Assembly (NCBI GenBank): GCA_936450465.1
Contig: OW388297.1
Location: 48,002,130-48,066,129 of the forward strand
Direction of reading: 5' to 3'
Length of the DNA: 64,000 nucleotides
Origin: Gibbula magus
Taxonomy: Eukaryota; Mollusca; Gastropoda; Trochida; Trochidae
A program made the position numbers and the translations under genes. How positions within the stretch are numbered: position 1 is the stretch's first letter; every line of letters begins with the position of its first letter. Below, one piece after another: positions 1-64,000 of the stretch. A model generated the notes under the pieces. It saw only the letters and a list, made by a program, of their open reading frames with translations, had not been told where the DNA came from and made no database searches.

Positions 1-3000
1 ACCTTATTTTATAAACTGTTATGGGCTTACTATTACCCCTTGTAAAATTCTAAAATATTTAAGTAATGTCAGAATCACACCATCCTCTCTTGAGTTACTG
101 GATAAGGTTACCTCATAAAGTGCCCCTCCCCAACCTCTGACAACCGACAGGTGAGATCAGGTGTCCAACAACTCACCTGTCCCATGTCACATGTCACTGA
201 TGATGATGCAAATGTAGTCAATCAGAAAGTCTGTAATTAACGTCATTGCTTTCTCACATGTACAAAAAAGGGGTCTTTTATCGACTATGATATTCTGGTA
301 GACAGGACACGTGGTATGTCTATTTGTTTCTTGTGATATGACCTGTAACATTACTGTTCATAAACTTCAGAGTGTAATTTAGAGTGTAAGAGAACAGAAA
401 ACAGAAAAGTATCAAGATATCTAATGGGCCATTTGGATGTTTGCCATATGGTGATCGGAAAAAAAGTCACAAATTTGCCTAGGAAAAAAAGTCACAGGTA
501 AAAAATTCACAATATTTTATTGGTCACAAATTAAATATAAATAGAAACAATAACATACATATTTTTCATTTCATTATACATATTTACTATAAATAAAATA
601 GTAACATAAATATTTGACACTTGATACAGGTCACATTACATCACATCGCCATATTGACAGGTTGACTTCTTCATTCAAAGACTGGCTATGAGTATGATGT
701 TTGGTGGCACTGTCACATGTTGCAATATTTAGATGTTAGTGACAGGTACACACTTACAGCAGCACATGATTCAATGTTCCTAATCCGTTAAAATTTCTAT
801 TTTTGAAAATATCAATATCAATCAAAGTTCATAATTTTCTTCAAATATGCAGGCGTTTTCTCTTTCGGGGGCTCTTTTTGAAAATCTGGTAAAGACATTA
901 ATTTTCACGCTCAATGTTTCTGAGTGCAACTTTGACTTAAAATTAGACTGCAGATATTTGGATTATTTGCTAAAGTGGTTTTCAAAAGCTTTTAACTTTC
1001 TGTAAGTAAATATGTTTTCCCGTAGGTAATGAGAAGAGGAATTCATGCAATATATCACACAGCTGTTAGTGTTCACAGAGAAATCTAGATGATCATTCTG
1101 TAATATGATACCGGTAATGCTATTCCTATCCAAGTAGTTATATGTAATTGCTTCACCATTCATACTTGAATATGATAAAACATGGTATGTTATTAGTGGC
1201 CAACATGAAAGTGATCTGGTTTGGTATGATTGTCACAGACAGTTGGGTAACAGGATGTGTGAAATTAAGCTCTTTTCAGGAATATTGTCTCATTGTTTAT
1301 AGAAAATCCACATTTTCATTAATCATGTTCATGTTAATCAAATTTAGCTCTTATATGATTAACTTTGATATCCAAACATGAAAGATATTAAAGATTCAAG
1401 ATAGAAAGAAACTATGTCCAGTCTGAACAAAACAATTTATAGCCATTAAAATCTGAAAAAGATTAGCATTTTAGTCAAGTACTTCGAATGGAAGTTGTGG
1501 TGTCAAGAACCAAGACAGAATCTTTAATAGGAGATTTTATGGACACACACAGTGTTCCCAGAGTGTTGGCAAGTTGGTCACCTGATACCCTCCCTCCCTC
1601 TCCTCATCTCTCTCTCCTCATCTCTCTCTCCTTTGTTGCTTCTGTGTGTACAAGTTTGCTCCTAAGAACACTGGAACAACTCAGTACATGTAATCTGTCA
1701 TCAAAAAACTCTTGACAGTTGGCCTCTATGAGTTATAATTCTGTGCTTGTGTGGTAAGCATTGCTGAGAAGGTCGTTTGTTTTATGGATATGGCAGTGTT
1801 TCTTGTTACTTTTCATCAACGTTCAATCCTTGTCTGTTGATATAAAACTCTTTTGTCTTCAGTCATTACTCTTTCTGGGTCTCTATAATCTTTAATGGGT
1901 TAATTTGAAAGTGCCGAGCTACTGTGTGTAAGAGTGTCAGGAAGGATGTAGCTGTTACAGATTCTCTCCATCTGTGTCACCAACAAAATTGTCTCAGATG
2001 GTTTATAAGAAGCTAAAATATGATCCTGTAGATAGTCCTGCAACTTACAATTTAGTCTGTCATCCAGACCCCTTAATTGTTTAAGCGCCTAGGCAAGTTT
2101 ACAACAAGACCCTGAGTTTCTGAAAATTAACACATCTCAGAGGCTCCTTTTAATTTTTTTAATTTTAATTTTTTTTTAAATTTCATGAAATAATTCATTT
2201 CAGAAGCTAAATGTTAGACTACCGGTATCTACAATTCAACAGACTCAGTTTTAGCAACCTGTATGTCTTGATAGAACTATTTGCACCTTAGTGGTTGGAA
2301 CACAATTCCTACAGAGAACTCTCCATATAAATCTTCCACCTCCTTCTAGTGGTGGACTGACCCACTTGCATCTTCTGGGTGTGTGTCATCAGCACTACTG
2401 ACAATTGCTTTTCTAAGAACTCTTTGAAGCTGTTGGCATGTCATGGGTTAATAAGAGTTAGAGAACTGCAGATCACTCCATGATAACTCTTGGTTTTGAG
2501 TGAGTCATTTGCTTGTGCATTTATGTTTAAGAAAGTCAGTTCATTGAGAAGGGTTGAACTGTTTGTCATGTGTTTTGAATCAGGCCGGATGTGGTCCTGA
2601 GAGTGTACAGAACCATGCTGTGTATAGTCGAGTAGAGTGGATTGAATCCATTCCCAGTGCTTTACAATATTTACATTTGATATGCTGAGCATGCTTTACT
2701 TCATTCAAGGAATTGATGTACCACATGTGGCAACATTTATTGAATTTAAGGTTTAACCAAGCATATGATGCCTTGGTTACTTGCTTCTGAATGTATTAAC
2801 AAGTATTCAGAAAATATAGAAATGGCAATGTATGTTTAAAATAGATACGGTCAAGTTTGGATTTTGTCAAACCTGTTTAAAACATGAAATAAGAAATACT
2901 TGATCTGAGTGTTTGTTTACCGTAACATTACTTAGCTATTTAAAGAGAGGCATTTATTGGTATTTTTTTTGGAAACGAAATTAGAGAGGATTCTTTCAAA

Positions 3001-3728
3001 AATAAAAATAATGAGAAGTGAAGCCAATCATCGGTGCTATGAGTGTGGCAAGCAAAACAACATTGTTGATTAGTTTAATGATACAGTATGTTTTACTTTG
3101 TGAATATTCCATCAATGCATGTTTTCTCATTTTGAAAAAAAGTTTAGATGTTTAGTTATTACTCTGCAATTCTAAGAACATAAAAGTTCTACTGCTGCAA
3201 AATATTTCAAGTGAACAAGGAAAAAGATCATGAATAATCACCAGTAATGTTTTTATGGATAATGAAATTGACTCTTTGTTATAGTTGCGAAACAAAATTC
3301 TTAGACTTTCACTTGAAGAACTAAGCTATGGTTTATGACAGACTGATAAGTAATCACATACGAGTTGCACTGCAGGTGTAAGTTGAATATGCATTCTCAA
3401 CAAGCCAATATTTAAACTCTTAATCTAAATCTGTTGCAATGCTCTCACTATGTGGCCTTTTACTTCATAATTAGAAATAATTACAGTGACCTGGAATTAT
3501 TAAATGAATATATCGCTTTTGCAGTTTAACCAAGCTTTCTTCTCTATGTTATTGAAACAGCTACATTAGGGACTTGAACTTGTGACAAGAAAAATACAGT
3601 TCTTGTCTTTTGAATGTAGATAATAACAAGCATGAGTACATTGTGGATCAGTGCTTCGTATAAATATCCATACTATTATTATCATAAGTAACCATAACGA
3701 TTAAAAACGTGACCCTGCTCTCCTTCAG
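1..3728. other. SVIL intron / upstream non-coding DNA
   Basis: AT-rich sequence upstream of the first recognised supervillin exon. It ends in a good acceptor (pyrimidine-rich CTCCTTCAG at 3720-3728). I see no convincing exon here; the short open frames have no family resemblance and no exon-like composition. A pyrimidine-rich TCTC tract lies at about 1587-1632, and two copies of AAAAAAAGTCACA lie near 461-497. The 5' exons of the + strand gene must lie left of the window or be too small to recognise. Confidence 0.6.
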
Positions 3729-6700
3729 GTACCTGACCCAGCCGGCTGACCTGAGCGGGGGTGCGGACAAGTCCCCGGGGTCAAGACGCAAGTACAAGTA
3801 TGAGGGGCGGCACCTGACCCAGCCCATCACCCCGGAGGAGATGAAGGAGGCCGAGGCAGTCTCCACCCCCACCACAAGCAAGCTGGGGGGGTCCATTGGG
3901 GACAGGTGAGTAAGAGGGGGTGTAGGCGACATGAGACTAGTCAGAAGGAATAGGGACCTTTCACCTGTAATACTAGCAGCTGTGATATTAGTGAATACTC
4001 TTGAATGCAGTGTCAGACCAAAAATCAACTCCCCTCTTTTTATCGTCACCATACACTAAGATATCCCAGCACTTATTCTCTGTCCACAGTGATAGTCTGA
4101 ATCACAGCCCGTCCTTTATATATAGAATACTAAACGATGTCCCGTTTGATAACATGTTTATGAAACGAGTGAATGGTTTGGTATTTTAACGAGCAGGTGT
4201 TAAATACCGATTCCATTCACGAGTTTCATAAACATGTTATCAAAAGGGACCAAGTTTAGTATTTTATTTATTACTCAATGATGTGAATAGCGCTGAATTG
4301 CAAGAAAATGCTTTTTAGTGACGCTCACTTGCAAATAGGTCACCCGCTATTGCAGTCGCGCGGCTAACATTGTGACGTCGACCAAAAACGACTATGACGT
4401 CACGCGCATATTATGACGTTACGGCAGCCCGCGTTGGTATCACACATGTGTGTAACCAACTCATTGTTATCTAATGAGTGATCTCGACACGGTTGAGTAA
4501 TAAATTAGTTTTACCTTTACTTCAACTTAGAGACAAACTGTCAGTAAGTCTGCAATAGCAACTTTGAGCATTGAGCCACTAGTTCACCCATTACAATCAA
4601 CTCTCTCCATGTACAGGCTGAATGCACTGAAGAAGTCTGGAGATGAAGACTGGCGGCGACGCGTCCCGAAGCAGCTTGAATTCGAAACGCCGGTGAAGCT
4701 GCGTGATAAGACAAAGCTAGCAGATTTGGAGCGACCTTCAAGCATTGCAGACCGACTGAATCAGCTAGACGAGTCAAAGGGCGGGTGGAAGGAGAGAGTG
4801 GAGGAGAAAGATCAGGAGAAGTTCACTGTCAAGGGGAAGCTCGGACGAAGTGAGTTCTTATTGCTTGTTTGGTACAGGAAAGGAATAAACCTTTATGTAG
4901 GGCTTTCTTTAGGAGAAACGGATGGGGGGTGGTCAAACTTATGTCATATCACACAATGCTGGACAGTAAAAGCAGATGTTCAAAGTTTAGTTCCATCTCT
5001 AAGGATTGTCAGGAGCCGCTCTATGCAAATATATATCATTGATTATTTTAATTTTCTGAAAATTTAATATTTGCAAAATAATTATCGTTATGTTTAAGAT
5101 GTAATGACTCAAAAAATGGTATTTGTTCTTTCAGCGGGCAGTTTCAAGGAGAGCCCACTGGTGGCCAGATTACGTCAGACTCCAAAACAAGCTGGTGTCA
5201 CTGCAGGTGAGTTCCCCTAATTAATATACATACTTATATAATAAATACCTCAAGGATTGAACTCAACCTTATCAAAGCACTAGGCCTTCTATGTGATATG
5301 ATGTGATGTGATGAAAACTTGATCATAGCCTAATATTTGGTGAATTGTTATCATGTTTGATGTTTATATCTATCTCCAGATCCCGCATCGAATAGCTCCT
5401 CCCCAGTTTCATCCCCAACGTCCCCGTCTAAAGAGTTTGCCGTTGTCACCAAGAAGATTGCACTGCCCAAAGAAATCATCTCAGGTATGGGTTACACATC
5501 AAGAACATGTCCCTTTTATGCCATTCTGAATCTAGATTTATCCTGTATGTAATAAAGGAAAATCAGTATCTTTATTGTTAGTTCTATGTTTGCTGATCCT
5601 GTGAAGAAGACCTGTTTCTCGAAAGATCTGTTTAGTGGCCCATTCCAATCCCAGTGGAGTAGGGTCTCATTTCACAAAGCACTCTCGCTGCTAATGTCTG
5701 CAAAACTGCTGAAGCAGCATTAAACAATAACTCACTCATTCACAAAGCACTCAGGTAATTGTAAGTCACTAAGGTTACCTTAGTGTAATGTTGAAACAGT
5801 GGAGTAAAGGTTGCTTTGTGAAAGGAGGCCCAAGTCAGCTTTTTCCATATTTTTTCCCTGTGGAGAAATTGGTCTAGGACATGATAAGGCAGAAATGTTC
5901 AGCCTAGGTAATGAAACTAATGTTGTGTTTCTTCCTCAGGTCCAGCGCCAGTGAAGACGGAGCGGGAAAGACAAGCGGAGGCAGAGAGCGAGACGGTCAA
6001 GGAGCCGGTCAAGGTGGCTGTACCCCAGATGGACAGCGAGGCTATCGACATGTTCTTCCAGACCAAGGACATCACAGAGATCACGGAGAAGATTGAGGTC
6101 GACATCGACGATTTCAACGAGATCTTCATGAAGGCAAATGAAATGTAAGCTTAAATAATTTAGTATATTCTATGTTGATATGATGGGGAGTCTCATTCAA
6201 AGAAAATTAAGATGCCTTGTATATTAGATCTTTTCATTTTCCACTCTTGTTTATCATACTGCTTTGTTTGTTGAACTCAAAGTTGAGTCTTTAATTTATA
6301 TTTATGTCTTGAATTGTGGATTGAAAATGAATTTTTTGTTTACATCTTTGAAAGAAAATGATAGTTCCTTTTCCTAGAAATACATATTTTATATTCATGG
6401 ATCTTTTTTATAGTATAGTTGTTTTGCAAAGACAATGAAGACGTATAGATCTTTGATTAAAGGCATACCTAACATTGATCCTATCAATTAGGAGAGAAAC
6501 TTGAAACCATAAAGTTATCTCCTATATGAGACGTCCAGGATAGTTTAGAGAATAGGTACCCAGGTATGCATATAACATCTACTCATGACCCTCTGTCTCG
6601 TGTCCAGGCTGCCGTCAGTGAGGCGAGCGCGACCAGCCCGGAGTCGGTCCCTGAAGAGTCGGAATCACCTGAAGACGAGGTCGCTGCATCTGGAGCTCAA

Positions 6701-6768
6701 GGATGAGTACATCGAGATCAACCGGGGCGTCGCCGAGAAGGAGTTCAAACGGATGAAGAAGGAGACAA
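3729..6768 (+). CDS. SVIL: SVIL exons for the region before the gelsolin-like repeats
   Basis: Six exons (residues ~1-318 of the visible protein). They are rich in Ser/Pro and charged residues, and most of the region is probably unstructured. Visible pieces are [19 protein letters not shown] and a second similar block, a Ser/Pro linker in the 5380-5484 exon, and an acidic segment ([19 protein letters not shown]) in the 5940-6144 exon. A strongly basic segment ([18 protein letters not shown]) follows in the 6608-6768 exon and corresponds to the basic RxRPxR segment just before the first gelsolin-like repeat of vertebrate supervillin. The role of this part as myosin/actin-binding surface is known for vertebrate supervillin; conservation here is inferred. 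Confidence 0.85.
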
Positions 6769-9700
6769 GTGAGTTGATGGTGTTGGGAGTCTCATTCTGT
6801 ACCTCTAGCAGGTTTCAAAACAAATGCCTGGATGATATTAAATTCACCCCTGCATAGGCTTTCTTTGAGAGATTAAGGTGTTTTAGAATTTGGTAAGATG
6901 ATAGAAAAAAATTAGGATTGTTTGCTTTACATATCATTGCTTTGGGTTGTTAAAACAATAGTTCTTTTTCTTGAAATAAAGAAGTTGCGAATCTATAGAG
7001 CTTGATCTATCATATATATATATATATATTCATAACATACTTTGACTTAGGAAGTCGATTTTTCAAACAGGTGGAGAATGATAACCATATATCATTCTGT
7101 CCTGTATTGTCCCGTCCATGTCTTTACTCCGGTACCTGTGTTAAAAGATGCTGTATTTCAGTTCTCAATCCTTTTAATTACATGTCATGATGATACTTCA
7201 ACATATATATCTGTTCCTCTACTGCAGTATCGAAGGATGCCGGTTTCGCCCAGGAGGCTCTGGCTGGTCTAGCGAGCAAGGAAAACTTCTCAAAGGTGGC
7301 GCTGAAAAAAGCTGAAGCCTCCACACCAGGGGGAACCCTGGGATACCAACCCTACCGCGATCTCATGCTGCTTCATGTTAAAGGTCAGTTGATACAAGTT
7401 GTATATACTTTTAGTGAGGATGAAATGACACACCAATGTTCTAATTCTTGATGTTACTCAACCGTCACTGCAATACCCATTAAGAACATAAATTCAGATA
7501 CGGTATAAATATGATGTCATGTCTGATTTGAAGTGGAGCGATCATGTATTTAGAGCTCCTGATTTAGTTTGATTCTTGCTCGTGTGTAACTTGCATAGAG
7601 GAGATGTGATTGAAATGTTTAGCTGTTTGCACAGTGTTACAGTCTCAATGGTATTTCTTGTTGTCTTCCTGCAACGTTACTAGCTATCACAGTTTAGGTG
7701 AAATACTCTTGACGACTTGTCCTTGAACTATCAATTATCAGTTGTTTTATTTATCAATTATGTAGTTTTATGCAAACACCAAGACATTACTACATGATAG
7801 ATATCTAACAATTGTCTATTTGCTGCCAGGTCGACGTCAGATCCAGACCCGTCTCGTAGAACCGTCTGCAGCCTCTATCAACAGTGGAGACTGCTATGTA
7901 CTGGTGACAAGAGACAAGATCATCAACTGGGTCGGAGACTTCTGCAACGTCATCGAGAAGGCCAGAGTAAGTCAATTTGACAGTCTGGTTCATAGTTTTG
8001 AAGAGCCCCTGTTTTCAAAATTTCTTTTACTTTAACTCAGAACACCTCTTGACCTAAGGAGGCTTGAATCTTATAATTGCCAAGAATGACTTGGCAATAA
8101 TCTTTTCAGTGCATAAATAGAGGATATTATATGAGTGTCTATGAAATACTATGTTTACGACACGAGTGCCTGAATATTAGTATTTCCCGAGTGAGAGCGA
8201 GGGATATACTTAAATTCAGGCATGAGTGTCGTAAACATAGTATAACATAGACACAAATATAATATTCTGTTTATTACCGAAATCGTGAAATTAACGATAT
8301 TAGCTGAAATCCACCATAATCTAGCGACCCGCCGTCGCCGCGTTTGGAACGCAACGTCATAGACGAAGCGTGACATCATAGCATTGTTTATGACGTCACG
8401 TCACCATGACAAAGTGATATTTTGCCCTAGGGCATCGTATGAATAAAATTAACCCCGATATGATTGCCCTCGTAGGTAATAAGATAGTAAATTGCATGTT
8501 ACCTCTTGTCTCATTTACACCCTTGCCTTAAAAACTAAACTGATGATTTTTTAGGTCTTCATATAACTTTATTCATCTGTATTTCAGTCTGCGGACATTG
8601 CAATATTCATCCAGCAGAAGAAGGACCTGGGGTGTAAGATGGGCCAGGTGACCACCGCTGAGGAGAGCAAGAACCACCTGGGCGCCGGCAAACACTTCTG
8701 GTCGGCCATCGGGGGACAGAAGGATTATCAGGGTGGGTACCCAGCACAGATCTTATAAAAGTGTTGAGTGTAAGCCAAAAATGCTTCTGTGAATTCATTG
8801 TAAAGGCTTTGGGAAAACGTTTTGAATCTCTCTTAGCGTCAATGATAAAAGTTCAGAGGTAGACCCTGGAGAATATTTTATGCCAACATATCTGCGTTGT
8901 AATGTATGTCAATGCGGCTCTGACAAGGGGGGCGAGTTTAAAAGGACCCACTTATTTTAGTTTGTAAAATTAAAACAAATCTTTGTAAAAGAGGGTCTAC
9001 CAATCCATTTGTTAAGCTAGTCCATTCATATTAAGAATCGTAGTTGTTCTGTTTATGTGAGCCTTATTGTTTAACGCCACTTTGGCAATATTGAAACGAT
9101 TTGCAGAGTTTTGTGCTTAATGAGGTATACAAGATGTATATATTAATGTGCACAGGTTGCGGCCCTGATGAGGAAGACGAGCTGTACGAGACACACATTA
9201 TCCGCACCAACATGGTGTACCGTCTGGTGGACAACTCCCTCGTCCCGTACGAGGAGTACTGGGGCTGTATACCACGCTACTCCATGCTCAAGAAGAATGA
9301 GGTCAGTTGAAGTCACTTCATAGTTACATACACAATTGGGCTTCTGATGAGGTTGATCCAAGATTTTCAAACTGTAACTTCTGAAAAACAATCTCAGAAA
9401 GTGGCAAAAATATTACCAGTAAAAAAACTAATCTGTTTATCATTTGTAAGTTGTATGTTGTTACAATGAACTCTTTGTTGTACGGAAGACTTGGTGTGTT
9501 GTCAGTTCACTGTACCACTGGGTATCTGTGTTCCAGGTGCTGGTGTTTGACTTCGGCAGTGAGATGTACGTGTGGCAGGGGAAGACCGTGACAATGGACC
9601 AGCGCAAGATGGGACTCAAACTGGCACGCAAACTCTGGGAGCGAGGCTACGACTACGAAGACTGTGATATCAATCCCCTCTGCCCTCTCGCAGGTTTGTT

Positions 9701-12700
9701 AATTGAATACCTCGTGTTCTCATATCTAGTAATTGCTGTGAAACCTGTCAATGGAAAACAATTTAGAACCCCGCTGAGAGATTATAATGTCTGAGAGATA
9801 TAGTTGTCAGCATCATGGCCGAAAGCATAATGATATATAGTTTCTAGCACCTTATTGACACTTATTAGTTATGATTTCAATGTAAAAAGTATTTTGAACT
9901 TGTGGCCCTGTTATTGCATAAATCTCTTTTGCTTTTTATCTTAATGTAAAATAACTGTATCTACCTCAAAGAAAAGCATGGTTCAATGTTTTGTGGTTTG
10001 TTCAGGAGTTAGGAATGAACTGGATGTCGATGTTCCTTGTTTCAGATGAAGACTGCAAGATTCCCCCCAAGAGCACCGAGCGACCCCCATGGGCGCTGTT
10101 CGGCAAGGTCAACCAGAACATGGAGACCATCTTGTTTCGAGAGAAGTTCTCTGATTGGCCAGATTCATCACGACTCATTCAAGTCAAGGACGCTCAGTCT
10201 CCAACACAGAAGGTGAGATTGCAGACATTAACCATTTACCTGCTGCTACAGTAATATTGTACAGGGATCGAAATTATGCCTACATTTGTACTAGGACATG
10301 TTTGAAAGCACTACATTGTCGTCCAATCCAAACCAATTACATCTGAACAATCATATAGTCTTTGGAGTCAACTTGGTGGAAACTGTAAGTTGCTTAGATT
10401 AAAATCTGCATCCTTGTCTGTTGTACATCATAAGCAAAATAAAAAATATGTTGTACTGAATCCTGCCTCTTCTGCTGCACAGGGTGAAATCGTTGAGCTC
10501 CAACCGTACGATGCTAAACTGATGATCCCCATCAACAAGTCGCCCGTCACGCTGCTGCTGGAGGGGTCTCATGTTGGTCGGGGGACCAAGTGGTGAGCTC
10601 TTTAGTTGCTGTTGATGTATTGACTAGAAAAATATATATCACCCACATGATACAATGTGATTGGCTTTCATAAGAATTTGTTATTACATATATACTTGGC
10701 AAAATAAGTTATGGATATTTTAATATTTACAATTAATATTTTATCATTGTGTCTAAAATAAAAAGATCATTATTCATAATTCCAAAATTTGTATATATAT
10801 CTCTAAATCTTTTTGACCAGTATGTGTGTCATAACAACTTCCAAGTGATATGATTGGCTGATGGTGAACTTTGACATTGATTGGACTAATCATAAACTTA
10901 ACTTGTATTCATTTCTCCAATCTCAAATCACTTTTCTTAATTGAACAAATGCCTAAATAAGAGTATTCCCTTTAAACTCTTTTTTAAAAAAATGATGACC
11001 AGGTCCTCCTAAGAATTTTACAAGGTAATCTAGTGAGGTTGTTTTCTATAAATTTTCCCTTTTGACATGTGACATTCCATTTCAGGTTTGAGGACATGGA
11101 AGGGTTTATCCGGGAGGTGGATATTCTGACGCTGGGTGTGTCGGTGTGGCACGTGATGGAGTACGATCACTACCAGATCCCGGAGACCAGCTACGGCCAG
11201 TTCCACGAGGGAGATACGTACGTCGTGCGCTGGCAGTACATGATCGCTAATGCAGGTACGTCAACTTGCAGCTTTCTTTCTGTCTGCCTTACAGAAAAGT
11301 TTTAAATTCAAGTTTGATATAGACTTTGTAGATCATGAATAGATCTCAGCTTTGGCCTTTTTTTGGATGATCAGCACCTAATTGTGAATTATAAATATTC
11401 AAAAGTATTTATTTTTACGTAATCCTCATTTTCATATTTTCTCTTTTTTCATTCAATTTGAGCTAAAATATAGTTTAGGCAGAGCAGTATCTGTGTTAAG
11501 CCAAAACTGTTCTTTCCTTGCTTCATGATCTCCGGACCACTTTAAATGTTTCACCTAAACTTTAATTCCTAGACTTAAAAGTTTCAAAGGAACCTCTTGT
11601 ATCTGCAGGTATGCGTACACTGAAGGGGCAGGCAGCACGGCACTCTCTAACAGGAAGGGAAAGATGTGCCTACTTCTTCTGGCAGGGCAAGGGCTCCACC
11701 ATCAACGAACAGGGCGCCTCCGCTCTCATGACAGTAGAGCTTGACGAGGAGAGAGGACCCCAGGTACGTTCACTTACAACTGCTCTATACCTGTGTACAA
11801 CACTCAAAGCTCAGTTACTAACTTTGTCAAAGGAAAAGACAGATCTTGACTAGCCAGTTTTGTCTTACATTTATTGAAGAGAGTTACTGATGGGACCATT
11901 GAAATTTAAATGGGATATTGACAGTTGCCCATTGTTCAAATTTACCTATGATAAGGCTTGGAATGGTTATATAGTAGAATATATCAATGCTTATTTGAAC
12001 ACAAAACAAAATACCAAGTTGCTAATTAGGTAGTTGGAATATGTAAACTGGTACTCAAGTCTTTAAGAGTATAGGATTTTGTCTCTGAAGTATTTGAATA
12101 AGTTATCTTGTACATAGCACTGTCCCATACATGACAATATCACATCAGTGGATGATAGTTCTGTTTCACCTGTCTATTCTACCACAGATCCGTGTAGTGG
12201 AGGGGAAGGAGCAACCATGTTTTCTGAACCTGTTCGAGGGGAGGATGATGGTGCATGTTGGGAAGCGTGAGGACGCCAGCACCAACACAACCGGATCATG
12301 GCGCTTCTACTGTGTGCGTGGAGAGTACAGTAACGAAACTTGTCTTGTAGAGATAGCCCTGTGTACTGACAATCTCAGGAGCCGCTCGTCTTTCGTTCTT
12401 CTCAGTGTCAAAACAGGTCTTGTGTATATATGGCACGGAGCCAAGTCACCGCCGCATACACGAGATCTAGCTGTCAAGGCTGTGGAGAACTTGAAACAAA
12501 AGTAGGTTGTGTTTGTCTTTGAAGAAATTATTTAAATCTAAATATGTATATACTATATAATATGAAGGAAAGCAACGTCTGTGGATTGTCAACTTCTTTG
12601 TTGCAACAAATGTGAATTTTCAGTGTAGATATCACTGTTTCATTGTAAGAGTCTTTCCTCTGTTATTAACCTGTGTGTATCCTATTTGTTACTTATCACT

Positions 12701-15700
12701 GTATGACAATATTATCAATATCTCCTCTCCGTGTCAGGTGCCCCCTGGAGGTGGGTCTGGACGAGCGGGCCAGTCTGCTGGTCACCGAGATGGACGAGGG
12801 ACAGGAGAAGCCAGAGTTCTGGGGACCTCTCGGGGGTCGGCCGCGGGGATCTTATGTCTCTCTTCTTTCCAGTGAGTGGAGTATTTGTTGTGAAAATGTT
12901 CTGAAATGTTCAAAGTGAATCAACTGGGTAATGCTCATACTTGCATGCGTGAATTTGACTACTATAAGCACTTGGATTACCAAAATAGTTTAAGAAAATT
13001 AGACGTGCTGAAATTTGCTGTCATCCAGGAGCATTTTACTTCTGATCAAATTAGTTCAGTTTGCTGTTAAAAACATTCATGATATAATGATGATCTAATT
13101 TTGTACTCAGTAACTCTAACTTGACTTTGTTGATGTTTAGTTCTTTTTACAGTGATATATATCAAATATGTTGATGTTTTCATCAGACTCTCTCAAATAT
13201 TGAACACATTGACTCTAATTTGAGGTTGACATCATGAATTGGATATAATTGAGTTTAACACATTTAATACATTTTCATCACTAAATCCTCAAGTGACACT
13301 GTCCATGCCGTTACAGGGGTAGTCCCGGGCCGTTACATTTAAGATTTGTGTATCCATTCAAAAAGTATTTGTCAATTTATGCCTGTAAATTCTTGTGCAA
13401 GTATGTTTGTTAGTAGAGTTGTGGTTAATTATAAAATACAAGGTTTAGTCATTTCTATTTCTATATTTGTTTAATGTAGAACTTTAAATGTTGAAAATTT
13501 AAGAAAATAATAATTTCAGTTTGTTAGTCCTATTTGAATCAAACAAATATATAAATTCCGAATTAATATGTTTATTTTTATTGTAAAACTCAACTTAAGT
13601 GTATATCTGCACCAAAAATTACTTGAATAAGGACATGATTCATTTTGTAAAATTGGTTTTAAAATTCTGTAACGGTAGGGACAAATTTGTATTAAATTGC
13701 TCCCAAAGAGTATCAAAAATAAAAAACGATGTTTTCTTAAGCTTGCATAATTTATATTTTATATATTCAGAATACTACAAAGACTAAAAACAACATTTAA
13801 CGGCAAAACAAGCACACACAATTTTACATTTTGGCAATATGAAATATGCACGAATTTTGAGAATGACTCATATATATATATATATGTAAGTAAATTTTTC
13901 AAAGCATTGCTTCATCCATACCACATAATTAATGGAGCTCCATACTTGTACCCCCAGATCCAAGACAATTCGACTACACGGTGCGGCTGTTCTACATGTG
14001 CAGCGTGTCAGGTGTGTTCAAGGTGACCGAGGTGCTATACGAAGGGCGCACCAGTGATCTCGTCAACCCCTTCCCCTTCCTGCAGGCCGACCTGTACAAC
14101 GAGTCCATCACTCAACCAGGTACAACACACACATTCCCAATCCTCAGTCTCGGTGGATATTGTATTGAGTCATTGTCTTAGGTATGATGGAGCCTTTGCT
14201 AGAAATTATGCATAGATTTTGCATGAAGCTCTACCATGTTTGAGTTCGGAAGTCAGATTTATGTGATATTAATCCTGAGTTATGAACCTTTACTTCAGCA
14301 CATGTCGAAAGCTTTTAAGGTTTATTTGTGGTAAGTTACAATATTGAGTTACAATTCCCTTAGAGGGAGCTTTATGGAAGTTTGTAACTGTCTGAATTAC
14401 AGCTTTTTCTTCTGATGTACTTTTGTCAGAGCTGCTCTTTGTTCAGTTCCAGAATGACCAATTCTAACTCTGTGTATTTCAGCTCTGTTCTTAGTGGACA
14501 GCGACCACGAAGTATATCTGTGGCAGGGCTGGTGGCCAGTGGGAGACGAGGAGCAGGAGAATGTCGCCACAGGGTCCGCACGCGCCAGGTTCGACACAGA
14601 CCGCCGATGCGCCATGCACACAACAATACAGTACTGCCAGGGTGAGTCTTGAGTGGGTTATCTCTCATTCTTATCTTTAACATATCATAGTCCATGAGGT
14701 TACCTGAGTATACTGGGCAGAGTAGGCAGTGATACTGTTGTAGCTGCATATAGTGTAAAATTATTTCTTAAACATTCCCTCCGATATTAATTGCCTTATT
14801 CTTTGTCCCCGACAAACACTTACAAGTACCCCTTTAAAGTGTTTAGTTTGTGGTATGCCAGACTTCATCCAGAGTTACTCCCCTTGACAGGTAGTGCCAT
14901 AGATACTATTTATACTTGGACGATAGTAGTTGGATAATCTTTAAGATATTGGTTAAATTTGTACTGCTTCAAAAATAAATTCAAGTCATTAGGTTCTCTT
15001 GTTTATATTTTGCAAAAATAAATTGTGGCACTGTCAGTTTAATTAATTGGTTTTAGTATTCAGTGAGATCTTAATTCTGATGTACTCAAGTTCAATGCTA
15101 GATGTCAAAATTTTCAAGGTTTCAATGATTCACAGAATGTCACTTGAACCAACATCACACACAAGACAAAGACTTTGGTAGCAAATAACCTCTTTTTCCC
15201 TCCTATAGTTAAAATAATTAGATTTCATCTATCTACTTAGTGTTTCAAACAACATTCTCCCCCTGTGTTACAGAGAAGAACAGCAGCAAGCCCCCCACGG
15301 CGTATCTCGTATCGGCGGGAGTAGAACCAAAGTCTTTCACAAACCTCTTCCCGTACTGGCAGGTGGACGAGTCTGTCCGCGAGATCCAGAAGTTGGTGAG
15401 TTTCCTACAACTTTTTATCTACTTTTATACTGTAAAGGTATTTCTCTCATAATGATCCTTTAAATGTTGATCATGGAATACTGTGTTACCTCTTATAAGA
15501 GTCTGGGTGCTTATAATCTCAGCTATATTCTCTGACCCGGGGCTTAAATAAACAACCACTGCTTGATGTTTAATGAAAATAAATACATATTTTCCTCGTG
15601 TTTATTTGAAAATAACTTTATAAACATTTGACACAGCCAGTACTACTTATGCAATAAATGCTTATCAAAGTAGTATTTATTTTGTTTTTCAAAAGGGCTG

Positions 15701-16570
15701 TGTTTAAAACATGAATTTATAACATAAATATATCCCTCAAATTTATTTATTCTGAAAACCTGATTAATCATACCCACATGTAAACTGATTTACCCCACCG
15801 TCTCTCACTGAAAAGATTAATGGAAGTTGATTGTCCATAAAGCCGTCACTTCCGATAAAATCTCTGATATGTAACATTTTACTCCAATTCTACCCTGCAG
15901 GACGGCAAGACCGAGGAGTCATGTGACCTGTTGAGTGAGGTTCTAGCGCGACTGAGCAAGACACAGTACTCACTGGATGAGTTGATGGAGCGCCCCCTAC
16001 CGGAGGGAGTGGACCCGCTCAAACTGGAGAGGTACCTGGACGACGAAACATTCCAGGTGAGACATACAGAACAGAGGGGTCAAGATTCTCTAAGATCTCT
16101 CAGCGCTAAGATAGTTGTATACCATAAATTAAGATTGGTTAACGACTCTCTTTACCAGTTTTGAAATTCTAGATCCAGACTAGCCCGATGAGTTATGCTT
16201 CCTTTAAGATTTGTCTCTCATTATTTTAGCAGCTAAAGTGTTGTGTTCAATCATAGTTCATATTCGTTTATTAAGATGTTAGATGTTTTCAGTATTGCTA
16301 GTAGATATTATGTTGGGAACAATCGATAATTTCTTTTTAGACTTTGTGAGAAATGGGGAATTGCTGTCTTCTGATTAATGGAATTAAATTCATGTTCCAA
16401 AGAAGATGGGGATGTAACTGTTCCTTACATCAACTGGAAAATGATTTCAACAAATGGGTTACAATCATATCTATCCATTGCAGGACATGTTTGAAATGAG
16501 CAAGGATGAGTTCTATGCCTTACCGATCTGGAAACAGAGACAAATGAAGCAGTCGACGGGTCTGTACTAG
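3729..16570 (+). CDS. SVIL: Supervillin homologue, C-terminal part (22 exons, 5' incomplete)
   Basis: Supervillin is a membrane-associated actin- and myosin-II-binding protein of the villin/gelsolin superfamily acting at the cell cortex. Coding exons: 3729-3905, 4617-4849, 5135-5206, 5380-5484, 5940-6144, 6608-6768, 7228-7383, 7830-7966, 8588-8732, 9156-9301, 9537-9693, 10046-10212, 10483-10592, 11086-11255, 11609-11763, 12188-12501, 12738-12871, 13958-14119, 14483-14641, 15274-15395, 15901-16056, 16484-16570 (TAG). All are flanked by AG/GT and the phases join into one frame of ~1142 residues. Family-typical stretches include [66 protein letters not shown] and [13 protein letters not shown]. 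The start codon is outside the window. Identity rests on remembered family sequence, but the match runs almost the whole length. Confidence 0.95.
3960..4030 (+). repeat. SINE fragment
   Basis: The stretch TAATACTAGCAGCTGTGAT, followed by a TGAATACTCTTGAA block, matches the tail half of the tRNA-derived SINE seen complete at 28838-29154 and partly at 39795-39965. It is a short diverged remnant inside SVIL intron sequence. Confidence 0.5.
4118..4505 (+). mobile_element. Foldback MITE-like element, copy 1
   Basis: About 385 bp, nearly identical in layout to 29945-30330. It begins TATAGAATACTAAACGATG and forms a long imperfect palindrome: arms of ~65 bp at 4125-4190 and 4199-4265, containing GATAACATGTTTATGAAAC and its complement. 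A middle part with several TGACGTCA-like sites follows (about 4372-4425). It ends with the small palindrome CTCATTGTTATCTAATGAG and GGTTGAGTAATAA. It has no coding capacity. The superfamily is not identified; the class is inferred from the inverted-repeat structure and repetition. Confidence 0.7.
5662..5831. mobile_element. Short TIR element (MITE-like) with embedded SINE piece
   Basis: It starts GGGTCTCATTTCACAAAGCA and ends in a near-complement (TGCTTTGTGAAAGGAGGCCC), i.e. ~20-bp terminal inverted repeats over ~170 bp. The middle has a palindrome CTAAGGTTACCTTAG and an AAACAATAACTCACTCATT segment typical of molluscan SINE tails. It lies in the intron between the 5380-5484 and 5940-6144 SVIL exons. 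Confidence 0.5.
7228..15395 (+). CDS. SVIL: SVIL exons for the gelsolin-like repeats
   Basis: Fourteen exons (residues ~319-1063). Successive gelsolin-like units can be seen: one around [19 protein letters not shown] to the CNVIEKA helix (7228-8732); one with [18 protein letters not shown] (9156-10212); one with [14 protein letters not shown] and [18 protein letters not shown] (11086-11763); one with [19 protein letters not shown] and VYIWHGAK (12188-12871); and one with [28 protein letters not shown] and a terminal [19 protein letters not shown] (13958-15395). The W-x-G strand motifs (VWQGK, FFWQGK, IWHGAK, LWQGWW) are the gelsolin-fold signature. The 314-bp exon at 12188-12501 is the longest. 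Whether these repeats bind calcium cannot be judged from the sequence alone. Confidence 0.93.
8130..8492 (+). mobile_element. Foldback MITE-like element, diverged relative
   Basis: Same plan as the elements at 4118 and 29945 but different in sequence. A long palindrome begins GTGTCTATGAAATACTATG and returns as CATAGTATAACATAGACAC (arms about 8137-8195 and 8205-8262). A TTTATTACCGA junction follows, then a CpG-rich part with ATGACGTCACGTCACC (about 8391-8406), and an end in GGTAATAA. It is inserted in the SVIL intron between 7966 and 8588. Confidence 0.6.
15901..16570 (+). CDS. SVIL: SVIL villin headpiece exons and stop
   Basis: The last two exons carry the C-terminal villin headpiece: [16 protein letters not shown], then [14 protein letters not shown], then [16 protein letters not shown], ending MKQSTGLY and TAG. 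The headpiece core pattern (LPxWKQ then a final GLF/Y) is present and the cap tryptophan is kept. The final residue is Tyr where most headpieces have Phe, and the usual lysine pair before the final GL is replaced by K-Q-S-T. In villin this last basic helix contacts F-actin, so actin binding by this headpiece may be weak (inference). Confidence 0.93.
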
Positions 16571-18310
16571 AAGCTCAAACATCATCTCATGTGAAACCAT
16601 CGCCCATCATCGGGAGAGCACCCAGCACAGGAGTCCATCCATACACGGAACCTCATCCAACCAGGCTGTATCATCCACCGGAGGCCTTGTCGCGTCATCT
16701 CATTCATCGACCTTCATGATAGACAGGGTACTTACAACCAGACAATCAGCTTGCAGCCTCGTCCTGGGTAGATCTCATCTTCCTGGCCTTGTGATCAGAA
16801 AACCACTTGTAGACTTGTAAGGAAGGAATCTGCAGTGCTGTTTGATAAAGATGTTCCTTGTATCGGACCGTGCTAGACTCGTCACAGACGATCTTACATC
16901 CAACATACCTAGCGTGTGTGACAACATCAAGCACTGTGTAGTATCACCGTGGACATATCTGTGATGATTAAGGATATGTGATGACACTGAGCACTATGAC
17001 CACATCAGGCACATCTGTGATCAGTTGGACAAATGTCTGATCAAGTCTGACCACATTGACGCCGAGTAGCTTTGCTGTCCTCCGTATCATCTCTAAAGCT
17101 ATGCAATGTTTGTCACCACTGATCGACTGACCGACGTTTGGAGCATCAGGGACTATTAGCTGTTCTTTCCCTCACCTGTCGGCTACATCTCAAGATGTTT
17201 TCTATCTTACTGTGACTACAAGTGAAGTTCTTAAGTCTGAGATTTTACTGTGATTACATCTGATGATGTTGCTCCTTGATACTGGGACTGACAGGGTGCT
17301 ATATATGTAATTGACAACCACATACATTTCAATCAGAATACTGTCAGTGCTGCCTTACCTGTGAATGTTACCTGTCGTCAGGTATATCATGTCACGTCGT
17401 GCTTTGTCTATTGTCTAAGTGTCTTCCACACAACTGTGTCTAACTCGTCTGTCTGTCCGGTGTCCTTGTGTCGTCTATCCAACCGAAATGGCAGCCCTCC
17501 CTGATATGGAAGTGTATATCTTACCAAGACGTTGTTCTCATTGTTGGTTCAGAGATCTCATAATTCGCAATATACGTGTTGAAATAGATCTGAACGGTAG
17601 TGACTAACAATGAACTAACATTTCAGATTGGTGTGTTGAACAAAGCATGTGCAACAGTGTCAGTGTTTATGTAGGCTCAGTCTCTTCGTACTGCAAGTTG
17701 CTGATGAAATGAAGATGAAATTTCTGTGAATTCTGGTACATTGTACCTTGTTACAGTGCCTATTGACTTAGTGCTAGAAGAAACATGTACGAGAATAAGC
17801 CTTCCAATGTCCTGTGCGAAAACAGGAAACCTTTTTATTCCACGTAAATACAAATAAATATTTTAAAGATCTTATTCATCTACACATGAATATCTCTAGA
17901 AAAGACTTATAACAAATACATATCTTTATAAATTAGGAAATTTATATACATATTTTACAAATATTTGAATTGGGCCAAGCGCATAATGTGTCTGAATGTA
18001 GTTTTGCAATGTACCGTCTATTCCTATGTAAGAAGTATTATTGTAGTGGTAGAAGCTTCTAAATATACATTGCCAATACTGCTTAAATGTAAAGTAAAGC
18101 ATTCTGTGAACTCAGGGGCTAGACCTGACGCTTGATAATATTGATTTACAGTCAGCTTGGTTTCTACCCTCCTTCTGTGATTTGACCGTTCATAATCTAA
18201 CAATTGTACATAGTCACGCTGTAATGTATTGCTTCACCCTCACTGTACAGATTGATCCACTCGTGTACATATATACATCATCACTACATTAAACTCAACT
18301 TGAATATCTA
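16571..18310 (+). other. SVIL 3' UTR with candidate poly(A) signal
   Basis: Non-coding, AT-moderate sequence directly after the supervillin stop. An ATTAAA hexamer lies at 18288-18293, and an AATAAA-like context (ACAAATAAAT) lies near 17850. The ATTAAA is my preferred end because obvious repeat DNA starts about 150 bases later. The 1.7-kb length is normal for an animal 3' UTR. The exact cleavage site is not determined. Confidence 0.5.
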
Positions 18311-18449
18311 CCTGTCTTTCTGTTGTATTTGAAGTTCTTTATCATCATTAGTCAAGGCAATCAAGGACTTTATTTAACAAGTTAATATTTCAAACTCCAT
18401 ACAGAAATGATTGGATGTTGGCGTGAGAAAGCTTTGATTTTTACAAAGC

Positions 18450-19265
18450 CACAGAGCCAAGTCCTGACTTTCTCTTACCCCCGCAGACAAGACTTGCGTC
18501 AGTCTCCATCACTAGTTAAATTAAGCTTTGCCTCATTTCCTCCTGTGCTAGTGTAACGCATTCTTTTCCCACAGAGATTACTCCCTTCAGATTTCCGATC
18601 TTAACCTGTTCTACATTGCTTGAAATCGAGAGCGGAAGCAAACTCCCATAGTGGAGGAAAGTGGAATCTCATACTCTATCACTGCTTCTTAACCAATGAA
18701 ATCTCATCTTTCAGTGAACATGTGGACCGAGTGGCTTCAAAGATCTAGGCATTTTACTCTTAAGGTTTTTGGTCATTAGCATGTCCTTCGAATATGTCTG
18801 ATGTAAATAACACAAATGAAATATTTCTGGTATTTGTCTCTGATTTGGTCTTCTTTATTCATAAGCATGTTGATGATCAATAGTTTTCACAAAATCAAAT
18901 ACCATATTTCGAGGAAAACACATTAAACGAGAAAACGTATATCTTACGTTTATATTATCATAATGACATGTCATTGGCAAATAATACTTTTACAACGGTG
19001 TCGCTGATTGCACAACTAGATTCAACTGCAACCAATCAGAACACTCCCTTTCTGTCCTCGAAAAACAACAGAGGTTAAGATCAGAAATCTGTGGGGAGTA
19101 ACCTCTATGGGAAGAGAATGAGTGTAGCGGTGCGCTGAATCTGAATTTAATAGTGAGCTCTGCTATGCTAGCACAAGAAAGTAAAGAAGATGTGGCAAGG
19201 CTGAACTTAGCCAGGGATGGAGACTGGCGCGAATTATGACTTGTAGGGTAAGCAGAGTCCTTACG
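18450..19265. mobile_element. Inverted-repeat element downstream of SVIL
   Basis: Two imperfect inverted arms of ~150-190 bp: 18466-18612 (CAGTCTCCATCACTAG, CTTCAGATTTCCGATCTTAA) and 19068-19258, which reads as its complement (TTAAGATCAGAAATCTG, GGATGGAGACTGG). The right arm has ~40 extra bases. The ~450-bp centre has no coding sequence. A third, diverged arm copy is at 59040-59150. It is probably a non-autonomous DNA element or two inverted copies of one repeat; the family is unknown. Confidence 0.55.
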
Positions 19266-20317
19266 TCGAGCAAATTTTGTTGCAAGATATCTAGAGAAGC
19301 TTCATTTGATTGACTCACGTGTCAAATCTGCAAACCCCAGGATGACATGGGATATAAATTACACAGATAAATTACACAGATAGATTCAACCTTTGAATTA
19401 AAGAGTTGTAAGAATTGAAGGATGAAATATCGGTTTGTAACAAGTTATTGTCACCAAGGAGACATTATCCCCTGCCACAAATTTATCATTTCAAGTTCAG
19501 AGAAACAAATTAGATGTCATAGTCATCTCATTTCCTAATAAACTATGACCTCTACTCTTTTAATTTTGAATTGATTATTTGCAGTGCGGGATCATGTCAC
19601 CATACGATTACTTGTTTTGAGTCTTATTTTGACTTTTCGAAGGGTAGTTACTTGAGGTCGCTAAGGTGTCTGTTTCTTTGAATAACATTTTCCTTGTAAC
19701 TTATAATTATATGGTAGATTACCAATACCCAATTGCGGATCTCCATTTATATCGAGAGAGATGGGTTATTTGTACATTATTGAATATGAATATTCCTGTG
19801 CAGTGTGCCTTTGACTAGTGACTTTTGAAAAAAATAGAGCCATGGCCTCTGTAGCTCATCAGGAGATAATAAGTGGGGTATGTTATGGAGTGGACTTTAT
19901 AGCAATGGTCGTCAGATAATGGAATGTAGTAATAAGAATCTAGGTAGTGAAACGATTAAAGCAGTTTAAAAATATTTTGTTACCATAACTTTGCCAATCT
20001 GCTATATATATATGTGTTGAAAGAGCAACACAAAGCTTGGAAATAAATTGCTGGTATCAAACATATAATAATGTGGTGGAGAGATCATACTATTTTTTAA
20101 GATCGTACACACATTATATAATAATGAATATACCGGGTACAATTCTTTGCATACAATTCACCACTGTAAGCTATTGCAATAATGGCCTGGGGCTGTAGAA
20201 GAAAATGAAAAAAACCTTTTTAGGTCATGACCCCTGCTAATTATTATCAAAATTGGTTACACATAAATCAACATTCGTTATGAATATCATACACCTTTGC
20301 ATTATATTGTTATCCCC

Positions 20318-21615
20318 CGCCAACATAGTTGGGGGGGGATATTGAAATGGGCTCCGTCCGTCCGTCCGTCCGTCCGTCCGTCCGTTCGTCTGTTCGTCCG
20401 TTCGTCCGTCCGTCCGTCCGTCCCGATTTTGTTTCCGGAGCAGAACTCAAAAACTATAAGACATATCTCAACGAAACTTGGTGTGTGGAACAATCATCAT
20501 GTATACATGTGCCTTTTGGAGTTTTCAACTTCTTCGAGTTATTTTTTTTGACCGTTTCCATGGAAATGTAACTTAGAATTTCGTTTCCGGAACAGAACTC
20601 GAAAACTATAAGACATATCTCAACGAAACTTGGTGTGTGGAACAATCATCATGTGTAGATGTGCCTTTTGGGGTTTTCAACTTCTTCGAGTTATTTTTTT
20701 TGACCGTTTCCATGGAAATGTAACTTAGAATTTCGTTTCCGGAGCAGAACTCGAAAACCATAAGACATATCTCAACAAAACTAGGTGTGTTGAACAATCA
20801 TCATGTGTAGATGTGCCTTTTGGGGTTTTCAACTTCTTCGAGTTATTTATTTTTTTTACCGTTTCCATGGAAATGTAACTTAGAATTTCGTTTCCGGAAC
20901 AGAACTCGAAAAATATAAGACATATCTCAACGAAACTTGGTGTGTGGAATAATCATCATGTGTAGATGTGCCTTTTGGGGTTTTCAACTTCTTCGAGTTA
21001 TTTTTTTTGACTGTTTCCATGGAAATGTAACTTAGAATTTCGTTTCCGGAACAGAACTCGAAAACTATAAGACATATCTCAACGAAACTTGGTGTGTGGA
21101 ACAATCATCATGTGTAGATGTGCCTTTTGGGGTTTTCAACTTCTTCGAGTTATTTTTTTTGACTGTTTCCATGGAAATGTTACTTAGAATTTCGTTTCCG
21201 GAACAGAACTCAAAAACTATAAGACATATCTCAACGAAACTTGGTGTGTGGAACAATCATCATGTGTAGATGTGCCTTTTGGGGTTTTCAACTTCTTCGA
21301 GTTATGTTTTTTACAGTTTCCATAGAAATGTAACCTAGAATTTTGTTTCCGGAACAGAACTCGAAAACTATAAGACATATCTCTTGGTGTGTGAAACAAT
21401 CATCATGTGTAGATGTGCCTGAAAGGCCCGATGGGTGTCCAGCTGTCTGTAAACTTTTTGCATTTTGTCTTCTTCTCCAGAACCACTTTGTCTAAGGAGC
21501 TGAAATTTTGTGTGTTGTGTTTAGTTGAAAAAAGGTTCATAGTCACTGTTATTCAACAACTATTCTTCAATAAATTTTCCCAAAGGCGGGGGATATGGCC
21601 GACTCTGTCTGCTTG
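20318..21615 (-). mobile_element. Pearl/Helentron-like non-autonomous element A
   Basis: On the - strand it reads: ~7 tandem units of ~152 bp, then an (ACGG)n tract (20353-20421 on + as CCGT), then a GC hairpin at 20318-20340 (TCCCCCGCC and GTTGGGGGGGGA). Units start at about 20427, 20582, 20734, 20889, 21041, 21193 and 21345, each with TTTCCGGAACAGAACTCGAA. This arrangement of tandem cores, tetranucleotide run and 3' hairpin is the one described for molluscan pearl elements. The right end (21416-21615) is a fragment related to element B, joined in opposite orientation. Confidence 0.7.
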
Positions 21616-22790
21616 TTTTAATTCTTAATTGCATTATGGCAATACCAACATTTATTACATAATGAATAGGAGCCTCAGTTTTTGAAAATCCCATTTCTCA
21701 TAGGCTCCATTTCAATACTTAATAAATTGGTGAATTTTTTTTAGTAAATTCTTTTTCACCATTTCTTATAGGCTCCTTTTCAATATTTGATAAAATGGTG
21801 ATATTCTATGAATAAATTCTTTTTTAGAGTCAGTGGAAGACTAAAGCAGTCTCATGCACAGTCTATGATAACACAGTGCTGCACAGAAGTTTGAAGTAAC
21901 CTGAAACCTCTGTGTAACTATCAGTTTTCATTCTTCTGCCAGGAAGAGGTCAACACAATGCAATTACATAACATGCAGACACTGGACTCACAGCCAGTAA
22001 AATTTATATGTTAGATGCAGTTTTTCCTACAATTAATTATTTTTCTGTACTGGAGAAGATGATGAAAATAGGTGTGATGTCACAATCTCATATAGCTACT
22101 TCTTTTATAGTCCTATGTTATCACCAGTCATCACTAGTCATATTCAGTTCACATATCTCATGTAAAATGAAAAAATTTAATTCCTCTTCAAGTTATTCCT
22201 TCAAAGGGTATTCAATAGTTCTCATTTCAAATAGATTCACATTAAACATGTCCATGATGTAGACATCTATCTCATTTCTTGTTCCTATTGAATAAAATGA
22301 ACTGCAAAGTTAATAGAAAAATCAGTTATAAAGTATAAAATATGATATAAATAAGGTATACCAAATTGACTCGTACTGGAAATTCTCATTAATTAATTCT
22401 CCAAATAATTACACAATATCATGAGATATTAAAAAACTCCATTATTTACTCTTAAATTACAAAGAACATAATATTAGATTTAATAAAAGATTCTGTATTA
22501 AGTCTTTAGAATACTTTTAGATTTGTGTACCTTAATCAGCAAATTCACTTGCAAAATACAAATAATTACTCATATGTGAAATGTGAGACAAAGATAAAAT
22601 ATGACTTATAATTTTTGTTAGACCTCCAATTCTAAGTTTTTAATTCTAAATATCTCTTTTTCATCAGACATATTATATTCTCAAAGCACATGTTAGAACT
22701 CTCACATCAGAAAGATGAAATGCCTTTAACTCAGCTGTTTTCTTTAAAATTACCTCCCTTACCTACTTACTGATTGAAGTGCACATATAA
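21616..22790. other. AT-rich intergenic DNA, no feature seen
   Basis: Low-complexity AT-rich sequence between two repeat clusters. A short imperfect direct repeat (CTCATAGGCTCC/CTTATAGGCTCC followed by TTTCAATA, ~21700 and ~21770) is visible. I see no exon or RNA gene. Confidence 0.4.
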
Positions 22791-22794
22791 TCTC

Positions 22795-23635
22795 AGAAAG
22801 ATGCTGTAAACTGAAATAGGCTTTTAGGTTATGATCCCTGTGACCCATATTTGGGGTCACAGACTCACCAAATTTACAATTTAGAATCCCTTACAGCCAA
22901 GGAGTCTGTACATAAAATTTCAGCTCGCTAGAGCCATTGGGACTGGAGATGAAGATGAAAATAGCATTTTAGGTCATTGCCTCTGTGACCCAATATTTGG
23001 GGTCTCACTGTCACCAAATTTACAATTTAGAATCCCCTTCAGTCAAGGAGTATGTACATAAAATTTCAGCTCGCTAGAGCCATTGGGACTGGAGAAGAAG
23101 ATGAAAATAGTTTTTTTTAGGTAATGACCCCTGTGAGCCACACTTGGGGTCACAGGGTCACCAAATCTACAATTTAGAATCCCTTTCAGCCAAGGAGTCT
23201 GTACATAAAATTTCAGCTCTCTGGAGTCATTGGTTCTGGAGAAGAAGATGAAAATAGCTTTTAAGGTTATGACCCCTGTGACCCACATTTGGGGTCACAG
23301 GGTCACCAAATTTACAATTTAGCATCCCCTTCAGCCAAGGAGTCTGTACATTAAATTTCAGCTCTCTGGAGTCATTGGTTCTGGAGAAGAAGATGAAAAT
23401 AGCTTTTAAGGTTATGACCCCTGTGACCCACATTTGGGGTCACAGGGTCACCAAATTTACAATTTAGCATCCCCTTCAGCCAAGGAGTCTGTACATTAAA
23501 TTTCAGCTCTCTGGAGTCATTGGTTCTGGAGAAGAAGTCGAAAAAGGGAAAAGTTTACGGACGGACGGACGGATGGACGGACGCCATCCCATGCCATAAG
23601 CCCATCGGGCCTTTCAGGCCAGATGAGCTAAAAAG
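22795..23635 (+). mobile_element. Pearl/Helentron-like non-autonomous element B
   Basis: Five tandem units of ~146 bp (CAAGGAGTCTGTACA at about 22898, 23044, 23191, 23336, 23481), each with TTTGGGGTCACAGGGTCACC. They are followed by an ACGGACGG run (23557-23583) and a terminal GC-rich stretch with GGCCTTTCAGGCC (23610-23622). Same architecture as element A but a different core sequence. Apparent open frames in it are repeat artefacts. Confidence 0.7.
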
Positions 23636-24054
23636 TCAGTTATTAAAAATTTCTTTTAAAAAAATGATATAACACACTCAACATCACAATTTACACCAAC
23701 CAAAATTGACTTTCCTTTTCTGAATAAATAAACTTCTTTCTGGAAACCAACACACAAGGATTTTATGAATGTAAATATTCAGAAGTAGTAACACGATATA
23801 TATTTGATTGAAATTATCTTTGTTAAACTGCTGGATTATACCATGCAGGTACTACCTTCCTGTAAATGTTTTTGTGATTTTCTTATGACGATATGCCTTA
23901 AAAATTCAGCATACAATATGACATTGTGTTAAAAATGTGTGTCACAAAATTCTTCCCATAGTAAGCAATTTTGATAAAAAAATAAGATAAAATGTATCAC
24001 ATAAAAAGTAAGTTGTTATTTAAAAAGTTCATTCATTCTGATAATACATTCCAC

Positions 24055-24485
24055 TGGTTTCCATCCGTCATGATAGCCTACGCCAATATATTTAATTACA
24101 TCCCGCTACGAAATTGGGGGTGTTGTCTTGTCAGTCATGCCTTTGTTGTCCTCAGGAGCAGGGGACATTCAGCTCCAAGTCTGTCCCGTTTCTTGTTAAC
24201 GAGATAACTCATAAACCACTGCATCTAGGGTCTTCAAATTTGGTACCAGTCTTCATTTGGGTAATAGGCAGGCACCAGTTGATTAAGGTGACTTTGACCT
24301 CACTTTTAAGGTCACTACCAGACTTTGACCAGTTTTTAAAATGTTCTCAGTCAGATATAGTAACAATTGAATCAAAAATAAAAAGCTCACTTCTCTGTAG
24401 AAACTCTGTCCATCCTTTTAGCTCATTTCTTGATTGCGGCGGGGGACATGGTCACGTTTGTGACAATTACTTGTTCTACTCAGAA
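24055..24485 (+). mobile_element. Pearl-like element fragment C
   Basis: Degenerate sequence with AAGGTGACTTTGACCTCACTT and AAGGTCACTACCAGACTTTG, ending in GATTGCGGCGGGGGACATGG. The GCGGCGGGGGAC block equals the terminal hairpin arm of element D (35325-35336). No tetranucleotide run is left. Confidence 0.45.
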
Positions 24486-24864
24486 CTTATCATTCAAATG
24501 TAATCAATATTATGTGTAGGTGTTTGTATATACCTTCATAAATAATGCAAAATGTTTCCCTTCGTAAAATTTTTCCTTGTAATTGAAGCACTCTTAAAAT
24601 ATTAAATTACCAGTGACCATGAACAAGTCATATTGTCCAGAGCATATCTACTAGCTATATATTCTAGATTCACCAAACTCGACACACAATAATCACTAGA
24701 TGCAGCTTTTGTGAGGCTTTTTATTTATTTTTTATTATCAAAACATTACATACGGTAAACATTCATTACGAGGAAGTCATTTTGCCTGAAGCATATTTCC
24801 CAAATATTGACATTAGCTTCATCAGACTTGATACATATTTTGACCATGATCCCTAAATGTTATT

Positions 24865-25090
24865 TTTTGTCCCCATAACCAAAGATTCCATGGGTATATT
24901 ATTTTTCATCGCTCTGTCCATCTGTCTGTCTGTACGAATAACTTTAACCATGATCATAACTTTTGATTGGTCAATGATGAGCCTTTAATACTTGACATGT
25001 GCACCCATTGTGATGAGACTTTTCAGATGAGGTCATCATTTTTTACCTTGTGAACTTGACCTTGACACACTTTGCATCTCCCTGATTATA
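24865..25090. repeat. Pearl-like fragment with degenerate CTGT run
   Basis: A CTGTCCATCTGTCTGTCTGT run at 24914-24933 is followed by text typical of these cores (AACTTTAACCATGATCATAA, ACTTGACCTTGACACACTTT). It is probably a broken element in reverse orientation. Confidence 0.4.
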
Positions 25091-26424
25091 TGAATGGAAC
25101 AGTTATTTTCTCAAACTCACACAAGACATCCAAAAGACAAATAGACAAACAATTAACACATTGATTTATTCACAGCCTTGTTTGATACATAACAATAACA
25201 GTAACAATTCCAGAGGAAGATTGTGTGTGTAACTAAACATCAGATTCAGTATCAAGGCACAGTCAATAGTCTTGTACAGCTTCATCAACTGTTGTTATCT
25301 TTGGATTTGATCAACTCCATGAGCAACAAGACTTATGAACATAGGACACAACATTCATTTAAAGATAACTTTTGGGTGACAGTACAAATTATCTCAAATA
25401 TTCTGAGGACAAATTAACCCTCTAACCTTGTATAATTTTCTTTAATTTTGCCACATAACATGACATAGTTATAATTTGGGATTGTCTTCTTTTCAAATCT
25501 TTTTCTTACACTGATTAATAATTCTTATTAAAGTTTGAAGTTGAATTTCTCGCAGTAGAAATGTCTTGGAATTGAAGTGTTGAATAGGAAAACACAGTGT
25601 TCATAATCCTTCATTAAAATATCATAAACAATATTCACATAATTATCATAGTGGTATCAGAATGATGTTATTAAAACAGCTGTTTCTATAACTAACATAA
25701 GTACAAAAAGCATGTAAACCTGATGATAAGTGATGCACTCAGCAGGTATGATCTTAATGGAGCGGTACGTCCCGGTATCATTTTGTGGAAATAACATTTT
25801 AACGAATAGCCGTATTTGTGCATTTATGCATTTAAAAACATATTCACCTTTTTTAATGCAAAATTCCACAAACAAGAGTATCATCTTTAATTTTGTTTCC
25901 ACAAAAGTACCTGGATTGTCTGTGCCGTTGGTTGTTCGAGCACCTTGAGACTGATGATTTGTGCTTACAATATATGTTTCATCAGTTGTATTACAGTCTA
26001 ACAAATCAAGTATTCACTATATATCACAGTCTTCATCATGGACGGATTAGGATGATGTCTCCATATTTCCTCTAACATTACACTCAAACAAGCCTTGATT
26101 TCCTTCATTGTGAAGCTTCCCTCAAGGTCTTTTTCAATGTCTAATATTATAAAAATGTAGTCAGAATCATGATGAAAAGTAAATGTTAAGATCTTCTTAA
26201 CAAAATTAGAAATATGTGAATAAGATTCTGTGGTACATTCTTTCATTTGGTTCTGTCTCAAGTGCTTGTGTCTCCATATTAAACAGTCACTAAGACACCA
26301 GAGGCCGATCAAGGATTTTCACGCAGTCTTTCACATGTGACAACAAGAGGGGTTGATGAAACATACTTGGAAATCTCTTGGTCCACCACGCACACACACT
26401 GGATCCATCACTGGGCACCTTTTC
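25091..26424. other. Intergenic DNA between convergent genes
   Basis: AT-rich, without recognisable exons or repeats I can name. Short open frames on both strands overlap one another and have no family features. It ends at the presumed inversin poly(A) site. Confidence 0.4.
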
Positions 26425-26430
26425 TTTATT
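26425..26430 (-). terminator. INVS: Candidate inversin poly(A) signal
   Basis: AATAAA on the - strand, ~150 bases past the inversin stop codon at 26580. It is the first canonical hexamer after the stop, giving a short 3' UTR. Downstream U/GU-rich context was not assessed. Confidence 0.45.
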
Positions 26431-26579
26431 TTGCTAGAATATCAAAAGTTTTACAAATACTACTAGCCTGATTGCTAAAACTTGGTAGATGTGTCCATTT
26501 TGCCTCAAACATATTCATTAAAGTCCTGATATCAAACTGAGATGTCTGTTGATGTTGTCGATGTGTACCTCGGTGTAGA

Positions 26580-28634
26580 TCACATGTTCAGGTCACTGAG
26601 ATTATAGGAGAACCGGCCTGGCTGACTGCTCTTCTTCACTTTCATCGACTGGAGGTTTTCTGGTGGAAAAATGGGAGTAATATTCTGTTTATTGCAAATT
26701 GGTCATCGATGTTCATTGTTCAACATTTTCCACAATCTCAATTCTGATTAAAGATTCAACTCAAATAATGAAAATATCCTATTGGATTATTTGAGGCTTG
26801 CATTTTCTTTAAATAAATATATTCATCAAGCACTTACTTGACATTGGAGTTTGTGAGAGACCCAAAAACTTATGGCAAATCGTTATTCATAAAATGATAG
26901 TCATACTGCTACAAAGTCACACCGGAATGCCGTTACAGAATCCTTTACTAGCTGATGCAGTCATAATCTGATTAAGCCAATCACTGACATCTGATAATAC
27001 AGAATTATTTCCTATGTTAAGGAAGATGATTTCCTGAAGGACAGCCAACCAGTGATTAGGCACTAGCTCAGCACATCAAGGGTTAAAGATTCACATAAAG
27101 AAGATGACAGAAGACGTGAAACTGTCCACTTACCGGAGTCCCCTCCCCCGTCAGGTGTGTGAGCCCAGGAGTGGGGGCGAGAGGGGGGTTGTTCCTCGGG
27201 GACCTGGGGGGTCATCCCCCGCATCAAGCACTCAGGGTGGTACTGGTCCACTGCGAAGTTGTAGGACAGGGCTGCAGCAGAAAACAGGTGTCACATTTCA
27301 ACATGCTCTCTTGTCATGTGTCTAACTTTTTGCATAGTGCCCATGAAGAAGCATCTCTATAGTTAGCTATATAATTTATAAATACATATATTTCAAAGCT
27401 TATTTCTCAGTGGCCAGTATTATACCAGGGAGAAAAATCCACATCAGCAACAATTGACTACTTATGCACATGGTTATTACAACATGAGAATGGGTTGGAT
27501 ATCCACCTACCAGCGGCGGACGGAATGAGTCGATGCCAGAACGGTCGCACGGCAGGTTTCAGGGTTGGATGCCAGAACGGAGCGTAGATAGCTTCCGCTG
27601 TAATCATAATGTACAATAGTTCATTGGTAATAAAGATATATTAAAGACATCATATTTATTTGCATTGACATATTGAGCCCATGTTGGTAAGAGGGAACAC
27701 AACATGCATTTTTAATGCAATCTAGTAATTAGAAGTTACATGATAAAACATTATACAATAATGGATTGATGTATTCGGTCAATACCTGCATTTATTAACC
27801 AGAGGAATCGAGTATTGACCTCATCATTAAATCGATAATGAAGGAGAGAAATGTCCCCAGCGCTAGACTCACAGTATATCTGGTGCACAAGGGCCCTCTG
27901 TTTGGAGGCGACCACGTCCGGGTCCCACAGCTGCAGCTGTCTCCTGTTGGGGTGGATCTGTCTCAGCAGCTTCCGTCTGGGGGAACGAGAAATAGTGTAT
28001 AGACAGACGAACAATGTATATTAATTTGGAAATAATTGTATGTAATTGAGAAACTTAATTTCAATTGTCTCTGTAAACCCTCCTGGATGGATTAACAACG
28101 TTGTAAGTCCCTCATTCCTAGCGATACAGAAATCTAATGATCTTGAAAAGACTGTCTGATATGAACGATTATACGGCGGTAGGTTGATAAGTGTGTAGAC
28201 CTACAGTGTTTTCCTGAAGGAATCAAATAATAAAAGGTCATACACAATATACTTGAATATTTTGAATTGATGTGTCTGTCTTAACTGCTTTTCTCCAAGG
28301 CATAAATTTTGTTTAGATTAACCTCAGATACTATGCTAAATTACTGGTAAATTCTAACAAGGCCACATGGACAAAATTAACAACATCTTAGCTTGATGGA
28401 TGGAATGTTTGAAACTATTCATGTATCGAGGGCCAGTGGCTCTGCATAAAATTAACATCCCTGATACAACACTGCTTATTTCACCTGAAGAACTTCCTCC
28501 AGGCCAGCTGTATTGTGAGCGCTGCTATCTGTCTCTCCCATTCTGCCTCGGTGGTGCGTAGACGTCGCCGCCGCACTGCACTGCGAGCCGTGGACGTTAT
28601 CTGTTTGCTGACCTTGGTGAACCGGGATTTGTAC
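26580..28634 (-). CDS. INVS: INVS C-terminal exons 20-24
   Basis: Exon 20 (28634-28485) completes the second IQ motif (IQRAWRR then YKSRF) and encodes a basic segment VRRRRLRT and a third IQ-like motif ALTIQLAWRKFF, which continues in exon 21 (RRKLLRQIHPN). Exon 21 ends ALVHQIY, matching the VLKQIY block of vertebrate inversin. Exons 22 and 23 encode Pro/His-rich sequence (YAPFWHPTLKPAVRPFWH; VPEEQPPSRPHSW) without known domains. Exon 24 encodes the conserved tail GRFSYNLSDLNM and TGA. Exon 23's donor (GTAAGT) and exon 24's acceptor (CCACCAG) are good. Confidence 0.9.
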
Positions 28635-31600
28635 CTGTAGAGAGTAGCTGATTAGTTAGCTGGAGGAGACAGTCTTACTGGAAGGGGTAAATGGATTTTC
28701 AAAGGTTTTTCACTCTTAACATAATCTAGAATTTACTCCAAGAGAAAGGGGACCATTGTGATTCTGTGTTGCACTGAAACTGTCTGTGTTGGCTGGGGTT
28801 ACTTAACTGAGGGTGATACTGCAGTGAAACACAATGAGGTGAGGTGAGGTGAGTTAGGGTTTAACGCCGCTTTCAAGAGTATTTCACTTACATCGCGGCT
28901 GCTAGTATTATGGCAGGGAGAAAGCCCGCAACGCCATGTGGCTATGCACTGCGGTGAAACCTGCGAGCATCGGCTGGAACTAGCAAACCATGGGTGGTAC
29001 TGCACTGAAATTCAGTGTAGCATTGCACCCAAACCTTACTGGGTGTAGAACAGTTCTCTACTGCAGACAAAGTTGCCGTGCCCCTGGCGGGATTTGAACC
29101 CCGGACCTCTTGATCCGAAGCCGAACACGCTAACCACTGCGCTATCCCGCCCCCGAAACACAATGAAGCTTCACATCAAAACCGTACTGTATGTAGAATT
29201 GTCCAAAGTTTGACAGAGGAAAATAAAGATGGAGAGTGACAGTCTCTGTATGCAATACTTGGTTTTAGGGTTTTCTTCTGACCCACAAAGGACCATTACG
29301 ATAGCGACAGCCTATAGTGACTAACTATTGCAATAGCGAGAGTCTATTGTGACCTAGCTACTATTGCTATATTTTATCAACAAATGAAATTAAACAAACT
29401 CCAGAATAAACAGTGTTTCATTGCCTTTACTTTTAAATTACTTCTTCCAAAATGTTCGAAGGGTCTGTTTGAAGTCTTCTAGCATATTACAAATCTAAAA
29501 GCTGCATTTGTGCAAATCTTACTTTTAAATTAAATTACTGAAAAATAACTGAATTTACTATCAAAACTATTGATAGTTAGCTGTGTTATCGATAATATCA
29601 ATGTTTTTTTTAATTAATGTCAATAAAGTACTATCGGGACAACAACTATTGCGATAAGTCAATCTATCATTACTTGGTTTAGCCTGTCATAACATGCATG
29701 CTGAATATAAAGCTCTGTTCTGCTTAATAAATTTGATAGAAACACTGATAAAACATTAAAACCAGAAAACAGTTTATATTTCAAATTCATGATTTGATCA
29801 ACATTTTGTTGTCTGAGGAGTGGGTCATTTTGTATAATTCCCACAGAGAGTGGAGACAGAAGAAATGACCCTTTCCTTGACCAGAATAATGATTAGCCAG
29901 CACTGAGAGGATGTACTTACTCCACAACAAAATTACATTTATAAATATAGAATACTAAACGATGTCCCGTTTGATAACATGTTTATGAAACGAGTGAATG
30001 GTTTGGTATTTTAACGAGCGAAAACGAGTTAAATACTGATGTCATTCACGAGTTTCATAAACATTTATGAAACGGGACCGAGTTTAGTATTTATTTATTA
30101 CTCAATGATGTAAATAGCATTGAATTACAAGAAAAACGTTGTTAGTGACGCTCACTTGCAAATAGGTCACCCGCTATTGCAGTCGCACGGCTAACATTGT
30201 GACGTCAGCCAAAAATGACTGTGACGTCACGCGCAGATTATTACGTTACGGCAACACACATTGGTATCATATATGTGTGTAACCAACTCATTGTTATCTA
30301 ATGAGTGATCTCACCACGGTTGAGTAATAATGGACTTTTATAATCTTACTGGTATTGTCTTAGAAAACCCAACCCAGCCTGAGCTCCATGCAAAGCCGTC
30401 CCGGTCCCACACGTAGACCTCACAATAATGCTGGAGACCCACCTCCTCCACGTAGACCGTACAATAATGCTGGAGACCCACCTCCTCCACGTAGACCGTA
30501 CAATAATGGTGGAGACCCACCTCCTCCACGTAGACCGTACGATAATGCTGAGACCCACCTCCGCCACGTAGACAGTACAATACTGCTGGAGACCCACCTC
30601 CTCCACGTAGACCTCACAATAATGCTGGAGACCCACCTCCTCCACGTAGACCGTACGATAATGCTGGAGACCCACCTCCTCCACGTAGACCGTACAATAA
30701 TGGTGGAGACCCACCTCCTCCACATAGACCGTACGATAATGCTGAGACCCACCTCCTCCACGTAGACCGTACAATAATGCTGGAGACCCACCTCCTCCAC
30801 GTAGACCGTACAATAATGGTGGAGACCCACCTCCTCCACGTAGACCGTACGATAATGCTGAGACCCACCTCCTCCACGTAGACAGTACAATACTGCTGGA
30901 GACCCACCTCCTCCACGTAGACCGTACAATACTGCTGGAGACCCACCTCCTCCACGTAGACCTCACAATAATGCTGGAGACCAACCTCCTCCACGTAGAC
31001 CGTACAATAATGCTGGAGACCCACCTCCTCCACGTAGACCTCACAATAATGGTGGAGACCCACCTCCTCCACGTAGACCGTACGATAATGCTGAGACCCA
31101 CCTCCTCCACGTAGACCGTACAATAATGCTGGAGACCCACCTCCTCCACGTAGACCGTACAATAATGGTGGAGACCCACCTCCTCCACGTAGACCGTACG
31201 ATAATGCTGAGACCCACCTCCTCCACGTAGACCGTACAATACTGCTGGATACCCACCTCCTCCACGTAGACCGTACAATACTGCTGGAGACCCACCTCCT
31301 CCACGTAGACCGTACAATACTGCTGGAGACCCACCTCCTCCACGTAGACCTCACAATAATGCTGGAGACCCACCTCCTCCACGTAGACAGTACAATACTG
31401 CTGGAGACCCACCTCCTCCACGTAGACCGTACAATACTGCTGGAGACCCACCTCCTCCACGTAGACCTCACAATAATGCTGGAGACCCACCTCCTCCACG
31501 TAGACCGTACAATAATGCTGGAGACCCACCTCCTCCACGTAGACCATACAATAATGGTGGGGACCCACCTCCTCCACGTAGACCGTACGATAATGCTGAG

Positions 31601-34600
31601 ACCCACCTCCTCCACATAGACAGTACAATACTGCTGGATACCCACCTCCTCCACGTAGACCGTACAATACTGCTGGAGACCCACCTCCTCCACGTAGACC
31701 TCACAATAATGCTGGAGACCCACCTCCTCCACGTAGACCGTACAATAATGCTGGAGACCCACCTCCTCCACGTAGACCGTACAATAATGGTGGAGACCCA
31801 CCTCCTCCACGTAGACCGTACGATAATGCTGAGACCCACCTCCTCCACGTAGACCGTACGATAATGCTGAGACCCACCTCCTCCACGTAGACCGTACAAT
31901 AATGCTGAGACCCACCTCCTCCAAGCCCTCTGTATGGTGACTGCTGCCTGCACCTTCCTGCGTATCTCCTTCTGTCTCTCCTGCTCTGTCCGCTTCTTCA
32001 ACTGGGCTTCCTTCCGCTGGGCCAGAATTATCTCCCTTTCTGTCAGTTGGTGAGGAGTCCTCCTGGCAAAAAGATGAAATAGTTGGAATTCATCCTAACA
32101 GGAGACATGAGTGTTGATAATATAATTGTACCATGTATCGATGGTGTAAGGCAATATTGTTAAAATGATTCTTAAACTGCAAAAATTTTTACAAATAGCT
32201 GAATACATGTTAAAACCCTATTTTCAAGATGATTTTGGAAAAGAGGTTGATCAAAGATTTAAGGATTAGCCCGCCACACCCATATTTGATTTTTTTTCCC
32301 CCCAATATTTCAGCTTTGGGGGTAAAACAGCTGTGAAGAACTCAAAAATAGTTGCAGGACTGCGAACAACAGCACATGCAAAAAGCACATCTAATTTTAT
32401 CAGCCTGATTAGCTAAAAACGTAAAATCTCATATATAAACATACAACTGATGTTCTTTCCTGGACCTTCTTCTGTCTGTTGGTAAGTTTGTGTTCAATTT
32501 GCTCATGGTGGGCATTTTGAAAAGTACTGAAACCACTGGTCAAAGTTTCCCTTCTTTGACAGCTGTATTGTCCAAATGATATCTGACCACTGTTGCACCG
32601 TATCACCGAATCACAACTGTAGCAGCTTTCCAACTTCAAACTTTCACTCAGAAATACCTCCAAATTGAATGGAGAGCTATGTTGCCGTTTGAAGATCCAT
32701 AGTTCATATATAATGCACTGAAAAAGATATCACTCACTCAACACCAGAAGCTGAATATCTTCCACCATAAGCTGGCAACTAAATACTGTAAACAATTCTG
32801 AACGCAACTGGTCCACTGAATTATTTCCCAAAGCGACTCAATTAACCTCACAGTGAAAGAAAACAGCAACTATTTCTCACCAAGTATGACAACCAACAAA
32901 ATGTACCAATGTACCTCCCTTCAATTATTGAAGTTTCTTCCTTGAATATATTCCATTTTGTGCCTCAAAAGTTACTTCCAACTTAAGTTACTCTCCAGGA
33001 AAATAAAACAGCCAAGCAACCAAGAAGGCCTACATCGAGTTGTCCCCCAACAAAGTGTAACAGTATACGTCCCTTCAAGGTACTTCAGATACACAGTTGC
33101 AACTTCCAAAGTTAACTTGCTTTCCAGTGAAGTAGAACATCAAGGCAATCAGTATATCAACCAACTAAGTGGAACAATGAACGTCTCTCCTCAAACACAT
33201 CCCAGCCGCTATGTCTATGTCTACTACTGTAGTATTTTCAAGACTTGGGTTACTTTCCAGTGAAATAAGTTAGCCAAAAAGCTGTACCAAGCTTGTAAAA
33301 CAGCTCTTGCCTTCCTTGAACACTGGTGTTTTAAGCTAACTCCAATTTGAAACACTTTCCAGGGAAATGAAAGAGCGAAGGAACTATCGAAAAGGTAACC
33401 AATTATGTGTACAATGAACAGCCCTCCTATTTATTCCAGTTGGTACCCTGGATGGTAACACTGTTTAACAAAGCTGATCTTCAGTTACTTTCCAGTAAAT
33501 TAAAGCTGAGACCTTATCACCAAGATATTGACTATAACAATGCATAACCCCCCTTGATCCACAGGCAGTAATGTTACACAATGTTGGATATTATTAACAA
33601 TGCCTCTCTATTAATCACAATGTATCAGATATCAGCTATACTGTACAGGAGATCAGTCACAATGTATTTATTTCAGTCATGCACCAGGGAATACAATAAC
33701 TAATGCAAGATATCCAACAGCTTCTGATCAGGTTCATATAGAGTAACTACCTGTGACATTCTTCCTAGAAACCAGGACTGGTTACTTCTTATTGAATTAC
33801 ACTTGTGACGTCATCCTATTGTTCTTTCACTGCATTATTTTCCAGTAATGGAGAGTTGCACATCACATCATATTTTTTTAAGTAGAAATTTATTTTCTTT
33901 AACTTTTTAAAGAAATTTGATAATAGCAATACTTTGAGTGTAATTTAAGTAGGGTAATATCTTCGTAACTCTCCATTCCTTAAAAATAATGGGCCTCGGC
34001 TCGGACATTACCCTCTACATCATGTATCCTTGAAGCTGTCCTAAAACCCACAATTTGACAAGCTTAAATAATGATTCACACTATGCTGTTAAATTTGGGC
34101 CCAACCGTTCTGAAAGCTCAATGTACAGGAATCAAAACTCTTGCCACTAGCTAGTATCTTTACTATATATTGGAACCCGAAGTATAGGCGTTTAACTCTT
34201 CAAACTAAAAGTCAAATCATTCTCAATAAACATATGTCACACGATTTTGTTGAACACCGGTACCTGAACATCAACAAGTGTTTGCCACTAACATGGCAAT
34301 GTCCCCCGCCGTTAACATTGAGCTTAGCAAAACACATCATTTGGTCAAGTGTCTTAGTCACCTTGAAAATAAGGTCAAGGTCACTAAAATCGACTGGTGT
34401 CTGCGTCATCCCCCAATGTAGACTGACACCAACTTTGACAACTTTGGGTGCTTGGGTTAACTTTGGGTGCTTGGGTTCATGAGATATTGCGTTAACAAGA
34501 GTTTTAAAAGTGGTCGAAGCATTGTGGTGGCCTTGAAAATAAGGTAAAGGTCATCAAAATCGACTGGTGTCTGCGTAAACCGCCAATATAGGCTGTCAGA

Positions 34601-37600
34601 AAATATTAAGACATTATATCTAACCGGTCATAAGATATCATGTTAACAAGAGACAATAAAGTGGTCGAAGTGTCGTGGTGACCTTGAAAATATGTCAAGG
34701 CCACCAAAATGGACTGGTGTCTGCGTCATCCACCAATGTAGCCTGGCACCAAATTTGAAGACTTTGAGTCCATCCAGTCATGATATATCACGTTAACAAG
34801 AGTTCGAAAAGTGGTCAAAGTGTTGTGGTGACCTTGAAAATATGGTCAAGGTCACCAAAATCGACTGGTGTCTGCATCATCCCCCAATATAGCCTTGCAA
34901 CAAATTTGAAGACTTTGGGTCCATCCAGTCATGATATATCGCGTTAACAAGAGTTCGAAAAGTGGTCAAAGTGTCGCGGTGACCTTGAAAATAAGGTCAA
35001 GGTCACCAAAATCGACTGGTGTCTGCGTCTTCCCACAATATAGGCTAACACCAAATTTGAAGACTTTGGATAAAATGTTTCATGAGATATCGCGTTAACA
35101 AGAGTTTGAAAAGTGGTCAAAGTGTTGTGGTGACCTTGAAAATAAGGTGAAGGTCACCAAAATCGACTGGTGTCTGCGTCTGCACACAATGTAGTCTGAC
35201 GACAAATTTGAAGACTTTGGATAAAATGCTTCATGAGATAACGTGTTAACAAGAAATGTGATGTACGGACGGACGGACGTACGGACGCCGCTGAATACAT
35301 AGTCCCCCGTTCCGCGTTGCGGCGGGGGACAATTACACTTGTGAAGAACAAATATTTCCGTTGACCTGCAAACAAATAAATACCCTTAAGGCCTGTTCTC
35401 AAGATACGACTTGTGGTAACAACTTCAGGTTGTTCAACTTAATTGAATCGTGAGAACACTCGAGTTGTTACAAATCAGCATTGTAAATGTAGACATTACG
35501 GTTTGATCAACAGAAGTTCTTGCTACAAGTCGTACCGTAAGATCAGACGTTTACCAAATACACATGCACCAAACACATTAGTTTCTCTATGGCAAATGTG
35601 GACCACTATCAAAGCAGACATCCCTTTACCCTTCACATGCAGTGTTCAGAATATTTCAATAAAGCCCATCTGCTGCCGACAATCCTTGATTCTCCATTTG
35701 TCGATAAGTTATGATTCCTGAAAATGGGCGACCTAGAATGGTTTGTAACTGATTCATTCAGCGGCTAAAGCTAATGAGGAATTAAACACAAACACAAACG
35801 AGTTCCTCCGTGGGAATGACCACAAAAACTACTCCTGGAGACACCCGAAGTAAAGAAAGGAAACACAACTTGATGGCAGACACTTCACAAATGTGGATAA
35901 ATAAATCATACACTCTTCCCAAGGTAAAGACGACGGCCCACAATGATATAGACTCACTCCACAACGGGCACCAGACTCAATGTGTTTGATTATTAGGCAG
36001 ATCCAGGTCCAGATTGCTACTCTAATCTTTGTGAGGATCTATTCCACTGGTTGAGCACTCCAGTGATCAGATACAATGTACAGTGGGAAGTGGGAACCGA
36101 TTCTACCCCTTTATGATTGATTGCATGCTAAACGCCTGACATGGCGATTGGATATACAGAGATTATTATCTGGATAGAGATAATCTTAACATAATTATTG
36201 ATAGGATTTGATCGCACTCGAGTATTGAATTTCATATACAAATTGATTAAATATCTAATATCAAAGATAATGAAACTGATCCAACATTATATCAATACAG
36301 GTCAAACATTTAAAATCTCACTTAATCAAAGTTCAGAGTAAACTTCATACTGTATTGATCATCTACAATTGATCTGATAATTGATCTTGATAACAAAACT
36401 TTCACACAAATTACAAACGCAAAGGTAAAAAGATGCATCCTGAAAGTATTCCACAAATTAGTTTCAAGGCTCACCTTAAAGGCATATGCAAGACCTCGGC
36501 CATGATTGAAGCAGAAATATCACTGTACAGTACAATCTCCACTGTTTGATATCAACTCATAGTTCACTCTCACAGGTGTGGAATAACTGGCTTACTACCA
36601 TAAGCTCTTGCAGACGAGTGTTAGACATTACAGCATATCACGCCCCAGTGACTCTTCTCAAAAGAAGGACAATGTCAGGTCAAAATTGAAAGTAATTGCA
36701 ACCTTGGGATCAGGCAATGGAGAAAGTAATGTACCTCGTGGTAGGGTGGTGTACGTATTGTATACCTTTTGGGACAAGGATATCAGTGGTTATCATTGTG
36801 ATGAGAAGTGTAGAATACAAAGCAATAAAGTATTGAACATGGGACTGTCCGTGCATGTGTGTGATTGTGGTAATAGACACAGACAAATTCAGGCATATGA
36901 AACTTGTCACTTAATATCTGTCATCAACATATTATATTTATAAGATGCTTTCAAAATATATGTCCATTGTTTGTATGTCATTCAATCAAGAAAGTGTTGA
37001 AACCACAGGATTTAAAAATATAAGAAATCAAGTCAGCCTAGCAAGATTTGTTATAGGTAACAGCCTAACAAGGACTGCATTATGAACCGTCTCAGATAAC
37101 AGCACTTGAGATTCAATGACACTTGACTGCAGCACTCAAATGCTGAAATGTTTATGTGAAATCTAAATTAAAAATGCCATAACTCACAAAACAAATGATA
37201 AGTATTTTCCCGAAGGTTGGATCAATATTCCCAAACACTAGCCAGAGTTTTTCTGAATGACAGTTGCTAAGTAGAACGTGTGTGCATGGTGGGTCATGTT
37301 GCTTTCACTGTTCAACTGACAATTCAATATGGGTTTAAGTTGTCATGAAACTTCAAGGCAAACATTAAAAAAAATACTTTTGGGTATTGTAATTGTTTTT
37401 CTACCTCATATCTATAACAAAATAACAAGAGTGCTCTGAGAGCAGAACAACAACCACCATGTGTGTCCTATTGACATCATTAACCCTCGAGCTGCTATAT
37501 TTCATAATACCCTTTTTAGCTCCTATGACGGAATATTCATCCCCCAAACTCGCCGCCAGGTGAGACTTTAGCCACCCCTAGCTGAATTCCCAGACAGTGA

Positions 37601-40600
37601 ACCTGGTACGGACTAACTGACTCTCTGGGTATGCCTGCGGGGATAAATGAATGTACTTTTTCCATCCTGGACTAACCCGGGATCCGCAAGTTATTAAGGA
37701 TTTAATTGCTGCTAGATTTGTAGGAAGCCCTTAGGCTTTGCACACATACGAGGGGCGTTCAATAAGTGTTGCAACTTCAATATAAAACCAACTCGCGTAG
37801 TAAATTTTTTACTTTTATTTTTCAATATAGTTACCCTTCACCTCAATACACTTATTCCATTTCTCTTTAAGACTTTTGATGCCGCTTTTGTAGAAGTTTT
37901 CCGTTTGCCCCCCTAACCACGCCTCTGTGGCAGCTTTGACGTCTTCGTCATCCCGGAAGTGCCTTCCACGTAGGGCGGATTTCAGGTTTCTGAACAGGAA
38001 GTAGTCACTGGGGGCTAGGTCTGGGCTGTAGGGTGGGTGGTTAAGCTGTTCGAATCCACAATCACGTATAGCGGCCTGTGCAACTCTTGACTTGTGGACT
38101 GGAGCGTTGTCATGCAAAATCAGAACACCACATGTCAACATTCCACGGCGTTTCTGTCGAATTGTCTTTCGCAATTCTTGCATTAGGTTGGCATAATATT
38201 GACCATTCATTGTAGTTTTGGTTGGCAAGTAATCAATTAATAATATGCCTTTTGCATCCCAAAAGATTGTCGCTGATGGTTGAGTGCGAAACTTCAGGGG
38301 AGGCGGTGAACTCGGGTGCTTCCATTGCTTGGATTCCAGTTTAGTTTCCGGGTCCCAGTGGTGGATCCAGGTTTCGTCACCTGTCACCAGACGAGACAAA
38401 AACCTGGCTTCATCCGCATTAAACCGATTCAGGAGCTCCATGCAACTTTCAGTTCTTTTCTGGCGATCTTGTGCTGTGAGGTTTCTGGGTACCCATCTTG
38501 CAGATACCTTGGACATACCAAGATGGTCATGAATTATTTTTTCAACACTTCCAACTGATATCTGGAATTCCAAAGACAGTTCAGAAACTTTAACACGGCG
38601 GTCAGCTAAAATTCGTCTTTCGATAGCGTCAATGACTTCCGGTCGGGTGACTTCAGATGGCCTGCCTGACCGTGGGTCATCGTCTAAGGACTCCCTGCCC
38701 GCTTGAACTGAAGAGACCAGCGACAAACTGTTGAAAAGTTAGGAGCATCCTTACCCATCACATTACACATACGATTTTGTATTTCTGTAGCTTTGCATCC
38801 CTCTTTAGTAAGGAACTTGATCACAGCGCGTTGTTCATGTTTGAGAGAATCCATGATTATGGAGACCCCTAGGTCAGCGCAGCTATTATATCTAAATAAT
38901 TGTTATGTCTAGAAATTGTTTTGACATGTGTCAATGTTATGTTTTGACTATAGTAACACCTGCTATAAGCTGACACTGTTTATGTAAACACCAATGCCCC
39001 GCTTGCAACACTTATTGAATGCCCCTCGTACATCATAGTGACAGGTTTAACCTTCTTTAATTGATCAATTTAATGTTGTATATATACTTAGAATTTTAAA
39101 CATTCTGTTGATCTGCTATAAGAACAAATTAATCTCCCAGGAAAGAAGAATATCGGCTTTAGATTTACCAGGCAGAAGGTTAAGACATCAGTGCATGTAT
39201 TCATGCTTGGTAAAAAGGCTTCTGGTAATCTGAGAGGTTCAAACCAGAACTTATCCTCAGTACAGTAGATCAATCAACCAATCAGAATCGTTAATCCACC
39301 TCTGTCATGGTACAATAACCAATATATCTTCTGGTATTATCACAAATTAACCCTTTACCTGCTGAAATCATTATGATCAAATAATAATAATTATTGATCA
39401 AAGCGATCGAGCAATCAAGGATTAGCTTGTAGCTAAAGATAGGCATGTCCAGAATAATATCATGAGCAGATGAAGGGTTAATCTCGTCTACCTCGCTCTT
39501 GTTCAAGCACTGCATAGATGCCCTACTAAAACCCTTCATTTACACTTCTGGGATGAAATAGCAGTGGTTTAAAGCATTCGACTTCAGATCAAGGTCCTGG
39601 ATTTGAAACTTGTCGGTGGCTTGGCAACTTCAGTGTTTTGTAATAGTATAGATCTGATATCGCTGTCACTGTTATCTTTGATTATGTGGATATCAAAGAT
39701 TGCTTTCTTTTAATTTTGGAGTAAGTCGGGATATCAGTAGTTACCACATTTGGCAAATCAAGATGTCCAGGAGCTTGGTAACTCTCTCTACTATAGATAA
39801 CTGTTCTACATGCACTAACGTTTGGTTGCAATGCAGAACAATTCATGGTTTGCTAATTCCAACTGCCATGTATAGCCACAATGGTGTTGCAGGCTTTCTC
39901 CCTGCAATAATACTAGCAGCCGTGACATAAGCGAAATACTCTTGAAAGCTGCGTTTAACCCCAAATCAGCACACCTGAAGTACAATACAATAATTGATTC
40001 ACTCTATTTGCAACAACATTTTTGGTTTATTGAAAACCAGTTGGTTAGAATAGTACAACATTTGACTTATCACTTTATCAAGAGGTTCAACAACAACACA
40101 AACATTTTATCAACAACATAAATGCACAGGACATGTTCACTTGAATTTCGCACCCTTGACAACTCTCCCTTTATCCCTTTACTTGCTTGTCCAGTATTGA
40201 TACGGGAGGCTCATAGAGAAAAATGTTTTACCCCTTGGCGAGATGCGTACGTTGAACTTAGTACATATACCGGGTCAGTAATAATTATATTTGGTCTCCA
40301 GGCGAAATGCGAGACGAAGTGTGTCCGTTTGATCGCCACATGAAAACTTGTTTATATACATCTCGTAGGTCGCCACGATATCGAGACTTTGTCAATGTCT
40401 GGTCGAAATGTCCAGCAAAAATCACACCAAATTGTGTGTGCATTGTTGACCCGTAAAGCATCTATATTTACAAAAAGCCAATTTTGTCGGGCTTCGCCCC
40501 GAAGCCGAATCTCCTTGGGGGCTAATTATCACCCACGTGTTTGCATTGCCTCGGGTTTGCATTGCCTGTACATTCTATCTGCCTTCCATCTCGCGGAACG

Positions 40601-42020
40601 GGGAAAAAAAAATATTGATAACTTGCCTACTCCCGCACTTCATACCATGTGAACGAATTGTTTGTTTTAAAAAAAATTGATGGTAAAATAAAGGGGAAAG
40701 AATAGACTACAATCCCATATAAAATTCGCAAATGTCAAAAAAATAATAAAGACACAGCAAGCGCCGCGAAAAAGGTCATGTTTACACTTCATAAATTTTT
40801 AAACAATCTGCGATTTTCACAACTTTTTACACAATTTATCACTGCTAAACTACTGAATGCATTTTCATAATTTTTATATCACAATAAACCAAAAAGAATA
40901 ATCTTTTATTCTGTATAAAATGCGCATATTTATTCACAGAAATAAAGACACAATTTTACCTTACTGAGAGGCATGTAAAACCAAAAGACACACAAACTAA
41001 TCAACATATTTTCATCGGTTATTGTTCGAGGTTAGCATTTATTTGAAAGGTCAAAAAACATAACCATATTTGGGTTGACATGTGCTTATTTGTCAACTGG
41101 TTCGAGATTATGATTTCTTGGAAAAGTGCGATGAACAATGCCGCATACATGTTGTAAGTATTTACGATTTTATAGGTGGAATGACAAACTTTACATAACT
41201 ATAGAATTATAACCAAAGGTCGCATTCTTATAATTTTTATATCATTGTGAAGCCAGACATCTTGTTTTCAATTCCGTAAATAAATTGAATTTTTTCGTTT
41301 CTTATATATGATATTATGTGGCCCGAATTAAAGACAATCTTTCGAAAGTAATAGAATAAAAACATTGAAAATTCATTCAAAGTTACGGGTGTGAATTAGC
41401 AATTTGTGGCCGGGTGCCGCGACTTAAATTTGTATTAAACGCCCGAATATAGATGCGGAATATTTCGTAAAAAATGGTACCGGAATCGCCGCCTGGAAAT
41501 TCCGCCAGCAGAGCTAATTAGTGCCTAAGCCAAAATACTGCTGCGAGCTGGAGGGTCTGTAAATTCCGCCACAGGGGCTAAAATGGGTAAAATAGAAATA
41601 CGCAACGTAAGGGTTAACATATTTAAACATCAGAGACTGATATAGACTCTTTACTGGCAAGGTGAGACTGATAATTGGTTCTTAGGTTTATACACGAAAA
41701 TACTTATATAGCGCTTATATCCAACAATATTGCTGCTCATTAGCGCTTACAGATCGCTTTTGATCAAATGCTGTTTGGAACAGATGAGTCTTTAAGTTCC
41801 TCTTGAAGGTGATAAGTTCTTGAAAATGCCTGAGATGTAAGGGAAGCTTGTTCTGGTTTGGGATGAAAATGTCTGATATAGTGAAGTAAAACATTGGAAC
41901 AACACAACAGTATCTGATATAAAGGTAAACTAGTTATTTGAGACAGTGTATCTCCAAAGATAAACCTATGCAGGCGCAGACCTTGCTGTCACTCCCAGTA
42001 AATAGTGTCCTCATCGGGTT

Positions 42021-42061
<41 letters not shown>

Positions 42062-45000
42062 TCGGCAGTAGGTTATATCTCTTACACTAAAAAACCAGGC
42101 TATGACAATGAAGAGAAGTTGTAACAAGAGTCATCAGAAGATGACATATCCCACCGGTTCCACAAAATTTGTAAAACACATCTTTGACAGATACTTGTGT
42201 ATCTAGTGTATTTAGTGGGTATTACAGATGCTGAGTTTAAGGTATGTTAAGGGTTTTAGACTTCTGCTCAAGAGGCAGTCAAAATCAACAACAACCAACA
42301 TCCCTCTCATGTTTCTATGGAAACAGAAACAAATTAATTTTTCAGAAAAAATCTGAAAATATCAAAAGGCACCACTTCAGTTAGTGGGTAATACACATGC
42401 AAAGTTTCAGGAAGATGTCATGAACGGTTTTGGAGCTATGCTCCGGAAACGAACCTGTCTCTGAACAAAGTCCAAATTCAACAAGTTTCTTTGGAAACGA
42501 AAAAAAATAAAAAAAATTAAAAATATGAAAATATCAAAAGGCACCACTTCAGTTAGTGGGTAACGCACATGCAAAGTTTCAGGAAGATATGATGATTGGT
42601 TTTGGAGCTCTGCACCGGAAACGAACCTGTCTCTGAACTTCAACATGTTTCTATGGAAATGATCAAAAATAAACTTTTCAGAAATCTGAAAATATCTAAA
42701 GGCACCACTTCAGTTGGTGGGTAATACACATGTAAGTTTCAGAAAGATATCATGAACGATTTTTGAGTTCTGCTCTGGAAATGAAATGATCACGGACGGA
42801 CAGACGTACAGACGGACGGGGTGATGACTATATGACTATAATATAGGACAAATCTTATGGATTAATCGATTTGTTTCTCACAACATTTTGGGCCACTTCT
42901 CACCCTTTCTTCTGGTTGATTATATGGTCCTGTTTATTTACAGTCTGTATCATTTGGTGATACTACAAGTACAACGTTGGAACAGAAAGTAGAAACAAGC
43001 CCTATCAGTCTACGAGTTCACAAGGGATTTCCCCAGATTCTTCATTTACCCGCCATTTCGGAATCTTGTAAAGCGATACTATAAACATGAGATAAGCAGT
43101 CGGGTTGATTACAATAAGCTCAACCGCCCCAAGAAGGGGGGAAATAACATACAAAGACCGCATCATGTTAAATCACTTGAATTATTTTATTTTTATAAAA
43201 AAAAAAAATCATTTGTAAGCAAGTCACTTAATACTAAATGAAACAAATAAAAACAACAGCGCACAAACTTGAATTGCCATGATCAAGATATAATTTCAGC
43301 GTTTTCTGTGCAAACTAAGAGCAGTGTCAGTTGGAGGTATGTGCTTGTACAAAACTTTAGAACCATGATTTGAAAAGTAACATACACCAGGGTAAACTCA
43401 ATCCAGCCTATTTCATTACTTAGATTAACATTAATATCATTTAAATCATATCCTAACCATTCAAGGAGACACTTAGTGTCAGTATTATAACCGACATTTG
43501 CTTCTTTGAAAGCCAACAACAGTGTTCATTATATACACGCCGAAAGAGTTTAATGTATTTCTCTAGATATGTACAATAAATGAGCCTAGTATAAGCAGTG
43601 TGTGAAATGTGACTTTCAACAGAAACTGTTACTAATTTATCATACAAACATTGTTCCAAGTTTGAAAGATTATTAAAGTAATAGATACTGTATATAAAGA
43701 TGATAACTTCCATGTTTGACTGATACACAGCATTATATTCTTAATAAAAAAATAATCATTAGTTGATTGTCAATGAGTCGAAACTGTTTGGATATTTCGT
43801 GCAGACGACATTTTCTCTTTCTAACCAATCAGATGCTTTGTCTTGGTCACGTGACCTAGATATTAGAAAATGGGAGAGAATCTGGTACAGGCTACAGAAT
43901 GTATTCCCTCAGTATAGCAGGATGTTTGTGTCAAAATAACTAAATGCCATCTATGTTTAATGATCCAACTACACCATGGTAATGACAGTTTGTTTATATG
44001 ACCGATGAAACAAAAAGATCCAGTTGTTAAAGTATGGTACCCCCAAGACACTGTGTTTACCCCTTCTGAAGGATTGCCCATCTCAATTACTGATATCATC
44101 GTATTTAAACAAAACAGAGACGTCAGTGGTGACCTAGGGTGATAGCTCCTTCAAAATAATTACAAATATCAACGATAGGGGCAAAGATGTTGACACATTT
44201 ACAGTTTCAGAAACCCTTACTTGTGAATGGAAAGCCTCAGGAAGGGTGGTGTTCTTTGACCAACCAGAAAACAACATTTACTGAAGCTCCACCTATTTCT
44301 TTTAATTGACATGATTACTGATAGAGCAACAACCAATAAAAACCCTAGAATGATGCTCTATTTAGTTTGAAACAAAAAGATCCAAGCTTAGAAGTAGGGG
44401 GATCGAGTAAAATTTGCAACCGGAAGTGGATACATCTGCTGTTTGTAGTTGATTTGTGTTGCCATTGTTGATGATAGTAACTTTATTATGACACATAACT
44501 GTGGATAATTATACTTTGATCCCATAAATGTAAAGGTAAGTGTTCTTCTGTTGTTATATTTTGAGTATTTGAGACATTTCCAGATATACCCACTTTCGGA
44601 ACTACCAATGAAATCTCGTGAGGTGTCATATTACATTCCCCATAGGCCCTGTACAACCAGAACGAGGCGGGATTCCCTCCAGATAATGAAGCTAACGTAC
44701 TGAACTTGTAGCCTGTATCTACCAAAATTTGATACATGTATACATTTCATAGGTTTCAGCTTCGTTTCATGTCAATCATGAATAATGGTGCTTCACCTGA
44801 TGGCCATAGATTCTATGACAGCTGTAGAAGTCTCAGTAAATATCCAGAAGGCCCAGTTTGAACCCTTAATCCACATCTACATCCTCAATATAATGATGAT
44901 AAACTTCTCAAGAGACACTTTGTGGCTAGTTAGAGATGGGTTAGAATTTCATTTTTGATACAGCAACAGTGCAACAAAAGTTGGGTAAATACAAATGAGA

Positions 45001-48000
45001 AGGATCCTTGTCGTTTACTTAGGAGGTTGTCAAACACTCACTTCACAATAATATAATTTTAAGGAAAACCTTCTTCCATTGATTGAGGTTCAAAACTGGG
45101 GAGGTGCTTGTCCATGGTGGGCTTTAGGAGCTTACAAGCTGGTTTCTACATGGATCCACTTAAGGATACAAGTAGCCGCAATAATGTGGTTAAACATTAT
45201 TAAAAGAGAAAAGAAGGGGGGTGCGGCTACCAAACACATAGAAAACCAGGCGGTTGACAACTTCAAAAGGGTTTAATTTAACGTTTCGGCACCTGTGGTC
45301 TGAAGCCGCCCTCACGGGTGGCGAAATGTTACAATTAAACCCTTGAAGTTGTCAACCACCTGGTTTTCTATTGATTGAGGTTATAAATTTTGTTGTTATT
45401 ACCAGAAATATTTACTTGATATCATATCATTATTATTTATAACTATTATCATTACCAAAGACACTTACTGTTTTGAACTTGGCTTTGTTTCAGCAGGTAC
45501 TGTCTCAGGCATTTCCTGATTGTCAAGGGGGACTAGGTCAGAGGTCACATATCGCTCCTCGACATCTCGCTTGTGCTGCACGTCCTCCTTCCGTCTGTAC
45601 TCCTCCACAGCTCTCTTCCTGCAAAGAGTCAGAGGAAAAGACGATGAAAACTATAAACACAAAATATTCCATTTGGTCTGAATTATATTTTAATCTGTAT
45701 TATCAAATTGACCAAATTACATATATAAGAGATATTGGTGTAAGAATTGCAATATTGGGCCAATGATGGAGCTCCTTTGGTAGATGAGAATACTTCACTT
45801 ATGATAATAATTAAGGTTAGCAGAAAGCTCGCAACACAACTGAATTTAAGCATTGCTATGAAACCTCGCATTGATTGGAACGAGTGATGGTAATGTATTG
45901 AATTACAATGCAACAGAACAACCTAAAACATCATTTGGAATAGTTCTTTCTCACACATAAAGTTGCCGTCCCTTGGCAAAATCCAAAACCCATACCTGGA
46001 TCAGAAGATGCTAACCACTGCACATCCAACCCTCATATAAGCTGAAAGCAATGCATTGCATTGTTGCCAAGTTATTTTTCTTTTACCTACGGTCTCAGAA
46101 TAATCCAGCAGAGCAGATCTTCAGTCTAATTCCTGATGATTATCTTCATCAATGCGTTGTGATTTCTATAGACTGGCCACTCAAAATGGTCTCACACTAG
46201 TTGATTTATAGTACTACAATGTTCAATGCTGTAAGCACAGAAAGTTGGCATGAGTGTCCAAGATAACAAACTAACCTGGCAGCCTCTTTTTTCAGCTTCT
46301 CATGCTTCATCAGCAGTTTCTTCCTCTCGATAAACGTCTTCCTCACCCGATACCCACGGAACGCAGACTGGAACAATGTTTACACAGTGACATTATCTCC
46401 ATGGGTAATGATATCAACTTTTGTCCTAATATATAATTGTCCTAAGTACTTTATGAAATGGAAATTAATCATATGTATAGCTATTGCCATTGCCAGTGTA
46501 TACATTTTTCTGTCCTTATTACGCTGAACATCAAACGAGGAAGGAACAATTAAGTTCAATCTATAAACTTTCAAAGTATGACAAGGTTTTATTGAGCTTT
46601 GCTCTTGCACACCAAGTGTTTGCGGCACAATGCAAAAGCAGAGCAGCCCCGAAACTGAGGGTCTCGACTTTCCTTGTTCTGCCTTCTCCACAGCCACAAT
46701 AAAACTGGCAATTTTGTTTAACAAAATTTTGTTCATCATTGGAGTTATTACTAACAAGTTGAAACATCATTGGGGTCACTTCACACAAGTTTGTTCTTAA
46801 AACCTATTTCTGATTTCAAAATTGGATCAAATGGTGAACATGGCCGTTACCAATATCTCATGACCTTGACCTTTGACCTTCAAGGTCACAAAATCAATGA
46901 TCACTTTTCATTGTGTATAGCAATCATGTTATGATTCAATGTGTTAACAGTAAATGTATTGCATATTCACAAATGCATGCTTAAGTTGCGACCCCGTTGT
47001 GACCTTGACCTTTGACGGATTATAGCGAAAACCTTTTTAAATCTTGGCCTTTCTCCATAGTTGATATATACCAAATAAGAGCCTGACAGCACAAATATTG
47101 TTCAAGTTATTGTGTTTACAAGGAATATTTTCAGTGATTTCAGAACTTGTGACCTTGACCTTTGACCTTGAATGTGAACATGTCAAAATAATTCCCTAGG
47201 TGTATAAGAAAGAAGCAATCTTTATGAGGTATTAAACCTTATTGGGAAAAAGTTATAGCCAAAACAAAACGCGGCGGTGGAAACTGCACAAAAACTTATA
47301 GCAGTCGGGGCTGCTAATTACCATAACAGACAGACGAAGGCAGCAACATGCAGGACTGGGAAGTTATTTTCAAACTGAAATTTTAATTGGGCCATCGTGG
47401 CAATTGCCAGATACTAATAATATCCCCAATGAACAAGGTCATAATTTAGGAGGATAGATCTAAAATGATTCTTGTCAAACATTATCATGTTATATATCAG
47501 TGTCATGACAAACATATGATAAGTAGCAACATGCAGTTACTTTTCGGCTGTAATTTTATTGGTTCTATTGGGGCATTGGGGAATTTTAGCATGGGGGATT
47601 GTACGGTATGAGCATATGGGAGCAGAGTGTAGGGGAAACAAGACGTAATTGTAACTACAAATTCATGGAATTTGAGATATCTAAAATCCCATTAATGACC
47701 TTGATGATAATGTCAGAGGAAATATTTAAAGGGAATCTGCATGATTCTTGTCAAATATTGCAATGTTATCAAATTGGACCATGTGTAGATGAACTGAAAA
47801 GACTTTCATGAGTCTTCCAGTAATAAACCATTTTGCATGTGTACCTGTATTTTCTGAGCTGCGATGTCCTGTATACCGGTGATAGAGAGTGCCCCCTGTT
47901 CTATCATGTACTGGGCCACATCGTGGTGCTCCCCCATCAGGGCGTAGTCCAGGGGCGTGTATCTGTCGGCACGATATGTTGCTTTATTGATTAGGAAAAT

Positions 48001-51000
48001 AATGATAAAAACACTAATTACTGTATTTTTATACACAAAGTTTCTCAACAATATCAGTATTTTTTTAAAACAATAATCTGAAGTAAAAAAATGAACAATT
48101 TTGTCCTTTCTCAACATCCTGACTACATATCAGAGTTACTATGAAAATATAAAATAACAGGACTCTGGGTCCTACCGACCTTTGCTCCATAATTTTAAAG
48201 AGATACTCATACTTTCTCCTTGACTTAATTTCTATAACGCTTACATGATAGACATTCAAAGTGCCTACATTTCTTTTACCTTTCTTGCTTAAATGTTTCA
48301 TCTTTATCAAATGCACATCTAGCACCCAATCAACTTTGCTCGATATTAATGACTTTGTGTTCCACCAGTAGTTTCACTGTGTCATGGTGAGATTTCTTAA
48401 AAGGGCAGTAGCACGTTTTTGCGTTCAAATAAGTTGATGAAATGTATTTGAAAAATAATTTCAGCAATAGTAAAACACCCTTTCTCTCTTTGGAAAAACA
48501 AGTTTAAAAAGAGTTTACATGGCTCTGTAAAGCCATGGGAATAGTTTTTGTCATTCGAAATAATAAAATGTGTTCACAATAAAATTGCCGTCATGCAATT
48601 TTTGCTATATTGGCAACACTGTTATTACTACTACGGATAATTGGTTTGTGTAATAAGATGTTTTACCCTCTAAAGTCAATTAAAATGACACAAAAATTAA
48701 ACTATCATTATAAATAGAAATTTGAAAAAATAAATTTTGCAAAATACAGCCCCTTTAACCGAACTTTTAGTATATCTATTTATTATCAAATCAAACATGT
48801 TGATGCCCCTTCTCCTCACCTGTCCTCTGTGAACTCCATATGGTTGACATAGGCTGTGTGTTCGACCAGTAACTTCACGGTGTCCAGGTGACCCTTGCTG
48901 CAAGCCCAGTGGAGGGACGTCATACCCTGGGGAGAATACATGCAGACAGATTAAAATCAACCCTGATCAGAGGAAGAAAAGTTACAAAATAGCATCATCA
49001 CACCAAGTGGGGAGGAGGTCACTGATGAATGTTCAATAATATCCAGAGATTACATAATCATAGTCAATACAAACCTCATTATCCTGAGTGCTGGGGTCTG
49101 CCTTGTGTTCCATGAGTACAGACATACAGTTCACAAACCCTCCATACGCTGCACACTGGATCGGGGTCCGGCTGCAAGAACAAGACAATTTAACTTTAGA
49201 TCGTTGAAAGTTTTAGTCATTTAAACAAATGCACATGAAACTGATTGTATTTAACATTTTGCACTGCTTAAATTTACAACAAAAACTTTCCTTCTAGTTG
49301 ATCAAATTACAGAAAATCTTACCCGAAAGATAAAATGCCATTCTTTAAAAAAATATTGTTCACAAACTAAAATGAAAGATCGGTATATCGGGATCACTAG
49401 TGCAATAGATATTAGATTGTGCCAGGAGTTCCTTCGGGTGCATGCAGACAGAGATGACAAACGTACGTACCCAGTACAGAGATGACAAACGTACGTACCC
49501 AGTACAGAGATGACAAACGTACGTACCCAGTGTGGTCCCTGACGTTAGGGTCGACCCCAAACCGGATGAGAGTCTGACAGATGTAGGCGTGGCCTCCCAG
49601 AGCAGCCCTGCAATGTCAACATTTGTTCTCACCATTTGTTAACAATTCTCCTGCTTGAATACGATGGATGAGAAAGTGAAATGGAATACTGTAGTTTTTA
49701 AAAGTAACTCTTGGATATAGACACCTAAATGAATCATCTCTTCATAAATTACTTCTTGACATACACTATGTGAAGGTGAAGATGAAAAACAATTCAATCA
49801 AACTTAATTTAAATAAAGTAAACATAATGCAAACCACCACTAAAGTGGAAAGCACTCAATCTGTACACGAAAATCTACTTAACCAGAGATTGAAAAACTG
49901 ATATATTATTATTGAGTTAGTTCGTGCATCAGCTAGTTAGCTCTGGCACGTATTCTATTTTCCCTTTCTCTGAATGCCACTCCACGAGTTGTTTTGATTC
50001 GTGAGCAGTTCTGTCAGTTGGCAGTTGTGTCAAACTTCCTGGCATGAAAAAAATGATACATAGAAAATGGCCCTAATACATGACAAGGCTGCACACCTGC
50101 ACTTAATATACAGCAAATGCACCAGCCAACTGCAAATACACAATGCTTGGCTGTTACTTATAGATTCATAGCCAGTGAAATAAAATTCCATATAAAATAA
50201 CCTTGGAAAGTTTTGGACCAACATGAACTGAATTTATTACTAAACACGAAACACTAACCAGTGAAGTGGAGACCGGCCATCCTGATCAAGGGCGTCCACC
50301 TTAGCACCAGAGTCGATGAGCACCTGCACAACATCCGTGTGTCCCATCTCACAGGAGCGGAACAGCGGTGTGTGCTTCATTAGGTCGATGCAGTCCATGT
50401 CTGCTCCCGACCCGAGCATGATCCGAACTGTGCTGGTGTGGCCAGACAGCGCAGCGGCATGGAGGGCTGCACATGGCAGGAAGAGGGTTAATATGTTATA
50501 CAGTGGAAAAGAGTGTCATACAGGGGGCAAGAATGTAATACAGTGGGCAAATTTGTAATAAACAAGGCAAATGTTTTATTCAGTTCGCAAATAAGTAACA
50601 GATTGGTCATATATATTAAAGTGAGAAAATACATAATAATAATAAAACCAAATATAACAAGATTTCAATCACATTATATGATCATTCTTTGTGTGTATTA
50701 TTAGAGGTTTATCATTTCCTAGCAGCTTAATTATTATATTTTAGCAAATTTACTTCGTTTTCAAAGAGAATTGTACTTTACCAACGGCTAATGAATGGAT
50801 TATTAGGATGACAAACCTGTTCCTCCATTTTTATCCTCCTGTTTAATATCAGCACCGTGTTTGATAAAGACCCGTATCACATCGTCAGCCCCCTTCCCAG
50901 CAGCCCACATGAAGGCAGTCCGTCCGTCCACATCTCTCTCGTCCGTCACTGTCTTGCGACTCACAAACACCTCCACTGTGTCCTAGACAACACAAATCAG

Positions 51001-54000
51001 AGATAGTAACACATTTCAGATAGATATTAAATTATTGCAATGCTACTGTTAAATGATGAGGATGCGATTACTCTTGGCAACATGATTGCTTAGTGGAATG
51101 GTGCTGTGTATCAATTTATCTCCACCAGCTAAACAAATATGCATGAAATAAAATTAACAATAATATAACATAATATTAATTAAACAGCCTCAACTTACTC
51201 TTTAAATTATGTCTAACAACAACAATTAAAATTCTAAAAGACAAAATGTAATAGGATTATCATTTGAAAAGGGAGACAACTCACATCATAGTTGTTTTGG
51301 GCTGCATAGTGTAGGGGTGTGGCACCATTTGAATCGGAGCTTGCATAGTCAGCACCGCTATCAAGCAGCATACCCACGATCTTGGAATGTCCTGTAAAGA
51401 TATACAGTTGTCAACTTGTTTTGGCTTTGTTTCTATTGCCATTCATAAAAAAACAGGCTGTCTTTATATATTTTGCTACAGTAAAAGTGGAATAATAAGT
51501 CTTCTGCTCACGAATAATATAGACTAACAAATCAAAGAAGAGTTTTCTGAAAGAAAACAAGATTTTCTGAAAAACAACTTCTATATTTGGTAGATACATG
51601 ACATTGCAGAGTACATGCTTACTCCGTATCATTATATTCAGAGGTGTGTTTTGGTGTGTGTAATATTTTCAACAAGACCAACTCACTTTCATGCATCAAA
51701 CTAAATAGCTTCCCATTTTCAAAGGTGACGTATGTAGGCATAAAGACTAAATATGACAGCTTGTTTTCATGGGGAAATATATAAACCTTTTTGAATGGCA
51801 AGTTAACAGGAATCACGTTAGTCAGAAACACATTTATCAAAAGAAAATAATATGTGGTAGTTAAAGAAGGTTATCCCTGAGAATTCAAGGACCAACACGT
51901 AAAGATTGAACTTGGTTAATTGGACTTGGTTAATGAGAACACATCATCAACGGAATAATGGTGGAGCAACAGTTGGATTGTCATCAACCACTGTATTTCA
52001 GCATATGTTGAGGACATACAAGCACATCTAGACATAGCAGAGATGATTAAAGCAAGAAGAAAATATTGCAAATCTCACCGAGCACTGCTGCCCAGTGGAG
52101 AGGAGTGCGGAACATGTTGTCGAGGGCAGAGACATTACACTTGACCACACTCGTCTGCAAGAGAGGCTATGCTTGTATCAATTGGTGAGAAACAATTCAT
52201 CAAAGAAAACACACATGGTAATCTATTGACTTTTATACCATGACACAAATCTGAAACGTCAACTTACAAGCACATTGACGATACTCTCATTTCCGTCGGC
52301 AACAGCGAGATGCAAAGCTGTGCGGCCCTCATAGTCCTGCCAGTTGATCACGCTCGGAGTCGTCTCCTGAACAGACATACAAACATACACGCACATGGAT
52401 TAATGCAGCAAGAATGAAACAGAAATAGAGCAAACATGGAGCAAGAATGCACAAGTTGGTCTACACCACTTTGAGCCTCAAAATCCACATGCTTATTAGA
52501 ACTGCTGTTTACTTCGATTCAAATATGTCATTTCCCCAACAAATTATTCTTGTTTCATCGCACTTTTGTTGTTGAATTTTTTTTAATTTTGTGACTCATT
52601 TAATCTCTTATGCCTAAAGAATTACAATTTTTTTTTTTTAATTTTATTTAAAAAAAAAAAGTAAACCCTTCTGGTTAATTAAATTTACTTGAGACCTGGC
52701 ATTTTCTATTTGAATAAATGAAGACTTTCTCTTGTTTGATAGTTAATGTATAAGTTGGTAGTTGGAGGATTCGACAATGTAACAAAGTATTTTCTGTATG
52801 ACATCCTTCTTGCTTTGTTACAACCTTTTTGGACCTTCTCCCAGTCTGATCATTACGTATAACAACTTCTCCTCCCTGAACTCACCAGAATGAGCTTGAC
52901 ACAGCTGACGGCCTGATGGTCCCGACTGCTGGCCGCCCAGTGTAGCGGCGTCTTCCCTTCTGTATCTGGGATCCCGATATTGGAGTCCTGCAATCACAGT
53001 TTACATTAGTTTTCACAATGTCAGAGTTAGGTTGCACCTACTTAAATTACATTTAACTTGGATGAAGAATTAGAATACTGAAGCCAATGCTAACTTGGAG
53101 AAGAAGAAATACCTGTTTAATGAGCATTTTGACGTGTTCCAGATTCCCGTAGGATGCTGCCCAGTGGAGAGCTGTTCTCTGCAAGACGGAAACAGCAATC
53201 ATATATAGGTTAGATTCCCAGTCTATAAAGGACAACTTCAACAGCTTATAGATATTTGTTATATTAAAGAGGTGAATCAATGAACACTAATGGCCTGGTG
53301 AACAAGAACTCCTGTTTCATGTAACCTTAGAAAACAATCATATTCAAGGACAAACTCCATAAAGGTTCATAAAGCTATTTTGATTTTGGCTACATGGACA
53401 TGTTGGGAATAGTAGCTACAAACAGTTTGATGTAATTCTTTTAGTAACTCAACTTTTAGTAACTAGTAACTGTAAGACAATACTGATTTCAGACACAGGG
53501 TGGAGTCAATACTCTTTTCTGTCAAGGGTCTGTCAAGTGATCAGCTCTAGTTCAACCACATCACCATAAAGACATGCTTACATAACGATAGATTAGCTAC
53601 TTCCTGATTCCAGTACCTTATTCTTGTCCTGGTCGTCCATCTCCCCAGGAGTCAGTTGCCTCAGCAGGAGAGCCATACACTTGGGTAGTTTGTGTCGGGT
53701 GCAGAGGTGGAGCGCGGTCTGACCCTCGTTATCCTTCTCTCGACAGTCCGCACCCTTACTCAGCAGCAGCTTCAACAACCGGTAGTTGCCCTGACGACAT
53801 GCAAAACAAGACAATTGACAAGAAGTCCTCGCCTGAAGAAAAATTTAGCAAACAGAAGATGAGAAACACTGAAAAGCATATATGGATGGTTCAGTGTTAA
53901 GAGTTATGTATCTCCCTACCTTATGTGCAGCCCAGTGAAGAGCTGTGCGCCCGCCCTTGTCCCGCAGGTTGACTTGAGCACCGGCCTTCACCAGGGCCTC

Positions 54001-55733
54001 AGCACATTCCAGTCTGTCTGCCAGCACACAGAACATCAGCGGACTCCGCCCGAACTGGTCTCCATCATCCAGCTCCCCCGGGCATGCTGAGAGTCACAGG
54101 AGAGAGTTACTCTAGCATGGTCAATGAATTCAGATTATGACAATTCATTTTCCTTCACATAATCGGTTAGTTTTCCAAACATCTAACTTCATTTCAGTAT
54201 GATTGAGGACATTGTCATTGCCTCTACACAATTAGAACATAGGGCACCTGTTTTAAGCATCATAGGGTGTGATTCTGTAAGTACAGTATTTTATTATATT
54301 GTGCAAGACAAAGGGGCACCTGCTAAAAGTCTGTTGAGGGTCTGTTTGTCCCCATTCACTGCAGCAGCATGGAGCTGGGTCACACTCTCCAGCCGACCAT
54401 TGCTGCCGTTGGTCCCATTGCTGAACGGACCTTTAGGGTTCTCTGCCTGAAATGTACATTCAGCATTTTGCTTTTGAAACCAGTTATATCTAAAGATTTC
54501 CAAAACATTCATTTGCTTTAGCATCTCCAAAACTAAATGCAATGAGAACATTTGATTTCTTCTTGACTGAAATTCTTCATTCCATCAATGTCAATGTCAA
54601 TGAAACACATTTCAGTAATATTTTTTATAAAAGTGTAAAAACAGTGTTAACATTTAAAAGCAATGCTCAAACACTTGTTCATGAGAAGGCCCTGCTTATT
54701 TTTTCCAATGTTGCCATTCACTAAGCCAGGGATCCAACTCACTGATAACATATATTATAGGTAAAAAAAATATTTGAAAAGGTATGTTTGGTGCCTGTTT
54801 TGAGTGATATTTCCCTACCTGAGGCACATTAGGACTGGAGGGGCCGGCTACTGCTGCCATCTCATTCACCGACACCTGCAAGGACAAGTTATAGGGTTAC
54901 CCTAGGTCTTTCCTGTATACAGACTTCTAATGTTATTTGTTCTTGTTTGTTATAGAGCGAATACGTTAGACTTTGGCTAGAATTGGCTATCTATATTTTC
55001 AAGCTGTTCATTACGTTCTTTGTGATGGTTAGATGTTTACATTAGACATCAACCACATTGAAAACCCTTTAACATCGACAATGAATGTGAGATTTGTCCA
55101 GATTTTCATACAACCCTTGAACTGTAAGTAAGTATGGTGCGCTATATCACGATATCAATGTTACATACTACCGAACTGGTCAAATGTGGAACTTTCTAAA
55201 GCATTGACAAACTATGTTGACGTATATATCTAGCATATAAAGTTGTGAAAATTAAATGTTATGTGTGTGTTTTGAATTCAAAAGTAGTTCAGTTTCAACT
55301 TGACCCTAACTGAGAGGTCATTGGTTATCCAATCAAATCGTTGGAACTTGGGGTCATGTTGTTACGACACAGGTAAACATGATACGACATACGTGTGACA
55401 TACTAGATTAGTATGTCAAGAGCTGTACGTTCACCACTAGTGTAATAAAACAATATATCTATATAAATAGAATTGTATTACACTTTTCCATAATGTACCT
55501 TTTAAATGTAACATAATACTACAACAACATATCATACTACCCTGAAATATCAGACTACATCCATCATCTCAGTTGGGTAGCCTACACAACCTGCCTGTAC
55601 CTACCCCGACACTCTCCCCACTGTCCTCCCGGTATGTGTGCAGCAGCCTGGGGGTGAGGCAACACATACAGAACACCCGCGATATCCCACAGCCCACAGT
55701 GCTGTACAGGGACGGGCCATCCTCGGATATCAT
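26580..55733 (-). CDS. INVS: Inversin (nephrocystin-2) homologue, 24 exons
   Basis: Inversin is a ciliary ankyrin-repeat/IQ protein of the inversin compartment, acting with NPHP3, NEK8 and ANKS6, and linked to left-right patterning and Wnt/PCP signalling. Exons in transcript order: 55733-55605, 54875-54819, 54446-54320, 54086-53920, 53790-53617, 53178-53113, 52987-52886, 52366-52268, 52154-52079, 51391-51285, 50982-50817, 50466-50259, 49607-49527, 49171-49075, 48926-48820, 47962-47845, 46367-46276, 45618-45469, 32062-31916, 28634-28485, 27976-27873, 27597-27511, 27271-27134, 26659-26580 (TGA). All have AG/GT borders and phases join into ~942 residues (human ~1065). Diagnostic pieces: QLHAAAVNGDK, CVLADRLECAEAL, RTAFMWAAGKG, RYTPLDYALMGE, GALSITGIQDIAA, VTIQRAW, FSYNL. 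The vertebrate low-complexity centre is nearly absent. Exon 1 is the least certain. Confidence 0.95.
28838..29154 (-). mobile_element. Complete tRNA-derived SINE with target-site duplication
   Basis: On the - strand the head reads like a tRNA: A box TAGCGCAGTGG, B box GGTTCAAATCC, then a body (AGTAGAGAACTGTTCTACAC) and a CTCACCTCACCTCACC-type tail. Both ends carry the same 12 bases, GAAACACAATGA, at 28826-28837 and 29155-29166, a clear target-site duplication. It sits in inversin intron 19, close to exon 20. The head cannot be a functional tRNA gene because it continues into the SINE body. Confidence 0.85.
29167..29944. other. Inversin intron 19 DNA, no feature seen
   Basis: AT-rich intron sequence. 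Short near-repeats of the type CTATTGCRATAGYGA (about 29297-29370 and 29640-29665) are visible, but nothing I can name. Confidence 0.4.
29945..30330 (+). mobile_element. Foldback MITE-like element, copy 2
   Basis: Almost the same sequence as copy 1 (4118-4505): start TATAGAATACTAAACGATG, long palindrome with TGTTTATGAAACGAGTGAA and its complement, CpG-rich middle with GTGACGTCAGCC and GTGACGTCACGCG, end GGTTGAGTAATAA. It lies in inversin intron 19, ~80 bp from the end of the splice-donor minisatellite. The high similarity of the two copies suggests recent movement. Confidence 0.7.
30411..31915 (-). repeat. 38/39-bp minisatellite of tandem 5' splice sites
   Basis: About 38 intronic units of 38 or 39 bp directly follow inversin exon 19. 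On the - strand each reads TGGAGGAG, then GTGGGTCTC, then (C)AGCATTATTGTACGGTCTACG with small variants. The first eight bases copy the end of exon 19 and GAG/GTGGGT copies its splice donor. Including the genuine site there are 39 copies (30436-31920). Units with GCTGAG in place of GCTGGAG on the + strand are 1 bp shorter. Variants (GTACGAT, CTCACAAT, AATGGTGG, AATACTGC) recur in a similar order, suggesting a higher-order repeat. No stop occurs in any - strand frame over long stretches. Confidence 0.95.
31916..32062 (-). CDS. INVS: INVS exon 19 (second IQ motif, 5' part)
   Basis: Acceptor TTTTTGCCAG precedes RTPHQLTEREIILAQRK, a charged coiled-coil-like stretch QLKKRTEQERQKEIRRKVQ, then AAVTIQRAWRR. 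In vertebrates the same block reads as charged residues then AAAVIQRAWRSY. The donor is GAG/GTGGGT, phase 2, and joins to G-TAC of exon 20 to give IQRAWRRYKSRF, which restores the family pattern. The exon end is the template of the downstream minisatellite. Confidence 0.93.
34285..35345 (+). mobile_element. Pearl/Helentron-like non-autonomous element D
   Basis: Six tandem units of ~151 bp (CGACTGGTGTCTGC or close, at about 34391, 34561, 34711, 34862, 35012, 35163), each with AAGGTCAAGGTCACCAAAAT or close. An ACGGACGGACGTACGG run (35266-35285) follows, then a terminal hairpin GTCCCCCG ... CGGCGGGGGAC (35309-35336). A second TCCCCCGCCG block at 34301-34314 marks the left side. Same plan as A and B, with its own core. 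Confidence 0.75.
37749..39028 (-). mobile_element. mariner element (1280 bp) with TIRs and TA duplication
   Basis: 27-bp terminal inverted repeats start CGAGGGGCGTTCAATAAGTG (left) and CGAGGGGCATTCAATAAGTG (right, on the - strand), differing at two positions. Each end is flanked by TA (37747-37748, 39029-39030). Length and layout fit a full-length mariner of the Tc1/mariner superfamily. Only one transposase defect was seen, so the copy is fairly young. Confidence 0.93.
37815..38854 (-). pseudogene. mariner transposase (D,D34D), one frameshift
   Basis: The N-terminal frame starts at 38854 (MDSLKHEQRAVIKFL) with a helix-turn-helix and CRWSLQFKRAG. It then hits TAG unless the frame changes near 38690-38700. 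The second frame continues GRESLDDDPRSGRP through to the stop at 37815. Catalytic motifs are intact: VTGDETWIHHW, ILHDNAPVH, and YSPDLAPSDYFLF with 34 residues between the last two Asp. WVPRNLT, the mariner linker motif, is present. Expected full length is ~345 residues. The single indel may be a true mutation or a sequencing error. Confidence 0.9.
39795..39965 (+). repeat. SINE copy, diverged and head-truncated
   Basis: Sequence from GATAACTGTTCTACATGCAC through TGGTTTGCTAATTCC, TGTATAGCCACAATGG, CAGGCTTTCTCCCTGC, TAATACTAGCAGCCGTGACA to GCGTTTAACCCC. It matches the body and tail of the SINE at 28838-29154 in the opposite orientation. No tRNA-like head is left. Confidence 0.6.
42022..42056. 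repeat. (AT)n microsatellite
   Basis: A run of ~17 AT dinucleotides in inversin intron 18. Shorter TA runs are at about 7014-7029 and 13871-13884 in SVIL introns. Confidence 0.95.
42240..42835 (+). mobile_element. Pearl/Helentron-like non-autonomous element E
   Basis: Three to four tandem units of ~160-170 bp, each with AAGGCACCACTTCAGTT (about 42366, 42538, 42699) and AGTTTCAGGAAGAT or close. An ACGGACGGACAGACG run and CAGACGGACGG (42793-42821) follow. No strong terminal hairpin is seen, so the 3' end may be truncated. Confidence 0.6.
45244..45371. repeat. Long hairpin (54-nt arms)
   Basis: Arms at about 45240-45294 (TAGAAAACCAGGCGGTTGAC onward, to ACGTTTCGGCACC) and 45317-45371 (GGTGGCGAAATGTTAC onward, to ACCACCTGGTTTTCTA) are nearly complementary. 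The loop is about 23 nt and contains GTCTGAAGCCGCCCTC. The element lies 100 bp from inversin exon 18, in intron 18. The CTGAAG ... CGAAAY pattern reminds me of sequences found at ends of some retroelements, but I cannot assign it. Confidence 0.65.
45469..46367 (-). CDS. INVS: INVS exons 17-18 (first IQ motif and charged linker)
   Basis: Exon 17 (46367-46276) completes a textbook IQ motif across the junction with exon 16 (KIQSAFRGYRVRKTF) and continues ERKKLLMKHEKLKKEAAR, close to the vertebrate sequence after the first IQ. Exon 18 (45618-45469) encodes EEYRRKEDVQHKRDVEERY, then an acidic/Pro-rich tail DLVPLDNQEMPETVPAETK. IQ motifs of inversin bind calmodulin in vertebrates. Confidence 0.92.
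45950..46030 (-). repeat. SINE head remnant
   Basis: AAAGTTGCCGTCCCTTGGC, then ATACCTGGATCAGAAG and GCTAACCACTGCACATCC: a decayed copy of the tRNA-like head of the SINE at 28838-29154 on the same strand. It lies in inversin intron 17. Confidence 0.5.
46795..47345. mobile_element. Pearl-like element fragment F
   Basis: Three irregular units marked by TGACCTTGACCTTTGACC (about 46861, 47000, 47150), ending near ACAGACAGACGAAGG (47328-47342), a decayed tetranucleotide run. It lies in inversin intron 16. Confidence 0.5.
47845..54446 (-). CDS. INVS: INVS ankyrin-repeat exons 3-16
   Basis: Fourteen exons (residues ~63-627) encode an unbroken series of ankyrin repeats, about 15 by the G-x-TPLHxAA spacing: LHAAAVNGD, GRTALHWAAHK, GQTALHLCTRH, RTALHWAASYGN, GKTPLHWAASS, GRTALHLAVADGN, RTPLHWAAVLG, GATPLHYAAQNN, GRTAFMWAAGKG, LHAAALSGH, HTPLFRSCEMGH, GRSPLHWAALGGH, RTPIQCAAYGG, MTSLHWACSKGH, YTPLDYALMGEH. 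Order and sequence follow vertebrate inversin repeat for repeat. Many exon borders cut inside repeats. The region mediates assembly with other nephronophthisis proteins in vertebrates. Confidence 0.95.
49447..49531 (-). repeat. 3 x 28-bp repeat over the exon 13 splice donor
   Basis: Three tandem 28-bp units, the last incomplete (+ strand starts 49449, 49477, 49505). On the - strand each reads ACTGG then GTACGTACG then TTTGTCATCTCTGT. The unit nearest the exon holds the genuine exon 13 end (HTG, donor GTACGT). The other two are intronic copies of the same exon end plus donor. Use of either copy would add 28 or 56 nt and shift the frame. Confidence 0.95.
54819..55733 (-). CDS. INVS: INVS exons 1-2 (N-terminus)
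   Basis: Exon 2 (54875-54819) reads VSVNEMAAVAGPSSPNVPQ and has good acceptor and donor. Exon 1 (55733-55605) starts at an ATG with GCC before it, encodes MISEDGPSLYSTVGCGI then a Cys-rich RVFCMCCLTPRLL, and ends at GTAGGT in the phase needed by exon 2. The N-terminus differs from the vertebrate one. If exon 1 is wrong, the Met in exon 2 (54860) is the likely alternative start. Confidence 0.6.
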
Positions 55734-56275
55734 GGCTCACAGTGGTTCTCAGGGTTTCCACTCTCAGTGTCAAATTCTTGTCATTTAGTGAAAATGATCA
55801 ACAGGAAGTGAGAGAACTCTGAATTTCATAGTTGATGTCACGGATTTGCTGATGTCCGCTCAGATTGGAAGCTCTCACAAAGCCTCACAACTGTTATGAA
55901 TCACAAAGGGATTGACGTGGTGACATAACTTCCATGTATATCATGAATTTAGAGTTCAGCCAATAATGATAGTCATCAGATCAAAATGAAAGAAGTGAAC
56001 TTTCATCAAATGATGGCAGACAATTCACCAGCAACAAGTTTGTTTTCAGCAACATCTTGTGACACGGGTGTCTGACGAAACTTTCACTATCCTCATAACA
56101 AGAGTTCAGAATATCAACAAACGGGAACAGTTGTCAGCCAAAATGGAGGAACCATGGGCGAGTAGTAGAGAAACCGGACACCCTCTGAGTGATTTGAGAT
56201 GGCCCAGCCTCTGTGCTTGAGTAGGGAATCACCTGGGTTGGAGGAACTGTAGGATGCCTTCATTCATGATGGAAG

Positions 56276-56455
56276 GGAAGAGAGAGGGGAGGGGGAGAGA
56301 GAGAGGGGAGGGGGAGAGAGAGAGGGGAGGGGGAGAGAGAGAGGGTAGGGGGAGAGAGAGAGGAGAGGGAGAGGGGTGAGGGGAGAGGGAGAGGAGAGGG
56401 AGAGAGAGAGGAGGGGGGAGAGAGAGAGGAGAGGGGGAGAGAGAGAAGGGAGGGG
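56276..56455. repeat. GA-rich (GGGAGAGAGA) low-complexity tract
   Basis: About 180 bases of almost pure purine on the + strand, built from imperfect GAGGGGGAGAGAGA units. It lies ~540 bp upstream of the proposed inversin start. Open frames across it are composition artefacts. Confidence 0.9.
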
Positions 56456-56459
56456 AGGT

Positions 56460-58590
56460 GAGTGCTGGGGCACTGTGTGGATACATTGAGAATGGGTTGA
56501 GAAGGTGGGATGTGGGGTTAAAGGAAATGAAGGGAGTGTGAGTCTGTAGTCTGTCGTCAAGTCCCTGGACCAAAATATTCAATTGAAGGCCAGCCAAGTC
56601 AAGGAAATTATGGCAAGTCTAGATTCCTCTCGCTCTAGCTCTCAGAAATCAAGGCATCTTTAGAATTCGATTTTCTATAAGTATTTGAATTGTTTTTTAA
56701 ATGTTGTTGATAAGGAAAACAATAAGTTCTGAGATTAAATGTTAGGGGTGTGAGATGGCAATTATGAGAAATCTGAACTTCAGAGTCAGTGTGCTGCACT
56801 ACACTCATTCAAGTAGATTTATTTTTATTTATTTATTACCAAACTGGGTACAGTGTGTTATTGATATCTTAATACTAATATTATGAACATATCTACATTT
56901 ACCAGAACATTATTGAATCATCACAGTTGACACTCTACCGGTAATTTTGTAAAAAAGAAAGAAAAACACGGGCAGTTAGGTTGTTACATTGACTCAGTTC
57001 TGACCCATGACTAAAAACAATATAAGCCTTTAATACAGTCTAGATCCTTACTCAGCAAGTCTAAATAAACTGAAAACACATTTGTCGCATAAGACTAACT
57101 GAATTCCACAAAGTATTTGAATACTTGAATACAAATGAATACAATACTACCATTTTCTACTTATATTTTCTGGTTTTCTAATTTGTATATGTATCGAGAG
57201 AGCTAGACTTGCTAAATGAAAAATAAATAGCATTGTTTGTCAAATTTATTATATTATCATATTGACCATATTTCAATTATTATAAAATATATAGGACATA
57301 CTGTAAATTGGTTTAAGGCATTTAATTAACACCATGCCAGCAATATACCTACCGCTCTATCATCCAGGCATGTGTGTGCTAGACATTAAATGGACAAACC
57401 CCAATCTTATATCAACAGTCACTGACTGAGGCAGTGCCTACTTTATCTGGGTAACTGACAAGTTTAGATAATTAATCAACTGTTTCTATGTAAGTGTATT
57501 GTGACAAATCTCCACACCACTTAACAATTCAACTAGCAAGTAGTCCCTGAACAAAAATTATATACTAAAATTGTACTTTAATTAATATTGTAAAATTTAA
57601 TGTTAAAACAAAATGATTTTTAGATATACATTTTAGAAAGTGTCCTGCTTGACCACACCTATGATGTTAATGCATGCATTATTAAGTCAATTTAAAGCAT
57701 TTAGAGTGTTATTTTGATAATTTTGAAAGCACAAATACACAAACACAAGTTTACACTTAAATGTTGTTTCCACAAAAATCTTACTCTCCCTGGAAGAATA
57801 TTCCACTAAATTTGAAGATTGGACAGAATCAATGTTCACTTTGCATGAAAATTCAAAATTAAAGAATAAAAAACAACAGTAACACTGTTTATCATAATTT
57901 TTTAAAAGGAGGATTGCCAAAATCCAAAGACAATTTAAGTTTTCTTTAGTTTAACATTGTTACACATAAACTATAATTATAAACTCTATTCCTCTTAAAT
58001 ATATAAAATGTAGAAGTTTAGGCACAATGTAATCAATTGATATCAAATGTTTTATTGTGATATATAATAAAAGTGTTAGTATGAATTATGAAGCTATAAG
58101 TTTGTGTCCCATTTATTAGATTTAATATAATATTCCCATGAAAAGCAGTCATTGGCAAGGCAAGTTATTGATTTGCACAACACCAAAGTTGCAACAAAAA
58201 TACAAAACACTATGTGATACTATGTAACTTCAGTATGAATGAGTAACTTTCATTTTCAATAATTCCACCATTCCAGAAATAATAATGAAAATATTGTTCC
58301 TTTTTCCAGATATTGATAATAAATTAATTACGTAGAAAATAACACTAACAATACAAGTACGTTTTACAATATATTTAATTAACATAATAATTCATAACTT
58401 CAGTTTACATTCCAACATACATAAAATCTATTGTACATACAAAAAATAACGATAATACAAATTCCATAATGTCGTCTGCTAGGTTTGCAGCCAATGAACG
58501 TCCGGCTATTCTTTGACTTGATACACGTACAGACTCGGTTTTGTGTCAAATGTTCAACAAAGTAACCACTTCTAGATCATAAAGACACCG
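56460..58590. other. AT-rich DNA upstream of inversin
   Basis: Strongly AT-rich sequence with no exon, RNA gene or named repeat that I can see. If 58660-58602 is a first exon, this would be an intron. Confidence 0.4.
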
Positions 58591-58601
58591 GTTAAACTTA
58601 C

Positions 58602-58660
58602 CGTAATACATCGTCATCATACGTATTTTGCTTACAATCCCTTCTAATTTCATCCGCCAT
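58602..58660 (-). CDS. Possible alternative first exon
   Basis: The ATG at 58660 has a strong start context (ATC before, GCG after) and encodes MADEIRRDCKQNTYDDDVL, followed by a consensus donor CG/GTAAGT in phase 2. It sits on the inversin strand. Its phase does not fit direct splicing to inversin exon 2 (a stop results), so it would need an exon I have not found, or be another gene, or chance. Confidence 0.3.
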
Positions 58661-59039
58661 GATGTTTCTAAGGACACTACTGAAACTGTTGAAAGAGAAA
58701 GCTTCATTGGTGTAGAAACGCTTCAAGCGATGTAAAGCGTGACACGATTGGAAGGACAAGGGATGATTTAATCCGATTACGGTTATGTCCCTTGGTTTGA
58801 AATTGATATCAAACTCTCCGTTGACAGCTGGGTTGCCTGTGTTGTCGAATTTTGATTAGTTTGTTTTGGTGGAATTAAATAATGTGTGTGAATTTTCTTT
58901 TAATTACTGAAGATGGGAAATGCAAGCCAATTAAAGAATGAACAATTTAAGGGTATCATTGTTACAAGTTAATATTCTATTGTACCACTTCGGGACAAGA
59001 TCCTTACGAGATGCAAATTTGACCCACAGTTTTAGAGTC

Positions 59040-59150
59040 AGGCACCCTACTAGTAGCCAACGTAAGGCATAACTCGCGCCATTCAGCACTTTCTTCACTT
59101 TCCCGTGCTTACATAGCAGAGCGCTGCACATGAACTGCATAGTGGGCTCC
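59040..59150 (+). repeat. Diverged copy of the 18450-19265 arm repeat
   Basis: Shares CATAACTCGCGCCA, ACTTTCTTCACTTTCCCGTG and ACATAGCAGAGC with the complement of 19140-19250, in the same order. The - strand open frame over it is therefore repeat-derived. Confidence 0.45.
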
Positions 59151-59425
59151 GATTCGCCAGCACAGATAGCCTACATAAAATACATGCGGCAAATTAAATA
59201 AGTCAGTGATGGAGACTGAGATAATCCTTGTTGTTACTGTCCAAACATATATCCACTGTCACCAAGACCTCGACAAAACGTGGCCCAACAACTGGTGGAA
59301 AATAATCAAGAATGGAAAACCATGCAAAAGTTGCTAACCTTAATACATATTAAAATTGGTGGATTTTTTTTATTCTAGAGTTACGACGGGTTATTTTTCC
59401 TCAATGTAATTCCATGTAAAAAAAA

Positions 59426-61880
59426 TTGAAAAAAAGAACCATGGGTTCTGTAGCTCACCAGGGTTTATACTGTTACATGATGAAAAGAAAATATAGAAAA
59501 CTTAGAAGAAAATATAAGAGGACTAGGTTAAGGGTTGATAAGGATAATGTAAGGACATGTAATCGCCTATACAAAAATACTGTGAAACGGCAATATAAAA
59601 AGTTTGTAAATGAAACTAAAAGTAATTTTTCTTTTCTTGCTAAGAATGACCCTTCAGCATTTTGGAAGTTTTTTAAGGACAAAAGAGAAGAGAAAACTTC
59701 TGTATCACTTAATGACTTCCATGACTTTTTCAAAAATCTAAATGCCGCTGATGGAATTGATGATAATGTTGTTAACATTGATTTTGATAAGATTCAAGAA
59801 AATTATGTATTAGATAGGAAAATTACGATTGAAGAAATCATGAAGTGTATTGATAATCTTAAATCTCGTAAGGCTGTTGGAATAGATAGAATTGAGAACG
59901 AGCATATTATTCACACAAGACATGTGTTTTTAGAATTATATCATGAATTATTTAATTTAATATTGGAATGTGGTTCAGTACCCCAATGGTGGTTGATAGG
60001 TATTATTAAGCCCATTTACAAACAGAAAGGTGATGTACATAAGCCTGAAAACTATAGGCCAATAACAATTTTGTCATGTCTGGGAAAACTTTTTACTTCT
60101 GTTTTAAATTACCGTCTTAGTATTTTTTTTTTATGATAATGATATACTAAGTGAGGCACAGATGGGTTTTCGAAAAGATTACTCAACGCTCGACAATATT
60201 TTTGTTTTAAATGGATTAATTGATATACTTAAAGCTAAGAAGAAAAAGTTTTATAGTGTTTTCATAGATTTTCAAAAAGCTTTTGATAATGTATGGCGTG
60301 TAGGTCTTTGGCAAAAACTTATCAATAACGGGATTTCAGGGAAAATTCTAAAAATTATTTGTAATATGTATGATAATATCAAGTCATGTGTTTCATCGGG
60401 TGGAAATGACTCTGCATATTTTGACTGTTGTAAGGGCGTACGCCAGGGAGAAAAGGTGTCACCTTTACTTTTTTCATTGTTTATAAATGACGTTGAGTCA
60501 TATTTGGCCTCTAATGATAGCAGTTGTATTGAAATAGAAGATATCTATGGATTTGTAAAGATTTTTGCATTGATGTACGCCGATGACATGGTTTTATTTG
60601 CCGATAGCCCGGACAAGTTGCAGCATAATATCAATGTTTTTCGAGAATATTGTATCAAGTGGAAGTTAAATGTGAATATTAAGAAAACTCAAGTTGTTGT
60701 ATTTGGATCTGGAACGGCAAGGGTGAATTTTCGAAAATATTATTTTGGTGATGTTACTTTAAATATTTCTGATAGTTATACTTATCTTGGAATAATGTTT
60801 CATAAGAATAGAAAGTTTAATGTTGCAATAACAGCGTTAAGAGATCAAGGCCTGAAAGCAATGTTTTGGTTGTTATCAAAATCTAGAAATCTACATTTAC
60901 CACCAGATTGTCTGTTTAAAGCATTCGATCATATGATTGTTCCAATATTATTATATGGCTGTGAGGTGTGGGGCCCCTGTAACTCTGAAAAATTAGAACT
61001 AGTCCATAGATTGTTTATGAAAAAGGTATTCAATTTAAGAAAATGTACACCAGCTTATATGTTATATGGCGAAACGGGACGATTGCCCCTGCATGAGTAT
61101 TATTATTAAAAAGAGAGTTTTATCTTTTTGGTGTAAACTTCTAAATTGTGAAAACAGTAATAAACTTTCATGTAAAGTGTATTCTAAATTATTAGCAGTT
61201 GAAAATAGTACTGAATACCGGCCACCCTGGATAAATTATGTAAAAACGATTTTAGATGATTGTGGTTTGTCATATATTTGGTATAATCAAAATTATGTTA
61301 ATAAAAATTGGCTCCTCTGCAAAGTTGAACAAATCTTAACTGATCAGTTTATAACACAGTGGCAATATGAAAGGACGTTATCATCCAAAGGAAAAATATA
61401 TGACTGTATAAAACCAATGTTTGGTCTTGAAGATTACATTTTGCTACCAACAAAGGTTTCACAACCTATTTTGAAGTTTAGAACAAGTAATACTAAACTT
61501 CCTGTTGAAGTTGGTCGTTGGCATCATGTTCCTTATAGTGATAGAAAGTGTTTGATGTGTAACTCTGGTGTGGTGGGTGATGAATATCATTATATTTTTG
61601 AATGTATTTCTTTATTAGAAAATAGAAACAAACTATTACCAAAATATTGTTGTACGAGACCTAATTATTTTAAAATGCATAGCCTCTTTACAGAAAGACA
61701 TTGTACAACTGTTGACAAGCTAAGTAAGTTTATAATATGTATCTTTGAGCAACTACAAAAATGTCAATAATAACTCTGCCGCGTTGTTACATTATACTGT
61801 ATTATTATTGATGTAATAATGTACTATGTACCACTGTGAGTGGTTTTAGTGAATAAAAGAACTTGAACTTGAACTTGATA
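59426..61880 (+). pseudogene. 5'-truncated non-LTR retrotransposon (LINE), reverse transcriptase with two frameshifts
   Basis: Three overlapping frames: 59426-60136, then the frame through 60162-61109, then the frame through 61066-61770. RT motifs in order: ENYRPITILSCLGKL, MGFRKDYSTLDNIF, FIDFQKAFDNVWR, GVRQGEKVSPLLFSLFIND, LMYADDMVLFAD, and a thumb with LNVNIKKTQVVVFG. The C-terminus has a Cys/His knuckle RKCLMCNSGVVGDEYHYIFEC. The endonuclease domain is missing (5' truncation). Breaks are at a T9 run (~60121-60131) and at an ATT repeat (~61097-61108). The 3' tail ends AATAAAAGAACTTGAACTTGAACTTGA-like, i.e. (CTTGAA)n, pointing to a CR1/L2-type LINE (inference). Confidence 0.88.
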
Positions 61881-63005
61881 TTGAAGACTGACATCGATTG
61901 TTCTCCAGATAAAGTATACTCACTTGACATGATTTGAATGATACGATGATCACGAAAAAAATTCATTTTCAGTATTCGGGACGTAGCGGTTCTGGGGAGG
62001 AAGTCGAAACCTTTGTTGCCTTGTGATGGAAGTTGCTACATTTTCATTAGACTCACCCGTGATCGAGTTACTTCTGACTAACTCACTTCGTGACTTAAAG
62101 AGAGATGAAACCGACGATTCCTGTTTAAAAGATAATTTAAAATAAAAATGACATGCATTAACCGGAGGTCAACGTTAAGTTTATGAACTTTACTTTTTCT
62201 TTTTTTGAGCTTTCAAAATATTTTTGACTTGCAAGTTTACATGCAGAAATCTGTAGTGTATATACAGGACTTTTAAAACACAACCCTTTTGCATGATTGG
62301 GAAAGCATAACCAGTTAACATAATCATCATCATATATAATTACTAGTATAACTAGTACGATGATGTTTTGCAAAGTTAACTTTGTACTGCGCAGACGTTT
62401 TGTTCTTATTTTACATCAATACTGCACACAATCATGCACCAACGAAGACCCCGTCATGCATAGCATCACAACTCTTTCACTGACTATATATTTACGTGTA
62501 TTTGTATTAAAATAATTCTGAAATGTTTTGTCAGGGTAGAATATATATGACCACATCATTTATATGATTTATTGACATAAATAAGGAAGGGAACATGCAT
62601 AAAGAACTTATTGAGTATTAAATTCAAATATAAACGTAAAAGAAACACGTTGATCGAACCTTATTAAACTGACTTTTATATATTAAACAATTGAAACTCA
62701 AATTCCAATAGCTGCATAGTCACACATACATTACAGGATTGTCTGATGTTTATTCTCACCTATCGGCTTACGTGCGGAGGTCGACTCATTATAAATACAA
62801 TCTCTATGTCTACATGCATACTGAAAGCGATACCCAAATTCCCAAGAAATATTGATACAGGAAATATTATGACCTTACATCATTATCATAAATATGCGGC
62901 ATTTAAGCTCTATACGCTTTGAATGCTATATTACAAGGAGGGTTTAAACAAGGCGAACATCTTGGTCCATATTTATTACTTACAAACATGTAGATTATTT
63001 GAACG
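61881..63005. other. Intergenic AT-rich DNA
   Basis: No exon, RNA gene or repeat recognised between the LINE tail and the possible first exons to the right. Confidence 0.4.
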
Positions 63006-63058
63006 ATGACAGAAACCCGCATATCCAAAGGAGTTTTCTACAAGCCAGAAATTACTAG
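63006..63058 (+). CDS. Possible first exon of an unidentified + strand gene
   Basis: ATG followed by MTETRISKGVFYKPEIT and a consensus donor AG/GTGAGT in phase 2. Composition is less AT-rich than its surroundings. The protein is not recognised; the rest would lie right of the window. Confidence 0.35.
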
Positions 63059-63472
63059 GTGAGTGATACTCTGTTTGTTTGAATAGAAATATATTCAATG
63101 GCTTAATGATTGCCGATTTTATTATTCAACTCTTTGTCTTCTTATTGATACATAACTGCTTCTGATGTCGAATCACCTTTGATTTGATGAATACATGTCA
63201 ACACAACACAGCTTCTCATAAATTCGTAAATGGAAAGATGTAGTACTTGTCTCATTTTATAATAATATTTTACGTTTATTGGCTGGTCCATTTCTTCATA
63301 ATGTGATTTCAAAATTTAAAAAAAAGACGCTCGCATGTTTAATTGTATTGCCGACTTTCTAACTTTCAGTAATTTAACTACCGCGGTAAACGTGAAACAC
63401 TCTTGAACAAAAATCTTTAAATTTAAGATCATCTCACCAAACTACGAATACTGATGATAGAAGAATAGGAAA

Positions 63473-63558
63473 ATGGCTACAAGATCCGGAATAGTGAACA
63501 ATGGGTTCGAATCTGAAGATGGTGCCATTAACAGTCACGAGGAAACAGAGAGGAACAG
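63473..63558 (+). CDS. Possible alternative first exon, same phase
   Basis: ATG in a strong context (AAAATGG) opens MATRSGIVNNGFESEDGAIN, then SHEETERN, and can end AG/GTTCGA, also phase 2. The donor is weak (+3 T). Without splicing the frame ends at TGA near 63615 (47 codons). Two nearby starts ending in the same phase fit alternative first exons of one gene; this is inference. Confidence 0.3.
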
Positions 63559-64000
63559 GTTCGACTCTTTCAGCTGCATCCCAAAAGTCTACTCACATTT
63601 TTTCATATGCCTGTGATAAATTGATAATAACTCTTTTGTGAATGGATGCCGTTTTTAACACAGAAAGTAACTGTAACCGAACATATTTGTTTTCTGTGAA
63701 TTCCATGGTTTGTAAATCATTACTGTAATATGTCTTCGGAATAACATTTTTTCTTCTATCTTATTCATGCATTGACTTTTGACGTCAAATTGTCGTCAAT
63801 TGTGTAATCTTCGGGGAAATTTACACCGTACGTCCATTTGAAAGTGACTCTTTCATCAAACTATCCTTAATCGTTGTTATTTGCTTCAATAACTAAGAGC
63901 AAAATAGAAAATAAACCAATTGTTTGTGTTTTCGCACTTTTTCAATCGCTTTAATTACAATACGATGCTAACAAACAAACAAAGAAATTCTTAGAGATTA

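Follow-up and report, generated by a model that had tools for sequence, protein, structure and literature searches.

A 39-unit donor-straddling minisatellite at the end of exon 19 of the inversin gene of Gibbula magus

Repeats that carry 5′ splice sites

Minisatellites that multiply a 5′ splice site (donor) are already known from two human genes, factor VII (F7), in its intron 7, and IFI6 (6-16, G1P3). The array described here, in the inversin gene of the gastropod Gibbula magus, is a very large member of this kind: its first unit straddles the exon–intron junction of a coding gene, and its units carry the donor. The IFI6 minisatellite has units of about 12 bp in about 26 copies. That it supplies multiple donors is reported in a paper by Turri, Cuin and Porter (1995), as its title says; for the use of the most upstream donor in factor VII, the cited source is reportedly Borensztajn 2006. 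Human F7 intron 7 contains 37-bp repeats of which normally the most upstream 5′ splice site alone is used, a behaviour named oriented scanning (PMC6627357). The number of these repeats, four to seven, is said to correlate with the mRNA level (PMC3492156). For IFI6, two downstream repeat units are described that act as donors and give rise to three mRNAs (PMC4526556). A more distant parallel comes from potato RdRp, for which intron gain via tandem genomic duplication is described (PMC4974935).

Set against these cases, the inversin array shows both likenesses and differences. The human F7 unit is, at 37 bp, near-equal in length to the 38/39 bp found here, but F7 has 4–7 repeats as opposed to 39, is a vertebrate clotting gene and differs in sequence, and no homology is claimed. 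In human IFI6 the downstream donors are reported to be used; those of the inversin array may or may not be. With potato RdRp it has in common a within-gene tandem duplication that is linked to splice sites; there, however, a new intron was proposed, whereas in inversin an existing donor junction has been multiplied and we propose no new intron.

The precedents of factor VII and IFI6 limit the surprise of such an array. The first-pass annotation of this DNA, which knew of no described case, has to be corrected in this respect, since both human genes are of the same kind and the claim is tenable at most for size. We noticed no donor array of similar size in the literature surveyed, which consisted mostly of titles and the beginnings of abstracts and included few subscription papers; this silence on 39-copy arrays is no proof that none is in print. 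Nothing that connects inversin with a minisatellite was found in the literature searched. What is new here, beyond the array itself, is a triplicated donor at exon 13 of the same gene and donor arrays elsewhere in the genome.

Anatomy of the array and its host gene

The window, by which we mean the whole analysed stretch of 64,000 nucleotides, occupies positions 48002130-48066129 of contig C9 and contains inversin on its minus strand (Table 1). In our gene model an AG precedes each of exons 2–24 and a GT follows each of exons 1–23, the phases are consistent and there is no internal stop. The predicted protein has 82% identity over 948 alignment positions with P0001 of Haliotis rubra, which was named inversin-like by its source; the next-best matches are an unnamed sequence and bivalve inversins, which points to a molluscan, probably gastropod, source, and Pfam recognises ankyrin and IQ domains in an 809-aa part of the model. 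Under this 24-exon model the number 19, which had been given to the exon at the array's edge before any homology search, is correct.

Table 1. Position of the inversin gene, its relevant exons and its two donor-straddling arrays in the window (a slash marks an exon boundary)
Feature	Position	Strand	Details
Inversin gene, complete, 24 coding exons, 942 aa	26580..55733	(-)	Spliced model, homology, Pfam
Exon 20, acceptor CTCTACAG/GTAC	28485..28634	(-)	Continues the IQ-motif reading frame (WRR/YKSR)
Minisatellite	30410-31923	(-)	39 units, 38/39 bp; TRF and unit splitting
Genuine intron 19 5′ splice site GAG/GTGGGT	31910..31918	(-)	
Exon 19, 147 nt, ends AAVTIQRAWRR (second IQ motif)	31916..32062	(-)	Phase 2 in and out
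Second donor-straddling array, same gene	49448..49531	(-)	Three perfect 28-bp copies
Exon 13 (ankyrin repeat), donor TGG/GTACGT	49527..49607	(-)	

The array is real and well resolved. TRF calls it at 39.1 copies with 93% matches, and splitting by unit head on the minus strand likewise gives the 39 units that had been counted at first sight, 30 of them 39 bp long and nine (nos. 1, 2, 3, 9, 19, 22, 28, 31 and 36) 38 bp long. Its edge is situated 8 nt within exon 19, in agreement with the proposal that the end of this exon seeded the repeat, and the make-up of each unit follows from there: 8 nt from the end of exon 19 are joined to about 30 nt of intron 19, with the consensus TGGAGGAG/GTGGGTCTCCAGCATTATTGTACGGTCTACG, in which the slash stands at the end of exon 19. 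The 14-mer formed by TGGAGGAG and GTGGGT is unchanged in 37 of the 39 units and the donor 9-mer GAGGTGGGT (GAG/GTGGGT) in 38, so that the presence of GTGGGT in every unit, as originally asserted, holds with the exception of unit 25, which has GTTGGT.

When the 17-mer at the unit head, TGGAGGAGGTGGGTCTC, was matched with up to three mismatches, 39 matches were obtained in the window, every one within the array, whereas 100 shuffled versions gave 0.09 matches on average. The units belong to 15 distinct types, which by eye recur in the order B-C-D-E-F-I, with losses and insertions. Donor sites within the units are variable in one of nine cases and the remaining unit sites in 10 of 29 (p 0.24), which gives no significant signal of selection on the donor sequence. 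Within the window no known RNA family reached the gathering threshold, and ARAGORN (bacterial setting) detected no tRNA.

Origin of the array and choice among its donors

We consider it probable that the array is a donor-junction minisatellite, that is, that the junction was duplicated and expanded, and that the first donor is used and the rest are mostly passed over. From the anatomy, the unit variants and their recurring order, all of which are observed, we infer the events of duplication and expansion. A tandem duplication with one breakpoint in exon 19, 8 nt from its end, and the other some 30 nt into intron 19 would have copied the junction, and unequal exchange or slippage would then have enlarged and reshuffled the array to its 39 units; the recurring order of unit types is the pattern expected from repeated multi-unit exchange. 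As to direction, the WRR at the end of exon 19 is common to Haliotis P0001 and Branchiostoma P0011; the exon sequence is therefore older than the array, and therefore the exon seeded the array and not the reverse.

A dispersed repeat family as the source of the unit is unsupported for its exon side. The exon-side 14-mer occurs 45 times genome-wide, 37 times in the array and eight times elsewhere, and the same letters reversed, taken as a control, occur 63 times. Six of the eight occurrences elsewhere were inspected; all are single, and their flanks are by eye unlike the unit. On the intron side a dispersed source of the unit may be possible, and this counts against our explanation.

Since the original junction is reconstituted by the first copy, the duplication does no harm provided that splicing takes the most upstream donor. 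The array would persist on these terms, with normal inversin made via the most upstream donor from the junction rebuilt by the first copy, and with the further units intronic and mostly passed over, as in human factor VII intron 7. Splicing from donor 1 to exon 20 gives a phase-2 join, AWRR/YKSR, which keeps the frame and yields the second IQ motif without an insert, and the view that one genuine donor stands ahead of its copies is thereby borne out. An insert at the exon 19/20 point was present in 0 of 33 alignable relatives, defined as those whose aligned sequence flanks this point to the left and to the right, among 40 aligned out of 218 hits; given such protein conservation, first-donor splicing would be the route to the normal product. 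The genuine donor, with a predicted U1 pairing of -10.0 kcal/mol, ranks fifth in strength among the gene's 23 donors. Against our explanation stands that 38 donors of the array are identical 9-mers, so that the donor sequence gives the first copy no advantage. Reasoning by analogy with factor VII, we regard it as likely that splicing starts from the most upstream donor and that the other units are mostly silent, and the same behaviour argues against strong splicing diversification. Leak may exceed that of factor VII, since IFI6, the other analogue, uses two downstream units; occasional use of donors 4–9 would then lengthen the second IQ motif in frame. The array would thus be mainly a tolerated by-product able to leak, and at most a weak, copy-number-dependent modulator of splicing or expression. 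The roles suggested in the first-pass annotation, namely to buffer, confuse or diversify splicing or to sequester U1, are speculative by comparison.

An alternative is that the array diversifies splicing, with several donors in use, isoforms carrying 0 or 38–103 extra residues, and a mix tuned by copy number. We think this unlikely. By translation, only seven of the 39 donors, namely 1 and 4–9, preserve the reading frame and reach exon 20 without a stop, and the remaining downstream donors lead to a frame shift or a stop. That donors 4–9 are open is itself a point in favour, as is the described use of two downstream repeat donors in IFI6 (PMC4526556). Nevertheless, the 38–103 residues that these donors would add in frame would break, inside the second IQ motif, a stretch that is uninterrupted in 33 of 33 alignable relatives, and no protein with the translated minus-strand insert was found at E 10 among 2468 candidates (within length limits). 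Nor does the variability of the donor sites, which is not significantly lower than that of the other unit sites, give a sign of the selection that would be looked for under diversification.

Quite unlikely, in our estimation, is also a role of the array that does not concern donor choice but structure or binding, be it through RNA G-quadruplexes, R-loops or a sponge for U1 or SR proteins. A two-tier G-quadruplex motif, GGAGGAGGTGGG, is found in 37 of the 39 units and overlaps the donor; the RNA-sense strand has a GC skew of +0.34; and for the 300 nt from the end of exon 19 into the array the fold predicted by ViennaRNA goes from -96.5 to -185.2 kcal/mol with G-quadruplexes. F7 repeat number, moreover, is reported to track mRNA level (PMC3492156). 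On the array's strand of the window GGAGGAGG occurs in the array only, and on the other strand once. GGAGGAGGTGGG could mask donors unevenly, which weighs against a simple first-donor view. What speaks against action by structure or binding is that its footing lies in predictions, and that 39 sites per pre-mRNA are few relative to cellular U1; two-tier quadruplexes are weak in cells.

That the assembly has misrepresented a smaller array, and the copy number is thus an artefact, appears very improbable. Assemblies often mis-size tandem arrays, but 15 unit types in a non-trivial order, together with contigs of tens of megabases (1.47 Gb in 140 contigs), point to spanning reads, and the exon-end architecture is independent of the exact unit count. 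A coding repeat on either strand, in place of an intron, is highly improbable and we reject it: long open stretches do cross the array in several frames on both strands, and read-through from exon 19 stays open until about unit 12, but such openness is expected from a unit poor in stops, the nine 38-bp units shift the frame, relatives are without such an insert (0 of 33 alignable) and no protein homologue was found for the minus-strand insert.

Returning to the donor-junction minisatellite, its 39 near-identical natural donors amount to a stringent test of how the spliceosome chooses when its 5′ splice sites are equal. Under first-come scanning donor 1 alone would be used, under competition models a spread of donors, and the 15 unit types help to tell the donors in use apart.

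Donor arrays at exon 13 and elsewhere in the genome

The second donor-straddling array of the gene, at exon 13, carries ACTGG/GTACGT in each copy, and each copy comprises 5 exon nt and 23 intron nt. To place both arrays in the context of the window, the 25 TRF rows were reduced to 16 arrays by merging rows at the same place and dropping one 4-bp and one 2-bp array. Of these 16, two run across a donor and have their edge 3–15 nt beyond the last exon base, a rule set after data inspection, and when 16 arrays were placed at random at least two donor-crossing arrays arose in 54 of 20000 trials and at least one in 1479; with a first list of 20 donors the corresponding values were 0.00135 (two or more) and 0.0618 (one or more). 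Of 20 donors scanned, two, those of exons 13 and 19, have a further copy of their 14-mer within 400 nt, and of 20 acceptors none has; the same is true, however, of 206 among 3000 random sites of the window, and the donors therefore show no excess. This random-site control speaks against a special role of donors.

Donor arrays recur in the genome. Three sites of the consensus donor CAGGTAAGT at a spacing of 15–45 nt gave 730 genome matches versus 142 for the reversed pattern, which we do not read as enrichment because the matches overlap, dozens being possible from one array, and because the places were taken among the matches listed, which cover C1 to part of C10. Among these listed matches the places were grouped by eye into 17 stretches, and one frame each from seven of the 17 was searched against Pfam, where three frames matched and four were without a match. 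The best of them belongs to the A2M family (Pfam E 4.9e-11, above the cut-off; alpha-2-macroglobulin in PDB at E 3e-6); an acceptor precedes its first donor by 114 nt, and the array, which has a 51-bp unit, contains 17 CAGGTAAGT sites. The Sushi-like frame stayed below the Pfam cut-off (E 0.023) and matched complement receptor 2 and CD55 in PDB (CD55 alone E 0.0017), and the TACI-like frame, also below the cut-off (TACI-CRD2, E 9e-4), matched TNFRSF13B in PDB at E 0.19 only. The ten other stretches, judged by eye, had no clear exon. By similarity, donor arrays would therefore appear to follow exon-like sequence elsewhere too, in a clear manner for A2M and weakly for the Sushi-like and TACI-like frames. 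From general figures for intron number and donor share we presume, as a rough estimate, that about one third of exact CAGGTAAGT sites are true donors; since such a share may be true donors in any case, 3 of 17 is about the number expected by chance and gives no hint of an exon-end preference.

It could be supposed that in this genome exon ends and their donors are amplified again and again into donor-junction minisatellites, as a tunable element of gene structure whose copy number adjusts the isoform mix or the mRNA output between individuals; this we hold to be quite doubtful. The cases that would come under such a heading are inversin exon 19 (×39), exon 13 (×3), the A2M-family exon and the ends of the Sushi-like and TACI-like frames. 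The other donor arrays in the same genome, with their other unit sizes and donor strengths, are potential replicates for the question of donor choice. By eye, three of the 17 stretches (L023, L036 and L037) have one common 40-bp unit.

Donor arrays in inversin and at other genes

A second inversin donor, that of exon 13, lies within a short array in which each copy carries ACTGG|GTACGT; as the unit is out of frame, normal inversin would be expected from the first donor only. At the end of an A2M-family exon elsewhere in the source assembly (G000), the amplified unit of the L032 array corresponds to 17 codons and, judged by eye, is open in the frame of that exon, with 17 CAG|GTAAGT sites in the array. 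Two further donor arrays follow reading frames with weak domain matches.

Features in the window and donor arrays elsewhere in G000
Feature	Location	Strand	Details
Inversin exon 13 array	window 49448-49531	minus	three 28-bp copies, all perfect, straddling donor
Transposase frame	window 37818-38902	minus	within 13.4-kb inversin intron 18
Two inverted repeats, one nested	window 29951-30091		arms 27 and 22 nt
Tandem array	window 20426-21420		unit 145-152 bp
Tandem array	window 22814-23544		unit 145-152 bp
Tandem array	window 34477-35254		unit 145-152 bp
L032 array	G000:C6:12808500-12814000		51-bp unit
L026 array	G000:C2		31-bp unit; downstream of TACI-like frame
L025 array	G000:C2		53-bp unit; downstream of Sushi-like frame

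Apparent dispersed unit and possible mobile-element traces

Three other donor arrays (L023, L036 and L037, on contigs C1 and C10 of G000) were seen by eye to have in common a 40-bp unit with CAGGTAAGT, which on this inspection appears to be a minisatellite that has dispersed, perhaps by way of a mobile element. Near the 39-unit array at the exon 19 donor, the nested inverted repeats, which look MITE-like by eye, lie approximately 320 bp from its intron-side end. The intron 18 frame, with Pfam Transposase_1 and DDE_3 matches at 37821-38738, is presumably mariner-like.

Other tandem arrays

Three further arrays in the window have units alike in length.
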